DNA from: Tautonia plasticadhaerens
GTDB taxonomy: Bacteria > Planctomycetota > Planctomycetia > Isosphaerales > Isosphaeraceae
Direction: 5' to 3'
Assembly: GCF_007752535.1 (NCBI RefSeq)
Contig: NZ_CP036426.1
Coordinates: forward strand, 8,432,001 to 8,496,000
DNA: 64,000 bases
Under the pieces are notes generated by a model. It made no database searches. It was not told the DNA's origin and was given only the letters and a program-made list of their open reading frames with translations. Below, piece by piece: positions 1 to 64,000 of the stretch (position 1 is its first letter; each line of letters begins with the position of its first letter). Position numbers and translations under genes: made by a program.

Positions 1-126
1 TTCCCCCTGGGCGTCAGCCGGCCGAGCCCCTACCTCTGGGTCGTCGCCCCGGCGGCCAAGGTGGGCGTCTACCAGGCGCTCTCGACCCGCAAGGGCGGCG
101 AGGTCATCAGCGCCGACCAGTTCTGA
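1..126 (+). CDS. DUF1559 pseudopilin-like protein, C-terminal fragment
   Basis: Only the last 41 codons lie in the window. They read in frame 1 and end in TGA at 124-126. The tail, ending in [10 protein letters not shown], closely matches the C-termini of the two complete DUF1559 genes here (26139-27203 and 54108-55097). The family has a type IV pilin-like N-terminal methylation segment and an extracellular domain of unknown function, and is greatly expanded in Planctomycetes. The N-terminus is outside the window, so its signal cannot be checked. Confidence 0.85.
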   Translation, partial: FPLGVSRPSPYLWVVAPAAKVGVYQALSTRKGGEVISADQF

Positions 127-355
127 TCCCGCCCGATTGCCAAGGAGCCGGAATCCGGGCCGGGGGGCCATCGCCCCCCGGCCCTCCCCCTTCCTGGGCA
201 CGGCCCGGGCCCGATCCGGGCCGCACCTCCCCGGGAATCCCCCCGACCGGCCCGGCCAGGGCGGGAATCCCGTTGCATCGGGGGATCGCTCATCCCTAGA
301 ATCGTGACGTCGGTGCGAGTTCTCCCATCGGTCGATCGGTGCGATGGAGGGCGGC

Positions 356-625
356 ATGGAACACGGCGTCCCGCTCGACCGCCTGCCGGCGGGCCTGCAC
401 TTCCCCCCCGAGTTCGAGGGCCGCATCCGGTACGACGCCGATCGGCGTCGCCTGGCCTTCCTCGGCTTCATGAGCCGGGCCGATTTCGACACCCTCTCCC
501 GGCTCAGCCCCGACTGGCCCTACCGCCGGGCCGTGGAGGAGCTGTTCCGGTCCGGAACCGCCGACGACGCCCCCCCTCGATGGGGCCTGAGGCGCCTGCT
601 CGCGTCGGTCTCCGGGATGTCCTGA
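356..625 (+). CDS. Small hypothetical protein
   Basis: This encodes about 89 aa, charged and soluble, with no signal peptide or membrane segment. I do not recognise the family. I prefer the ATG at 356 because a GGAGGGCGG stretch lies directly upstream; an in-frame ATG at 344 would add four residues. The C-terminal part is Arg/Leu-rich. It sits between a DUF1559 tail and a convergent DUF427 gene, and nothing around it suggests a function. It is supported by codon bias and a plausible ribosome binding site only. Confidence 0.6.
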   Translation: MEHGVPLDRLPAGLHFPPEFEGRIRYDADRRRLAFLGFMSRADFDTLSRLSPDWPYRRAVEELFRSGTADDAPPRWGLRRLLASVSGMS

Positions 626-681
626 CCGGATCGGGCCGGCCGGGCCGATCCTGCCGACCCGACGGCCCGCCGCCGGGCGGG

Positions 682-1032
682 TCACTGCACGACGATCGCG
701 CCGACCTTGTCCCGGTCGAACGACAGGTGGTCCTTGATCGCGGCGACCTCGGCCCTGGGGTCCTCGTAGCTCCAGGCCACGTCGTCGATGACCCGATCGC
801 CGACGGACAGGCGGAAGTAGGATGCGTCCCCCTTGAACGGGCAGTGCGTCGACCGCTCGCCTCGATCCATCGCCGCCATGACGACGTCTTCCCTGGGGAG
901 GTAGTAGGCCGTCGCCATCGCCCCCTCCTTCAGGGCGAGGGCCCGAGTCGAGTCGGCGATCGTCTTGTCGGCGTAGGTCACGAGGACTCGGCCGGCGACC
1001 GGCTCGATGGTGATCTGGTGCGGGTTGCTCAT
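682..1032 (-). CDS. DUF427 domain protein
   Basis: The protein is 116 aa. It matches the DUF427 pattern: an N-terminal segment resembling PVAGRVLVTYADKTIADS, a central YYLPREDV segment, the HCPFKGDASYF motif and a C-terminal region containing AWSYEDP. DUF427 proteins are small beta-rich proteins of unknown biochemical role. I chose the ATG at 1032 because the homologous region begins there; the frame stays open well upstream but looks like antisense noise. The gene points away from the cytochrome gene at 1404, with a palindrome in the shared upstream region. Confidence 0.88.
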   Translation of the reverse strand: MSNPHQITIEPVAGRVLVTYADKTIADSTRALALKEGAMATAYYLPREDVVMAAMDRGERSTHCPFKGDASYFRLSVGDRVIDDVAWSYEDPRAEVAAIKDHLSFDRDKVGAIVVQ

Positions 1033-1116
1033 CGCGGGGCATGCCTCCGGGTCGAGCTCGGGGGGTCTGGTCCGATCGGATCCCTCCCATCCTCGCAGGT
1101 TCCGGGCCTCCGGCAA

Positions 1117-1145
1117 GGCCGTCGGCCCTCGGAGGGCCGACGGCC
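1117..1145. repeat. 29-bp palindrome between divergent genes
   Basis: Perfect inverted arms of 14 bp (1117-1130 and 1132-1145) surround a single central base. The palindrome lies in the 371-bp gap between the divergently transcribed DUF427 and cytochrome genes. An operator is possible, but so is a dispersed palindromic element. The rest of the gap (1033-1403) is very GC-rich and shows no gene. Confidence 0.6.
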
Positions 1146-1403
1146 CCGTCGCCCACCCCGACGCCGACGCCGACGGCCTCGAATATCGGGACGGTCCCGG
1201 CCGTCTCCGATCCGGGACGGTACGTCGATGGTCTCGCATCGGCGTCGGGCGTCGGGCCGTCGACCTCCGATCGGCCCGGGACTCGCCCGACTGGGGTCCC
1301 CTCCGCCGTCCACATCGGTTCGACCCGGATGAGGGCCGATCGGCGGGCCGCACCCCCCGACGGGCCGACGGGCCGACGGGCCGGAACGAAACGGAGTCTC
1401 GAC

Positions 1404-2807
1404 ATGCGACCGGCATCCTCGACGAGATCCTCGGCATCCCTCCGGCGGCTCGGCGCGACGGCGATGCTGCTGCTAGCGTCCCCGCCGACAAGCCGGGCCG
1501 CCGACGACGGCCCGGCCCCTCCCCCCCCGGCCGAGGTCCTGGAGGCCGGCCGGGAGCTGTTCACCCGGTCCTGGATGCCGGGAGACCCGAGGAGCCGGGC
1601 GGGGGACGGCCTCGGGCCGGTCTTCAACGCCCAAGCCTGCGTCGACTGCCACGACCGGGGGGGCGTCGGCGGCGCCGGCCTGTCGGCCCGGAACATCGAG
1701 ATCGCCTCGGCCTCCGGGGGGGCCCCGGGCGGGGCGCCCGGGTTCTTCTACGCCATGAACATGAACTTCGCCGCCGGGCGGTTCGAGTACCGCTTCGGGC
1801 CCCCGCCGTCGGGCCGGGCCGGCCGCGAGCCCGACCCGGCCGACCGGGCGAGGCTGGAGGCGATCCACCCCGGCTTCCGGGAGGCGTCCGGCGTGGTGCT
1901 CCACCGCTTCGGGGTCGACCCCGAATATGCCTCCTGGAGGGCCGGGGTGCCGGGGAGACACGGCCTCGTCTCGGTCCGGATCTCCCGGAGGAACCCGACT
2001 CCCCTGTTCGGGGTCGGCCGGATCGACGCCATCCCCGACGAGGCGATCGAGGGGGCCGCCCGGCGGTCCTCACGGGCCCGATCGACCCGGGGACGCGTCT
2101 CCCGGCTGCCCGACGGCCGGGTCGGCCGGTTCGGCTGGAAGGGGCAGACCGCCACCCTGGAGGAGTTCATCCGGTCGGCCGCCGCCGGCGAGCTGGGCCT
2201 GGAGGTCCCCGGTCACAGCCAGGCCGTCGACCCCCGACTCCCCGGCATCGGCGCCCCGGGGCCGGATCTGGACCAGGCGGACGTCGGCGCGTTGACCGCC
2301 TTCGTCCGCTCCCTCCCCGGACCGGTCTCCGATCCCGACGCCGATGACAACCGGGCCGAACTGGTCGAGGCCGGGGCCGAGACCTTCCGGTCGCTCGGCT
2401 GCGCCTCCTGCCACGTGCCGGATCTCGGCGGGGTCGAGGGGCTCTACAGCGACCTACTCCTGCACGACATGGGCCCCCGTCTGGTCGACACCGGCTCCTA
2501 CGTCGCCTTCGGCGCCCGGCCGACCGCGCCCGCCGCCGTCCCCGTCGCCGAGGGCTCACCCGCCTCGGAGCACGAGTGGCGGACTCCCCCGCTCTGGGGC
2601 CTGCGAGACTCCGGCCCCTACCTGCACGACGGCCGGGCCGCCACCATCTCCGAGGCGATCCTCCTGCACGACGGCCAGGGCCTCGCCGCCTCCCGACGCT
2701 TCTCCCGGCTCTCCGGCCGTCGCCTGGAGCAACTGGAGGCGTTCCTCATGTCGCTGGCCGCCCCATCGGAGCAGGAAGCCCGCCCCTTGTTCGCAATCGA
2801 TCCGTGA
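1404..2807 (+). CDS. Di-heme oxidoreductase-like cytochrome c (DUF1111/COG3488)
   Basis: The protein is 467 aa with an N-terminal signal sequence (hydrophobic ATAMLLLASPP, then an Ala-rich cleavage region), so it should be exported. Two c-type heme motifs are visible: CVDCH near residue 80 and CASCH near residue 335. The spacing, the segment beginning FTRSWMPGD and the C-terminal LWGLRDSGPYLHDGRA block fit the COG3488 family of thiol-oxidoreductase or peroxidase-like di-heme cytochromes. The physiological electron partner is unknown. The ATG at 1404 follows an ACGGAG site, whereas the longer open frame upstream lacks a signal peptide. Confidence 0.85.
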   Translation: MRPASSTRSSASLRRLGATAMLLLASPPTSRAADDGPAPPPPAEVLEAGRELFTRSWMPGDPRSRAGDGLGPVFNAQACVDCHDRGGVGGAGLSARNIEIASASGGAPGGAPGFFYAMNMNFAAGRFEYRFGPPPSGRAGREPDPADRARLEAIHPGFREASGVVLHRFGVDPEYASWRAGVPGRHGLVSVRISRRNPTPLFGVGRIDAIPDEAIEGAARRSSRARSTRGRVSRLPDGRVGRFGWKGQTATLEEFIRSAAAGELGLEVPGHSQAVDPRLPGIGAPGPDLDQADVGALTAFVRSLPGPVSDPDADDNRAELVEAGAETFRSLGCASCHVPDLGGVEGLYSDLLLHDMGPRLVDTGSYVAFGARPTAPAAVPVAEGSPASEHEWRTPPLWGLRDSGPYLHDGRAATISEAILLHDGQGLAASRRFSRLSGRRLEQLEAFLMSLAAPSEQEARPLFAIDP

Positions 2808-2871
2808 CGGGAGGCGTTCCAGGGAGCTGGAGAGACCAGGGTCGAATCGGTCACCGCTCGGAAGGCACCGA

Positions 2872-3036
2872 TCAGTTCGAAATGGAGTCGCGTAGCGTAT
2901 TGGCAACCACGATCACGACCTTCCCGATCAGCGAAGAGTTCAGGACGAACAGGCCGAGTCCCGCCAGGATCAAGGTCGCCCGGACCAGGTGCAGACAGTC
3001 GTCATTCCGCAACAGGAGGGAATTTCGGCTCTTCAT
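2872..3036 (-). CDS. Small single-pass membrane protein, possible Flp-pilin paralogue
   Basis: This encodes 54 aa. A short polar N-terminus (LLLRNDD) is followed by a hydrophobic stretch from about residue 18 to 46. The layout resembles the Flp-type pilin 100 bp away (RDDD then a hydrophobic helix), but the conserved Glu-Tyr pair is absent. There is no clear ribosome binding site on this strand. It could be a degenerate duplicate of the pilin gene or a chance ORF. Confidence 0.45.
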   Translation of the reverse strand: MKSRNSLLLRNDDCLHLVRATLILAGLGLFVLNSSLIGKVVIVVANTLRDSISN

Positions 3037-3137
3037 GGGAGGAGTCTCACGAGGGGGAGTTCAGGGGAGGAGCCCGCATTACAGCGGGCCATGGTGTTTG
3101 ATCGGGGAGACTCTCGGAGGCAGATCGTTGCATCGAG

Positions 3138-3305
3138 TCAGTTCGTCAGCGCGGTCATCACCACCTGGAAGGTCGAGCCCACGCGATTGCCCAGCCCCGT
3201 GATCGAGAGCAGGGAAGCCAGCACGATCAGGGCCAGCATCAGGGCGTACTCGACGGCAGCCACGGCGTCGTCATCCCGGACCAGTCGGTCGGCGATCCGA
3301 AGCAT
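3138..3305 (-). CDS. Flp/Fap-family type IVb pilin
   Basis: The protein is 55 aa. After a basic and acidic leader (MLRIADRLVRDDDAV) comes the AAVEYALMLALIVLASL segment typical of Flp pilins: a Glu followed by Tyr in a hydrophobic helix. A Flp pilin is the major subunit of tight-adherence (Tad) pili and is cleaved by a TadV-type prepilin peptidase. The start is supported by AAGGAA about eight bases upstream. No tad secretion genes accompany it here, so it is an orphan subunit in this window. Confidence 0.82.
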   Translation of the reverse strand: MLRIADRLVRDDDAVAAVEYALMLALIVLASLLSITGLGNRVGSTFQVVMTALTN

Positions 3306-3543
3306 CAGCGTGATTCCTTGATCGGAGTCGGGCAGGGAGTTCCCGTCGCTCGACAGGCTGCACAGTGTACGTCACGGCTCCGCACGCAAGGACGCATGTT
3401 GTCACGAATCAACGGTCCGAACGATGCGCCAGTCGTGGCCGAATCCTCAAGGGGGTCGGGAGCCGGAACGCGAACCGGCCGCCGCACCCCGAGGGGGCGC
3501 GGCGGCCGGTCAGGTCCGGGCGATTGGCCGATCGGCCGACCGA

Positions 3544-4869
3544 TCAGGTCAGGTTCGGCAGCGGGCCCTCGCCGCAGAAGTCGGGGTTGCCGAAGCGTTC
3601 GATGCGGTGGCCGAAGGCGTGGGCGAAGGAGAGCAGCAGCCGGTTGTGGTGGGCGTCCTTGTACTTGAGCGAGCGGCCCATCTTGAAGCCGAGCCCGCCG
3701 CCGACGAGGACGAAGGGGATGTCGTTGAGCGTGTGCGAGTTCCCCTTGCCCAGCTCGTTGGTCCAGACGATCGTCGTGTTGTCGAGCATCGTCCCCTCGC
3801 CGCCCGGCTCGGGGGTCTCGGCCAACCGCTTCGCCAGGTAGGCGACCTGCTCGCAGTACCAGGTGTTGATCCGGGTCAGCTTGTCGACGGCGTCCTCGTT
3901 GCTGTCCGGCTCGTGCGAGAGCTCGTGGTGCCCCTCGTCGATGCCGATCCAGCGCATCTTCGGCTGGCCGACGGAGTTGGTGATCTGGAAGGTGGCGACC
4001 CGGGCGAAGTCGGCCGCGAAGCTGTTGACCATCAGGTCGATCTGCTGCTTCGAGATCCGGGGCATGTCGTCGTTCTCGGCCTCGTCGAGCCCCGGCTCCA
4101 GCTCGGGGACGGCGTGGCCGACGTCCTTGATGTCCCCGGCCGAGGCGAGTTGCTGCTCCATCTCCCGGACGAAGGTGGCGTGCTCGTCGAGCAGGCGGCG
4201 GTCCTCGGCGCTGACGGCCGATCGGACCTTGACGAGGTCGTCCTTCAGGTCGTCGAGAATGCTCCGCAGGCTCTCCTGGTCCTTCAGGCGGCCGTAGAGC
4301 TTGTTGAACATCTGGTACGGGTCGTCGATCGGCGTCAGCGGCTTGTTCGGCCCGGCGTAGGACATCCGGGTCCAGGTGTCGGCCCGGTCGGGCACCATGA
4401 CGCCGAACTCCAGCGAGCCGAACCGGGTGCGGGTCGACTCATCGGCCTGGAGGTAGTTCTTGATCTCCTGGTCGATCGACACCCCGCTGGCCCAGCCGGC
4501 CGGGGTGTGCGAGCCGCCCTGGATGTTGCCCGGGAACAGCTCGGCGCCGGTCAGGAGGCAGCCGATGCCCCTCATGTGGTTGTCGCCGTCGCCCCGGACC
4601 TTGTCGCAGACGCCGTTGAGCACGAGCGTCTGGCCCTTGAACGGTTCCAGGGGCTTGAGGATCGGCTTGAGCTGGAAGTCCTCCCCCTCCTCGTCCGGCC
4701 AGAAGGTGTCGGGGAAGATGCCGTTGGGGCTGAAGACGACGACCAGGCGCTGCTTGCGCGACCCCTGGTTGGCGAACCCGAGGCTCGGCAGGTTGAGGAT
4801 GAACGGCAGGGCGGCGCCGCCGATGCCGAGGCGACGGACGAAATCTCGGCGGGTGGTGGTCCGGGCCAT
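3544..4869 (-). CDS. DUF1552 domain protein, exported
   Basis: The protein is 441 aa and starts with a twin-arginine-type leader ([19 protein letters not shown]). The body matches DUF1552: the [16 protein letters not shown] segment, the [16 protein letters not shown] block, and a C-terminal region with [30 protein letters not shown]1552 proteins almost always sit directly downstream of a DUF1592/DUF1588/DUF1585 cytochrome-like gene, as here (142-bp gap, same strand). The function is not established. The pair is thought to work in the periplasm or at the cell surface. Confidence 0.92.
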
Positions 4870-5011
4870 GGGAGGTTGCCCCCTCTCTGGGTCTCGGAGT
4901 CGCCGGGCGGGGCCGGGCGGGGCCGTTCGCCGGGCATCGGGTTCGATTCGGATCAGCGGATGATGGCGGCCGGCGGAGGTCCGATACCGGACCGGACACC
5001 GGATGGTAACG

Positions 5012-7393
5012 CTACTCGGAGGCCGACGCGAGGCCCGGCCGCTGCCGGGGGACCAAGGCGGTCCGGGAGACGATCTCGACGAGCAGCTCCCGGATGTTGT
5101 AGCCGTCGGCGGCGAAGTCGCCGCGGAGGTCGGCCAGGGTGTCGGGGCCGTAAGCCCGCACCGGCTGCTTGACCAGGTGCTGGAAGACCTGCTCGACGAA
5201 GGCGTCGTGCACCTCCTCGCTGGAGGCGAGGAACTCGGCCAGCTCCCGGACGCCCTCGAAGGTGGCCGTCTCGCCGGTCCGGGTCTTGTACAGGCCGGAG
5301 GCGTCGACCGGCTTGCCCTTCTCCTCCGGCCGGAATCGGCCGACGGCGTCGAACCGCTCGAGGGCGAAGCCCAGGGGGTTGATCATCCCGTGGCAGGACA
5401 TGCACGATTCGGGGCTGGTCTGCAGGGCCACCCGTTCCCGGGTCGTCAGGTCCTGGTGCAAGTCGGGCGCCAGCGGGGAGACGGCCACCGGCGGGGGCCG
5501 GAGCCGCTGGCCCAGCACCCCCCGGGCGAGGAAGACGCCCCGGTGGATCGGCGAGGTCTCCGCGGTGTACGAGAGGTTGGCCAGCAGGTACGGGTGCGAG
5601 AGCACGCCGGCCCGGTCCCCCATGCCCTCGGCGACCTCGTCGAACTCGGGGGAGTCGGCCGGCAGGTCGGCGCCGTAGAACTCGGCGAGGCGGCCGTTGA
5701 GGTACAGCTCCCGGTCCAGCAGCAGGCGGCGGAAGTCGGCCGACTCGTCCTCCCAGGCGACGTCCTCGAGGAACAGGTCGAGCGAGGTCCTCAGGTCGGA
5801 GATGACCCGCTCGTCGAACTCGGCGAAGTGCTCAGGGTCCTTGGCGAGGTCGGGCACGTCCTCGACCTTGAGCCAGCGGTGGAAGAAGTCGAGCAGCTTG
5901 GCGCGGGCCCTCTGGTCGCCGACCATGCGGCGGGCCTGCTCCTCGACCTGCTCCGGGGTGGAGAGCCTGCCCTCGGCGGCGGCCTCGAGCAGCGGCCCGT
6001 CGGGGATCGAGTCCCAGAGGGCGAAGGAGATCCGGGAGGCGACGTCGTAGGCGTCGGGCTCCTCGCTGAGCTCCCGGTAGAGGAACCGGGGGGACTTCAG
6101 GGTGAGCAGGACGACGCGCTTGATGGCGGTCCCGGCGTCGGGGGCGCCGTCGAACTGGCGGGCGACGTAGAGGTCGCGCTGCTCGTCGGAGAGGGGGCGT
6201 CGGAAGGCCCGCTCGACGAGGGTCGAGGCGAAGTCGCGGAGCTTTGCGTCCCGGTCGGGGTCGTCCCGCTCGATCCCGGCCAGCTCGTCGAGGTGCTCGG
6301 CCACGTACGCGGCGACCTCGATGGCCCCCTCGGTCGTGGCCGACTCCCAGGCGGCCGAGACGGTGTTGCCCCGGTCGTAGCCGACGCTCCGGTCGTCGGG
6401 AGGGAAGGGGGTGACGGGCACGAAGACCCGGGGGGCCCACTCGGGGGACAGGTGACGGGCGGGGATGACCTCGGCGGCCCGCCGGGGGGGGGCCCATTCC
6501 AGCGAGATCGAGGCCGGGATCTCCGGCTGCTCCTCGTCCTCCTTCTTGACCCCCTGGTTCGCCTTCGAGAACTCGACCCGGAGCCGATACGGCCGGCCGG
6601 CCAGCAGGTCGATCTCGGCGTGGTGCTCGGTCATGTCGCCCGACTGGACGTAGCCGTCGATCAGCTCCTTCTCGTCGTCGTTGAGCCAGACCCGGATGGC
6701 GTGCTCGGTCCGGACGATGATCTCGTAGGTGCCGGACTCGGGGGGCAGCAGCGAGCCCTCCCACTGGATCGAGAACTCGTTGGGCTTGTCGAACCCCTCG
6801 TCCTCGGGGTCCGGGGTCCCGGGGCCGAAGTCGAAGTCGATCCGGGGGTCGACGCGCTCGATGACCCGATTGTCCCGCCGGGTCCGTCGGCCGTTGTAGT
6901 ACTCGCCCTTCAGGCCGCGCTCGTCCCCCCAGTGCGCCCGGGGCCGGAAGCTGCCGACGAGGTCGGAGACGGCGTTCCGGTACTGGGGGACGGTCAGCCG
7001 GGCCAGCTCGATCCGGGCCGGGGCGTTGCGGGCCCGGGCGATCTCCGAGTAGAAGGCGTCGTAGACGTACCGGGCGACCGCCTCGGCGTCCTCGCCGACG
7101 CACTCCTCGGCGAAGCCGGGCGGCATCTCCTCGTCGACGTAGCCGGCCAGGCCCTCGACGGTCTTGTCCCCTTCCAGGGGGTAGGGGTAGTCCAGCTCGG
7201 TCCCCTCGCCGTCGTCGCCGTGGCACTCGGCGCACTGGTTCCGGTAGATCTCGGCCCCCCGGGCGACCAGCTCGTCCTCGGCGGGGGAGGCGAGGCTCGG
7301 GGAGCCGAGCAGGGCGACGGCCAGCGCGGCCATCGGGCCGGCGGCGAGGGGCCTGCTCCGGGCGGGGTCCTGGGGCGGGGACATCATCATCAT
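5012..7393 (-). CDS. DUF1592-family multidomain cytochrome-like protein with PA14 domain
   Basis: The protein is 793 aa. After a signal peptide comes a c-type heme motif CAECH (Cys54, Cys57, His58). Further on are a DUF1587-like segment, a PA14-type carbohydrate-binding region (about 170-310, containing [10 protein letters not shown] and [20 protein letters not shown]), then DUF1595, DUF1592, DUF1588 with a second CMSCH motif near residue 663, and DUF1585 at the C-terminus. This is the standard Planctomycetes-type architecture. I chose the start at 7393, the first of four consecutive ATGs, because GGAGGG lies just upstream; the longer frame adds 60 Arg/Pro-rich residues before the signal. It forms an operon with the DUF1552 gene. 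Confidence 0.93.
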
Positions 7394-7825
7394 CGCGGCG
7401 GGCCCTCCGGTGAGGAGGCTTCGGTGTCGATTGCGGGGCGACACGCGACTCGGGCGGGGAGGCCCCGGGCGTCGGGGCCCGGGGCGGCGGGGAGGCGAGC
7501 GGCGGGGCCGGATCGGGCGATCCGGGGTCGTCTCAAGACCTCGTCGACGGCCGCTCCAGGCCGGTCCCTTCATCTCGGATCGGCTCGATCATCGTTTGTT
7601 GTACACAATACGAACGGCGGGGGTCAAGGGTTCGGGATTCTCGACGGCCGGGCCCGGCGGGCGGGGGATCTCCCGAGGGCCCTCCCCGGCGACTCCCCGG
7701 ATCGGCTAGACTGGGCTGAATGGACCGGACGGACGCCGAGACCGGGCCGGGACGGCCGGGCCCGGCGACGCGAGGCCGGGGCTCGTCGGCCGGGGGACGC
7801 CTCGACGGGCGGGGGGAGGCTGGGG
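7394..7825. other. Divergent intergenic region
   Basis: These 432 bp separate the start of the DUF1592 operon (minus) from the zinc-ribbon protein gene (plus). A small AT-richer patch at about 7590-7617, containing TTGTTGTACACAATACG, stands out from the GC-rich background. It is the best candidate promoter zone for the minus-strand operon. I see no gene in it. Confidence 0.5.
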
Positions 7826-10384
7826 ATGCCGATTCGAGTCCGCTGCCAGTGCGGCCAGAAACTCAAGGCGCCCGACGCCTTCGCCGGCCGTCACGTGCGG
7901 TGCCCGGTCTGCAAGACCAAGGTGCCGATCCCCGCCCCCTCGGCCGATCCCGAGGCCCCGGCGCCTCCCCTTCCCCCCGACTCGAATCCGGCCCCGGCCC
8001 CGATCCCGACGCCCGAGGTCGCCGTGGGGCCGTCGCCAATCCCCGTCGACTCCCACCGGCCCGGGGGGCCTCCCACCGAGCCGGCCGTCCCCGGGCCCCC
8101 CGCCCCGGAATCGGGGGCGACGGCGCCGGACCGGGGAACGCCCGAGGAGCCTCCCCTGTTGGCCCCCGGGGAGGACGAGGGCGACCCGCCCCCGCCGATC
8201 CCGGCGCCGACGGGCCCGGCGTGGGGACCCGAGCCCGACGACCCGGTCCTCTGGGAGTGGCCGGACGAGCTGCCCGGGCCCCCCCGGTCCGCCGCCGAGG
8301 CCCCCGCCCCCCACCCCGGCCCGGGGGCTCTCCCGGGGCCCGACGACGACCCGGCCCCCGGGCCCTCCCCCGGCCCGGCCGGGGTCGAAGCCGACCCCGA
8401 CGCCCCGCCAGGCCGAGGGCCCCGACGGGTCCCCGACGAGCCGGAGCCGGGACCCGAGGCCGGGGCCGGGGCCGAGGAACCGGCCGGGACTGGCCCGGAG
8501 TCCTGGTCCGAGCCGGAAGCGGCCTTCCCGTTCTGGGACGACGAGGAGGGCTCGGGGCCGATGCCCTGGGATCCGGCCCGATCGGACGAGGAGATCGAGG
8601 CCGACCGGCTCGGCGACCGATTCGCGAAGGGCCCGCCGGGGGACGGGGTCCCCGGGGAGGCCGAGGGGGACCCGGACCGGACCGAGCGGGCCATCCCCCC
8701 CTTCGGGCCGGAGCTGCCCCCGACCGAGGCGAGCCGGTCGGCGGCCCTCGGGCCGGAGCTGCCCCCGACCGAGGAGGGCCGTCCCGCCTTCCCCGAACCG
8801 GACCTCTCGGAGACCCAGGCCAGCCGCCCCGCATTCCCGGCGCCGGGCTCGGACCCGGCGTCGACCGGGGAGCGGCGCCCCGCCTCCCGGGCCCCGGAGC
8901 GGGGGACGGAGCCGGAGCCGGAGCCGGAGCCGACCGAGGAGGCCTGGCCCGCATTCCCGGCCCCGGATCGGCCGACGGCCGGGGGCCCCGGGCCCGGCCC
9001 GTCGGGCCCGACCCCGGAGCCGTCGACGGTCGCCGAGGGCGGCCCCGGCGGCGTGCCCCCGGTCGAGCCGGAGCGGCCGACCCTGGCGGAGCTGTTCCCG
9101 GAGCCGGAGCCGGGTTCGGGGGCCGGGGCGGTCCCGGAGGCCGGCAGCTCCCTGATGGAGCCATTCATCCCGTCCACCTGGGACGAGGCTCCCCCCCCCT
9201 CCCCCTCCCAGTCGGTCCCCTGGCAGACCGGTCGGCCCGGGGAGGTCGCCGAGGCTGTCCCGGTCGACGTCCCCCCCGTCGCGGTCGACCTGATGGACTC
9301 GACCTCCTGGGGGCATGCCGCCCACGTCCCCGGCCCCCCGGGCGGGAATCCGTCGGCGATCACGAAATCGCAACATATTGAAAAAGAACAAGTTACAGCC
9401 AATCTCCCTCCCCCTCGGGCCCCGACTCGTCCGGTCCGCCCGGGGCTGGTCCGGCAGGCCGCCCCGGGATCCGGGAGGCGGGGGAGGCGTCGGATCCTCG
9501 GCGGGGTCGTGCTCGGCCTGGTGGTCGTCCTGCTCGGCGCGGCGGTCGTCCTGGGCCTGCCGAGGGTCCGGGAGGGGCTCGCGGGGTTCCTGGCCGGGGC
9601 TCGGGCCCCCCGGCCGATCCCCCCGGCCCCTGCGGGGCCCGGCCCGGGGACGAGCCGGGCCGAGTCCGTCGCCCCGTCCCCGGCCGTCGCCCCCCCGCCG
9701 GGGCCCGAGCTTGGGCCGACCCGGTTCGACTCCCCCCCCCAGCCGAGGCCCGTGCCCGGGGCCGAGCTGATCGGCCTGAACCTGGTCCTCAACCCCGACT
9801 TCGAGCAGTGGATGCCCCGGGACGGTCCCCCCGCCGGCGTCGCCGAGTTCCCCGGCTGGGATCGGCTCGGCTCGGTGGCGGTCCGGGCCTTCGAGGAGGC
9901 CCCGGTCGACCTCGTCTCGGCCCTCGATCCCCCCGACCTCGGCCGCTCCTATGCCCTCGGCGGATTGCCCGACTCCCGCTCGGATCCCCGGACGATGCTC
10001 CGGCAAGCGGTCGACCTCTCCCCGCTGGCCCCCCGGATCGACCTCGGGGCCGTCCGGTTCGACGCCTCGGCCTGGCTCGGGGGGGTGGACCAGACCGGGT
10101 CGTTCGCGCCGAACGACTCGGCTACCCTCACCCTCCGTTTCCTCGACGGATCCCTCGACGAGCTGCCCGGCACCGCGGTCCCGGTCGGCCCGATCGACGA
10201 CGGCCTCTTGCAGGCCCCCTCCGCCCGCCCCGGCGTCCCCCGGATGGCCCGGGTTTTCCGATCCGGCCCGATCCCGGCCGGGACCCGGGCCGTCTCGTTC
10301 GAGCTGGCCTTCGACCGCCGGGCCGGGACGCTCATCGACGCGACCGCCGACGGCCTCCGGGTCGTCCTGGAGGCCGATCCCTGA
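7826..10384 (+). CDS. Zinc-ribbon, proline-rich, single-pass membrane protein with C-terminal beta domain
   Basis: The protein is 852 aa. Residues about 7-31 form a zinc ribbon (RCQCGQ ... RCPVCK). About 500 residues of Pro/Glu/Ala/Gly-rich low complexity follow, with local repeats such as the twice-used FGPELPPTE-like unit. One transmembrane helix lies near 557-577, and a C-terminal domain from about 645 begins with NLVLNPDFEQW, reminiscent of galactose-binding or CBM-like folds. The ribbon would be cytoplasmic and the beta domain outside. Near residues 512-527 a run of AT-rich, non-preferred codons interrupts the gene. The start follows GGGGGGAGGCTGGGG. The function is unknown. Confidence 0.72.
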   Translation: MPIRVRCQCGQKLKAPDAFAGRHVRCPVCKTKVPIPAPSADPEAPAPPLPPDSNPAPAPIPTPEVAVGPSPIPVDSHRPGGPPTEPAVPGPPAPESGATAPDRGTPEEPPLLAPGEDEGDPPPPIPAPTGPAWGPEPDDPVLWEWPDELPGPPRSAAEAPAPHPGPGALPGPDDDPAPGPSPGPAGVEADPDAPPGRGPRRVPDEPEPGPEAGAGAEEPAGTGPESWSEPEAAFPFWDDEEGSGPMPWDPARSDEEIEADRLGDRFAKGPPGDGVPGEAEGDPDRTERAIPPFGPELPPTEASRSAALGPELPPTEEGRPAFPEPDLSETQASRPAFPAPGSDPASTGERRPASRAPERGTEPEPEPEPTEEAWPAFPAPDRPTAGGPGPGPSGPTPEPSTVAEGGPGGVPPVEPERPTLAELFPEPEPGSGAGAVPEAGSSLMEPFIPSTWDEAPPPSPSQSVPWQTGRPGEVAEAVPVDVPPVAVDLMDSTSWGHAAHVPGPPGGNPSAITKSQHIEKEQVTANLPPPRAPTRPVRPGLVRQAAPGSGRRGRRRILGGVVLGLVVVLLGAAVVLGLPRVREGLAGFLAGARAPRPIPPAPAGPGPGTSRAESVAPSPAVAPPPGPELGPTRFDSPPQPRPVPGAELIGLNLVLNPDFEQWMPRDGPPAGVAEFPGWDRLGSVAVRAFEEAPVDLVSALDPPDLGRSYALGGLPDSRSDPRTMLRQAVDLSPLAPRIDLGAVRFDASAWLGGVDQTGSFAPNDSATLTLRFLDGSLDELPGTAVPVGPIDDGLLQAPSARPGVPRMARVFRSGPIPAGTRAVSFELAFDRRAGTLIDATADGLRVVLEADP

Positions 10385-10405
10385 CCGGCCGGCCGGCCGG
10401 GGAGG

Positions 10406-10506
10406 GGCCGGTGCGCCGGGGAGCGGGACCGCGACGTTCGCCACAACCAACGACCGACCAAGAGCTTTCGGAGTTCAGGACGGCTCTGAATTGGGTTCGC
10501 TCCGTC
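10406..10506. repeat. 101-bp element, copy 1
   Basis: The left end is GGCCGGTGCGCC and the right end is TGGGTTCGCTCCGTC, exactly 86 bp from start to start. The interior is AT-richer and only weakly conserved: a TCGCC.CAACC-like block in the middle and a TTTC block at offset 60. Confidence 0.85.
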
Positions 10507-10597
10507 GGACCCGCGTCGCGACCGGGGTCTCCCGTCGGCGTCGGGGCCTCCCGGCCGGTCGGGCAGCCCCGACGGGGCCTCGGGGGGAGGCGTCGGC

Positions 10598-10698
10598 GGC
10601 CGGTGCGCCGACGAGGCGTCCCGGTCGTTTCGACGCAAACGTTTGCGATGCAAGAATTTTCCCCACTTCGCCCGGCCGCGAAATGGGTTCGCTCCGTC
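10598..10698. repeat. 101-bp element, copy 2
   Basis: It has the same two ends, the same 86-bp end-to-end offset and the same total length as copy 1. The interior has diverged, with TTTCGACGCAAAC at the position of the central block and TTTC again at offset 60. Confidence 0.85.
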
Positions 10699-10816
10699 TC
10701 GTCATCGCGTCGAGGCCGGGGAGGGCCGGCTCGGCGAACGGGCGGGCGGATCCGTCGGGCCTGAGGCCCGGCGCCCCGGCAGTCGGGGGAGGGTCCGGGA
10801 TCCCGGCGAGGGGCGG

Positions 10817-10917
10817 GGCCGGTGCGCCACCGGTCCGTCGAGCTGCGATCGCCGCAACCTTTTTCGAGAAAACGGTTTTCGCGGAATCTATGGTGCCGAG
10901 AATGGGTTCGCTCCGTC
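10817..10917. repeat. 101-bp element, copy 3
   Basis: It has the same ends and exactly the same length as the other two copies. The interior contains GATCGCCGCAACC and then T- and A-rich runs. TTTC is again at offset 60, and AATGGG precedes the right core as in copy 2. Confidence 0.85.
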
Positions 10918-11257
10918 GTCGTCTTGGTCGGAATCGGCTTCGATTCGCGCCGGGGGATCTCGGAGGGCCGACCCGAGGTCGGGGGATCGTCGGGGAGGGG
11001 GCGAGGATGTTCGCCCCGATCGGATTGCCAACGAGCGGGTCGGAGGGCCGAGGGCATCCTGGGGAAACCCCGGGATCTTCTGGACGGGGGACGGCGTCCT
11101 TCGGACGACGACCCCATGACAAGATCATCGGGGAAAGGCCGTCCGGCAGTCACACGAAATGGGAGGATCGGGGGGACGGGGCTGAGCGTGACGGGCCGAG
11201 ACGCCCCGCGATGGCCCGTCCCGGCCCGGATCCGACCCATCCGGGGAGGAAGACGGG

Positions 11258-11854
11258 TCAGGAGTCCGGTCGCCCGAGCAGGTGCTCGACGACGGCGTCG
11301 GCGAAGGCGTCGAGGTCGGGAGGGATCAGCAGGCCGAGGTCCCGGTGGGTGCCGTCGGGGGCCCGGCCGCGGAGGACGGCCCCGGGGGAGTCGGGCCCGA
11401 GCGGGGGGGTCTTCTCCAGGGTGAGGTACCGGGCGGGAGGGGGAGTGTCGGGGGGACGCACGGGGTCGAGGGCCTCGGGATCCACGGCCACCGCGAAGGC
11501 GGCGAAGTAGGCCCCGGGGGGCTGCTCGGGCTCCGGCAGGCGGATCAGGGCGACGACGAACCCGTCGAGGCGGAAGGCCCGGACGGAAAAGGCGTCGGGC
11601 CCCGGCTCGGGGGAGTCGTGCCCGGGGTCGACCCGCTCCCGGACGAAGTCCCAGAAGTCGCGCAGGGTGTCGCCGGCGTCCTCCCGGCCGAGCATGGCGA
11701 GGGAGACGAGCGGGTCGTGGAAGAGCAGGTCCGGCAGGGCCCGGCGGGCGAAGACGTGGGGGAGGAGGTGCCGGGGATCCCCCTCGGGGCCCCACGGGCC
11801 GGCCTCGTCCTCATCGTCGTCGAGCAAGGGGCCGAGGTCGTCGTCGGTGGCCAT
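11258..11854 (-). CDS. Hypothetical acidic protein
   Basis: The protein is 198 aa with an acidic start (MATDDDLGPLLDDDEDEAG) and no signal peptide or membrane helix. The central segment (DAFSVRAFRLDGFVVALIRLPEPEQPPGAYFAAFAVAV) looks like a compact alpha/beta domain. I do not recognise the family. It is transcribed convergently towards the repeat region and divergently from the ECF sigma gene at 12089. Codon usage fits a real gene. Confidence 0.7.
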   Translation of the reverse strand: MATDDDLGPLLDDDEDEAGPWGPEGDPRHLLPHVFARRALPDLLFHDPLVSLAMLGREDAGDTLRDFWDFVRERVDPGHDSPEPGPDAFSVRAFRLDGFVVALIRLPEPEQPPGAYFAAFAVAVDPEALDPVRPPDTPPPARYLTLEKTPPLGPDSPGAVLRGRAPDGTHRDLGLLIPPDLDAFADAVVEHLLGRPDS

Positions 11855-12088
11855 CGGTCGGGATCCTCGGGCCTTCGGCGCCGGGAGCGGGGGGCGGGTC
11901 GCGATGGGGCCCCCCCGATTCGGAGCCTATCCGGGCCGACCTCCCGGGGCAATCTCGGGCCGTCCGGGCCGGTGCGTCCCGGCATCGTCCGCCGGGCGAA
12001 CCGGAATTTCCTGTATTGGTCGGGGCGTGGCCGGGCAGGATGGGGTGGAGGCTCGTCGTCGGCCGATCGGGACGGGGGGAGATGCGGC

Positions 12089-13588
12089 ATGGGACATCCG
12101 AGGCTCGGCGCCGGGGTGATGGACCCCTTGCGGGCGATCTTCGAGGGCGGGGCGGCCGGCCCGGGGTCGGACCTCGAGCTGCTGGACCGGGCGGCCCTCG
12201 GGGGGGAGCGGGGGGCGTCGGCCTTCGGGACCCTGGTGGAGCGGCACCGGCCGATGGTCGTCCGCGCCTGCCTGGGGATCCTGGGCAACCAGCACGCCGC
12301 CGAGGACGCGGCGCAGGTGACGTTCCTCGTGCTGGCGAGGCGGGCGGGGACGCTCCGCGGGGGGGAGACGATCGCCCCCTGGCTGTACGGGGTGGCGGCC
12401 CGGGTGTCGCGCAAGATGCGGGTGGGGGCGGCCCGGCGTTCGAGGCACGAGCGGATCGGCGCGGCCCGTCGGGGGGAGCGGCTGGAGCCCCCGGACCCGG
12501 GCGACGACACCGGCCCGGCGGTGCTGGAGGAGGTCGCCCGCCTGCCGGAGAAGGAGCGGGCGCCGGTGGTCCTCTGCTACTTCGAGGGGCTCTCGCACGA
12601 GGAGGCCGCCCGACGGCTCGGCTGGCCGGTGGGGACGGTCCGGGGCCGCATGGCGAGGGCCCGGGACCGGCTCCGGGGTCGCCTGGCCCGCCGGGGCCTG
12701 GAGCCGTCGGCCGGGGTGCTGGCCGGGGCACTGCCCGGGATGCCGGCCGGGGTGTCGGCCTCGTCGACCTGGATCGAATCGACGGTCTCCGCCGCGATGC
12801 GGATCGCGGAGCGGGGCCCGGGCGCGGCCGGGGCGGTCCCGGGGGCGCTCTCGGACGCGGCGAAGGCCACATTGAGGGGGATGATCATGACCAATGCCAG
12901 GATGATCGGGACGTTCGTTCTCGTCTCGACGATGGTCGTGGGAGGCGCGGCTGGGCTGGCGCAGTTCGGGGGCGTCGGACGCCCGGCGGAGCCCGGAAGC
13001 CCTCAAGGGGGGGCTGGGACCCAGAAGACCAAGGCCGAACCCGAGGGGGGGGTGGCCCCCGAATCCCGGCGGAAGACGTCGGGCGCGATGGGATCCCGGG
13101 GCATGATGGAGGGCATGCAGATGGGAGCCGGGGGCATGATGGAGGGCATGATGGGGTACGGGCCTGGCCCGGCCCAATCCGACTCGTTCGGCGGCGGTGG
13201 CGGGCTCGGCTTCGGCGGGGAGGAATCGCCCACCTCGATCCATAGCGAGATCTACGATATCCTCGACGAGGATGGGGACGACCCCGACGCCATCGACTCG
13301 CTCGTCGAGGTCGCCGTGATGGACGCGGCCCTGGCGAAGCGGCAGTATGAAGCCGTGGTCGCCGAGCTGATGGAAGACGCGAAGTCGACCGACCCCACCG
13401 AGGTCAATCCGCTCTACCGGGCGGTCCGGGAGGAGTATGTCAACGCCCTCGAGGAACTGGCCTCGATCCGGGCCCTGTTGAAGGAGCGGGGCTATTCTCC
13501 CGAGGATCTGCCCGAGATGCCGAAGCTCGAGATCGAGCCGACCGGAAGGGGACAGGACGTCCCAGCGGCCGACGGCTCCCCGTTCTGA
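12089..13588 (+). CDS. ECF sigma factor with membrane-spanning Met-rich C-terminal extension
   Basis: The protein is 499 aa. Region sigma-2 spans about 40-110 ([17 protein letters not shown]) and sigma-4 about 150-200 ([40 protein letters not shown]). It should redirect RNA polymerase to a stress or envelope regulon. Beyond residue 230 there is a long extension: one hydrophobic helix near 272-292, a Met/Gly-rich stretch near 333-358 with MMEGMQMG and MMEGMMGYG, and an acidic helical C-terminus. Such extensions are typical of planctomycete ECF groups and may couple sigma activity to the membrane without a separate anti-sigma factor; that is inference. The start follows GGGGGGAG. Confidence 0.88.
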   Translation: MGHPRLGAGVMDPLRAIFEGGAAGPGSDLELLDRAALGGERGASAFGTLVERHRPMVVRACLGILGNQHAAEDAAQVTFLVLARRAGTLRGGETIAPWLYGVAARVSRKMRVGAARRSRHERIGAARRGERLEPPDPGDDTGPAVLEEVARLPEKERAPVVLCYFEGLSHEEAARRLGWPVGTVRGRMARARDRLRGRLARRGLEPSAGVLAGALPGMPAGVSASSTWIESTVSAAMRIAERGPGAAGAVPGALSDAAKATLRGMIMTNARMIGTFVLVSTMVVGGAAGLAQFGGVGRPAEPGSPQGGAGTQKTKAEPEGGVAPESRRKTSGAMGSRGMMEGMQMGAGGMMEGMMGYGPGPAQSDSFGGGGGLGFGGEESPTSIHSEIYDILDEDGDDPDAIDSLVEVAVMDAALAKRQYEAVVAELMEDAKSTDPTEVNPLYRAVREEYVNALEELASIRALLKERGYSPEDLPEMPKLEIEPTGRGQDVPAADGSPF

Positions 13589-13740
13589 CGAGACGGGGGA
13601 GCCGGGGTCGGCCCAAGGCGCCCGGGATCGACCCGGGCCCTCTGGTCCGATCGGCCGGGTCCCCGGCGATCCGAAGGGGGATCGGGGAGAGCCTCGGCCT
13701 CACCAACGGCTGCGGCGGCGTTCCCCGGAGATCCTCGCGG

Positions 13741-13846
13741 CCGGGTGGCCGGGGCAACGCGTCGTGTGGCCGGGGCAACGCGGAGCGTGCCCCGGGTCGA
13801 TGGCCTGTGATCCCGGGGCACGCTCCGCGTTGCCCCGGCCACCCGG
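13741..13846. repeat. Nested inverted repeat, 31-bp perfect arms
   Basis: Arms at 13766-13796 and 13812-13842 are perfect complements (31/31) around a 15-nt loop. A second left half-copy at 13741-13761 pairs perfectly (21/21) with 13826-13846, so two alternative hairpins share one right arm. It lies just downstream of the ECF gene and could fold as a strong RNA hairpin. No T-run follows. Confidence 0.85.
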
Positions 13847-13886
13847 CGGGGAGAGGTCTTCGCCGTGATCGCCTGACCCGGCGCGT

Positions 13887-14100
13887 CGTCGGATCCCCCC
13901 TCACCCGGGCTTCGCCCACCCTCTCTCCCGAGGACAGGGGCGAGGGTCCGGATCTGCCCCCCTCTCCCCACCTGTGGGGAGAGGGCAGGGTGAGGGGTCG
14001 GTGACCGGGACGCGGGGCCTCGCGCGCCGTCGGATCCCCCCTCACCCGGCCTCCGGCCACCCGCTCCCCCGCCTGCGGGGGCGGGGGTCGGATCGGTCCC
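13887..14100. repeat. Direct and inverted CCCCTCACCC-type repeats
   Basis: The 22-bp unit beginning CGTCGGATCCCCCCTCACCC occurs at 13887-13908 and again at 14028-14049. An inverted relative (TGAGGGGTCGG, with a GTGGGGAGAGGG block) lies between them near 13972-14001. This pattern resembles short dispersed repeats seen in many GC-rich genomes. No coding sequence is visible between 13589 and 14230. Confidence 0.65.
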
Positions 14101-14230
14101 GGCCGCCGGGACGACCTGCCTCGACGACGCACCGAGCCCTTGTGACGGCCCGGGGGGCGCGTGAAGATCCACCGGCGGCCGGCGGGAGGATCTCGCCGGC
14201 ATGAAGGGGGCGCCGGAGGGGCCTGGGCCG

Positions 14231-15361
14231 ATGACCGACTTCGAGACCGTCTCCCGGGAGATCCACGGGATCATCGACCGTCGCCGGGAGCTTTACACGT
14301 TCCTGGGGTCGGTGTACGCGGCCCTGGGGATCTTCCTCCAGAACGCCCTGCAAGGGGGGCTGCCGGAGAGCCTGGGGCGGGTGCAGGAGCACCTGTTCGC
14401 CTTCTACGCGGTGATGGTGCTGGTCCCCTCGCTGATCCTGGCGCTTCGGATGGGGAGGCTGCACGCGGGGCTGACGCTCAACGGGATGCTCTACGCCCGC
14501 TTGATGAGGGGGAGGGAGTTCGCCGGGTCGGGGGACCCGGAGCTGGCGGGGAGGAGGAACTACTTCGGGGTCTCGTTCCTGAACTTCCTGCTGGCGGACG
14601 TGATCGCCGGGTTCTCGGCGGCGGTGCTGGCGCTGGCGCTGCACGCCCCGCCGATGCTGGCGGCGGCGGTGGGCGTGGGGACGGTGGCGGCCTGGCTGCT
14701 GGTCGACGGGCGGTTCCACCGCCAGGCGGTGGCGTATGCCCGGGCCCGGCTCCTGGAGGACGACTTCGAGGCGATCGACCGGGGGCAGTGGGAGGCGCAC
14801 GTCCACGCGACGCTCAAGGGGTGCAACCAGGACCTGATCGGCACCGTCTCGTTCGTGGGCCTGATGATGTTCTCGACCTTCGAGGTCCTCTCCTCCTTCG
14901 GCCAGATCGCCGAGGACGCCCGGGTGGACATCCCCCCCGAGCTGGCCGAGACGTTCGGGCCGGTCCTGTTCACGAGCGTGCTGGTGCTGACCTGCCTGAT
15001 CGGCCTGCTCGTCTACGTGAGGGTGCGGATCGCCATCGGCCACAATTCGATCCGGCTCTATCCGAACGACGACCCGTTCCGCCCCCTGAGGCTGACCGAC
15101 TCGCTGCTGGGCTACCTGCTGCTGGCCTTCCTGTTCGGCGTGTCGCTGCACCTGCTGCTGACGGTGGCCGTCGGCGGCCGGGGGGGGTTCGGGGGGGAGC
15201 TGGCGGTGCTGGCGGCCGACGGGGCGGCGATCGTGTCGGCGGTGGTGGGCGGGCAGGCGGCGCTGGTGGTCGCGGGGAGGAGGGCGAGGCGGCGATCGGC
15301 CCCGAAGATCCTGATCGCGGGGGGGCCGGGGGACGGCGGCGAGGGGACCGGGACGGCGTGA
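14231..15361 (+). CDS. Hypothetical polytopic membrane protein
   Basis: The protein is 376 aa. Six or more hydrophobic helices can be picked out: around 20-40, 55-75, 115-160 (two), 210-230, 255-275, 300-325 and 335-350. The family is unknown to me. The polar segment between helices holds RFHRQAVAYARARLLEDDFEAI. An upstream ATG at 14201 is also possible, with GGGAGGATC before it; the ATG at 14231 has GGAGGGG ten bases upstream. The next gene follows after 54 bp, so the two are probably cotranscribed. Confidence 0.75.
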   Translation: MTDFETVSREIHGIIDRRRELYTFLGSVYAALGIFLQNALQGGLPESLGRVQEHLFAFYAVMVLVPSLILALRMGRLHAGLTLNGMLYARLMRGREFAGSGDPELAGRRNYFGVSFLNFLLADVIAGFSAAVLALALHAPPMLAAAVGVGTVAAWLLVDGRFHRQAVAYARARLLEDDFEAIDRGQWEAHVHATLKGCNQDLIGTVSFVGLMMFSTFEVLSSFGQIAEDARVDIPPELAETFGPVLFTSVLVLTCLIGLLVYVRVRIAIGHNSIRLYPNDDPFRPLRLTDSLLGYLLLAFLFGVSLHLLLTVAVGGRGGFGGELAVLAADGAAIVSAVVGGQAALVVAGRRARRRSAPKILIAGGPGDGGEGTGTA

Positions 15362-15415
15362 ATCGGCCGACCGCCGGGGGGGTCGTCGGCCCGAGGCCGC
15401 TCGAAGGAGAGAAGG

Positions 15416-16027
15416 ATGCACACGCCGGAATTCGACGACCTGGCCCGCCGCGTGTCCTCGCTGGAGCGGGACCGGGATCGCCTGCGGCGGTCGGGCCGGC
15501 GGTGGCGGCTGGTCGGCCTGGCGGCGACGGCGATGGCGATGGCATCGGCGGCCGTGCCGGGGATGCAGGGGGAGGATCGGGCGGGCCCGGGCGAGGGCCC
15601 GGACCCGTCGGCGATCGTCGAGGAGCGCCGGGCGCTGGCCGTCCGGGCGCTGGAGACGATCGAGCGGAGCTTCGAGCGGGGGGTGGCCGAGTCCCGGCTG
15701 GCGGACGCGGCGTACGCCTTCTCGACCCGGGTGCTCTCCGGCGAGCTGTACCTGGGCCTGCCCGAGGGGGGGCCGAGGACGCTCGACCCGGAGCTGTACC
15801 TGGCTAATGGGCTGGCGCCGAGCACCCCCGAGCGGCTGGCCTCCTTCGAGGCGCACCGGGACCGGATGCTCCGCTGGGAGGAGCGGTTCCGGCCGCTGGC
15901 GAGGGACCGGATCGTCTCGCCGCTGGCCTTCGCCGAGTTGCAGGCCCGACGCCTGGAGGCCGACGCCTGGCTCGCCCGGGAGCGGCTGAGGCGGGAGGCC
16001 GAGGGGGGCGGGGCGCCGGCCCCCTGA
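15416..16027 (+). CDS. Hypothetical membrane-anchored helical protein
   Basis: The protein is 203 aa. The N-terminal 30 residues are a charged coiled-coil-like helix (FDDLARRVSSLERDRDRLRR). One hydrophobic segment follows (LVGLAATAMAMASAAVPG, about 36-53), then a long charged helical C-terminal domain. It is likely anchored in the membrane with the C-terminal part outside. It has a strong ribosome binding site (GAAGGAGAGAAGG) and lies 54 bp downstream of the polytopic protein at 14231, suggesting a two-gene operon. The family is unknown. Confidence 0.72.
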   Translation: MHTPEFDDLARRVSSLERDRDRLRRSGRRWRLVGLAATAMAMASAAVPGMQGEDRAGPGEGPDPSAIVEERRALAVRALETIERSFERGVAESRLADAAYAFSTRVLSGELYLGLPEGGPRTLDPELYLANGLAPSTPERLASFEAHRDRMLRWEERFRPLARDRIVSPLAFAELQARRLEADAWLARERLRREAEGGGAPAP

Positions 16028-16283
16028 GCCCGGCCCCGGTCGGGTCGAGAATTCCCGGGAGGTCGGTTGCCCCGGGCCCCGGGACGGGGTCGAATGGGGG
16101 ACGAGGCCGGCCGGCGGGGACGCCCGATCGAGGCGCGTCGGCCCGAGCCGGGCGCCCCGGTCGAGGGGGCCGCGCCCGGGGCGGCCGAGACGCGCCGGGC
16201 CCGTTTGGGAATGGCGATCGGGGGGATCAGGATCGACCCGGATCCGGATCCCGGGCCCGATCGGAACCGGAGAATCTCACATC

Positions 16284-17606
16284 ATGGGAACCATCCCGGG
16301 CAGACCGACCCGACGATCCGTGCTGAAGGGCTCGATGGCCGCCGCCGGGGGGGCCCTGGCGATGCCCTGGATCGTGCCCGCCTCGGCGCTGGGGCGTCAG
16401 GAGGGGGTGCGGGCGGCCTCGGAGCGGATCACGATGGGGGTGATCGGCTTCGGCCCGCGCTGCACGTACGTGATGAAGGCCATGCTGCCGCTGGACGACA
16501 TGCAGTGCGTCACCGTCTGCGACGTGCAGAAATCGCGTCGGGAGGCCGGCAAGAAGGTCGTGGATGAACATTACGGCAACGCCGACTGCACCACCACCGC
16601 CGAGTTCCGGGAGCTGTTCGACCGCCCCGACCTCGACGCGCTGCTGATCGCCACCGGCGACCGCTGGCACGCCCCGGCCTCGATGATGGCCGCCCGGGCC
16701 GGCAAGGACGTCTACAGCGAGAAGCCCTGCGGCTTGACGATCGAATTGTGCCAGCAGGTGGATGAGACCTTCCGGGAGACGGGCCGGGTCTTCCAGGCCG
16801 GCACCCAGCGCCGGAGCGTGGCCAACTTCCAGAAGGCGGTCGAGCTGGCCAGGGCCGGCAAGCTCGGCACGATCAAGACGCTGTATGCCTCGGTCTACCG
16901 GCCGACCCTGGACAACGCCTGGCTCCCCGGCCAGCCCACCCCGCCGGAGGACGAGTGCGACTGGGACCGCTGGCTCGGCCCGGCCCCCTGGCGCCCCTAC
17001 AACCAGGACTACGTGCAGGGCCGGTGGCGAGGCTACTGGGACTTCGACTCCGGCGCCCGCTTGCTCGACTGGGCGGCGCACACGCTGGACCTCTGCCAGC
17101 AGGCCAAGGGGGCCGACGACACCATGCCGGTCGAGTACGAGCCGGCCGAGAACCGGATCACCTGCCGATACGAGGACGGCGTCGAGATCGTCCTCGACTT
17201 CCTCGACGACCCCTTCGGCGACCGCAAGGGCTGGATCAACGAGCTGGGGACCTGCCCGGTCCGGTTCGTGGGGGACGAGGGCTGGGTCGAGACGGGGGAC
17301 AACGGCGGGATCGTCGTCGAGCCGGCGTCGCTCCGCTCGGAGGTCGAGGACTTCTCGAGCAACCCCCAGGTCGGCCTCGACGTGGGGGCCCACGCGAAGG
17401 ACTGGTTCGAGGCGATCCGGACCCGGGGCACCACCGCCGCGAACTCCTCGATCATGAGGCATTCGCACATCGCCTGCCACGCGGCGGCGCTGTCGTGGGT
17501 GCTCGGGAGGACCCTGCGGATCGACCCCGACCGCGAGGAGTTCCTCGACGACCCCGAGGCCAACGGCCTCCGCTCCCGGGCGGCTCGGGAGCCATACGCG
17601 ACCTGA
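16284..17606 (+). CDS. Gfo/Idh/MocA-family oxidoreductase, Tat-exported
   Basis: The protein is 440 aa. It starts with a twin-arginine signal (PTRRSVLKGSMAAAGGALAMPW) followed by a Rossmann-fold start (MGVIGFGPRC), the DALLIATGDRWHA segment and the EKPCGLTIE motif that places the catalytic Lys-Pro pair of this family. The second half is the alpha/beta substrate domain with YWDFDSGARLLDWAAHTLD. Members oxidise or rearrange sugars and inositols with bound NAD(P). Exported versions are common in Planctomycetes, where they probably act on polysaccharide-derived sugars. The substrate cannot be read from sequence. Confidence 0.9.
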   Translation: MGTIPGRPTRRSVLKGSMAAAGGALAMPWIVPASALGRQEGVRAASERITMGVIGFGPRCTYVMKAMLPLDDMQCVTVCDVQKSRREAGKKVVDEHYGNADCTTTAEFRELFDRPDLDALLIATGDRWHAPASMMAARAGKDVYSEKPCGLTIELCQQVDETFRETGRVFQAGTQRRSVANFQKAVELARAGKLGTIKTLYASVYRPTLDNAWLPGQPTPPEDECDWDRWLGPAPWRPYNQDYVQGRWRGYWDFDSGARLLDWAAHTLDLCQQAKGADDTMPVEYEPAENRITCRYEDGVEIVLDFLDDPFGDRKGWINELGTCPVRFVGDEGWVETGDNGGIVVEPASLRSEVEDFSSNPQVGLDVGAHAKDWFEAIRTRGTTAANSSIMRHSHIACHAAALSWVLGRTLRIDPDREEFLDDPEANGLRSRAAREPYAT

Positions 17607-17769
17607 TCGGCCCGGGATCGGAGGCCGGACGGCCCCGGCCCGGAGGCGGTCGCGGCCGGGACCTCGACCCGAGGGCCGGGCCGTCGGCCGCCTCCCTTGC
17701 CGACGGCCCGCCGTCCGGATCTCCAGACGGGGGAGGGTCCGGCCCGGCCCGGTCAGGCCCGGCCCGGGG

Positions 17770-18822
17770 TCAGAACCAGCGGCGGCGGCGGGCCCAGAGG
17801 TAGAGCAGCAGCGGCGAGGTCACCATCACGGTCAGGGTCGAGGCGAAGATGAGGACGTGGGGGAGCTTCAGGCCGTCGAGGTGGATGTTCTCGCCGAAGA
17901 AGTTCATGCCGAAGAAGCCGACGAGGAAGTTCAGGGGGAGGAAGAGGTAGGTGATGAAGGTGAGCGCCTTCATCACCTCGTTGGTCCGGTTGGCCGAGAC
18001 GGAGAGGTAGGTCTCCAGGGTGCCGGTGATCAGGTCCCGGACGCCGTCGGTGACGTCGTGCAGGCGGACGAGGTGGTCGTAGATGTCCCGGAAGTAGACG
18101 CGGTCCCGGTCGTCGATCTGGGGGTAGGGATCCCGGGCGAGGCGGTTGGCCACCTCGCGCTGGGGGCCGAGGATGCGGTGGACCCGCAGGACCGAGCGCT
18201 TGACCCGGAAGATCTCGTGGATGATCCGGGGGTGGGGGTGGCGGAAGACCCGGTCCTGGAGGGCGTCGATCGCGTCGTCGAGGTGCTCGATGGCGTCGAG
18301 GTGCTCGTCGACGGCGCCGTCGAGCAGGACGTAGGTCAGGTGGTCGGCCCCGTGGGAGAGGCGATACGAGGCGTCGCGCTCGACCAGCCTCCGGAGGCGG
18401 TCGACCGAGGAGAGCGGCGCGGTGTGGTAGGTGACCAGGAAGTTGTGGCCGAGGAACAGGTCGAGTTCCCTCAGCAGGACCTCGTCCTGCTCGGGGTCGA
18501 AGTCGATGGCGTGGAAGACGATGGTGAGATAGCGCCCCCAGTCGTCGACCTTCGGGACGTTGGCCTCCCCCAGGGCGTCCTCGACGGCGAGCGGGTGGAA
18601 GTTGAAGACGTCCCGGAGCAGGGGCTCGATGCCGTCGGGGGCGCCCCCGGGGTTCTCGATGTCGAGCCAGAGGGTGCCCTCGTCGTCGCCGAGCGCCTCG
18701 GCGATCCGGCCGATCGGCCAGTCGGGGTACAGCTCGCCCCCCCCGCTCCGGAAGACGGCCCGGAGTCGGGGGGTGCCGGGGGCCCTGCCCTCGTCCTGCT
18801 CGGCCTCGACGACCTCGGCCAT
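17770..18822 (-). CDS. corA: CorA-family divalent cation transporter
   Basis: The protein is 350 aa. A long cytoplasmic alpha/beta and helical domain (WLDIENPGGAPDGIEPLLRDVFNFHPLAVEDAL) is followed by two C-terminal transmembrane helices. The signature Gly-Met-Asn lies in GFFGMNFFGE at the end of the first helix, and the C-terminus is basic (WARRRRWF). CorA forms a pentameric channel for Mg2+ and sometimes Co2+ or Ni2+. I chose the ATG at 18822, preceded by CCGGAGGAC; the longer frame adds 73 Arg/Pro-rich residues not typical of the family. Confidence 0.92.
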   Translation of the reverse strand: MAEVVEAEQDEGRAPGTPRLRAVFRSGGGELYPDWPIGRIAEALGDDEGTLWLDIENPGGAPDGIEPLLRDVFNFHPLAVEDALGEANVPKVDDWGRYLTIVFHAIDFDPEQDEVLLRELDLFLGHNFLVTYHTAPLSSVDRLRRLVERDASYRLSHGADHLTYVLLDGAVDEHLDAIEHLDDAIDALQDRVFRHPHPRIIHEIFRVKRSVLRVHRILGPQREVANRLARDPYPQIDDRDRVYFRDIYDHLVRLHDVTDGVRDLITGTLETYLSVSANRTNEVMKALTFITYLFLPLNFLVGFFGMNFFGENIHLDGLKLPHVLIFASTLTVMVTSPLLLYLWARRRRWF

Positions 18823-19055
18823 GCGTCGCGTCCTCCGGATCGGGTCGGGCGGGGTGGGTTCGGATGGGCCGGGCGTCCCCCGGCCGTCGCCCGCCGTCCG
18901 ATTGTATCGGGGGCCACGGGGCCGGGGACTCCCCCGGTCGGGGCCGGTCGGCATTGAAACCGGGGGGCCGGATCGGGAGTATGGTCCTCGTCCGGATTCG
19001 TCCGGAGGGACGCGGGGCGGGGATCGTTCGGACTGGGCCATCGCGGGAGGTCGGG

Positions 19056-20477
19056 ATGGGCATTGCTCGGATGCTGGGCGGGCTGGTGATCGCCGTGGCG
19101 GGGGCCTCCCCGTCGGCCTCGGGATCGGGGGCGGGGGACGTGCCGACCTACCACCGGGACGTGGCCCCGATCCTCCAGGGGCGCTGTCAGGATTGCCACC
19201 GGCCCGGCCAGGTGGCCCCCTTCGCGCTGCTGGACTACGACCACGCCCGCCGTCGGGCCTCAGACCTGCTGCTGGTGGCCGAGACGGGGCGGATGCCCCC
19301 CTGGCCCGCCGCCCCCGGCTACGGCGGCCCGTTCCGGGACGACCGGACGATGACCGAGGGGGAGGTCGAGGTGCTCCGGGCCTGGGTCGACGCCGGGGCG
19401 CCCGAGGGGGATCCGGCCGACGCCCCCCCGCCTCGGGAGTTCCCCTCCTCCGACTGGACGCTCGGCGAGCCGGGCCTGATCCTGACGATGCCCGAGCCGT
19501 ACGAGTTGGGGGCCTCGGGAGAGGACGAGTTCCGGGTCTTCGTCCTGCCGACGGACCTGCCCGGGGACCGCTGGATCCGGGCCGTCGACTTCCGGCCCGG
19601 CAACCGGAAGGTGGTCCACCACGTGATCGCCGCCACCGACTCCTCCGGCCGGGCCCGGGAGCTGGACCTCGAGGATCCGGCCCCCGGCTATTCGGCCGTC
19701 GGCGGCTTCGGCGACGGCGTGCCGACCCGGTCCTTCCTGCCCATCTGGACCCCCGGCTGCACCCCCCACCCCGCCCCCGAGGGCACGGGGTATGTCCTGC
19801 CGAAGGGCGGCGACGTGCTCATCCAGGTGCATTATCACAAGAGCGGGAAGGTGGAGCGGGACGCCACCGCGATCGGCCTCTACTTCTCCGACGAGCCGCT
19901 CTCCCGGGAGGTCCGCACCGGGTTCGTCTTCCCCGAGGTCTCGACCCTCCAGGCGATCAAGGCGAGGGCGAAGCTGGTCGGCTCCGAGCGCCGGCCGGGC
20001 CTCAACGAGTTCCTCCGGGAAGTGCTGGTCATCCCCCCCGGCGAGGAGCATTTCGAGGTCCGGGGCAGCACCCGGGAGGGGGCGATGCTGGGCCGCCCCC
20101 TGCGCCGGGACGTGCTGGTGACGGGGGTCATGCCGCACATGCACTGGCTGGGCAAGGACTTCACCTTCGACGCCGTCCTGCCCGACGAGACCCGGATCCC
20201 CCTGATCCGGATCGACGACTGGGACTTCAACTGGCAGGGCACCTACTCCTTCGCCGAGCCGGTCTTCCTGCCCGCCGGCTCCTGGCTGGAGGTCGTCGCC
20301 CACTTCGACAACTCGGCCGACAACCCCGCCAACCCCCACGCCCCCCCGGTGACCGTCCGATGGGGGGACGAGACGGACGACGAGATGTGCATCGGCATCT
20401 TCGAGTTCGTCCCCGTCACCGACGCCGACCGGGCCCGGTTCGAGGACCGGGCGAAGGCGGGCGAGGCGGCGGATTGA
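19056..20477 (+). CDS. Cytochrome c / copper type II monooxygenase-like fusion, exported
   Basis: The protein is 473 aa with a signal peptide. An N-terminal c-type heme motif CQDCH (Cys44, Cys47, His48) lies in a PILQGRCQDCHRPG block. A domain resembling the catalytic core of peptidylglycine/dopamine-type Cu monooxygenases follows. Candidate copper ligands are visible in the expected order: HH at 188-189, His259 or 261 in VHYHKSG, HMH at 361-363 and Met444. These enzymes hydroxylate substrates using two separate coppers and an electron donor, and the attached heme could be the electron entry point (inference). GGGAGG precedes the ATG by five bases. Confidence 0.85.
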   Translation: MGIARMLGGLVIAVAGASPSASGSGAGDVPTYHRDVAPILQGRCQDCHRPGQVAPFALLDYDHARRRASDLLLVAETGRMPPWPAAPGYGGPFRDDRTMTEGEVEVLRAWVDAGAPEGDPADAPPPREFPSSDWTLGEPGLILTMPEPYELGASGEDEFRVFVLPTDLPGDRWIRAVDFRPGNRKVVHHVIAATDSSGRARELDLEDPAPGYSAVGGFGDGVPTRSFLPIWTPGCTPHPAPEGTGYVLPKGGDVLIQVHYHKSGKVERDATAIGLYFSDEPLSREVRTGFVFPEVSTLQAIKARAKLVGSERRPGLNEFLREVLVIPPGEEHFEVRGSTREGAMLGRPLRRDVLVTGVMPHMHWLGKDFTFDAVLPDETRIPLIRIDDWDFNWQGTYSFAEPVFLPAGSWLEVVAHFDNSADNPANPHAPPVTVRWGDETDDEMCIGIFEFVPVTDADRARFEDRAKAGEAAD

Positions 20478-20592
20478 ATCGGGGCGGGGGGCCAGTGGTC
20501 ACCCGACGTCTGCTACGTCCTCCTCCGCTCCTGGGTTCCGTTGGACATCCCGTTGGGACATCCTTCACGTCCAGACCCAGGAGCCCGCACCC

Positions 20593-20913
20593 ATGTCCAA
20601 CGCTCCGAATCCCGCTGAGCGTGGCCGCTTCTCCTCGCCGCGCAAGACCGCTGCCGTCCTCCGACTCCTGCGAGGCGAAGACCTGGAGCTCCTCTCTCGT
20701 GAACTCGGCATTACCGCCGTCACCCTCTTGAGCTGGCGCGACGACTTCCTGGCCGGCGGCCAGGCTGCGCTCAAGAGCCGGCCGACCGACGACCGCGACC
20801 ACGAGATCGCCCGGCTGCGCTCCGAGGTCGGCGAACTGACCATGGACAACGAGTTGTTGCTCCAGCGGTGCCGAGCCGAGCGCCCTTTCGTCCCGAGGAG
20901 GCGGAGGCCTTAG
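20593..20913 (+). CDS. IS3-family transposase OrfA
   Basis: The protein is 106 aa. A helix-turn-helix resembling the IS3 OrfA fold (LELLSRELGITAVTLLSWRDDFLAGG) is followed by a Leu/Glu heptad-like segment (IARLRSEVGELTMDNELLLQR) and a basic tail. OrfA binds the element ends and, through -1 frameshifting, supplies the N-terminus of the OrfAB transposase. OrfB here is deleted, so this gene is probably a relic. AGGAG lies nine bases before the ATG. Confidence 0.88.
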   Translation: MSNAPNPAERGRFSSPRKTAAVLRLLRGEDLELLSRELGITAVTLLSWRDDFLAGGQAALKSRPTDDRDHEIARLRSEVGELTMDNELLLQRCRAERPFVPRRRRP

Positions 20914-21195
20914 GGCAGGCCGCCCCCCCCTCCATCGGACAACGCTACGGCATGGCCCGCGTTTGCCGCACCTGGGCCCGAAGGTAATGGCGTCGCTGAA
21001 CGATTCATTCGCACCCTGAAAGAGAACTTGCTTTGGGTCCGGCACTTCGCCACCGTCGCGGAGCTGGTCGAGGCCCTGCGCGAATTCCGGCGGCGTTACA
21101 ACGAGCAATGGCTCATCCAGCGCCACGGCTACCGGGGCCCGATTGGAGGCATGTCGCGGGAGCAACCCTCTGGAGATCAAGGCGGGGTGCCGTAA
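20895..21195 (+). pseudogene. IS3-family OrfB, internally deleted
   Basis: The 5' part (20895 to about 20972) encodes EEAEALGQAAPPSIGQRYGMARVC, typical of OrfB N-termini, in the -1 frame relative to OrfA. A junction near 20970-20976 then jumps, in another frame, to NGVAERFIRTLKENLLWVRHF and RRRYNEQWLIQRHGYRGP, the C-terminal end of the rve integrase domain. It stops with TAA at 21193-21195. At least two of the three catalytic acidic residues must be missing. Confidence 0.85.
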
Positions 21196-21265
21196 AGTGA
21201 GCTGAGCGGGTTCGCCATTCTCTAAGCGTATCGATCGACTCCCGCCGCACCGGCAGGGGGCTCAC

Positions 21266-24200
21266 ATGGGAGATCCAGCACCTCGGGACCGAGAAACGAT
21301 CGGGGCCGGGGAATCCGAGCCCGCGGGGACGGTGGCGGACGTCGGGCCAAATGGCCCCCCCGACACGCGCGGGACGACGCTCGCCGGCGCGGTCGATCCG
21401 GGCCAGGCGACCGGGGGTGTGGCCCTCGCGCACGAGACTTCCGGCACCGCGACCGGGGTGGCTGACGCGGCACACGCCGGCCACACACACACCGCCCGAC
21501 GCCCCACGCCAACGATCGCCGGCTACGAGATCGAGGGCGAACTCGGCCGCGGCGCGATGGGGGTCGTCTACCGGGCGCGGCAGGTCCGTTTGAACCGCCC
21601 CTGCGCCTTGAAGATGATCCTGGCCGGCGCGCATGCCGACCCCATCGCCTCGGTCCGCTTCCTCGGCGAGGCCGAGGCCGTGGCCAGCCTCCAACACCCG
21701 AACATCGTCCAGATTCACCACATCGGCGAGGCCGACGGCCTGCCGTTCCTCGAGCTGGAGTATGTGCCGGGGGGCAGCCTGGATCGGACGCTCGACGGCA
21801 CCCCATGGCCCGCGCGGCGGGCGGCGACGCTGATCGAGGCCCTCGCCCGCGGCGTCGCCGAGGCGCACCGACTCGGGATCATTCACCGCGACCTGAAACC
21901 GAGCAACATCCTGATCGCCGACGACGGCACGCCAAAGATCGCCGACTTCGGCCTGGCCAAGAGTCTGGACGTGGAATCGGGATTGACGGCGACCGATTCG
22001 ATCATGGGTTCGCCCAGCTATATGGCCCCCGAGCAGGCGGGGGGGAGGGCCAAGCAAGTCGGCACGCTGGCCGACGTCTACGCCTTGGGAGTGATCCTGT
22101 ACGAGCTTCTGGTCGGCCGGCCGCCGTTCCGGGGGACGACCGTGCTGGAGACGCTGGAGCAGGTCAAGACGGCCGAGCCGGTGCCGCCGTCGCGGCTCGT
22201 ACCGGGGCTGCCGCGCGACGCCGAGACGATCGCGCTGAAATGCCTGCAGAAGGATCCGGCCAAACGGTATGCCGGCGCCGCCGAACTGGCCGACGACCTG
22301 CGGCATTTCCTCGCCGGCGAGCCGATCGTGGCCCGGCCGGTCTCGCCGTGGGAGCGGGTGATCAAGTGGGCGCGGCGTCGGCCGGCGATCGCGGCGCTCA
22401 TCGTGGCGGTGCACGTGCTCCTCGCGTCGTTGCTGTGCCTGTGGATCTATTCCTACGAGGAGATCAACCGGTCGCTGACGGTTGCCCAGGCCGAACAAGC
22501 GAAGGCCCTGGCCTTGGCCAAGAAAGAGGCTCGTGCCAAGGAGGAGCTTCGGCGGCGAGACTACATCAGCCGGGTCAACCTCGCCCTGAGCGAGTGCGTC
22601 GGGAACAATGTAGTCCGGGCCCTGGAGCTGCTTGATGGCTGCCCGGCCGAGCTGCGTGGTTGGGAGTGGGATTACGCCTGGCGCCAGTGCCACCTCGACC
22701 TTCGCACTTTTCACGAACCAGGGATGCTCGAACACGGGCAGTCGGTCAACGGCGTGGCGTTTAGCCCCGATGGCCGCTCGATCGCCTCGGTGACGGGGGC
22801 CTTCTACCGCGACCAGCCGGACCAGAAGAGCGTGCTGACCGTCCGGGACGTAGCGACCGGTGAAGACGTGTTTCCACGTCGCGAGGTCCGCGGCAGCTTC
22901 CGGAGCGTGGCGTTCAGCCCCGATGGCCGCATGATCGCCACGGGCGTCGGCTCCTCGCTGGTCGTCTGGGACGCCGCCACGGGTATGGAGCGCTTCCGCG
23001 TCACCGACCCCGACAACTTCTTCATCTATTGCGTCGCATATAGTCCCGACGGCGAGCAGATCGTCGCAGGTTATGGCAACCACGAGATGCAAACCATCGC
23101 CGGGCACGCCAGGCTCTTCGATGCGGCGTCTGGAAGGGAACTTCGCGACAAAATTCCGGGGCAGGCCGGGGCCATCCTGGGGGTGGCCTTTGGCTGGACG
23201 GGCCAGGAGATTGCCATGGCCAGCACGGTGGGGCTCGTGGAAGTGCTTGATCTCTCGGGTCGCGAGCCGACACGCCAACTCCGTGGCCACGAAAGCCTTG
23301 TCTATGCGGTGGCCTTCAGCCCCGACGGCCGGTACATCGCGTCGGGCGGCTTCGACCGGATCATTCGACTCTGGGATCGCGCCACGGGTCGGCAGGTCCG
23401 GGTCTTTCACGGGCATCAGGGGTTCATCCGCGGGCTGGCCTTCAGCCCCGACGGCCTGTCGCTGCTCTCCGGGAGCGAGGACAAGAGCCTCAGGTTGTGG
23501 GAAGTCGAGTCCGGCGCTCAACTGGTCGCTTTCCCGGGTCATCGGCAGTTCGTGATGTGCGTGGCCTTCAGCCCCGGTGGTGACCTGGTCGCTTCGGGTG
23601 GCTTCGACCTGACGGTCAAGCTCTGGTCCGCAACCAGGAGCCTGCGGTCGACCTTTAGGGGTCATGAAGGTTGGGTCAAGGCCGTGGCGTACAACTCTGT
23701 TGGCGCACAGCTCGCCTGGGGAGTCTCGAGGTGGCGCGGCCCGGGGGGCTTGGGCCGGAACCTGGTGATGCTGCGGGACGCGACTATTGACATGCCCCCC
23801 GTGGGCTTCGCCGAAGAAAGTCCAGACGTCAATGCCATCGCATTCCGACGAGACGGCCGGCATCTTGCCACGGGCTGCTCGGACGGGACGGTGTGGATCT
23901 GGGACGCCGAGACCGGTAGACGTCTGCCAATACCACTGCCTCGACAGGCGAACGAGGTGACGGACGTAGCGTACAGCCCCGATGGCCGTCTCCTGGCCTC
24001 GGCCACCGCGCAATTTACCGGATTGATTGACGGGGAGACCGGAGTGGTGGTTCTCTGGGACCCCGAAACCGGTCGGAAAATCCGCACGCTCGGGGGGCAC
24101 ACCGCCGGCGTCAATGGCGTGGCTTTCAGCCCCGACGGCCGGTGGCTCGCCTCGGCCTGCGACGACGGTCTTGTGAGGATCTGGGATGTGCTGGATCCGG

Positions 24201-24667
24201 GACGTGCGGTCCGGACGCTCCCGGGCCACTCTGATTGGGTATTACGCGTGCAGTTCCTCCGGGACGGACGACTCGCCTCGGTCGGTGGCGTCCCCATGTC
24301 GACGGGCGAGGTGAGGATCTGGGACCTTGCCACGGGACAATCGCTCGTCCTCCGTGGCCATACCGACCTCGTCTTTGGCCTGGCCTCGAGTCCCGACGGG
24401 CGGCGTTTGGCGACGGGGAGTTGGGACCGGACCGTCAAGCTCTGGGACACGAGAACCGGAGAGGAGGTCTTCACCCTCGTCGGCCACACCGCCGGAGTGA
24501 CCAGCGTGGCGTTCAGTCCCGATGGGGGACGCCTCGCCTCGGGGAGCATCGATCGAACTCTGAGGATCTGGGAGACACGTCTCCCGTCCGCCGACGCGCT
24601 ATCGCGACGCGGGGCTGAGTCCCGGGTTGAGGTCCCGGAACTCCCAGCCGACCCGTTCGCCCATTAA
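21266..24667 (+). CDS. Serine/threonine protein kinase with WD40 repeats
   Basis: The protein is 1133 aa. After a disordered N-terminus the kinase domain spans about 87-355: the Gly loop GRGAMG, catalytic Lys116 in CALKMIL, HRDLKPSN (Asp near 208), DFGLAKS and SYMAPEQA. One transmembrane helix lies near 375-395 (IAALIVAVHVLLASLLCLWIY), then a Lys/Glu-rich coiled coil and, from about 490 to the end, a long array of WD40 blades (repeated VAFSPDGR...LW units). The kinase should be cytoplasmic and the propeller outside or periplasmic. The gene is visibly less GC-rich than its neighbours and sits beside an IS3 remnant, which suggests relatively recent acquisition. Confidence 0.93.
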   Translation: MGDPAPRDRETIGAGESEPAGTVADVGPNGPPDTRGTTLAGAVDPGQATGGVALAHETSGTATGVADAAHAGHTHTARRPTPTIAGYEIEGELGRGAMGVVYRARQVRLNRPCALKMILAGAHADPIASVRFLGEAEAVASLQHPNIVQIHHIGEADGLPFLELEYVPGGSLDRTLDGTPWPARRAATLIEALARGVAEAHRLGIIHRDLKPSNILIADDGTPKIADFGLAKSLDVESGLTATDSIMGSPSYMAPEQAGGRAKQVGTLADVYALGVILYELLVGRPPFRGTTVLETLEQVKTAEPVPPSRLVPGLPRDAETIALKCLQKDPAKRYAGAAELADDLRHFLAGEPIVARPVSPWERVIKWARRRPAIAALIVAVHVLLASLLCLWIYSYEEINRSLTVAQAEQAKALALAKKEARAKEELRRRDYISRVNLALSECVGNNVVRALELLDGCPAELRGWEWDYAWRQCHLDLRTFHEPGMLEHGQSVNGVAFSPDGRSIASVTGAFYRDQPDQKSVLTVRDVATGEDVFPRREVRGSFRSVAFSPDGRMIATGVGSSLVVWDAATGMERFRVTDPDNFFIYCVAYSPDGEQIVAGYGNHEMQTIAGHARLFDAASGRELRDKIPGQAGAILGVAFGWTGQEIAMASTVGLVEVLDLSGREPTRQLRGHESLVYAVAFSPDGRYIASGGFDRIIRLWDRATGRQVRVFHGHQGFIRGLAFSPDGLSLLSGSEDKSLRLWEVESGAQLVAFPGHRQFVMCVAFSPGGDLVASGGFDLTVKLWSATRSLRSTFRGHEGWVKAVAYNSVGAQLAWGVSRWRGPGGLGRNLVMLRDATIDMPPVGFAEESPDVNAIAFRRDGRHLATGCSDGTVWIWDAETGRRLPIPLPRQANEVTDVAYSPDGRLLASATAQFTGLIDGETGVVVLWDPETGRKIRTLGGHTAGVNGVAFSPDGRWLASACDDGLVRIWDVLDPGRAVRTLPGHSDWVLRVQFLRDGRLASVGGVPMSTGEVRIWDLATGQSLVLRGHTDLVFGLASSPDGRRLATGSWDRTVKLWDTRTGEEVFTLVGHTAGVTSVAFSPDGGRLASGSIDRTLRIWETRLPSADALSRRGAESRVEVPELPADPFAH

Positions 24668-24940
24668 ATGGCGCCACCCGCGCCGGGGTTCGCGGCCTCT
24701 CGCCTACGCGGGGCTTTGCGGCTTCGAATCGCCAAAGGTCCGGGGAAGTCTGAGCCGCGAGGCAAGCGGCACCGACCACGTTACCGGATGGTGCGGAGTG
24801 GCGTCATCGCAGCCGGCGGATTCCCCTCAAGCCAGTGTGCAAAGATCCTGGGGCGGTACCCTCCTCTGCCCCGATCGACGCAGCCGGCCCCCCGAGCCGC
24901 CCTGCCGACCAGCGGCCCGTCGGCTGAGGGGCCGAACGGC

Positions 24941-26059
24941 TCAGCCCCGAGGCCGGGCGGCGGCCAGGGCGAGCAGGCCGTAGGCGGTCACGAGGTTCGG
25001 GTCCCCCTCCATGAAGCGGTCCGACGGGTTGACCCACTCCCCGCGCGGGCCCTGACGCCCGGCCAGGGCGGCGGTCAGATCGGCTCGCCAGTCGCGTTCC
25101 GTGCCGCCGGCGTCGGTGATCGTCGGCTCGCCGAAGGCGGCCAGCGCCTTGGCGAACGCCTGGTAGTAGTAGTAGAGCCCCGCCTGGCCCAGGCCCGGGT
25201 TCTCCTCCAGCGTGTAGTTGGCCCGGATGAATCCGAGTGCGGCCTCGACCCGGGGGTCGTCCCTGGTCAGCCCGGCGTGGATGAGGCTCTTGAAGCCGGC
25301 GTAGGTCATGCTGCCGTAGGAGCGCAGGCCGCCCCCGGTGGCCTCGCCGGCGACGCTGGAGCCGCCGTTGGCCGGGGTGTAGATGAAGCCGCCGTCGTCC
25401 ACCTCGCCGGCCCAGGGCTGGTCGTTGAACTCGCCGTCGAGGTTCTGGCTGCGCGAGATGAAGACCAGGGCCTTCTGCAACGCCGGGTCGTCCGCCGGCA
25501 GGCCGGTCTCGCGGAGGGCCTCGACCATGAAGGTCGTGTTCGAGAGGTCGGGGCGGTCGCTGCGGCCGCCGTAGCCGGCGCCGCCGTAGAAGACGTCGTC
25601 GGGCCCCTTGCCCTCGGTCTCGTCCCACTGCTTGGCCTTGAGGAACTCCCGGCCGCCCTCGACGACCGCGTCGTAGCGGCCGTCTCGGTTGGCCTCGTGG
25701 AAGGCCATGATGGCGATCGCGGTGGCGTAGTTGGCGTGGGAGGCCTCCGGCAGGCCGCCCTCGGGGCTGACGAATTGCTCCAGGTAGGCGAGCCCCTTCC
25801 GGGCGACCGGCTCGAAGGGCGTGACCTGGCCCGACCGGAGCAGGCCGGTGAGGACCAGCGCCGTGATGCCCGGCTCGTCGCGGTCGCCCGACCAGCTGCC
25901 GTCCTCCCCCTGTCGGGAGCGGAGGAAGGCGACGGCCTTCGCCGCCATCGCCCCCGGGCTCGCGTCCTGGCGCCCGAGGGCACGCCGGGGACGGGCCGAG
26001 AGGGTGACCAGCCCGGCGACGCCGAGGCCGAGCGCCGTACGACGACTCATCTGTGTCAT
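24941..26059 (-). CDS. Prenyltransferase/squalene cyclase-repeat protein, exported
   Basis: The protein is 372 aa. It starts with a Tat-like leader (SRRTALGLGVAGLVTL). The body is an alpha-alpha toroid built from QW-like repeats: QGEDGSWSG, SPEGGLPEAS, NLDGEFNDQPW and GPRGEWVNPSD. This fold is shared by squalene-hopene cyclases, prenyltransferase subunits and alpha-2-macroglobulin-like domains. The DxDD motif of cyclases is not seen, so a hopanoid cyclase role is unlikely; it is more probably a binding or structural protein. The start follows AAAGGAT. A same-strand DUF1559 gene starts about 1.1 kb upstream and ends 79 bp before it. Confidence 0.82.
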   Translation of the reverse strand: MTQMSRRTALGLGVAGLVTLSARPRRALGRQDASPGAMAAKAVAFLRSRQGEDGSWSGDRDEPGITALVLTGLLRSGQVTPFEPVARKGLAYLEQFVSPEGGLPEASHANYATAIAIMAFHEANRDGRYDAVVEGGREFLKAKQWDETEGKGPDDVFYGGAGYGGRSDRPDLSNTTFMVEALRETGLPADDPALQKALVFISRSQNLDGEFNDQPWAGEVDDGGFIYTPANGGSSVAGEATGGGLRSYGSMTYAGFKSLIHAGLTRDDPRVEAALGFIRANYTLEENPGLGQAGLYYYYQAFAKALAAFGEPTITDAGGTERDWRADLTAALAGRQGPRGEWVNPSDRFMEGDPNLVTAYGLLALAAARPRG

Positions 26060-26138
26060 GGGAATCCTTTCGGGGGGAGGGTGGAGCGGCTCGGGGCGTC
26101 GGTCGCCCGACGTGCGGGCCCCGGGCCGGGGGGCGAGA

Positions 26139-27203
<1,065 letters not shown>

Positions 27204-27715
27204 CGAACCGGATCTCCGGGAGCGGACTCGGGGCGGTAACGGGGCGTGGCCAATGGCAAATCGCGTTCCACGACGATCTTCCAGCGTATCTCACGCGTTC
27301 TGAAGGGTTTAGGCACCGGCTTCCGGACCGCCAGGGCGACTCGGCGGCGGTTTTTCCGCCACCTCCGGCGATTTGATGTCCACACGGGGGACGGCGGCCG
27401 ATCCCCCGGGACCCGCCGATCGCGTCGCGTCGTCGTCCGGACCCTTTCCCCGACCATCCATCGCCGGGAGGACGGCGGCATCGGCCGCCGGCCGCGACCG
27501 GCCCCGTCCACGCGGAGCGGCCCTGGGCGTCGTCCTCCGCCCGGGATCTCTCGACCGGCATCGGGGCCGGGCGGTCTCGGAGGGCGCTGTCTCACGGGCT
27601 CGGGGGATTGCGGCCCGCTCGGGCCGGCATCCCGTCGGTTGGGGATCCGACGGGATGCCGCCCGGGAGACTCGCCCCGCCCCGCCCCGGCGGGGTGGGGC
27701 GGAGCGGGGGGGCCG
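27204..27715. other. Intergenic region with hairpins
   Basis: These 512 bp hold no convincing gene. They contain a 13-bp perfect inverted repeat (27626-27659) and, right after the stop of the DUF362 gene, a GC hairpin (about 27676-27708, CCCCGCC paired with GGCGGGG) that could end its transcription. The region just upstream of the DUF1559 start (27240-27310) is somewhat AT-richer and is a likely promoter zone. Confidence 0.5.
27626..27659. repeat. 13-bp perfect inverted repeat
   Basis: GGCATCCCGTCGG at 27626-27638 pairs perfectly with 27647-27659 around an 8-nt loop. No T-run follows on either strand. It could be a terminator-like hairpin or a dispersed palindrome. Confidence 0.7.
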
Positions 27716-28948
27716 TCAGGAGACGTCGATCGTCCGGTGGTCGATCGAGTGCCGACGGCCCCGGGGGGAGTCGAACTCGAAGATGCCGAGGCCCAGGTTC
27801 GACGCCAGTCGGATGTGCTGCGGCTGCCGGAAGTCGAAGCCCTCCCGCTCGGCGTCGAGGCCGAGCTTGCCGACGGCGCCGACCGGGGCGAGGCCCTTCT
27901 CCTTGCGCTTCGCGTCGATGATCCGCCAGGCGACGTGGTCCATCGCCACCGGGTCGGTGGCCACGAACAGGGCGTTGTTCTCCCAGGTCCATTCGGGCCG
28001 GGAGGCCCCCGGGCCCCCCTGGTAGACCCCCTTGATGCCGTCCATGATCTGCAGGACGCACTTCTTGCGGATGATCGGGTGGCTGACCACCTCGGGGATG
28101 AACTGGTTGCAGACGTTGGTGTCGGGCGTGCTGTGGGACCGGGCGACGTTGTTGACCAGGCCGTGGCTCATGTTCTTCAGGGCGCCGGTGATGCCGGCCG
28201 AGCCGTGGTCCTTGAGCACCGGCAGCAGGACGATCTTGTTCACGCGACGGGTGACCAGCAGGCCCAGGTGGGACCTCCGGGTGCGGTCGTCCTTGGGGTC
28301 GAGGCCGGCGGCGACGAGGTTCATCTCGACGAACTCGTCGGGGTCGTAGCCGGTGACCCGGTCGAGGTTGCCGGTGTCGAGGTCGTCGCCCCGGATGTCG
28401 ACCTGTCGGCCGTTGTAGGCGATGCCCAGGCCGGTCCAGTCGATGCCGTCGGGGACCGCCTCGTGCATCCCGGCGCCGACGAACTCGTCGCGGTAGCGCT
28501 CGAAGACGACCATGTCCTTCGGCACGACGCCGGCGGACTTGAGCCCCTCGATGACCTCCAGCATCAGCTCGGTCGAGCTGTTGGCCAGCGGGTTGCCGAC
28601 GGGATTCATCTTGATGCCGACGACGTCGCCGGGCTCGAAGAGGGTCCGCCAGGCCGAGACGGCGTCGTCGGCCCCGGTCAGCTCGGCCATGCCCCGGGCC
28701 AGGGCCTTGCCGATGGCCTCCCGGTCCTTGCGGTCGTCCCGGATCATCGCCGGGTTGCGGACCTCGACGACCCGGCCCGGCCAGGGCCCGGGGACTCCCC
28801 AGGCCTCGTCCCCCCCGGCCTCGGCCCCGTCGGCCGCCGCCTTCGGCTGCTGGGCCGAGACCCGGGCCCCGAGGAGCGCCGGCAAGGCCGCCGCCCCGGC
28901 CAGGAGCTGTCGCCTGCCGAGGCCGCCGCACGGGTATTTCCTGGACAT
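27716..28948 (-). CDS. DUF362 domain protein, exported
   Basis: The protein is 410 aa. An N-terminal signal with a Tat-like start (GRRQLLAGAAALPALLGARVSA) is followed by a DUF362 region: DVVGIKMNPVGNP, a central KIVLLPVLKDHGSAGITGALKNMSHG and the C-terminal NNALFVATDPVAMDHVAWRIID. DUF362 proteins are of unknown function; some are fused to ferredoxin domains, but no iron-sulfur Cys cluster is seen here. GGAGGACC precedes the ATG. It is transcribed alone, opposite to ahpC and in the same direction as the gene at 26139. Confidence 0.88.
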   Translation of the reverse strand: MSRKYPCGGLGRRQLLAGAAALPALLGARVSAQQPKAAADGAEAGGDEAWGVPGPWPGRVVEVRNPAMIRDDRKDREAIGKALARGMAELTGADDAVSAWRTLFEPGDVVGIKMNPVGNPLANSSTELMLEVIEGLKSAGVVPKDMVVFERYRDEFVGAGMHEAVPDGIDWTGLGIAYNGRQVDIRGDDLDTGNLDRVTGYDPDEFVEMNLVAAGLDPKDDRTRRSHLGLLVTRRVNKIVLLPVLKDHGSAGITGALKNMSHGLVNNVARSHSTPDTNVCNQFIPEVVSHPIIRKKCVLQIMDGIKGVYQGGPGASRPEWTWENNALFVATDPVAMDHVAWRIIDAKRKEKGLAPVGAVGKLGLDAEREGFDFRQPQHIRLASNLGLGIFEFDSPRGRRHSIDHRTIDVS

Positions 28949-29118
28949 GATCGGTCCTCCTGCCTCGAAGAAAGGGCGATCGAGAAGAACCGGCCGGGCC
29001 CGGCCGCCCGGCCGACCCCCCGAGTGTACGGCCGGCGATCCGGGCGGGATAGCATCGACCCGGGCGGGTGAGGGCCTCGGATCCGCCTCGGGGGGGAGGC
29101 GCCTGGGCCGAGCCCGGC

Positions 29119-30009
29119 TCAGGCGATCGGGTCGAACCGATAGGACCGGAGCGCCTCCAGGAAGGCGAGGGCCAGGCGGGTCTGGTAGCGGTCGGGGTTC
29201 CAGCAGGCGGCGACCGTGCGTCGGGGGCGGTCGCCGAGGAGGTGCCGATAGACCCGGTTCGGGCTGGCGTCGACCCTCCGGGCCATCTCGGGGACGAAGG
29301 AGATGCCGTGGCCCAGCGCCACGAGTTCCTGCACCATCGCGAGCTGGCCGGTGCGGCCGGTGGCGACCGGCTGGACGGCCCGCTGCTGGCAGAAGCTGCG
29401 GATCTGGTCGGAGAGGCAGTGGCCGTCGCCGAGCAGGACGAACGGCTCGGCCCGGACGGCGTCCAGCGGGACGGCGTCCAGCCCGGCCAGCGGGTGGCCG
29501 ACGGGCAGGGCCAGGACCAGCTCCTCGTCGAAGAGGGGTTCGACGGCCAGGCCCGGCGGGGCATCGGCCGGCAGGGCGAGCACGCCGACGTCCAGCTCGC
29601 CGCGCTGGCAGCGCCGGAGCAACGCCTCGGTCACCTCCTCGTCCACCTGCACCGAGGCGCCGGGATGGTCGATCCGGTACGACCGGAGGACCGGCGGCAG
29701 CAGGAACGGCGCGATCGTGGGGATCGCCGCCACGACCACCCGGCCGACCCGGCCGTCGTCGAGCAGTTCCCTCGTCGTGTCGTCGGCCAGGGCGACGATC
29801 CGGGAGGCCCGGGGCAGCAGCAGCCGGCCGGCCTCGGTCAGCCGGACCGAGCGGCCCGATCGGTCGAAGACCGGGCGACCCAGCTCATGCTCCAGCCTCG
29901 CTACCTGCTGGCTCAAGGCCGGCTGCGAGACGCCGGCCTCCTCGGCCGCCCGGGTGAAGCTGCCGAGCTCGGCGATCTTCAGGAAGGTGCGGAGCTGGTT
30001 CAGTTCCAT
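29119..30009 (-). CDS. oxyR: OxyR-type LysR regulator
   Basis: The protein is 296 aa. An N-terminal winged helix-turn-helix (FTRAAEEAGVSQPALSQQVARLE) is followed by an effector domain that holds the OxyR redox pair in GDGHCLSDQIRSFCQ, with the same spacing as Cys199-Cys208 of E. coli OxyR. It should sense hydrogen peroxide by disulfide formation and activate peroxidase genes. It is divergent from ahpC-ahpD with a 161-bp gap, the classical arrangement. The ATG overlaps a LysR-type dyad (30008-30022), consistent with autoregulation. Confidence 0.92.
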   Translation of the reverse strand: MELNQLRTFLKIAELGSFTRAAEEAGVSQPALSQQVARLEHELGRPVFDRSGRSVRLTEAGRLLLPRASRIVALADDTTRELLDDGRVGRVVVAAIPTIAPFLLPPVLRSYRIDHPGASVQVDEEVTEALLRRCQRGELDVGVLALPADAPPGLAVEPLFDEELVLALPVGHPLAGLDAVPLDAVRAEPFVLLGDGHCLSDQIRSFCQQRAVQPVATGRTGQLAMVQELVALGHGISFVPEMARRVDASPNRVYRHLLGDRPRRTVAACWNPDRYQTRLALAFLEALRSYRFDPIA

Positions 30010-30022
30010 AAGGTGAGCTTAT
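30008..30022. promoter_or_regulatory. Candidate OxyR/LysR binding dyad
   Basis: ATAAG-N5-CTTAT forms a 15-bp dyad of the T-N11-A type used by LysR regulators. It overlaps the oxyR start codon. A second partial half-site (CTTAT near 30048) lies nearer ahpC. Confidence 0.4.
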
Positions 30023-30170
30023 CAGATCGATCGGGGAAATTCATTCGACTTATCGTCCGGATTCCCCTAACAATGGGGACGAGCGATCGGCCGGGTCGGA
30101 GTCGGGATGGGCCCGGGTCGGGTCCGACCGTCGAGTCGGATCGAATCGAGCAAGTATCCAGGAGCGTGCC

Positions 30171-30698
30171 GTGCTGAGTGTCGGAGAGAAGTTCCCGGAG
30201 TTCCGGGCCAATGCCTGCGTGGGTGCCTCGAAGGACAGCCTGACGACGATCGACAACGAGACCTTTGAGGGGCAGTGGGTCGTCTACTTCTTCTACCCGA
30301 AGGACTTCACGTTCGTCTGCCCGACGGAGATCGCCGAGTTCAACAAGCGGCTCGGCGACTTCCAGGACCGCGACGCGATGGTCGTCGGCGGCAGCACGGA
30401 CAACGAGTTCAGCCACCTGGCCTGGTGCCAGTCCCACGACGACCTGAGGGGCCTGAAGTACCCGCTGGTCGCCGCCCAGACGCTGGCCAGGGACCTGGGG
30501 ATCCTCCACCCGGACGAGGGGGTCTGCCTGCGGGCGACCTACATCGTCGACCCGGAGGGGACGATCCAGTTCGCCGCCGCCAACGGCCTGGACGTCGGCC
30601 GGAGCGTCGACGAGGTGATCCGGGTCCTCGATGCCTTGCAGTCGGGCGAGCTCTGCCCCTGCAACTGGCGGAAGGGCGAGGAGACGCTGAAGGTCTGA
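30171..30698 (+). CDS. ahpC: Peroxiredoxin AhpC
   Basis: The protein is 175 aa. The peroxidatic cysteine is Cys50 in DFTFVCPTEI; a C-terminal CPCNW motif (Cys162, Cys164) holds the resolving cysteines, as in AhpC proteins recycled by AhpD. It reduces hydrogen peroxide, organic peroxides and peroxynitrite. The start is GTG at 30171 with AGGAG six bases upstream; no ATG fits the N-terminal motif SVGEKFPEF. It is followed after 119 bp by ahpD and is divergent from oxyR. Confidence 0.94.
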   Translation: MLSVGEKFPEFRANACVGASKDSLTTIDNETFEGQWVVYFFYPKDFTFVCPTEIAEFNKRLGDFQDRDAMVVGGSTDNEFSHLAWCQSHDDLRGLKYPLVAAQTLARDLGILHPDEGVCLRATYIVDPEGTIQFAAANGLDVGRSVDEVIRVLDALQSGELCPCNWRKGEETLKV

Positions 30699-30817
30699 CC
30701 GCCGGGCGGCGGGGAGGCCGGGGCGGGCGCCGACCCCGACCCCGACCGTCCCCGCCCCGGCGCCTGCCCCCCGCCCCGCCCGCCGCCGACTCGCGAGAGA
30801 ACGAGAAGGAGCCCCGC

Positions 30818-31351
30818 ATGTCCGCCCTGGATACGCTCAAAGAGTCGCTGATCGACGACACGAAGGACCTCCGGCTGAACCTGGGGGCCGTGCTCGGCGG
30901 GGGGAGCCTGGAGCCGAGGCAGCGGTACCTGGTCGCCCTGGCCTCGGCCCTGTTCCTCAACGACGCCGAGCTGGCCGGGGCGATCCGGGAGGACGGCGCC
31001 GGGCACCTGGACGAGGCCGCCGTCGCCGACGCCAAGGCCGCCGCCTCGATCATGGCGATGAACACGGTGTACTACCGGTTCCGCCACATGATCGGCAAGG
31101 AGGCGTACTCCCATCGCCAGGCCGGGCTCCGGATGGGCCGGATGGCCCGGCCGGCCACCGACAAGGCGACCTTCGAGCTGGCCTCGATGGCCTGCGCCGC
31201 CCTGGCCGGCTGCGAGGCGTGCATCAAGGCCCACGAGGAGGGGCTGATCAAGGCAGGGGCCGGCGAGGAGAAGGTGCACGACGCCGTCCGCATCGGCGCC
31301 GTCGTCCGGGGCTTCCAGACCGCCCTGGTCGCCAGCCGATTGCCGGGCTGA
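30818..31351 (+). CDS. ahpD: Alkyl hydroperoxide reductase AhpD
   Basis: The protein is 177 aa, the usual length. The active site is Cys132-Glu-Ala-Cys135 with His139 in GCEACIKAH, matching the Cys130/Cys133/His137 arrangement of mycobacterial AhpD. A proximal Glu is present in the helix before it. AhpD is the disulfide reductant that regenerates AhpC; in mycobacteria it takes electrons from lipoylated dihydrolipoamide acyltransferase. GAAGGAG precedes the ATG. Together with ahpC it forms an OxyR-controlled peroxide defence operon (inference from context). Confidence 0.94.
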   Translation: MSALDTLKESLIDDTKDLRLNLGAVLGGGSLEPRQRYLVALASALFLNDAELAGAIREDGAGHLDEAAVADAKAAASIMAMNTVYYRFRHMIGKEAYSHRQAGLRMGRMARPATDKATFELASMACAALAGCEACIKAHEEGLIKAGAGEEKVHDAVRIGAVVRGFQTALVASRLPG

Positions 31352-31360
31352 TCGGGATGC

Positions 31361-31474
31361 GGGACCTCACGCGGAGCCGTGGAGCCGCGGAGAGGAAGGG
31401 GGAGGGACAGGGGCGGGAACCGCTCCACCGCTCCCCCCTCCCCTTCGCGGCTCCACGCTTCTGCGTGAGGTCCC
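31361..31474. repeat. 114-bp imperfect palindromic element
   Basis: The outermost 12 bp (31361-31372, GGGACCTCACGC) pair perfectly with 31463-31474. Inner segments, including GTGGAGCCGCGG against CGCGGCTCCAC, pair imperfectly. It fills the gap between ahpD and the arsenic genes. It may act as a terminator or be a small non-autonomous palindromic element. Confidence 0.75.
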
Positions 31475-31515
31475 TTCCCACAGGCCCTTGACCGACCGGC
31501 CCTCGTCGGGATAAG

Positions 31516-31531
31516 ATTCGGCGAAGCGAAT
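31516..31531. promoter_or_regulatory. Candidate ArsR operator upstream of arsR
   Basis: ATTCG-N6-CGAAT, a 16-bp dyad (ATTCGGCGAAGCGAAT), ends 34 bp before the arsR ATG. The same half-sites and spacing recur before acr3 at 31966-31981. Confidence 0.6.
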
Positions 31532-31565
31532 CCAATAGCCGGGCGCGACCGCCCGGGGGGTGTTG

Positions 31566-31931
31566 ATGGACGCGACGACCTCCGCGACCTCCCTGGCCGA
31601 GTCGACGGCGCTGCTCAGGGCGTTCGCCGACCCGGTCCGGCTGAGGCTCCTGAACCTGCTGGTCGGCGACCGGGAGGTCTGCGTCTGCCACCTGCACGAG
31701 GCCCTCGGCCTGCCCCAGCCGACCGTCTCCCGGCACCTGGCCCACCTGAGGAAGCTCGGCCTGGTGGTCGGCCGCAAGGACGGCCTCTGGGTCCACTACC
31801 GATTGGCCCGGCCGGGGTCGGGCTTGCACCGGACCCTGATCGATTGCGTCGGCGATTGCCTCGGGCCGATCGAGCTGCTCCGGGAAGACCGGAGGAGGCT
31901 GGACCGCCTCGTCTCCCGCTGCGGGCCCTGA
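31566..31931 (+). CDS. arsR: ArsR-family metalloregulator
   Basis: The protein is 121 aa from the ATG at 31566; GTG at 31560 and TTG at 31563 are in-frame alternatives. A winged helix-turn-helix is clear: CVCHLHEALGLPQPTVSRHLAHLRKLGLV. The CVCH motif in the recognition-helix region matches the CxCxxC-like As(III) sensing site of classical ArsR, although only two Cys are present locally; further Cys occur near the C-terminus (DCVGDC). It should repress the ars genes until arsenite binds. A terminator overlaps its stop codon. Confidence 0.92.
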   Translation: MDATTSATSLAESTALLRAFADPVRLRLLNLLVGDREVCVCHLHEALGLPQPTVSRHLAHLRKLGLVVGRKDGLWVHYRLARPGSGLHRTLIDCVGDCLGPIELLREDRRRLDRLVSRCGP

Positions 31932-31955
31932 GCGTCGGGCCCCGCCCTTTTTTTT
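31921..31955 (+). terminator. Rho-independent terminator at the end of arsR
   Basis: GCGGGCCC (31921-31928) pairs with GGGCCCCGC (31937-31945) with one bulge, and eight T residues follow at 31948-31955. The stop codon of arsR lies in the loop. It separates arsR from acr3. Confidence 0.75.
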
Positions 31956-31965
31956 CGCCCAGTAT

Positions 31966-31981
31966 ATTCGCCAAACCGAAT
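31966..31981. promoter_or_regulatory. Candidate ArsR operator upstream of acr3
   Basis: ATTCGCCAAACCGAAT has the same ATTCG-N6-CGAAT architecture as the site before arsR. It lies 11 bp after the terminator T-run and 36 bp before the acr3 ATG, in a locally AT-rich stretch with TATATT just before it. Confidence 0.6.
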
Positions 31982-32017
31982 TAAACGACCCCCCGAGCCG
32001 ACCGCGAGGAGCCTTTC

Positions 32018-33139
32018 ATGCCCGCCGCCGAATCGACGACCTGCCGGCCCCTCCCGAGGGGGAGGCTGGCGGTGCTGGACCGCTACCTGACGCTCTGGAT
32101 CGGCCTGGCGATGGGGCTGGGGGTGCTGATCGGCAACGTGGCGCCCGGGGTGGTGCGGGGGGTCTCGGGGCTGTCGGTCGGCTCGACGTCGATCCCGATC
32201 GCCGTGGGGCTGATCCTGATGATGTACCCCCCGCTGGCGAAGGTCCGGTACGAGGAGCTGCCCCGGGTCTTCCGGGACCTGAAGATCCTGGGCCTGTCGC
32301 TGGTGCAGAACTGGGTGGTGGGGCCGCTCCTGATGTTCGGCCTGGCCCTGGCCTTCCTGGGGGACCGGCCGGAGTACGCCATCGGCCTGATCCTGATCGG
32401 CCTGGCGCGGTGCATCGCCATGGTGATCGTCTGGAACGACCTGGCGGGGGGAGACGCGCAGTACGCGGCGGGCCTGGTGGCGTTCAACAGCGTCTTCCAG
32501 GTGCTGGCGTATCCGGCCTATGCGGTGCTGTTCATCGCGGTGCTGCCGCCGCTGTTGGGGTACGAGTTCGGCAAGGTCGACCTCTCGGGGATCTCGATGG
32601 GGGAGGTGGCCCGGAGCGTGTTGCTCTACCTCGGCGTGCCGTTCCTGGCGGGCATGGCGACCCGGTTCGCCCTGGTGAGGGCCCGGGGGAGGACGTGGTA
32701 CGAGGGGAGCTTCCTCCCGAGGATCGCGCCGATCACGCTGGTGGCGCTCCTGTTCACCATCGTGGTGATGTTCGCCACCCAGGGGGGGACCATCGTGAGG
32801 ATGCCGCTGGACGTGGCCCGGATCGCCCTGCCGCTGCTGGTTTACTTCGTGGCGATGTTCCTCGTCTCCTTCGCGATGGGCAAGGCGCTGGGGGCCGACT
32901 ACGGCAAGACGGCCACCCTGTCCTTCACGGCGGCGAGCAACAACTTCGAGCTGGCGATCGCGGTGGCGATCGGCGTGTTCGGCATCGGCAGCGGGGCGGC
33001 GCTGGCGGCGGTGGTCGGCCCGCTGGTGGAGGTGCCGGTGCTGATCGGCCTGGTCAACGTCTCCCTGGACTTCCGGCGGCGGTTCTTCGCCGGGGGCGTG
33101 CCCGGCCCCTCCCCCGGGATGTCGACCGCCCGGCCTTGA
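32018..33139 (+). CDS. acr3: Arsenite efflux permease ACR3
   Basis: The protein is 373 aa with about ten transmembrane helices. It matches the ACR3/ArsB bile-acid-symporter-like family: [16 protein letters not shown] near the start, the [19 protein letters not shown] motif carrying the essential helix-4 cysteine, and [21 protein letters not shown] near the end. It exports As(OH)3 using the proton gradient. CGAGGAG lies upstream of the ATG. It is the first gene of an acr3-arsC-arsM unit with its own candidate ArsR site. Confidence 0.94.
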
Positions 33140-33191
33140 TCCAATCCCGACGAGTCTCCGAGTCCCCCTCGCCCCAAGGAGCCTTCCCGAG

Positions 33192-33881
33192 ATGATGACC
33201 GAGATCCCCGACAACCCCGCCCTGCTGCTGCCCCCGGTGGCCTCCTACGTCTCGTCGATCGCCGAGGCGGTCGGCGACGTGCCCCATGCCGGGGCCGCCG
33301 ACCGCCTGGCCGGATGGATCGCCAGCAACCTCCGGCCGGGGGAGCCCCTGGAGGTCGTCGTCGTCTGCACCGGCAACAGCCGTCGGAGCATCCTGGGGGC
33401 GACGATGGGCAACGTCGCCTCGGCGCACTTCGGGCTGCCCGAGGTCCGCTTCTCCAGCGGCGGGACCGACCCCTCCGCCTTCAACACCCGGACGGTCGAC
33501 GCGCTGAGGGCGGTCGGCATCGAGGTCTCGCCGACGGGAGACCTGGCCCCTCCCGGCCCCGACGGTGGGCCGAACCCGGTCTACCGGATCCGGTGGGGGG
33601 CCGAGGGCGACCCGGCCGCCGAGGCGATCGAGTTCTCCAAGCGGTACGATGACCCGAGCAACCCGAGGTCCGGCTTCGCGGCCCTGATGGTCTGCGACGA
33701 GGCCGACGCCTCCTGCCCCGTCGTCACCGGGGCCTCGCTCCGGCTCTCGATCCCCTTCGCCGACCCGAAGGAGGCCGACGACACCCCCGAGGAGGCCTCC
33801 CGGTACGCCGAGCGCCGGGACGACCTGGCCCGGCTGATGGCCCGGGCGCTGTCGAGGGCGAAGGAACGCCTGAATCGTTGA
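33192..33881 (+). CDS. arsC: Arsenate reductase / low-molecular-weight phosphatase-like protein
   Basis: The protein is 229 aa. The P-loop Cys59-X5-Arg65 lies in [11 protein letters not shown], as in thioredoxin-coupled ArsC and low-molecular-weight tyrosine phosphatases. It is longer than ordinary ArsC (about 130-140 aa): there is an N-terminal helical region of 50 residues, and the C-terminal half contains [13 protein letters not shown], which could supply resolving cysteines. It should reduce As(V) to As(III) for export by Acr3. It starts 52 bp after acr3 with AAGGAG before the ATG. Confidence 0.88.
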
Positions 33882-33928
33882 GTTCCTCGGTGGACGTTCA
33901 TATCCTCATTTCGATAAGGAGCGATCCG

Positions 33929-34945
33929 ATGTCCGACGCGATCACGAACGCCGTGCGGTCGAAGTACGGCTCGGTGGCCGGCAGCGGCCTGTCGAGCGAG
34001 CACTCCGGGGTCCGGGCGGTGGCCGAGGCGTTCGGGTACAGCCCCGAGGAGCTGGCCTCGATCCCCGCCGGGGCGAACATGGGACTCTCCTGCGGCAACC
34101 CGACGGCCACGGCGAACCTCCGGGAGGGCGAGGTGGTGGTCGACCTCGGCGCCGGGGGGGGGCTGGACGTGCTGCTGGCGGCGAGGAAGGTCGGGCCGAC
34201 GGGCAAGGCCGTCGGAATCGACATGACCCCCGAGATGGTCGACCTGGCCCGCCGGAACGCCGAGGCCGCCGGCGTCTCCAACGTCGAGTTCCACCTGGCC
34301 ACCATCGACGACCTCCCGCTGGCGGACGCCTCGGTCGACTGCGTCATCAGCAACTGCGTGATCAACCTCGCCCCGGACAAGCCCGCCGTGCTCCGGGAGG
34401 TCGCCCGGGTCCTGAAGCCGGGGGGGCGGCTCGCGGTCAGCGACATCGCCCTCAAGAAGGACCTGCCGGGGGAGCTGGGCAACGACCTGATGGCCTACGT
34501 CGGCTGCATCGCCGGGGCGATCCCGATCGACGACTACCGCCGGATGCTGCTCGACGCCGGCTTCTCGGGGGTCGAGGTGGTGGACACCGGCGCCGACCTG
34601 AACGCCTACGCCAAGGTCGAGAACCAGGCCGCCTGCTGCCCGCCGCCGTCGGCCTCGGGCCCGGCGATCGAGGCCAAGGCCGCCGAATCCTGCTGCTCGC
34701 CCGCGCCGGCGTCGACCGGCTTGCCGATCGCCGAGGCCGGGTGCTGCTCGGCCCCGACGCCCTCCCCGGCCCCGACCCCGGCCGGGCTGTCGGTGGTCGA
34801 CTCGGGATGCTGCTCCCCCGCACCGGCCCCGGCCGTCTCCCCCGACGATGCGGCGCTGCACGACCGCCTGGCCGACCTGCTGAGGCGGTACGACGTGAAC
34901 GACTACGCCGCCAGCGTCCGGGTCTTCGCCGTGAAGCCGGGCTGA
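33929..34945 (+). CDS. arsM: Arsenite methyltransferase ArsM with Cys-pair insert
   Basis: The protein is 338 aa. The SAM-binding motif is [20 protein letters not shown], and the conserved arsenite-site cysteines are visible as Cys55 (LSCGNP), Cys143 ([10 protein letters not shown]) and Cys193 (YVGCIAGA). It methylates As(III) to mono-, di- and trimethyl species. Unusually, residues 231-305 form a Pro/Ala/Ser-rich insert with four Cys-Cys pairs at 236-237, 255-256, 272-273 and 294-295, before a normal C-terminal segment ([17 protein letters not shown]). The pairs could chelate As(III). AAGGAG precedes the ATG. Confidence 0.93.
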
Positions 34946-35135
34946 TCGGCCGGGCCGCCGGGGAACCGGCCTCCCGCCCCGGGCCCCGCCCGGGCGCGGG
35001 GCGGGGGGCGCACGTCGGAACGCCGCTTCATTCCTATTCGTGTGTCATTCTTGGTGGTAACCGGGGGAAAGGCTCCTCCCCCGGCCCTGCCCTCTCCGAC
35101 GCGAGGAGGCGCCCCCTACCCCCAGGGTCATCGCG

Positions 35136-37412
35136 ATGCACATCCCCGGCATTTCCCGAGGCGGCCGCCCGATCCGACGACGCCCCCGAGGCCGAAGGCC
35201 CTCCCCACTGTCGGCCGCTCCCGAGCGGCTGGAGCCGAGGGCCCTGATGGACTCGGCGTCCGGCCCGATCATCAGCGAGTTGCTCGCCTCCAACGCCGAG
35301 GGACTCAGAGACCAGGACGGCGACCGCTCCGACTGGGTCGAGATCCACAACCCGACCGCCTCGGCGGTCGACCTGGTGGGGTGGTCCCTGACCGACGACG
35401 AGGCCGAGCCGGGCAAGTGGGCCTTCCCGGGCGTGGTGCTGCCGCCGGGCGGGTTCCTCGTCGTCTTCGCCTCGGACAAGGACCGGGCGGACCCGGCCGG
35501 GGAGCTGCACGCGAACTTCAAGCTCGGGGCCGAGGGGGAATACCTCGGCCTCGTCCGGCCCGACGGGGTGGTGGCCGACGCCTACGCCCCGGGCTTCCCC
35601 GAGCAGGAGGCGGACCGCTCCTTCGGCGTCGCCTTCGGGCCGGGCGGCGCGGTCGCCTCGCCCCTCGATCGCCGGGCGTTCGCCCTGCCGACGCCCGGTG
35701 GCCCGAACCGGGAGGGCGAGCCCGGGGCCGTCGAGCCGGTCGTCGCCGGCGTGCCGAGGGGCTTCTACGACGCCCCCTTCCTGCTGACGCTCGGCTCGGC
35801 GACGGAGGGGGCCGAGATCCGGTTCACGATCGACGGCAGCACGCCGACGGCCGAGCACGGCTTTATCTACGCCGGCCCGCTGGTGGTCGACCGCACCATG
35901 GTGGTCCGGGCAGCGGCCTTCAAGGAGGGGGACAGCCCCGCCCCCCCGGGGGCCTGGACCTATCTCTTCCTGGACGACGTGCTGCGGCAGTCCCCCGACG
36001 GCCGGGCCCCGCTCGGCTGGCCGGAGACCTGGGGGGCGCACGTCGTCGACTACGGGATGGACCCGAGGATCGTCAACCACCCCCGGTTCGGCGGGGAGCG
36101 GCTGAAGGCCGCCCTGCGGTCGATCCCGACGATCTCCCTGTCGACCGACCTGCCCAACCTGTTCGACCCGGCCTCGGGCATCTACGCCAACTCCACCCAG
36201 GAGGGGAGGGAGTGGGAACGTCCGGTCTCGGCCGAGCTGATCAACCCCGACGGCTCGACGGGGTTCCAGATCAACGCCGGACTGCGGCTCCGGGGCACCT
36301 CCAGCGGGGTGATCACCAACCCGAAGCACTCGCTCCGACTGTTCTTCCGGTCCGAGTACGGCGCCCCGAGGCTGGAGTACCCGCTGTTCGGGCCCGAGGG
36401 GGCCGACTCCTTCGCCCGGGTCGACCTGAGGACCGACCAGAGCATCTCCTGGGGCTTCAAGGGCAACCCGAACGCCACCTTCGCCACCGAGGTCTTCGCC
36501 CGCGACACGATGCGGGACCTGGGCCAGCCCTACACCCGCAGCCGCTATTATCACCTCTACATCAACGGCCAGTACTGGGGCCTCTACCAGAGCGAGGAGC
36601 GCCCCGACGCCAACTTCGGCGCCACCTACTTCGGCGGCGACCCCGACGACTTCGACGTGATCCGCCCCGAGAACGGCGCCATGATCGGCGCGACCGACGG
36701 CGACCTCGGGGCCTGGTCCCGGCTCTGGCAGGCGGCCACCGCCCCCGGCGGCCTGGCCTCGGACGGGGCCTACTACCGGATCCAGGGGCGAAACCCCGAC
36801 GGCTCGCCCAACCCCGAGTTCGAGAACCTGGTCGACGTCGACAGCCTGATCGACTACATGCTCACGACCCTCTACATCGGGAACATCGACGGCCCGATCA
36901 GCCGGTTCAACGGCCAGTTCGCCATCAACAACTTCTACGTGATCCGGGACCGGACCGGCGACGACGGGTTCCGGTTCCTCATGCGGGACGCCGAGTTCTC
37001 GCTGCTCCGCCCGACCGAGAACGTCAACGGCCCGGTCCCGATCGGCTCGGAGTTCGCCACGTTCAACCCCCAGTACCTGCACCAGCAATTGCTGGCGAAC
37101 CCGACCTACCGGCAGAAGTTCGCCGATCGGGTCGATCAGACCTTCTTCGGCGACGGGCCGCTGACCCCCCGGGCCTCGATCGCCCGGTTCCGGGCCCGGG
37201 CCGACGCGATCGGCCCGGCGATCCTCGGCGAGTCGGCCCGTTGGGGTGACGCCCAGCGCCCCCGGGCCCCGCTGACGGAGCAGGACTGGCGCCGGGCCGT
37301 CGGCCGGGTCGTCCGGGGCTACCTGCCCGTCCGGACCCGGGTCGTCCTCAACCAGTTCCGGGCCCTCGGCCTGCTCCCCGGGCCGCGTCCCCCGCGCTTC
37401 CCCCGGGCGTAG
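35136..37412 (+). CDS. Surface protein: lamin-tail, chitobiase-like and CotH kinase-like domains
   Basis: The protein is 758 aa. After a basic N-terminus there is an APERLEPRALM motif, seen at the N-termini of many large planctomycete surface proteins. A lamin-tail domain follows (about 45-150, ISELLASNAEGLRDQDGDRSDWVEIHNP), then a chitobiase/beta-hexosaminidase C-terminal-like domain (about 205-265, IRFTIDGSTPTAEHG) and a CotH kinase-like region (about 330-640, with RLRGTSS, YYHLYINGQYWGLYQSEERPD and LMRDAEFSLL). CotH proteins phosphorylate spore-coat or secreted proteins in Bacillus; the role of exported planctomycete versions is unknown. It stands alone between arsM and a convergent ECF gene. 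Confidence 0.88.
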   Translation: MHIPGISRGGRPIRRRPRGRRPSPLSAAPERLEPRALMDSASGPIISELLASNAEGLRDQDGDRSDWVEIHNPTASAVDLVGWSLTDDEAEPGKWAFPGVVLPPGGFLVVFASDKDRADPAGELHANFKLGAEGEYLGLVRPDGVVADAYAPGFPEQEADRSFGVAFGPGGAVASPLDRRAFALPTPGGPNREGEPGAVEPVVAGVPRGFYDAPFLLTLGSATEGAEIRFTIDGSTPTAEHGFIYAGPLVVDRTMVVRAAAFKEGDSPAPPGAWTYLFLDDVLRQSPDGRAPLGWPETWGAHVVDYGMDPRIVNHPRFGGERLKAALRSIPTISLSTDLPNLFDPASGIYANSTQEGREWERPVSAELINPDGSTGFQINAGLRLRGTSSGVITNPKHSLRLFFRSEYGAPRLEYPLFGPEGADSFARVDLRTDQSISWGFKGNPNATFATEVFARDTMRDLGQPYTRSRYYHLYINGQYWGLYQSEERPDANFGATYFGGDPDDFDVIRPENGAMIGATDGDLGAWSRLWQAATAPGGLASDGAYYRIQGRNPDGSPNPEFENLVDVDSLIDYMLTTLYIGNIDGPISRFNGQFAINNFYVIRDRTGDDGFRFLMRDAEFSLLRPTENVNGPVPIGSEFATFNPQYLHQQLLANPTYRQKFADRVDQTFFGDGPLTPRASIARFRARADAIGPAILGESARWGDAQRPRAPLTEQDWRRAVGRVVRGYLPVRTRVVLNQFRALGLLPGPRPPRFPRA

Positions 37413-37462
37413 CGGGGGCCTGCCCCCCGATCGGCTCCGGACGTAGCGGGGGCCATCCCCCC
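37411..37462. repeat. Tandem GC hairpins after the CotH gene
   Basis: Two similar units (CGTAGCGGGGGCC followed by TGCCCCCC or ATCCCCCC) occur at about 37408-37428 and 37442-37461. Each can form a short G5/C5 stem. They sit between two convergent genes and may act as a bidirectional terminator, although no T-run is present. Confidence 0.5.
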
Positions 37463-37538
37463 GGCGACCGGGACTCGTCGAGGACCCGCCGACCGCGGCT
37501 CCGAGACGGTCCGCGGCCACTCCCCCCGGGCGCCTCGG

Positions 37539-39206
37539 TCAGCGATCCGAGGCGCGGAGGGCCTCCAGGACCGCGTCGAGCTTCCGCTCCAGGGCGTCGA
37601 TGCGGCGGTCCCGGGGATCGGTCGCCGAAAGGTCGACCGAGGTGCGGCGGGCGGCCGGGTCGAGGGGCGGGGGCTCGATGTTGAGCGACGGCGTGAGGCT
37701 CCCGGTCGACGGGACGGCGGGCACCTTGGGGCCGGAGAGGGCGTCTTTCATGGCCGAGAGGCGACCGATCGCCAGGTCGAGGGTCCGGGCCCGGACCTCC
37801 AGCCCTCGGATCGTCCCGCCGAGTTGCTCGACGAAGTCTTCGTGCTCGGCGAGCATTACTTGCTCCGCAGACTGGAGATCCCGCATCAGGGCCCCGTCGA
37901 TCTCGCCATCCGGGGGGGTCAACGTCGCGTCGGCGATCATCGCGTTGAGGGCGTCGCGTCGGCGCCTCAGCGTTGAGAACGCATGATGATATTTCGCCAA
38001 CGCAGTCGCGACCTGCGTCCGCTGTTCCTGCATCGCCCTGAGTTCCGCTTCGGTGGCCTCGATGGCGCCCGCGAGGATTTGGTCCACCTCCTGATCAATG
38101 CCCGGCACCGCCTCGAGGATCTGCTCGAGGTCGAAGCCTTCGGGGATCGTGTACGCCGAGAACGACTCGGGCTCCCAGATGAACTGGATGACGCCCGAAA
38201 CCTCGGCCGGGGGCAAGGCGGACCCATTGACGATCGGACCCGGATCGAGGGCGGGCGGCGCGACGGATGGGGCCTCGGCGGCCCGGGGAGGCTCGACGGC
38301 GGCGGGGATCGGGGCGGGATCATCTCCCTGGCGGGCGGAGACGGCACCGATCCCGACGGTGAGGGCCACGGCGGGGATGGCGACGAGCATCGTCTTGACG
38401 ATTGCGTTCCAGCGCATCGAAGTCAGCACTCCTTGGGAAAGGGAAACGACCCGGGCCGCGGCCGACCCGGCCAGGCCCGATGACCCGGCCGCGAACTCCA
38501 CCGCGAGCCGTGTCGTGGGGTCGATCAATGATCTCGGGACGGCGGCGATCGACCGGCGGGCGGCGATCGTCGCCGCGAGGGCCCCGACTGCGGCCGGGGC
38601 CAGCCCCCGGCGGGCGAGTCGGGTCCGGAGCAGGTCCCGGGCCCGGGCCAGGCGGCCCTTCACCGTGCCCACCGGCCAGCCGAGGAGGGCGGCGGCCTGC
38701 TCATGCGTCAGGCCTTCGAGGTAGCAGAGGACGACCGGGGCGCGATACGACTCCGGCAGCCGTCCGAGTTCCTCGTGCAGGACCGGGGCGAGGTCGTCGG
38801 GCGGCCGGTCGCAGGCCGAGGCGGGGACGGCGTCGGCCACCCGACGCTCCCGGACCCGACGCCGGGCGGCCGAGAGCCGGGCCTTGCGGGAGACCCGGCA
38901 GGCGACCCCGTGCAGCCAGGCGGCCACCGACCGGCGTCGGCCAATCGACCCGGCCCGTCGGGCGAGCACGAGGAAGGTTGCCTGGAAGGCGTCCTCGGCC
39001 TCGTGCCGGTCTCGCAGCTGGGCGAGGCAAGTGGCCAGGACCATCGGGCCGTGCCGATCGACCAGGGCGGAAAAGGCGTGCTCGGCCCCGGGGCCGTCGG
39101 CCTCGAGGAAGCGGTCGAGCAGATGGGCGTCCTCCAGGCCGCCGACCGCCCCGACCTCGAACAGCACCCGGAGGGGGCGAGCCACCCCCGATTGACCGCG
39201 AGCCAT
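37539..39206 (-). CDS. ECF sigma factor with C-terminal membrane and coiled-coil extension
   Basis: The protein is 555 aa. Sigma-2 contains [21 protein letters not shown] and sigma-4 contains [39 protein letters not shown]. Past about residue 230 comes one membrane helix ([19 protein letters not shown]), a Pro-rich linker and long heptad-like helices ([23 protein letters not shown], and [18 protein letters not shown] at the end). It shares architecture with the ECF protein at 12089, but the extensions differ. I chose the ATG at 39206 (GGGAGGATC upstream) over an in-frame ATG 15 codons earlier. Confidence 0.88.
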
Positions 39207-39376
39207 CCCGGATCCTCCCTGATGCAGGGTCTTCCAGCCCTTCCCGCTCACGTATCAAGTGCCCGAGGGCCGGCCCGACGATACGGATTTCCGCAGGCCG
39301 GCGGAAGAATCCCCCGCCCGACCCGGGGCCGCCCGGCCCAGGGCGGGGGGCCGGGACGTTCCCGCGTCGGCGAATT

Positions 39377-40354
39377 TCAGAACACCTTGCTGTAGGCCTT
39401 CGGGGCGGCGGGCCGGGATCGGGGGGAGGAGCATCGGAGTAGGCCGGCGACGTCGGCGGCGATGGAGCGGGCGAGGGTGTCGGTGGGCAGGTCGTTGCAG
39501 TCGAGGCCGAAGGGCTCCTCGATCTCCTCGGCCATCAGCTCCAGGCCGAGCAGGGCGAAGACGATCAGCATGACCAGCGGCACGGCGAGGTAGCCGTACT
39601 CGGGCACCAGGCCGACGGGCAGGATGGCGGCATAAGAGAGGATGAAGGACTTGATGAAGACGCTGTAGGAGAAGGGGATCGGCGTGCGTCGGATCCGGTC
39701 GCAGGCCCCGACCACGTCGAGCAGGCCGTGGGAGTGCGGCCGGGTGGCCAGCAGGTCGAAGCCGTCGAGGACGCCCCGGCGCCGGAGGTCCTGGAGCCGG
39801 GCGATGATCTCCCCGGCGACCAGCGTCGGGACGTGGGAAGGGGGCTCGGCCCGGGGGACGGGGCGGCCGTCGCCGCCCCGGAGGGGATCGGGGTCGTCGG
39901 GGTCGGTGGCGTGATCGGCCCGGAGGCGGTCGAGGATCGACGGGTCGACGGCGCCCCGGAGGTGGCCGCTGAGGGCGAGGGCGAAGTCGCCGAGCAGCCG
40001 GGCGAAGGCGGATCGGTCGTCGAGGGCCTCGGGGGGGAGCAGGGAATCGAGCTGCAACGCGAGGGTCCGGGAGTGGTTGACCAGCGTCCCCCACTGCTTG
40101 CGGCCCTCCCACCAGCGCTCGTAGGCGGTGTTGGTCCGGAAGACCATGATGATGCCCAGGATCACCCCCAGCAGCGAGAACGTGCCGGAGATCGACCGAC
40201 CGCCCTCCAGGTCGAACCGGAGGATCAGCGCCGTCAGGGCCGAGGCGTACAGGCCGACCAGCAACACGCCCCGGGCGATCCGGACGAGGGTCCAGCTCGA
40301 CCCGAGGTGGCGGATGTCTCGGAGCCAGTCTCGGTTCGGGTCGTAGGTGATCAT
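39377..40354 (-). CDS. Bestrophin-like chloride channel family protein
   Basis: The protein is 325 aa. It matches bacterial bestrophins (UPF0187): YDPNRDWLRDIRHLGSSWTL at the start, LGVILGIIMVFRTNTAYERWWEGRKQWG in the first membrane unit, and GLELMAEEIEEPFGLDCNDLPTDTLARSI near the C-terminus. These form pentameric anion or cation channels. An insert of about 60 residues rich in Asp/Pro/Arg (about 150-205) is unusual. I chose the ATG at 40354 because homology begins there; the longer frame would add 42 low-complexity residues. Confidence 0.9.
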   Translation of the reverse strand: MITYDPNRDWLRDIRHLGSSWTLVRIARGVLLVGLYASALTALILRFDLEGGRSISGTFSLLGVILGIIMVFRTNTAYERWWEGRKQWGTLVNHSRTLALQLDSLLPPEALDDRSAFARLLGDFALALSGHLRGAVDPSILDRLRADHATDPDDPDPLRGGDGRPVPRAEPPSHVPTLVAGEIIARLQDLRRRGVLDGFDLLATRPHSHGLLDVVGACDRIRRTPIPFSYSVFIKSFILSYAAILPVGLVPEYGYLAVPLVMLIVFALLGLELMAEEIEEPFGLDCNDLPTDTLARSIAADVAGLLRCSSPRSRPAAPKAYSKVF

Positions 40355-40454
40355 GGATGGGGCGGGCCCGGGGTGGCGGATGAGGGAGGGCGGATGCCGG
40401 GATCGCGACGAGGGACGTCCCCCGGTCATTCGCCGTCGGGCATCGGGCCCGCCG

Positions 40455-42203
40455 TCATCCGCCGGCCGATCCGGCGACACCGGCGGGTCGGAGGGGGGGG
40501 GCGGGGGGTCGGGACCGGAACTCGTCGAGGACCCGGTGGATGAACTGGACGGCGATGGAGCCCTCGCCGACGGCGGAGGCGACGCGCTTGACCGAGTCGG
40601 CCCGGATGTCGCCGACGGCGAAGATGCCCGGGCGGCTGGACTCCAGGATGTGGGGGGGGCGTTCCAGCGGCCAGCCGTCGTCGGGGCCGACGTGGCCGCC
40701 GACCCGGACGAATCCCTTGGCGTCGAGCGTCAGGCAGCCGGGCAGCCAGCCGCTGTTGGGCGCCGCGCCGATCATCAGGAAGACGTGGCGGATCGGCCGG
40801 GCCTCCTGCTCCCCGGTGTCCCGATGCCGCCAGGTGACCGACTCCAGGTGGCGGTCACCCCCGAGGCCCGAGATCTCGGTGCACGTCCGCAGGGTGATCC
40901 GGGCCGAGGCCTCGATCCGGCCGACGAGGTAGTCGGACATGCTGTCGGCCAGCCGGTGTCCCCTCACGAGCATGTGCACGTGTTTCGCATGATTCGACAG
41001 GAAGACCGCCGCCTGGCCGGCCGAGTTGCCGCCGCCGACCACCACCACCTCCTCGTCGGCGCAGAGGCGGCTCTCCAGCGAGGTGGCGGCGTAGTGGATG
41101 CCGACGCCTTCATACGAGCGGGCCTCGGGCAGATCCAGGCCCCGGTAGCGGGCGCCGCAGGCGATCACCACCGTCCGGGCCAGGGCGACGCCGCCGTCCT
41201 CCAGCAGGATGCGGTACGGGTGGACGTCGCAGTCGATGCCGACGACCGTCCGGGGCAGGACGATCTTGGCGCCGAACTTCATCGCCTGCACCTGGGCCCG
41301 GCCGGCGAGCGACTGGCCGGACAGGCCGGTCGGGAAGCCGAGGTAGTTCTCGATCTTGGAGCTGGTGCCCGCCTGGCCGCCGGGGGCCTCGGCCTCGATC
41401 ACCAGGGTCGAGAGCCCTTCCGACGCCGCGTAGACGGCCGCCGCCAGGCCCGAGGGGCCGGCGCCGACGACGGCCACGTCGTAGGAGCACCCCGGGTCGA
41501 ACCCCTCGGCCAGGCCGAGGCACTCGGCCAGCTCGGCGTTGCTCGGGTTGCGCAGGACCTCGTCGTCGGGGCAGAAGACGACCGGGCCGCAGCCGGGGGC
41601 CAGGCCGAGGCCGTCGAGGGCGGCCCGGGCGTGGTCGGAGGCGTCGGCGTCGAGCGACCGGACCGGGTAGCCGTTGCGGCGGAGGAAGCGCTCGATCCGC
41701 AGGCCGTCGGGGCAGAGCTGGGAGGCGATCAGGGTGACGGAGGCCTGCTCGTGGTCGATCAGCCCCTTGCGCCTCAGGATGAAGGCCCGCATGATCACGT
41801 CGCCGATGTCCGGCTCGGCCAGCAGCAGCTTGCGGAACTCGAGCCGGGGGATGCGGATCACCCGGCCGTCGGCCCCCATGCGGCCGTCGACGAGGATCTT
41901 GCGGTCGTTGAACAGGTCCAGCTCGCCGGTGAACTGCCGGTCGCCGTGGACGGTGACCACGTGGGGCCCGTCGCAGTCGTGGGCGAGGATCTCGATGCAG
42001 CCCTCCAGGACGATGAAGAAGTCGACCGACCGCTCCCCCCGGCGGAAGAGGGTCGTCCCCACCGGCGTCGGCTCGATGGAGCCGAACCGGGAGGCGCGGA
42101 GGATCTGGTCGGCGGAGAGCCTGGGGAAGATCTCCGCCCGGCGCTGATAGGCGTCGTTCAGGTCCGGCGGGGCCGCCTCCTCGGCGACGTCGGTTCGGTC
42201 CAT
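40455..42203 (-). CDS. Cyclic-nucleotide-binding domain fused to thioredoxin-reductase-like flavoprotein
   Basis: The protein is 582 aa. Residues about 25-140 form a cNMP-binding domain (TLFRRGERSVDFFIVLEGCIEIL). A thioredoxin-like linker follows (about 155-230), then a class II pyridine-nucleotide flavoprotein with FAD motif VVGAGPSGLAAAVYAA and NAD(P) motif VVVVGGGNSAGQAAVFL. The CxxC dithiol normally found between them is replaced (HYAATSLESRLC), so it cannot act as an ordinary thioredoxin reductase. It may be a ligand-gated NAD(P)H oxidase or diaphorase (inference). AGGAT lies upstream of the ATG. Confidence 0.9.
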   Translation of the reverse strand: MDRTDVAEEAAPPDLNDAYQRRAEIFPRLSADQILRASRFGSIEPTPVGTTLFRRGERSVDFFIVLEGCIEILAHDCDGPHVVTVHGDRQFTGELDLFNDRKILVDGRMGADGRVIRIPRLEFRKLLLAEPDIGDVIMRAFILRRKGLIDHEQASVTLIASQLCPDGLRIERFLRRNGYPVRSLDADASDHARAALDGLGLAPGCGPVVFCPDDEVLRNPSNAELAECLGLAEGFDPGCSYDVAVVGAGPSGLAAAVYAASEGLSTLVIEAEAPGGQAGTSSKIENYLGFPTGLSGQSLAGRAQVQAMKFGAKIVLPRTVVGIDCDVHPYRILLEDGGVALARTVVIACGARYRGLDLPEARSYEGVGIHYAATSLESRLCADEEVVVVGGGNSAGQAAVFLSNHAKHVHMLVRGHRLADSMSDYLVGRIEASARITLRTCTEISGLGGDRHLESVTWRHRDTGEQEARPIRHVFLMIGAAPNSGWLPGCLTLDAKGFVRVGGHVGPDDGWPLERPPHILESSRPGIFAVGDIRADSVKRVASAVGEGSIAVQFIHRVLDEFRSRPPAPPLRPAGVAGSAGG

Positions 42204-42587
42204 CGTCTGGGGATCCTGTCGGGGCCGGTCGGTCGTGGGAGTGGTCTCTCCTGGCCCCGACGATTATACCGCCCGCGACGGCCCGGCGACGCCGGCCCGC
42301 CCCGAGTCCCGTCCCCCTCATCGGGGCGAGATCGCGTCGACCGGTCGCCCATGGGCAGGCCGAGGACGCCCCGGCCGTCGCCGGACTCGGTGTCCCCGAC
42401 GAGCTGCGGCCGTCCCGCCTCTCGGGCCTCCCCATCGGCCTACGCCTCGATTCGGAGGGATGCCGACGACCGCGTCATGTTCACCGCGGTCGAGCGTGCT
42501 CTCGACGCGGTTCTCCGCCTCCCGGGTCGAAGGGATGCACTGGCCCTGCGTCCTGCCGGCCGGGATCGCCCCGTCCTCGCACGAGCA
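42204..42587. other. Intergenic region without a recognisable gene
   Basis: These 384 bp lie between the end of the glycosyltransferase gene and the start of the flavoprotein gene, both minus-strand. I see neither a convincing ORF nor a strong hairpin. The flavoprotein promoter should lie in the first 150 bp, where CGACGATTATACCG is the only AT-richer patch. Confidence 0.4.
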
Positions 42588-44183
42588 TCAAGGGGTTCCA
42601 CGAGGACGAGGGGCGTCCCCGTGCCGATCGGCCTCGGGCTCGACCCGGAAGAGCCGGTAGGCCCGGTCCCAGCGGTGGTCCGGCCCCCGGGCCAGTTCCT
42701 CGACCCGGCCGACCCGGCGGAGGCTCGGCAGGTCGCGCCCCCGGGCGATCACGGCGAAGGGATCGGGCGAGGGGGGGGCGTCGGCCAGGCGATCGGGGCC
42801 GTTGAACCACGAGGCGGGGCGGTCGAGGTAGAACAATCGGACGGCCAGGTCATGCGGCACCGGGCCGAAGGGGGTGGGGTAGGGCAATCGGTCCCAGGGG
42901 TCGGGGCCGTCCCAGGCGTAGAGCAAGAGGAGCGGGGCCTCGGGGGGGACCCGGCGGGCGGCCTCGAGGTACCAGGACCACTCCCGGCCCCGGTCCTCGA
43001 ACCGGGGGATGACGGCGACGTGGGCGACCGCCACCCCCACGCCGATCGCGCCGAACAGGCCGATCGCCCCCCGACGGATCCGGTCGCTCGACCACCCCCG
43101 ACGGCCTCGGAGCCGGTCCCCCAGGCGGGCCAGGCCGAGGGCCCCCCAGATCGACCAGGGGGGAAGGGCGTGGATCAGATAGTGATCATTCCGGACTGAG
43201 GCACATGCGAGTAATGCCGTGGGCACCACCGCCCAGGCCCAGAGAAGGCGGTCGGGGCCGGCCCGATCGGCCCGGGCCCGGCCGAAGGAGTTCCGGGCGC
43301 CGACGAGGGCGATGGGGGTCCAGGGGAGCATCTGGACGGACGGGGAGAGCAGGAAGCTCGGCAGGGGCTCGCCGGCGAACTGCCGGGGGTCGGTCGAGAT
43401 CCGGTCGGTGACGTGGCCGAGCCAGAGCCCGACCGCCTCCGGATGCCTCGACGCGATCACCATCGGCCAGGCCAGGGCGATCAGGCCCGACAGCAGCCAG
43501 CCCGGGGGCCAGGCCAGGCGCCGGAGGGCCCGGGCGTCCCGGTCCCAGGTCAGGACGGCGGCGATCGTCGCCGTCGCCAGGGCCGCGCCGAAGCCCACCC
43601 CCTTGGCCAGAGACGTGCCGCCGAGCAGCGCGAAGAACGCCCATCGCCAACGGCCCTCCTCGCCGTCGTCGGCCGACCGGAGGCGGTCGAACGCGCAGAT
43701 CGTCGAGGCGACGAGCAGGGCGAGGACCATGTCGGCGTCGGCCAGCCGGCCGCGGTGGATCGACCAGGAGGCGGTCAGCTGCACCGCCCCGGCCAGCAGC
43801 CCGATCCTTGGGCCGAACCTCCGGCCCGCCATCCCCGAGACCAGCATCGCCAGGCCGAAGGCCGACAGCGCGGACGGCAGGCGGCTGGTCGCCTCGTCGA
43901 CCCCGCCGGAGAGTCCGGAGAGCAGCGCCACCAGCCAGTGCGACAGCGGGGGCTTCTCCAGCCAGGGCCGGCCGCCGATCGTCGGCACCAGCCAGCCGGC
44001 CCCGGGCCCGGCCTCGAGCAGCTCCCGGGCCCCCTGGGCGACGATCGCCTCGTGGTAGCTCAGCCGACGGGCCCCCCCCAGGCCGACGCCCAGCACCAGC
44101 GCCGCCAGGAGCCCGAGCAGCCACCCCGAGGCCCCGGACCCGGCCGGATCCGGACCTCCCCCGATCGGCCCCGTCGTCGCCAT
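42588..44183 (-). CDS. ArnT/PMT-like membrane glycosyltransferase
   Basis: The protein is 531 aa with about 11-12 transmembrane helices. The first periplasmic loop has the GT-C pattern of the ArnT/PMT group (RRLSYHEAIVAQGARELLE with an acidic residue, then IGGRPWLEKPPLSHWLVALL). These enzymes transfer sugars from polyprenyl phosphate to lipid or protein acceptors. The C-terminal soluble part is Asp/Arg-rich. The acceptor cannot be inferred. The start follows GGAGGCG. No polyprenyl-phosphate sugar synthase is nearby. Confidence 0.88.
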   Translation of the reverse strand: MATTGPIGGGPDPAGSGASGWLLGLLAALVLGVGLGGARRLSYHEAIVAQGARELLEAGPGAGWLVPTIGGRPWLEKPPLSHWLVALLSGLSGGVDEATSRLPSALSAFGLAMLVSGMAGRRFGPRIGLLAGAVQLTASWSIHRGRLADADMVLALLVASTICAFDRLRSADDGEEGRWRWAFFALLGGTSLAKGVGFGAALATATIAAVLTWDRDARALRRLAWPPGWLLSGLIALAWPMVIASRHPEAVGLWLGHVTDRISTDPRQFAGEPLPSFLLSPSVQMLPWTPIALVGARNSFGRARADRAGPDRLLWAWAVVPTALLACASVRNDHYLIHALPPWSIWGALGLARLGDRLRGRRGWSSDRIRRGAIGLFGAIGVGVAVAHVAVIPRFEDRGREWSWYLEAARRVPPEAPLLLLYAWDGPDPWDRLPYPTPFGPVPHDLAVRLFYLDRPASWFNGPDRLADAPPSPDPFAVIARGRDLPSLRRVGRVEELARGPDHRWDRAYRLFRVEPEADRHGDAPRPRGTP

Positions 44184-44299
44184 CCGCGTCGCCTCCCCGA
44201 CCCGGCACCTCGCCTCGACCCGCTCATCCGACCGGGTTCGAGCCGTCAGCTTAGGAGATGACCCGGGTCCCGGGAAGGCGAGCCTGCCCGGCCCCGGCG

Positions 44300-44341
44300 G
44301 CTCCGCCCGTTACGCGTCGATCCTCGCGTAACGGGCGGAGC
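44300..44341. repeat. 17-bp perfect inverted repeat
   Basis: GCTCCGCCCGTTACGCG at 44300-44316 pairs perfectly with 44325-44341 around an 8-nt loop. It lies just upstream of the glycosyltransferase start, outside any gene. Confidence 0.8.
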
Positions 44342-44513
44342 GTACAGGACCTGGACGGTCGGCCCCAGGCCGGTGGCGGGGGGAGTCGAGCCCCGATCCT
44401 CCGGGTCGGCCACCCATCGCCCTCCCGGATCCTGCTCCCCCATGGCCCGATCGCGATCGACCCGGATCCCCCCTTGACCCGGGCCGGATCCCCCCTCGAC
44501 CCGTTGACATCCG

Positions 44514-44662
44514 CCGGGGGAAAACCCGTCGACGGCGCGTCGCGCCGGCGCGTATGGCGCCCTCACCGTCGACACCCCCATTCCCCTTCCCGATTCCCGA
44601 CACAATTCCCCCCCGGCCCGTGCCGGCGGGCGCGACGGCGCCGTCGACGGGTTTTCCCCCGG
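44514..44662. repeat. Long-range inverted repeat, 24-bp perfect arms
   Basis: The 24-bp arm at 44514-44537 (starting CCGGGGGAAAACCCGTCG) pairs perfectly with 44639-44662. Pairing continues inwards for about ten more bases with one bulge. About 100 bp separate the arms. It could extrude as a cruciform or mark the ends of a small element. Confidence 0.8.
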
Positions 44663-45072
44663 GGAGGGAGAACGTTCGGCCTACTCAAATTCCTGCCACA
44701 GAACGACTTGTGGGTGACCTTGTCGGAACGTGAACGGCGCGAGGCGGCCTCTCCGGAGAAGAAGAATATCTTTTCGTTACTCTACGTAATCAAAGACGGA
44801 AAGGTGCAGGTCATTCGTCAGCGTACAGTATCGGTATGGAGCGAACACGGGAAATCTATCCGCCAGGGGAGGCCTGGGCGGACGCGGTCGCACCCGGTCG
44901 TCCGGGACACGCTCGGTCGCATTGAGTTCGGGGGAGGCTCGCCCAGGCCGACCGGGGCGTCCCGGTCCGGCCCGGAGGCCGCCACGCGCCCAGGCCTCCC
45001 GGCCGAGGCCGCCGCGCCCCCGACGTCGGGGGGCGGGCCGGGTCGGGGCGGCGGGGTGAGAGCGGCGACGGG
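44663..45072. other. Non-coding region with an AT-richer island
   Basis: A stretch at about 44690-44865 is clearly less GC-rich than its surroundings. The plus frame encodes a protein-like string (SPEKKNIFSLLYVIKDG then VQVIRQRTVSVWSEH) but without a credible start or stop. It may be a remnant of a gene of foreign origin. No DnaA box of the TTATCCACA type was found, so I do not call an origin. The remainder is GC-rich and featureless. Confidence 0.45.
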
Positions 45073-45816
45073 TCAGCCCTCGCCCATCTCCGCCTCGATG
45101 ACGCCCTTCGCGAAGGAGTCGTAGGCGCCGCCGATCCGCCTGGCCATCGAGTCGGGGAAGACGTGGAACTCGCCCGCGGCGAGGGCGGCGACGATGGCCT
45201 CGGCGACGAGACCGGGGGGCTCGGCGATCTCGGAGAGGCCGGCGTCGTGGCCCATGTCGGTGGCGATCGGCCCCGGGTGCACGCTCAGGATCTCCACCCC
45301 GTCGCCGGCCGCCAGCGACCGGAGCGCCTGGGTCAGCGAGTAGGAGGCGGCCTTCGAGGCGCAGTAGGTCGAGAACTGGGGGAAGCACTTCAGGGAGACG
45401 ACGGAGTTGAGCTGCACGAACGCGCCGCCGCCGTTGGCCTTGAGGACCGGCAGGAAGGCCTGGGCGACCCGGAGCAGGCCGAAGACATTTGCGTCCAGCT
45501 CGAAGGCGAGCGACTCGAAGGCGTGGTCGTCCCGGGCCGTCGCGGCCTTCAGGACTCCCGCGTTGTTGACGACCAGCCGGACGTCCCTGGCGAGGCCGGC
45601 CGCGGCCGAGATCGTCTCCGGTCGGGTCAGGTCCAGCTCGACCGGCCTGACCCGGTCGCCGTACGCCTCCACGAGCGGCCGGGCCGACTCGGGGTCGCGG
45701 ACCGCCGCGTAGACCGCATTCGCGCCGTGCTTGATCAGGGCCTCGACGATGGACTTTCCGATCCCCCGGTTCGCGCCGGTGACCAGCGCCGTCTGCCCGT
45801 CCACGAGGAATGCCAT
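45073..45816 (-). CDS. Short-chain dehydrogenase/reductase
   Basis: The protein is 247 aa, a standard classical SDR. The cofactor motif is TGANRGIG, with the structural VNNAG motif, the catalytic Ser in LNSVVS, and Tyr-X3-Lys in YCASK. An Arg in the second beta strand region (AVRDPESAR) suggests NADP(H) preference. The substrate is unknown. It lies 180 bp downstream of gyrB on the same strand but is probably transcribed separately. The ribosome binding site is weak. Confidence 0.92.
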
Positions 45817-45996
45817 CGGGTGTTGCCGCCTTTGCTGGAGCGAGGGTGTCGGCCCGGGGTGGAACCCCGGCCCGTCTCGAAGGTGGGTCCGCGCAGCCCG
45901 AACCGCCGCCGCACCTCCGCTCGAGGCGGGCAGGGGCGGTGGGCCGAGCGGGGCGAGCCAACCTTACGAAACCGCCGTCGCCCCGGGCAATGCGGC

Positions 45997-49031
<3,035 letters not shown>

Positions 49032-49201
49032 TATAAGGACTCAACCCCTCATTTGGCAAGCGGATCGGTCGCGATCCGGGGGCACGGGACCGTCGTCATG
49101 GTTTGCCCGATCGCCCGGCCCGGGGCCACCTCGGCCGCCCCGCCCATCGACCCCGCCCCGGGCGCGGCCCCTCGGCCTCCGAGGGCCTCCGGGGGGACGC
49201 C

Positions 49202-50323
49202 CTAGCGGTCCCGGTTCAGGGGCATGACGACGTAGGTGTACTGGTCCTCGGTCTTGAACACGGCGGCGCTCTTGTGGTCGATCAGCTCGGCGGCGATCGG
49301 CTGCGAGGGGTCCAGCGCCTTGAGGGCTTCGAGCAGGTAGGAGGCGTCGAAGGTGATCGCCACGTCCTTGCCGTCGTAGTTGATCGGCAGTTCGATGTGC
49401 GACTCCCCCACGTCGGCCGTCTGGCTGGCCAGCCTCAGCAGCCCGTCGCCGAACTGGAAGTCGACCCCCCGGCTCTCCTTGCTGGTGACGATCGCCGCCT
49501 GCTCGACCGCCTGCAACAGCGGCTCGACCTCCGCGAACGGGATCCGGCTCTCGAAGCTGCCGGGCATCACCGCCTTGTAGTTGGGGAACCGGCCCTCGAC
49601 GAGCCGGCTGTAGACGACCGCCCGGCCGGTCTTCACCAGCACCGCGGCGCCGTCCTGCACGGCGATCCGGCTCGGCTCCTCGTCGTCCAGGTTCCGCTCG
49701 ATGAGCCTCAGCGCCTTGACCGGCACCACCGGGGGCTGCCCCGGCGGCTCGACGGCCCCCTCGGCCTCGCAGGCGATGATCTGCCGGGCCATCCGGCGGC
49801 CGTCGGTGCCGACCATGGTGATCGACTCCGGCCCCGGCTCCATCAGCACGCCGGCCAGGGCGTACCGGGTGCTGTCCGGGTCGGTGGCGAAGCTGGTGCG
49901 CTTGATGGCCCTCCGGAGTTCCTCGGCGTCGACCCGGTAGCCGGCCTCGGCGTTGAAGTCGGGCGGGTCGGGGAAGAGTTCGGGGTCCTCGGCCGGGAGC
50001 TTGAACTCGGAGCGGTGCCCGCGGACGACGAGCGAGTCGCCGTCGACCTCCAGGGCGAGCTCGTCGTCCCCGGTGCTGGTGCGGAGGATCTGGCCCATCC
50101 GCTGCAGGGGGAGGATGACCGAGCCGGGTTGGTCGACCTTCACGCCGAGCACCTTGTAGCGGATGCCGACCTCCAGGTCGGTCGCCATCAGGGTCGAGCC
50201 CTGCCCCGGCGCCGCCACCAGCTTCAGGTTCTGGAGGATCGGCTTGGGGCTCCTGGCCGGCACGACCCCGCCGACGGCCCCGAACGCGGCGAGCAGCTGC
50301 TCGCGGTCGCACAGCAATTTCAT
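49202..50323 (-). CDS. dnaN: DNA polymerase III beta subunit (sliding clamp)
   Basis: The protein is 373 aa and has the three clamp domains: MKLLCDREQLLAAFGAVGGVVPARSPKPIL at the start, TVGTDGRRMAR-like sequence in the middle (MVGTDGRRMARQII) and QYTYVVMPLNRDR at the end. It forms the ring that tethers DNA polymerase. It heads a minus-strand dnaN-DUF721-gyrB cluster. No dnaA gene lies upstream in this window. The 202 bp before the ATG, plus the ATG, occur a second time at 51468-51672. Confidence 0.96.
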   Translation of the reverse strand: MKLLCDREQLLAAFGAVGGVVPARSPKPILQNLKLVAAPGQGSTLMATDLEVGIRYKVLGVKVDQPGSVILPLQRMGQILRTSTGDDELALEVDGDSLVVRGHRSEFKLPAEDPELFPDPPDFNAEAGYRVDAEELRRAIKRTSFATDPDSTRYALAGVLMEPGPESITMVGTDGRRMARQIIACEAEGAVEPPGQPPVVPVKALRLIERNLDDEEPSRIAVQDGAAVLVKTGRAVVYSRLVEGRFPNYKAVMPGSFESRIPFAEVEPLLQAVEQAAIVTSKESRGVDFQFGDGLLRLASQTADVGESHIELPINYDGKDVAITFDASYLLEALKALDPSQPIAAELIDHKSAAVFKTEDQYTYVVMPLNRDR

Positions 50324-50525
50324 GAGTCGCCCCGCCTTGGACCTCGATCTCCCCGGGCCGCCTCCGCGCGGCCCTTCGACTCCGACGCCGCCGCGGCCCG
50401 AGGGCCGGGGACCGTCCGGCTCGACTCCGCGACGGAGCGTCCGCCCCCCGGCGCGATGATCCGGAACAAGGCGAAGATACCAAACAACTTAACCGGCCTC
50501 AAGGCCGCCCGGCGGGCTCGAAGGG
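50321..50525. repeat. 205-bp direct repeat, copy B (dnaN leader)
   Basis: This copy starts at the dnaN ATG and runs upstream. It matches 51468-51672 over 205 bp with four mismatches, three of them clustered near 50366-50369. It includes an AT-rich patch (ACCAAACAACTTAACC) that is likely promoter sequence, and at its far end the last codons (FEPAGRP and stop) of the FG-GAP gene. Confidence 0.93.
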
Positions 50526-50562
50526 CGTACCCGGACCGGGGCCGACTCCCAGGGCATCGACC

Positions 50563-50901
50563 CTACGGCGTCGATGCCGGGGGATCCAGCTCCAGCGCCC
50601 AGAGGATGGCCCTCCTGATCTCGGCCATCGTTTCCCCCCGCAGGACGCCGATCCTCCGGTCGAGTCGGGCGGTCGGCAACGACCCGAGGCCCTGGACGTT
50701 GGCCACCGATCCGGCCTGGAGGAACCGGGACTTCGGGAGCCTCACCTCATAGGCACTCCCTCGGTCCTGGCTCGTGATCGGGACGTAGATCGCCAGGGCC
50801 CGGGGAGGGTCCGGGTCGTGTCGGGAGACGATCACCACCGGCCGATACTTGGCGGCGAGGCCGAGGTCGGCCAGCCAGACCTCACCGGGGCGAAGGTTCA
50901 T
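50563..50901 (-). CDS. MazF/PemK-family toxin (endoribonuclease)
   Basis: The protein is 112 aa, the normal size. The PemK/MazF fold is recognisable: RPGEVWLADLG, KYRPVVIVSRHD, ALAIYVPITSQDRGSAYEVRLPK and a C-terminal helix RRAILWALEL. MazF toxins cleave mRNA or tRNA at short motifs. Its start overlaps the end of the upstream antitoxin by 20 bp, as in toxin-antitoxin operons. It lies inside the segment bracketed by the 205-bp repeats. Confidence 0.88.
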   Translation of the reverse strand: MNLRPGEVWLADLGLAAKYRPVVIVSRHDPDPPRALAIYVPITSQDRGSAYEVRLPKSRFLQAGSVANVQGLGSLPTARLDRRIGVLRGETMAEIRRAILWALELDPPASTP

Positions 50902-51118
50902 CGAGCAGATCCAGCACGTCCTGCTCCAGGGATCGGGAGCGGGCGATGTCGAGCAGGCCGCGATCGGCCAGCTCGATCAGTTCGTCCACCTGGCGGCGGA
51001 CCTCTTCGGCGACCTCGGGGCTCCACTCTCGGAGCTTCTTGTCGAGCCGTTCGGCGCTGGTGTCCATGAGTATGGTCGGGGTCGTGAGGAAATCGGATTC
51101 ATCGGGGCCCCGACGCAT
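50882..51118 (-). CDS. Putative antitoxin for the MazF-like toxin
   Basis: The protein is up to 78 aa; an in-frame ATG at 51067 gives 61 aa beginning MDTSAERLDKKLREW and may be the true start. The sequence is a charged helical protein (SPEVAEEVRRQVDELIELADRGLLDI), without a recognisable AbrB, RHH or HTH DNA-binding motif in what I can see. The call rests on the translational overlap with the toxin gene (20 bp) and on size and charge. Confidence 0.7.
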   Translation of the reverse strand: MRRGPDESDFLTTPTILMDTSAERLDKKLREWSPEVAEEVRRQVDELIELADRGLLDIARSRSLEQDVLDLLDEPSPR

Positions 51119-51209
51119 TGGGCATGGTCGGGGCCCCGCGAATCTTCGAAGAATCCCGTCAGGAACTTCGGCGGCGGCGACGGCCCAGGGCCGTCAGGAA
51201 GTCGCCCAA

Positions 51210-51470
51210 TTACTCGACGGATCGATCGTCGCAATCAGCCTCGGTCGCGTTGATCGCGGCCAGGCCGAGCTGCTGGATGGTGGCGATCGTCGCCGGCCCG
51301 TTCAGCGGCAACATGGCCTCGGCGGGGTTATCGGGGTCGCCTCGGTGGGCTGAGAAAATGATCCAGGGTAGGTCATTCTCGTTGAGATCAACGCTGCCCT
51401 CAAAGTTGAGGGCACTGATCTTCATGTGGGTCAAGTTGTGAGAAAGCACATTAATGTGCTTAGTAATCAT
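51210..51470 (-). CDS. Unknown 86-aa ORF using a duplicated dnaN start region
   Basis: The ATG at 51470 is the last codon of the copied dnaN leader (51468-51672); after it the sequence becomes unique and AT-richer. The protein (MITKHINVLSHNLTHMKIS..., ending CDDRSVE) is acidic and has no family I recognise. An internal Met at residue 16 would give a 71-aa protein. An 18-bp palindrome occupies codons 4-10. If the copied leader is active, this ORF would be expressed like dnaN. Confidence 0.6.
   Translation of the reverse strand: MITKHINVLSHNLTHMKISALNFEGSVDLNENDLPWIIFSAHRGDPDNPAEAMLPLNGPATIATIQQLGLAAINATEADCDDRSVE
51444..51461. promoter_or_regulatory. 18-bp perfect palindrome, possible operator
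   Basis: AAGCACATTAATGTGCTT is fully self-complementary and AT-rich in a GC-rich setting. It lies just inside the insert boundary and upstream of the internal Met of the 86-aa ORF. It would suit a dimeric regulator. Confidence 0.5.
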
Positions 51471-51672
51471 GAGTCGCCCCGCCTTGGACCTCGATCTCCC
51501 CGGGCCGCCTCCATGAGGCCCTTCGACTCCGACGCCGCCGCGGCCCGAGGGCCGGGGACCGTCCGGCTCGACTCCGCGACGGAGTGTCCGCCCCCCGGCG
51601 CGATGATCCGGAACAAGGCGAAGATACCAAACAACTTAACCGGCCTCAAGGCCGCCCGGCGGGCTCGAAGGG
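51468..51672. repeat. 205-bp direct repeat, copy A
   Basis: This is the second copy of the dnaN leader with its ATG, and it contains the true 3' end of the FG-GAP gene (stop at 51646-51648). It is 201/205 identical to copy B at 50321-50525. The homology breaks precisely after the ATG on one side and after GAAGGG on the other. Confidence 0.93.
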
Positions 51673-53451
51673 GGTCGAGACGACGCGAGGGTCCCCCTGG
51701 CGGATCGTGATCCGGGAGTCGACCGGGAGGTCCTCCCCGGGGTAGTCCGAGGTGGTGCCGTCGGGCCATCGGACGCGGAGGGAGGTGAGGGAATCGGCGT
51801 CGCCGAGGCCGAAGTGGAGGGCCGAGTCCGAGGCCGCCATGAAGCTCCCCCCCCGCCTGACGGTGGCGACGTGGGTCGTGCCGCCGGCCCTCAGCTCGGC
51901 GATCGCCCCGAGGGCCTCGAGGTTCGGCGGGGCGCCCACGAGCCGGAGGATGAGGGACCGGCCCGACCGCTCTCCCTCGTTGACCAGGACGCGGAGCGGC
52001 CCGTCCATCGTGGTCATGACCAGGTCGAGGTCGCCGTCGCCGTCGAGGTCGCCGACGGCGACGCTCCGGCCCGAGCTGAGGCCGCCCGGATCCGAGATCC
52101 AGGAGGCCGTCGCGTCCTCGAACCGCCGGCCCCCGGCGTTCCTCAGCAGCACGGGGGGCTGGTCGTAGGGCTCCGACCGCAGGCCCGGGTAGACGTGGCC
52201 GTTGGCCTGGAAGAGGTCGGCGAGGCCGTCGTGGTCGAAGTCGGCGAGGACAATCCCCCAGCCGACCCGGAGGATGGTGGCGACCGTGACGGTCGAGGGG
52301 TGCGAGACGTCGGAGAAGGTCCGGCCCCCGTGGCTGATGAAGACCCGGCTCCCTTCCCCGTAGAAGTTGCTGTAGGCCAGGTCGAGCCAGCCGTCGAGGT
52401 CGAGGTCGGCGAGGTCGATCCCCATGCTCCCCTCGGCCCGGCCCAGGTCCCCGAGCGCGACCCCGGCGAGCCGGCCCTCCTCCTCGAAGGTGCCGTCCCC
52501 CCGGTTGCGGAAGAATTCGTTGGCCTGCGTGTCGTTGGTCACGAAGAGGTCCTGGTCCCCGTCGGCGTCGAGGTCGGCGAACAGGGCCCCCATCCCCTTG
52601 CGGTCGGCCTTCAGCAGCCCGGCGGACTCGGTCGCGTCCTCGAAGGTGCCGTCCCCCCGGTTCCGCCAGAGGACGTCCGGCTCCCCCGGGTAGGACTCCG
52701 GCCCGGCGAAGACCGGCACCGGGCCCCCCCGGTGGCCCACCGGGGGGTGGGGGGAGGCGGGGTCGACGGCCACGTAGTTGGTGACGTAGAGGTCCGGCCA
52801 GCCGTCGCCGTCGGCGTCCCCCCAGGTGGCCGCGACCCCCCAGTACGGCTCGTCGCCGAGGCCCGAGGGCCCCGTCACGTCCCGGAAGGTGCCGTCCCCG
52901 AGGTTCTCCCAGAGGAGGTCGGGGCCGTGCTGGGCGACGAAGAGGTCGGGGTCGCCGTCCGCGTCGTAGTCCGAGACCGCCACCCCCTGGGCCCAGCCCC
53001 GATGGGCCAGCCCCGAGGGCGCCGACACGTCGACCCAGCGCCCCGGGCCGTCGTTGCGGAAGAGCCAGGGCCCGCCGGAGGGCTCGACCCGGCCGCCGTC
53101 GACCCGGCTGCCGGGCGCCACGAAGAGATCCGGGTCGTCGTCCCCGTCGAAGTCGAGCAGCGCCACGCCCACCCCGAGCGATTCGAGGATCGACCCCTTC
53201 TCGGGGGATCCGCTCGTCGTCGTCACGTCGAGCCCGAACTCCGGCGCCCGGTCGACGAACCGGGGCCCGGGCGAGGGCCGGGCCGTCGGCCCGGGGCGGG
53301 GGCCCGCCGGGGGTCCGCCGTCGCCCGACGCCCGATCCCGGCAGCCCGCCCCGATCGTCGCGAGCAGCAGCAGGCCCGCCGCCAGGCCGGGGGAGGGCGC
53401 GATCCGGCCCCCGGCCGCTCGGGTCGGGCGGCGTCGGGCTCCAGGTCGCAT
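51646..53451 (-). CDS. FG-GAP/ASPIC (CRTAC1-like) lipoprotein
   Basis: The protein is 601 aa. The signal ends in a lipobox (TIGAGC, Cys37), so it is probably lipid-anchored. At least seven FG-GAP/VCBS blades follow, each with a calcium-type DxDxDG loop (DFDGDDDPD, DYDADGDPD, DADGDGWPD, DLDADGDQD, DLDLDGWLD, DFDHDGLAD, DLDGDGDLD). An ASPIC/UnbV domain ends the protein (RRGGSFMAASDSALHFGLGDAD). It should form a calcium-stabilised beta-propeller on the cell surface. It is third in an operon with DUF1559 and a transthyretin-like lipoprotein. GGAGG precedes the ATG. Confidence 0.92.
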   Translation of the reverse strand: MRPGARRRPTRAAGGRIAPSPGLAAGLLLLATIGAGCRDRASGDGGPPAGPRPGPTARPSPGPRFVDRAPEFGLDVTTTSGSPEKGSILESLGVGVALLDFDGDDDPDLFVAPGSRVDGGRVEPSGGPWLFRNDGPGRWVDVSAPSGLAHRGWAQGVAVSDYDADGDPDLFVAQHGPDLLWENLGDGTFRDVTGPSGLGDEPYWGVAATWGDADGDGWPDLYVTNYVAVDPASPHPPVGHRGGPVPVFAGPESYPGEPDVLWRNRGDGTFEDATESAGLLKADRKGMGALFADLDADGDQDLFVTNDTQANEFFRNRGDGTFEEEGRLAGVALGDLGRAEGSMGIDLADLDLDGWLDLAYSNFYGEGSRVFISHGGRTFSDVSHPSTVTVATILRVGWGIVLADFDHDGLADLFQANGHVYPGLRSEPYDQPPVLLRNAGGRRFEDATASWISDPGGLSSGRSVAVGDLDGDGDLDLVMTTMDGPLRVLVNEGERSGRSLILRLVGAPPNLEALGAIAELRAGGTTHVATVRRGGSFMAASDSALHFGLGDADSLTSLRVRWPDGTTSDYPGEDLPVDSRITIRQGDPRVVSTPFEPAGRP

Positions 53452-53515
53452 CGGGCGGGTCCTCCGAGGGGGGGCCGGCGGCCGGCCGGCCCGGGCGTTC
53501 GTTCGATCGCCGGGG

Positions 53516-53968
53516 TCAGTCGAGCTTCAGGTCGATCACCTGGGGGTCCTCGGTCACGTCGACCTCGAGCTGGGTGGTGTCCATGTTGCCGTACTTCTGC
53601 ATGATCTGCTGCCGGTCCTCGGCGCTGATCCCCTGCCCGTCGGCCTGCCCGGAGATGGCCCCCTCGATGCTGCCTGCGTTGAAGATGACATAGACCATGT
53701 GGTGATCGACCTTCGCCCCCTTGTAGTCCTCGTTGTACTCCAGCTCGTACTTCCCCTGGTCGTCGGTGATCCCCCAGCTCGCCCGCCCCTCGTCGGGGAC
53801 GAAGTTCACCGTGAGGTTGGGGATGGGCTTCCCCCCCCGGGTCACGGTGCCCGTCACCCGGGCGATCTCGGGGGCGTCGGGGTCGCCGCAACCCGAGACC
53901 GCGATCGGGGCGATCAGGGCGGCACTCCAGGCGAGGAAACGGACGAATCTGCGATGACTCTGACTCAT
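53516..53968 (-). CDS. Transthyretin-like (carboxypeptidase-regulatory-like) lipoprotein
   Basis: The protein is 150 aa. The signal peptide ends in PIAVSGC, so Cys27 is the likely lipid anchor. The mature protein opens with a beta-sandwich resembling carboxypeptidase regulatory-like domains (ARVTGTVTRGGKPIPNLTVNFVP, then DDQGKYELEY). Such small lipoproteins very often sit between DUF1559 and other surface genes in Planctomycetes. Their role is unknown. It is 64 bp from the FG-GAP gene and 139 bp from DUF1559, same strand. Confidence 0.88.
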   Translation of the reverse strand: MSQSHRRFVRFLAWSAALIAPIAVSGCGDPDAPEIARVTGTVTRGGKPIPNLTVNFVPDEGRASWGITDDQGKYELEYNEDYKGAKVDHHMVYVIFNAGSIEGAISGQADGQGISAEDRQQIMQKYGNMDTTQLEVDVTEDPQVIDLKLD

Positions 53969-54107
53969 GGTGCCGACCAGTCCATAATGGGGGGGAAGAA
54001 GATGGCCCGGGGCCGATTCGGGGGGCCGCCGGGCCGGGACCGAGGGCGGATCCCCCGGGCCGGCCGAGGGGCGGCCGGCCCGGGGGTCGGGCCGAGGGGC
54101 CCGCGCG

Positions 54108-55097
54108 TCAATACTGGTCGGCCGAGACCACCTCGCCCCCCTTACGGGTGAACAGGGCGCGATAGGTCCGGAAGTCGATGTGTTCCTTCAGGAAGGCCAC
54201 GTGGCCGTCGACGAACGCGACCATGACGCCGCCCGGGTGCCGGCCGAAGGCCCCCCGGGAGTTCGGGTAGGTCGAGTTGGGCGGGAAGATGGCACCGTTG
54301 TGCTCGGCGGGGGTGACGTAGCCCTGCGAGACGTGGTGGACCCAGAGGAACTGGTTGGAGCCCTTCTGGATGGGGACCCAGCTGTGGTTGGCGTTGTGGG
54401 CCTGCTCCGTGAAGTAGATCGTGTTGCTCGTGCCGTCACGCACCTCGGACATCTTCACGTACATGTTCAACGCACCCATGCCGTCGCCGACCGCCCGGCG
54501 CTGGGCCTCGGTGAGGGTCCGCTCCGGGCAGCACGCGCCGGTCCCGCCGTTGATGGCGTAGTCCTTGAACTGGCTCTCGGGCTGGACCCGGTCGACCGAC
54601 GGGCAGAGGAAGGAGTTGGGCATCGCCCTCGCGGCGGTCGAGTTGGCGGGGTCCCCCGACGGCCCGCGTTCGCCCGTGGGGCCCGCCCAGTCGGACTCCT
54701 CCGGGATGGAGAACGCATAGGCGGGAAGGCCGATGTTGATCGCATTGTAGACGTTGTTCCCCTCGATGAAGGGGAGCAGCGCGGCGGCCCAGCTGTAGCT
54801 GCCCCAGGGGCAGCAGGTGCTGTTCGGGTCGTGCCACACGTTCGGAGTAGGGAACGTGTTCGGGTTGTTCCAGTCCGGGGCGTAGTTGCCGGCCGGGAAG
54901 GCCCCGTTGACGTCGTGGTAGTTGTGCGACGCCAGGGCGATCTGCTTGAGGTTGTTGGTGCACTGGGCCCGGCGGGCGGCCTCCCGCGCCGCCTGCACGG
55001 CGGGCAGCAGCAGGGCGATCAGCACGCCGATGATGGCGATCACCACCAGCAGCTCGATCAGCGTGAAGCCATCCTTGCGCGTCTGGGAGCGACTCAT
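54108..55097 (-). CDS. DUF1559 pseudopilin-like protein
   Basis: The protein is 329 aa. The prepilin motif is [20 protein letters not shown], then [17 protein letters not shown] and [18 protein letters not shown]. Near the C-terminus is the H/D-rich motif of the family ([19 protein letters not shown]), and it ends [12 protein letters not shown] chose the ATG at 55097, preceded by GAGGAGG. It heads an operon with a transthyretin-like lipoprotein and an FG-GAP lipoprotein, divergent from a TPR-FG-GAP gene; the four products may form one surface assembly (inference). Confidence 0.94.
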
Positions 55098-55436
55098 GGC
55101 GTTGTCCTCCTCGAATGGGAAGCTCAACCGGCTCGGCCGCGACGGGAAGGCGGGACGCGACGGGGTCATCGAGCGCGTCCGGCCCCGATATTGAGGACGA
55201 GGTCAGGGTGTCGGGCCTCCGACGGCGGCGCACGATCCGCCCCGGTGCCGCTCGCCTGGGCATTGGCGTGGGCACGGCCCGCTGCTCGATCGCCGAGCCG
55301 GTTTTTTTCGGATGAGTTGATGGGAAGTTCGACCCGACCCCAATTAAGATACCTGGTAGTGTCTGTGTCAAGTTATTCGTCCTGGATTTGCACTCTTGCC
55401 AAACTTGGATGAACGCATCAACGATGGGGAGGACGG
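55098..55436. other. Divergent promoter region
   Basis: These 339 bp lie between the DUF1559 operon and the TPR-FG-GAP gene. A markedly AT-richer stretch at about 55340-55420 (with CAATTAAGATACC and GTCAAGTTATTCG) is the likely promoter zone for one or both units. No gene is seen. Confidence 0.5.
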
Positions 55437-58373
55437 ATGAGGCCCGTCGGCAAGGGTTTCCCCCTGAGGGTCGCCGTCGTCGCGGTCGCCCTCTGCGCCC
55501 CGGTGGCGCTGTGCCTGCTCTGGGCGGCCCGCCAGGAATCGGCCCGCCGGCAGCTCGACGAGGCGAGGAGCGCCCTGGGCCGGGGGGACCTCGCCCGGGC
55601 CCACGCCCTGCTCGGGCCCCTCGCGTCCCGGGGGGTGGGCCGGGGGGAGGCGAGCTACCTGCTCGGGGTCTGCGAGATGCAGCGGGGGGATCTCGACGCC
55701 GCCCTGGAGGCCCTGCGGCGCGTCCCGGAGGATTCCCCGTCCTCCGGCGACGCCGCCACCCGGGGCGGGGCCGTCGCGTTGGAGCGGGGCGCCTTCGAGC
55801 TGGGGGAGCGGATGCTCCGGGATGCCCTAGGCCGACCCGGGGACCACGAGGCCGAGGCCCTGGAGCTGCTCGGCCGGATCCTGCGGTTCCAGGACCGCCG
55901 GGGGGAGGCCCGGGCGCTGCTCCGCCGGCAGCTCGGCCGGTCGGACGACCCCATCCGGGTGGTCCGGGACCTCTGGCTGCTCGACGCCGAGGCCGTCCCC
56001 GTCGATCGGACCCGGACGATGTTCGAGGAGGCCGCCCGTTCCCACCCGGGGGACCCTCGGGTCCAGCTCGGCCTGGCCAACCTCGCCCTGCGGTCCGGTC
56101 GCCTCGACGAGGCGGGCCGTCGGCTCGACGCCTGCCTCCGGGCCCTCCCCGACGACCCCCCGACCTGGAGGGCCCGGCTCGACTGGGCGATCGCGAGCGG
56201 CGACCCCGAGGAGGCCCGATGCGCGCTGGCGCATTTGCCGCCGGATCGGCTCGAGCCCGCCGAGCTGCTCGAGATCGAGGCCTGGCTGGCCGCCCGGGCC
56301 GACGACCGGGGTCGCGAGCGACTGGCCCTGGAGCGGCTGCTCGAATGGAGGCCCGCCCACCCCTCGGCGCTCGATCGGCTCGCCGAGCTCGCCGTCGAGG
56401 CCGGCGACGACGAACGCTCGGCCGAGTACCGCCGGGAGAAGGCCGAGCTCGACCGGGACCGGGACCGCTACGACAGGCTCCTCCGCCTCGAGGCCCCGGA
56501 GCTGGCCCCCCGGGCCCGGGAGCTGGCCCGGCTGGCCGGGCGCCTCGGCCGACGGGACGAGGCCCGAGGATCCTGGATCGCGGTCGCCCGGCAGGAGCCC
56601 GGCGACCCCGAGGCGATCGACGCCCTGGCGCGGCTGGACGAGGAGCAACGCCGGAGGACCGCCGAGCTGGCCCCGCTCGCCTCCCGGTTGGCCTCGGGGG
56701 ACCCGGTCGAGGGGGCACCCCCGGCCTCCTCCCCGGGGCCGGGGCCGGGCCCCTCCCCCGGCCGGGGGGCGGCCCCGAGCTTCGAGGACCGGGCCGAGGC
56801 CGACGGGCTCCGCTTCCGGTTCGAGGCGGGGCACTCCCCCGACCGCCACCTCCCCGAGACGATGTCGGGGGGCGTCGGCCTGCTCGACGTCGACGGCGAC
56901 GGCTGGCTCGACGTCTACCTGCCCCAGGGCGGGGAGTTCCCCCCCGGCCGGACCCCCGACGGCCCGGGAGACCGCCTCTTCCGGAACCTCGGCGGCGGCA
57001 CCTTCGAGGACGCGACCGATCGGGCGGGGTTCCCCCGATCGGGCCGGGGATACGGCCTCGGGGTCGCCGCGGGGGACTACGATAACGACGGGGATCCCGA
57101 CCTCTTCGTCACCCGATTCGACTCCTACGAACTCTGGAGGAATCGGGGGGACGGCACCTTCGAGGACGTGACCGGGCCGTCGGGGCTCGGGGTCGAGGCC
57201 GAGTGGCCGACCTCGGCCGCCTGGGCCGACCTGGACGACGACGGCGACCTGGATCTGTACGTGTGCCACTACCTGGCCTGGGACGAGCACGACCCCCGGA
57301 CCTGCCTGGACCCGGAGACCGGCCGGCCGATCTACTGCGAGCCCCTGCTGTTCGAGGCCGTCCCCGACCGCCTCTTCCGAAACGACGAGGGCCGGTTCGT
57401 CGACGTGGCCGAGCAGGCGGGCATTGTCGACCGCGACGGCCGGGGGCTCGGCGTGGTCGCGGCCGACCTGGACGGCGACCGCCTCGTCGACCTCTACGTC
57501 GCTAACGACCTGTCGGCCAACTTCCTCTTCCGGAACCTCGGCGGGATGCGGTTCGAGGAGGTCGGGGAGCGGGCCGGGGTCGCCTCCAACGCCGACGGCG
57601 GCTACCAGGCGGGGATGGGGATCGCCTGCGGCGACCTCGACGGCGACGGCCTGCCCGAGCTGGCCGTGACTAACTTCTACGCCGAGGGGACCACCCTCTA
57701 CCGCAACCTCGGCGGCGGCCAGTTCGTCGACGCCTCGGCCGCCTTCGGGATGGCCCCGAGCCGCTACCTGCTGGGGTTCGGGGTCGCCTTCCTGGACGCC
57801 AACAACGACGGGTTCCTCGACCTGGCCTCCGCCAACGGGATGGTCAACGACTCCCGGCCCCTGTTCCCCTACGCCATGCCCGCCCAGCTCCTGGTCGGCG
57901 GGCCCGGCGGCCTCCTGGCCGACCTCACCGACCGGGCCGGCCCCGACTGGCAGGCCCCCCGGGTCGGCCGGGGGCTGGCCGCCGGCGACCTGGACAACGA
58001 CGGCCTCCCCGACGTGGTCCTCGTCCCCCAGGACGGCCCCCTGGCCCTGCTCCGCAACCGGACCCCCGGCGGCCATTTCGTCACCGTCCGGCTGGAGGGG
58101 ACCGACTCGGCCCGGGACGCCGTCGGCGCCCGGGTGGTCGTCGACGACGGCGACCGACGCCGGGTCGGCTGGCGGGTCGGCGGCGGGAGCTATCAATCGT
58201 CGCCCGACCCCCGGCTCCACTTCGGCCTCGGGGAGGCGGGCGGCCCCGTCTCGATCGAGGTCGCCTGGCCCTCGGGCCGGGTCGATCGCCACGACGGCCT
58301 GGCCGTCGATTCCGGCTACCTGATCCGGGAGGGGGACTCACGGCCGGGATCGCTGCCCGGCTTCGGCCGATGA
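55437..58373 (+). CDS. TPR plus FG-GAP/ASPIC surface protein
   Basis: The protein is 978 aa. A membrane-anchoring helix near the start (VAVVAVALCAPVALCLLWAA) is followed by a TPR-like helical region (about 35-420), a Pro/Gly/Ser linker, then FG-GAP blades (about 445-860) with calcium loops such as DVDGDGWLD, DYDNDGDPD, DLDDDGDLD and DANNDGFLD, and an ASPIC/UnbV domain (GGGSYQSSPDPRLHFGLGEAG). Its second half resembles the lipoprotein at 51646 in layout. Exported FG-GAP proteins bind calcium and often mediate adhesion. GGGGAGG precedes the ATG. Confidence 0.92.
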   Translation: MRPVGKGFPLRVAVVAVALCAPVALCLLWAARQESARRQLDEARSALGRGDLARAHALLGPLASRGVGRGEASYLLGVCEMQRGDLDAALEALRRVPEDSPSSGDAATRGGAVALERGAFELGERMLRDALGRPGDHEAEALELLGRILRFQDRRGEARALLRRQLGRSDDPIRVVRDLWLLDAEAVPVDRTRTMFEEAARSHPGDPRVQLGLANLALRSGRLDEAGRRLDACLRALPDDPPTWRARLDWAIASGDPEEARCALAHLPPDRLEPAELLEIEAWLAARADDRGRERLALERLLEWRPAHPSALDRLAELAVEAGDDERSAEYRREKAELDRDRDRYDRLLRLEAPELAPRARELARLAGRLGRRDEARGSWIAVARQEPGDPEAIDALARLDEEQRRRTAELAPLASRLASGDPVEGAPPASSPGPGPGPSPGRGAAPSFEDRAEADGLRFRFEAGHSPDRHLPETMSGGVGLLDVDGDGWLDVYLPQGGEFPPGRTPDGPGDRLFRNLGGGTFEDATDRAGFPRSGRGYGLGVAAGDYDNDGDPDLFVTRFDSYELWRNRGDGTFEDVTGPSGLGVEAEWPTSAAWADLDDDGDLDLYVCHYLAWDEHDPRTCLDPETGRPIYCEPLLFEAVPDRLFRNDEGRFVDVAEQAGIVDRDGRGLGVVAADLDGDRLVDLYVANDLSANFLFRNLGGMRFEEVGERAGVASNADGGYQAGMGIACGDLDGDGLPELAVTNFYAEGTTLYRNLGGGQFVDASAAFGMAPSRYLLGFGVAFLDANNDGFLDLASANGMVNDSRPLFPYAMPAQLLVGGPGGLLADLTDRAGPDWQAPRVGRGLAAGDLDNDGLPDVVLVPQDGPLALLRNRTPGGHFVTVRLEGTDSARDAVGARVVVDDGDRRRVGWRVGGGSYQSSPDPRLHFGLGEAGGPVSIEVAWPSGRVDRHDGLAVDSGYLIREGDSRPGSLPGFGR

Positions 58374-58436
58374 CGACCGAGGGCCCTCGCCTTCCCGGAT
58401 CCGGGGGCTCGCGTCCGCATCCCGAGGAGCCTCGCC

Positions 58437-59309
58437 ATGAGCCGTCGAACGCCCTCGAACCGATTCGGAGGCCGGCCTCGTCGGGCCCGAGGGCCGGCCG
58501 TCCCGGGGCCGACGCCGAACACGCGAAGGCCCCCGGAGTCGGTGTCGGCCCGGGTGGAGCTGGAGGTGGGGGGGACGCCGATCGGGGTCGAGTTCGAGGT
58601 GCCGACCGGCCCGGTGCCGCCGGAGGGGGTGCTCCCGGTCTTCCGGGCGCTGACCGACGCCATCGTGGCCGAATCCGAGCGGGAGGTCGAGGCGCAGGGG
58701 CGGGCGATCTCCTGCCGGAAGGGGTGCGGCGCCTGCTGCCGGCAACTCGTCCCGGTCGCCGAGGCGGAGGCCCGGGCGCTCCGGGATCTGATCGGCCGGA
58801 TGCCCGAGCCGAGGAGATCGGAGGTGCTCCGGAGGTTCGCCGAGGCCCGTCGTCGGCTGGACGAGGCCGGCCTCCTCGAACTGCTGCTGCACCCCGAGCG
58901 GACCACCGTCGAGCAGCGTCGGGCATTGGGGCCGGACTACTTCCGCCTGGGGATCCCCTGCCCGTTCCTGGAGGAGGAATCCTGCTCGATCCACCCGGAA
59001 CGCCCGCTGGCCTGCCGGGAGTACCTCGTCACCTCGCCGGCCGAGGACTGCGCCGACCCGACCCCGGAGCGGATCCGGCGGGTCGAGCTGCCGATCGTGC
59101 TCTCCGGGCTCCTCTCCCGGTTTGGCAGCGGGCCCGGGGGGCCGGGGACGACGTGGGTCGCCCTGGTGGTCGCCCCGGGATGGGCGGAGGAGCAGGCCGA
59201 AGGAGGCTCGGTCCCCCTGCGACCCGGCCCGGACCGGGTCCGGGAGCTGTTCCGCCTCCTGGCCGGCGAGGATCCCCAGGGCCCCCCGCCGGGGCTCGGG
59301 GAGTGCTGA
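58437..59309 (+). CDS. YkgJ-family cysteine cluster protein
   Basis: The protein is 290 aa. After a basic, probably disordered N-terminus it contains the Cys-cluster motif SCRKGCGACCRQ and a downstream CPFLEEESCSIHPERPLACREY, the pattern of the YkgJ (UPF0153) family, predicted to bind zinc or an iron-sulfur cluster. Its biological role is unknown; some members act in metal or flagellar contexts. It follows the TPR-FG-GAP gene by 63 bp and may be cotranscribed. Confidence 0.88.
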   Translation: MSRRTPSNRFGGRPRRARGPAVPGPTPNTRRPPESVSARVELEVGGTPIGVEFEVPTGPVPPEGVLPVFRALTDAIVAESEREVEAQGRAISCRKGCGACCRQLVPVAEAEARALRDLIGRMPEPRRSEVLRRFAEARRRLDEAGLLELLLHPERTTVEQRRALGPDYFRLGIPCPFLEEESCSIHPERPLACREYLVTSPAEDCADPTPERIRRVELPIVLSGLLSRFGSGPGGPGTTWVALVVAPGWAEEQAEGGSVPLRPGPDRVRELFRLLAGEDPQGPPPGLGEC

Positions 59310-59505
59310 CGCCCCCGTCGGATCGGAGGGGCGAGGCGAGGCGTTGTTTCTGGTGGACACGGCGTCCGGCCGGGCCGGTCTGGACGTAAAGTCTCGACAG
59401 GGGGCCCGGGGCGGATCCCCCGGGGCGACCCGCCGGCCGGGGCGTCGTCCGGTGGCCCGGCCCGGTCCGGGCCGGTGCATGTGTTCGGTCGGGGAGGGGC
59501 GTCCC

Positions 59506-60177
59506 ATGGTCGACAAGGCGAGCGATCGGAGGCGATGGCCGAGGTTCAGCGCGGCCGATTCCCGGGTCCGGCTGGGGTGGTGGAAGGGGGGGGCGTATCA
59601 GACCACCACGGCCCGGCTGGTGAACATCAGCCGGGGGGGCGCCGTCGTGGAGGCCGACGCCCTGCCGCCGAAGGAGGGATCGGTCTGGATCTGCTCGACG
59701 TCCCGGGGGGACGCGGGCTGGGTCGAGGCCGAGCTGAGGCCGGCGATGATCCGCCCGAGGGGCCCCCATCGGCTCCGGCTGATCTTCCGGGACCATTCTT
59801 CCGCCGAGCCCTTCTTCTCGGCGTCGGCCTTCGGCCGAGGCCCGGCCGCGCCGGATCCCGGCTCCGACGCCTCGACGCCCGGCCCCTCGACGGCGGGAGA
59901 GCCCTGGGCCGAGGCGCTCGCGACGCTCGGCCTGCACTGGCCGTGCTCGACCGATCAGGTCCGGGGGGCCTATCATCGGCTCGCCCTGCGGGTCCACCCC
60001 GACCGCGGCGGGGCCCCCGAGGACTTCATCCGCCTGCAGTTCGCCTACCGGGCGATGATGGAGCGTTGCGCGTCCTCCCCGGCCGATCGGGGCGTCGCCC
60101 GATCGGGAGCCGTCGGCCCCGAAGGGACGGGGACGCCCCGGGCCTCCGGGGCGGGGGGAGGGCTCAAGGCTCAGTAG
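59506..60177 (+). CDS. PilZ domain fused to DnaJ-like J domain
   Basis: The protein is 223 aa. Residues about 8-100 resemble a PilZ domain: an RRRWPRF start supplies the RxxxR motif and NISRGG the (D/N)xSxxG motif for cyclic di-GMP. After a Pro/Ser linker, residues about 140-190 form a J domain with His164-Pro-Asp in YHRLALRVHPDRGG and a helix with FAYRAMM. A J domain would recruit DnaK; coupling it to a c-di-GMP sensor is unusual. GGGGAGGGG precedes the ATG. It converges with the thioredoxin gene, overlapping by 7 bp. Confidence 0.82.
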   Translation: MVDKASDRRRWPRFSAADSRVRLGWWKGGAYQTTTARLVNISRGGAVVEADALPPKEGSVWICSTSRGDAGWVEAELRPAMIRPRGPHRLRLIFRDHSSAEPFFSASAFGRGPAAPDPGSDASTPGPSTAGEPWAEALATLGLHWPCSTDQVRGAYHRLALRVHPDRGGAPEDFIRLQFAYRAMMERCASSPADRGVARSGAVGPEGTGTPRASGAGGGLKAQ

Positions 60178-61280
60178 GTCCGGCCGAGGTGCCCGACGAC
60201 CGCCCGCTTCACCTCCAGCGGGTCGATCGCGCCGACGTGGCGGTAGATCACCTCGCCGCCGGGGGCGATCAGCAGGGTGTAGGGGACCGGGCCGGGCCAC
60301 TCGGGATCCAGGGCCTCGGCGAAGGCGTCGAGGTCCCCCGAGTCGAGCAGGTAGTTGGTGGCCGAGACGTGGTGCTCGTCGAGCATCTCCCGCGCCTTCT
60401 CGCGGTGCTCCGGCTCGTCGAGGCTGATCGTCACCAGGCGGAAGTCCCGGTTGCGGTACATCCGGTGCATGGTGACGAGCTCCGGCAGCTCGGCCACGCA
60501 GGGGCCGCACCAGGTGGCCCAGAGGTTCACCAGCAGCAGATCCTCGGAGTCGTTCCGGGACAGCCCGGCCACCCCGTCCAGGTCGATGAGCTCCAGGGTG
60601 GCGGCCTCGGAGTCCCACCGCTCCGTCGCCTTGCGGGCGTCCTCCCGCTTGTCGGCCCACTTGGTCGAGCAGCCGAAGACCCGGGTGGTGGGGCGGGGGA
60701 CCTCCCGGCCGGCCAGCAGGGCCTCGACGGCGTCGACCGCGTCGCGGGAGGTCACCTCCTTCACCTCCTCGTCGTCGAACCGGCCCTGATAGCGGAGGGT
60801 GCGGTCCCGGTCGAAGATGAAGACGTGGGGCGTCGCCAGCACGCCGAAGGCCTTCGAGGCCTCCTGCGTCTCGCCGTCGTAGAGGTAGGGATACTCGTAA
60901 CCGTGATCACGGGCCCGGATCTTCATGTCCTCGAACGAGTCTCCCAGGTCGGTGTAGCCCAGCTCATCGAGCCGGACCGCCAGCGGGTCGTTCGGGGAGA
61001 TGGCCACCAGGGCCACCCCCCTGCCCTCGTACTCGTCGTGGAACCGGGCGACCCGTTCCTCGTACGCCTGGGCGGTCGGGCAGTGGTTGCAGGTGAAGAG
61101 GACGACGAGCAGCTCGGCATCCTCGAAGTCGGCCGGCGAGTAAGTCTTGCCGTCGACGCCCGGCAGCCGGAAGTCGGGCAATGGCGCCCCGATCGGCAGC
61201 GGCGTCACGTCCTCGGCCGGGGCGATCGCGGCGGCGAGGACCATCGGGAACAGGGCGAGGATCGTCGGTCGGAGGCGCAT
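60171..61280 (-). CDS. Tandem thioredoxin-fold protein, exported
   Basis: The protein is 369 aa with a signal peptide. The first thioredoxin-like (AhpC/TSA-type) domain has CNHC (Cys64, Cys67) in LFTCNHCPTA. The second is TlpA-like with WCGPC (Cys258, Cys261) in NLWATWCGPC and a cis-Pro region (PVPYTLLIAPGG). A solitary Cys in VFGCSTKW near residue 204 matches the VxGCxxKW motif that links such paired domains. It probably handles disulfide exchange in the periplasm. I chose the ATG at 61280 because the signal peptide begins there. Confidence 0.88.
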   Translation of the reverse strand: MRLRPTILALFPMVLAAAIAPAEDVTPLPIGAPLPDFRLPGVDGKTYSPADFEDAELLVVLFTCNHCPTAQAYEERVARFHDEYEGRGVALVAISPNDPLAVRLDELGYTDLGDSFEDMKIRARDHGYEYPYLYDGETQEASKAFGVLATPHVFIFDRDRTLRYQGRFDDEEVKEVTSRDAVDAVEALLAGREVPRPTTRVFGCSTKWADKREDARKATERWDSEAATLELIDLDGVAGLSRNDSEDLLLVNLWATWCGPCVAELPELVTMHRMYRNRDFRLVTISLDEPEHREKAREMLDEHHVSATNYLLDSGDLDAFAEALDPEWPGPVPYTLLIAPGGEVIYRHVGAIDPLEVKRAVVGHLGRTY

Positions 61281-61445
61281 CGTCGGTTGCTCCCCGGGGA
61301 GGGCGAGGGCGGGACGGGTCGAATCGGCCGAGTTCAGGGGCGAATCGCCCAGTAGTGTGGCACGGCAGGCCCCCAATGCCAAGGGCCGGGCCGGCTGAAG
61401 TGGCCCATCGAGCCGGACCCGAGGCCTGCCTGGATCGTCGGCCGA

Positions 61446-62654
61446 TCAGGCCGTCGCCCGAGCGTCCATCGGGTCCGTCCCGAGGGACGATTCCCCGGGG
61501 GGCATCGGGACCGGACCGGGAGTTGCCCGGCGTCTGGACGGCACCAGACGCTCTCGAAGCCTTAAGAATGGCCGCTCAACGGCATGAGAGAGGGCCACGC
61601 CCGCGACGACGGAGAGGGCCAGGAACGCGATCTGGTCCAGCCAGGGGGGGGGTGGAGACGGGAGCCGCTCGATCACCTCGCGCCGGAGCCATTCGAGCGC
61701 CGAATGGCCGAGGTAGATCGTGTAGGAATAGACCCCCAGCAGCGCGAGGGCTCGGGCCGACCACCGGAGCGGCCTCGGCCCTTCCAGGCCGAAATCCGGC
61801 CGGCTGGCGGCGAGCACGACCAGTCCTCCCAGGCCGAGGTACAGCAGGGTAAAGCCCCAGGTGTGGATCAACCGGACGGGAGCCAGCGGCACGAATAAGG
61901 CCGATGCGGCCAGCAGCAACAGCAACTGCCGATGCCGGGCGAGGCGAGCAAACATGCTTGGGCAATGATGTCCCAGATAGCCCAGGACCACCCCGAACAT
62001 CAGGGCATCGACCCTGTAGTGCGTGCGATAGTACAGGGAGCCCGTGAGGGCCCCCTGTGCCGGGGTCGCCAGGCGAAGGCCGAGGACGAGGATCGCCACC
62101 GCCGCCCCCACGATCGGCACGCCTCGCATCGCGCTCTCCGGGCGGCCCTTGGAAGTCGCCGTCATGGCCAGTAGCAGCAGAGGTAGCAATAGATAGAAGT
62201 GCTCCTCGATGGCAATCGTCCAGCTGTGTGGCCACTGGAGGGGGACGAAGTAATTCTGGACGAAGATGCTATTGACGAGGGTACGCCGCCCGATCCGGGA
62301 CAACGCCGAGAGATCCTCTCGGGAGGCGGCGGCCACCACCTCGAGCGCGACGATCGACCCGTAGGCGGCGAAGTACGACGGCCAGATCTTCAAGCCGCGA
62401 CGGAGCCAGAATCGGGGGAGGTTGAGCCGCCCGGTGCGGTCGAGTTCCTTGTAGAGCAGGCCGGAGATCAGGAAGCCCGAGAGGACGAAGAAGAGATCGA
62501 CCCCGCATCACCCGATCGCATTGAGCAGTCGAACCGGGGCGATCGACCCCCGTCCGCCCGGGAGATGCGTGAACAGGACCAGGAGCATGGCCAGGCCACG
62601 CAGCATGTCCAGGGCGAACATCCGCGCCGGGCCGGGCGGGCGGGGAGCCAACAT
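61446..62654 (-). pseudogene. Acyltransferase 3 family protein, interrupted by an in-frame stop
   Basis: Reading from the ATG at 62654, the frame gives an OafA-like N-terminus (FALDMLRGLAMLLVLFTHLPGG) and then TGA at 62508-62510. The same frame continues with CGVDLFFVLSGFLISGLL and stays open to 61446, for about 402 codons. In this family the position of the TGA is usually Trp (GWxGVDLFFVLSGF), so one TGG-to-TGA change explains it. These enzymes acetylate or acylate sugars in the membrane; about ten helices and the SWTIAIEEHFYLLLP motif remain intact. The 315-aa part from 62393 would lack the catalytic N-terminus. Confidence 0.85.
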
Positions 62655-62845
62655 GAAGCGGTCCTCTCGATGATGACGGGATGAGCCTGCACGTCAAGCG
62701 CCCGTCGCATGTCCTTGACGAACCGCCGAGCGATCAAGGTCAGCATCCTCCGGGTCGAGAGGAATCGGCCGACTTGTGCCGAGTCTGGGTCGGTCGGATC
62801 CCCCGAGCGGGATTGTCACGGCGTCACCATAAATGTGTGATTCGG

Positions 62846-63943
62846 TCACGGATTTCCCAGGGTCGATCGCCCGGGGCCCTCCCGGGCCGGCGAGACGAGT
62901 CGGCCGAGGGAGCGGGCGAAGAACAGGGCGGCGATCGCCGTCCCGATCAGGATGACCACGCGGTCGAGGACGATGCTGGACGAGTTCGCCCGGGAGGACC
63001 AGAGCAGCAGCGGCTCGGCCAGCATCATCCAGGCCCCGTACCCGAAGGCCAGCAGGCCGCCGACCCCCAAGGTCGAGGGTCGAGGCGTCCGGGACAGCCA
63101 ACTCGGCGGGACCAGCCGGGACCAGGGCACGAACGCCCCGTAGACGACCACGTTCGAACCGAAGTGGATGTCGAAGAGCAGCCAGTTGCCCAGGTGGAAG
63201 ACCACCGCCAGCCCCAGGCACCAGCGGAACGCCGGCCGCCAGAAGGTGGCGGCCAGGAAGCCAAGCTCCAGCCAGACGGCCGCCCAGTCCCCCAGTTCGT
63301 GCAGCCACTCGGGCCGGGAGGTCAGCACCACCTCGGCCAGAGGACCTGCTTCTCCCCTGACAAATTGGCTAGTCAGGTAGCCGTAGGTGGAATGGGTCGT
63401 TGTATCGAGCCAGCCCGTGGAGAACTTGGCCCAGCCGGCCGTCGCCATCGCGGCGCCGATCATCAGGGCCAGCAGCGAGAGGCACCACCCCCGGGCCGGC
63501 TCCCCCGGCGAGGAGCCCGGCCGACGGGCGTCGAGCGACCACCACCGCCCCCAGCCCGAGGCGGCCATCGCCAGCGGCAGGACGCCGAGCAGGATGTCGT
63601 GATTGATCTTCACCGAGGCGTGGGTCCAGCAGCCCAAAGCGATGAATACGACCCCCGAGACTAGCGACGCGATGGGGGTTCTCCAGCCGATCAGCAGCGC
63701 GACCAGGCCCAGCAAGTACGCCCAGTTGAGCCCGAGGATGACCCCGTCCGCCGGCCAGTCGGTGAACATGGCCGCCGGGCCAGGCGGCGGGGCGAAGAAG
63801 GCGCTCGGGGAGTCGAGGATCCACGTCGCCCTCGGGAATTGGCCGAGGATCATGTACGAGGCGTACATCACCCGGAGGACCGCAAGGTCCCCAACCCGGG
63901 CCGGGTAGCCGTGGAAGATCCAGCGATCGATTCGGTTGAGCAT
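62846..63943 (-). CDS. HTTM (vitamin-K-carboxylase-like) membrane protein
   Basis: The protein is 365 aa from the ATG at 63943; a GTG at 63946 adds one residue. About eight helices and motifs of the horizontally transferred transmembrane (HTTM) domain are present: RVMYASYMILGQFPRATW, GCWTHASVKINHDILLGVLPLAMAASGWGRWWSLDA, GWAKFSTGW and FHLGNWLLFDIHFGSNVVVYGAFVPW. The relationship to gamma-glutamyl carboxylase is structural; bacterial function is unclear. GAAGAAGGGG precedes the start, which overlaps the stop of the upstream frame. Confidence 0.88.
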   Translation of the reverse strand: MLNRIDRWIFHGYPARVGDLAVLRVMYASYMILGQFPRATWILDSPSAFFAPPPGPAAMFTDWPADGVILGLNWAYLLGLVALLIGWRTPIASLVSGVVFIALGCWTHASVKINHDILLGVLPLAMAASGWGRWWSLDARRPGSSPGEPARGWCLSLLALMIGAAMATAGWAKFSTGWLDTTTHSTYGYLTSQFVRGEAGPLAEVVLTSRPEWLHELGDWAAVWLELGFLAATFWRPAFRWCLGLAVVFHLGNWLLFDIHFGSNVVVYGAFVPWSRLVPPSWLSRTPRPSTLGVGGLLAFGYGAWMMLAEPLLLWSSRANSSSIVLDRVVILIGTAIAALFFARSLGRLVSPAREGPGRSTLGNP

Positions 63944-64000
63944 CACCCCTTCTTCCCGGGAGTCAACGCGATGACCCAGACCTCGGCCGGCTCCGATTCC
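63943..64000 (-). CDS. C-terminal end of an upstream gene, partial
   Basis: An open frame entering from the right edge ends ...VWVIALTPGKKG with TGA at 63943-63945. The stop overlaps the HTTM start codon (TGATG), a typical translational coupling. Only 18 residues are visible, so no family can be assigned. Confidence 0.5.
   Translation of the reverse strand, partial: ESEPAEVWVIALTPGKKG

Follow-up and report, generated by a model that had tools for sequence, protein, structure and literature searches.

The three 101-bp direct repeats described in the window (the whole stretch of 64,000 nucleotides that was analysed, C1:8432001-8496000) are a piece of a larger unit, which reaches at least to position 11165. 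On balance, the sequence argues for a dispersed, non-coding, polar unit, in which a promoter and a boxA would send an untranslated transcript through helically phased protein-binding modules. Read from right to left, the unit consists of an element C, a boxA (in about half of the units) and one to three modules, each built of a B box, an AT-rich core and one or more A boxes (Table 1). At least 97 of these modules are spread over about 80 intergenic loci of the Tautonia plasticadhaerens genome, both chromosomal and plasmid-borne, and three Tautonia congeners have the same module family. The assembly counts 9,395,224 bases in 6 contigs; the published ElP genome of this species has one chromosome and five plasmids (PMC7716859). 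The family amounts to about 80 non-coding loci per Tautonia genome, each with short motifs in helical step; these loci are apparently transcribed, often by way of the antitermination signal that normally serves rRNA.

In the proposed mechanism, RNA polymerase would start at C. The boxA would load a Nus-type antitermination complex, with which the polymerase would continue across about 0.6 kb of untranslated sequence. A sequence-specific protein would occupy the A and B boxes, all on the same face of the double helix, forming a multi-site nucleoprotein structure. The event useful to the cell would be either the transcript itself or the passage of polymerase through the protein-covered array.

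Table 1. Parts of the unit in the window (window positions).
Feature	Position	Strand	Description
Module 1	10406..10506	+	A box GGTGCGC 10410-10416, variable AT-rich core, B box GGGTTCGCTCCG 10493-10504
Module 2	10598..10698	+	A box 10602-10608, core, B box 10685-10696
Module 3	10817..10917	+	A box 10821-10827, core, B box 10904-10915
Element D, boxA-like sequence GCTCGTTGGCAATCCG	11021..11036	-	Between C and array
Element C, promoter-like	11113..11165	-	GTGACT 11153-11148, 18 bp, GATGAT 11129-11124
Predicted untranslated transcript	10406..11117	-	C, boxA, then three modules; deduced from the order and orientation of the parts

Genes in the window were called with a simple home-made codon-usage model, trained on the window itself. 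The genes neighbouring the array have no Pfam match. An open frame on the plus strand (11282-13588) appears, by eye, to encode a sigma-70-like (ECF) protein at about 12080-13588; its first part overlaps a minus-strand gene (11258-11854) and is probably not coding.

Repeats and helical phasing of the modules

The three copies noted in the original prediction are real: all begin with GGCCGGTGCGCC and end with TGGGTTCGCTCCGTC, the two motifs starting 86 bp apart, and all carry TTTC at offset 60. Allowing two mismatches, TGGGTTCGCTCCGTC has 3 sites in the window, a number reached by 0 of 100 shuffles; GGCCGGTGCGCC, at one mismatch or fewer, is not significant alone in the window. Genome-wide, GGGTTCGCTCCGTC has 37 exact copies versus 0 for the reversed control. 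When both end motifs are required together, 12 places are found in the genome, with total lengths of 89, 99, 100 and 101. The exact length that had been claimed thus holds within the window locus and is lost genome-wide, as the same two ends occur elsewhere at other lengths. The minus-strand frame starting with TERT is not a gene, since a reading frame would not survive repeat spacings of 22-24, 31-34 and 44 bp. A coding array was rejected for the same reason, the box spacings breaking the frame.

Selection on spacing, which had also been proposed, is strongly supported by a quantisation in steps of 11 bp. The distances from the nearest A box (GGTGCGC) to the B box (GGSTTCGNTYCG) fall at 59-61, 70-72, 81-83, 92-94 and 102-105, i.e., near 60, 71, 82, 93 and 104 bp (Rayleigh Z = 108.5 at 11.0 bp for 137 modules, with one distance per module), and this phasing is replicated in the three congeners (Z = 15.0, 33 modules). 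B boxes follow each other at 22-25, 31-33 and 44 bp, and A boxes occur in runs at 10-12 bp. The same step governs the distances between modules, from 147 to 275 bp (mean Z = 15.3, n = 51, best period 11.1), for which one spacing per locus was taken so that duplications were not counted twice. Looping measured in vivo puts one turn of negatively supercoiled bacterial DNA at about 11 bp (PMC8501960); the site spacing is hence quantised at the in vivo helical repeat, as in a helically phased multi-site protein array.

The A box nearly equals B read on the opposite strand (CGGTGCG / CGGAGCG), so that a single protein could recognise both. Neither the D-to-C nor the B-to-D distances are phased, which places C and boxA outside the helical assembly. 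Leftovers of 11-bp tandem copies could explain the runs of A boxes, but not easily the spacings of B boxes and modules. Among the three candidates originally listed (a small RNA family, a protein-binding array or a short mobile element), the protein-binding array is the best fit.

Module interior and the possibility of an RNA product

Aligned on B, the core is AT-rich, with a G+C of about 0.50 versus 0.68 for whole arrays, and contains a weak dyad: CGCAA at -40 and TTGCG at -16 from B. This dyad (-40 to -12 from B) was discarded as a hairpin, its pairing showing no excess over column-shuffled controls. The RNAalifold consensus consists of 8 A-B pairs with 0 compensatory changes, and the fold energies equal those of dinucleotide shuffles on both strands (mean z-scores of about -0.2 to -0.4). 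With dyad pairing, consensus folding and fold energies all at control level, there is no sign of a conserved RNA fold; a search of Rfam 15 revealed no family at the gathering threshold or at E up to 1. The small structured RNA was accordingly abandoned, for lack of both a conserved structure with compensatory changes and a match to a described family, although the array is probably transcribed. The original prediction was to fall if a genome-wide search found no other copies and no covariation, or copies of freely varying length. The outcome is split: other copies exist, covariation is absent, and the length varies only in helical steps.

Recombination sites of the attC type were considered because of the fixed ends and the variable interior, and dropped, as no such cores or cassettes were seen. 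Only some of the copies have an inverted A box after B; the palindromic or terminal inverted repeats shared by every copy of a REP/BIME or MITE-type mobile repeat are thus lacking.

A product consisting of the RNA itself is rather doubtful. It would be a long, repeat-containing non-coding RNA, expressed with the aid of boxA as CRISPR arrays are, whose A', B' and core motifs would serve as sites for an RNA-binding protein or for pairing with another nucleic acid. The 11-nt register would then come from the geometry of A-form RNA, A-form helices having about 11 bp per turn as well. The promoter-like element and boxA both point into the array, and the ends A and B are mutually complementary, as the 8 consensus pairs reflect. 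However, the folding and Rfam results given above speak against such a product, and a single-stranded RNA would hardly account for a phasing that is maintained from module to module across about 200 bp.

Element C, boxA and predicted direction of transcription

A BLAST comparison of the window with its own genus revealed a second conserved stretch, at about 11106-11182. This element C recurs as a pattern downstream of other arrays on the same strand: it sits 90-400 bp past the last B box, in fixed orientation, in nearly every array. A profile was built from 22 sequences, which came from about 20 of the same units that were then counted. It scored >5 downstream and on the same strand for 40 of 46 arrays; searching the opposite side or strand as a control gave 1 such score in ~138. 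Some of the misses are loci that had been fetched too short, the element being found later (L059/L157, L060/L140).

Two boxes of C are invariant, ATCG and the TCA of CAGTCAC, 20 bp apart. Read leftward, C becomes GTGACT-N18-GATNNT and resembles a sigma-70 promoter, in which the -10-like GATNNT and the -35-like GTGACT each match the consensus at about 4/6 positions. A standard consensus promoter scan detected no promoter in this region of the window. The fetched stretch contains no B box for 15 of the 80 unique C elements, and in 9 of these 15 a leftward gene starts 89-232 bp from C. Array-less C elements lie 89-272 bp ahead of leftward genes from several families, including paralogous ones, in three species. 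Together with the sigma-70-like reading, this position makes leftward transcription, into the array, the likelier direction. In the window, the putative promoter would start transcription near 11117 on the minus strand.

Improbable, by comparison, is a rightward reading of C, with the array providing enhancer-like activator sites. The array would then lie on the upstream side of C, and phased upstream sites are typical of activation by looping. Yet boxA points leftward in all 18 perfect matches whose coordinates were compared, leftward genes follow the array-less C elements, and the right-hand genes have no bias to start toward C. C as a rightward promoter of the ECF type was rejected on the same array-less elements and on a misfit of the box spacing.

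A multi-copy protein family was noticed after array-less C elements at L132, L156, L168, L129 and L150 (G000) and at L185, L186, L195 and L210 (congeners). Most members possess a SRHNARLHGLTA-like N-terminal stretch, and no Pfam or PHROGs match was obtained where tested. At L153, L172 and L212, proteins start 142-168 bp behind an array-less C, with a C-terminal DUF433 (Pfam) in L153 and L172. Pfam and PHROGs searches of the genes behind array-less C elements returned DUF433, a laminin-G-like match and nothing else.

The motif between C and the array, D, reads leftward as GCTC-NTTGGCAA-NCCG. In the window, its TCGTTGGCAATCCG is one position off the TCTTTGGCAATCCG of this genome's 16S rRNA leaders. 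In each of the three rRNA operons, either TCTTTGGCAATCCG or TCTTTGACAATCCG is present at two places, some 470 bp ahead of 16S and past 16S toward 23S; the pattern TCTTTG[GA]CAATCCG likewise precedes 16S and recurs between the 16S and 23S genes. In E. coli, both of these rRNA genes have a boxA upstream to which NusB/S10 binds, and the gamma-proteobacterial boxA consensus is GYTCTTTAANA (PMC5725501).

A boxA of the rRNA type, downstream of the promoter-like element and on the strand predicted to be transcribed, was found with a PWM within 200 nt of C in 29/65 array units, including that of the window. The far side gave 0/65 and the other strand 1/65. Perfect matches number 29 genome-wide, of which 6 belong to rRNA and 18, assigned by comparison of coordinates, to C/array units on the predicted strand; that of the window spans 11021-11034. 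A pattern with one mismatch allowed performed hardly better than the control. Units with boxA prefer the first C sequence class (22/34 vs 7/31, Fisher p = 0.001), and their neighbours are convergent in 14 cases and divergent in 1, versus 4 and 13 for units without it. The 36/65 units lacking boxA mostly belong to the second C class and lie between divergent genes. Because of this absence, one mechanism may not cover all units, and those without boxA may work differently.

The excess of convergent neighbours around boxA units would also suit a termination or insulation device between genes, e.g., phased Rho-loading sites or a protein roadblock, as would the C elements that abut the stop codon of the right-hand gene. 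Such a role is nevertheless unlikely: a terminator placed behind its own promoter and antitermination signal would be odd, Rho has no need of long invariant boxes, no intrinsic terminators were found in the window array, and the orientation of flanking genes is even overall (16/24/20/19).

Distribution, conservation and known systems

Profile searches recovered at least 93 C elements and at least 97 modules in T. plasticadhaerens, and at least 46 and 40, 34 and 43, and 3 and 73, respectively, in the three congeners; these counts are lower bounds, the best 97 module and 129 C candidates having been scored per genome. In 41 other genomes of the family, almost no C elements or modules are present among the matches listed. 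No signal related to replication orientation emerged: with dnaA at C1:436, the strands of the units are about even in both halves (23/23 and 21/17). The unit density is mildly higher near the origin (KS p = 0.011, for a list that includes array-less C elements). A search of the open-access literature turned up no account of these repeats.

In contigs C1, C7, C15, C21, C24 and C33 of genome G040, several C elements are situated only 260-920 bp away from the end of the contig, as though long repeats in the arrays had broken the assembly. Locus L105 (C1:7641800-7645800) has two C elements 1260 bp apart in similar surroundings, as if a segment had been duplicated. At L053, a long near-perfect inverted repeat, CCCGCTGATGCTTTCCGG ... 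CCGGAAAGCATCAGCGGG, is located at about 1170-1280, between the array and boxA.

Matching the flanking proteins between species identified the orthologous loci L169/L191/L213, L118/L206, L126/L214 and L157/L201, in species sharing about 70-90% protein identity. At each of them, arrays are present with the motifs and the phasing kept and with different modules: the number of modules, the box variants and the interiors turn over, while position and architecture stay constant. Such retention despite turnover would be expected of a protein-binding cis element under selection. A functionless, non-autonomous mobile repeat of the REP/MITE kind, with a periodicity left from an ancestral 11-bp tandem duplication, would fit the many copies in a single genus, plasmids included, and the runs of A boxes, but is very hard to reconcile with orthologous arrays that keep motifs and 11-bp steps while their interiors diverge, with the same polar order relative to C throughout, with the linkage to boxA and with the absence of any match to the unit in the phages and plasmids searched. 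The mobile element of the original prediction is likewise not supported, given these orthologous arrays, the lack of a coding gene in the unit and the absence of hits in the phages and plasmids searched.

The preferred unit, a promoter and boxA reading into a phased protein-binding array, resembles the leader of an rRNA operon, with a promoter-like element, then the genome's own rRNA boxA, then a long untranslated region. It differs by the absence of rRNA, by the presence of boxA in only part of the units and by its repeated, phased modules; moreover, the rRNA promoter (TTGACT / TACTAT, by eye) has boxes different from those of C. CRISPR arrays with boxA leaders have been reported (Stringer et al., as cited in PMC7862264) and share with the Tautonia units a non-coding tandem array, a fixed sequence around variable interiors and a boxA ahead. 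The repeats nonetheless lack the form of a CRISPR array: instead of near-identical repeats of 20-50 nt, evenly separated by spacers of similar length and unrelated sequence, the conserved boxes measure 7-15 bp at a module spacing of about 147-275 bp, and a consensus dyad is common to the interiors.

Like REP/BIME, ERIC and similar repeats, the units are short, intergenic, present in tens of copies and partly situated between convergent genes; unlike them, they are polar, with a promoter-like element and boxA, helically phased and devoid of a conserved hairpin. Plasmid iterons and ParR-type 11-bp repeats are direct repeats in helical register beside an AT-rich stretch, as are the modules. The Tautonia loci, in contrast, are dispersed (about 80), contain no replication or partition gene and carry different box types at each end of the module.

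Antitermination by boxA has been described for rRNA, for CRISPR arrays and for a few mRNAs. Its signal is present here at dozens of non-coding loci of a single genome, so that other bacterial needs for long untranslated transcripts become testable. As a sequence record of the helical repeat in living cells, and of a DNA complex with multiple sites, the 11-bp quantisation is unusually clean: it extends over about 200 bp and across species, even as their sequences diverge. The phylum in which it is seen is noted for unusual cell organisation. Tentatively, the some 80 dispersed promoter-boxA-array units might even constitute an undescribed class of bacterial chromosomal loci, in which antiterminated transcription through a phased protein array serves nucleoid architecture or marks domain boundaries. 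If true, the Tautonia units would be transcription-coupled architectural elements rather than genes.

Outside the genus, two loci of G022 (same family, other genus), L049 and L043, have long arrays in which GGGTTCGGTTCG-type motifs are spaced by 22-24 and 46-48 bp, along with repeated longer segments. At L049, where GGSTTCG motifs recur at these distances, Z reaches 56 of 72 at 11.4-11.5 bp, a value uncorrected for duplication. No convincing boxA was seen at L043 and L049; these long arrays are possibly a distant relative of the Tautonia module family.
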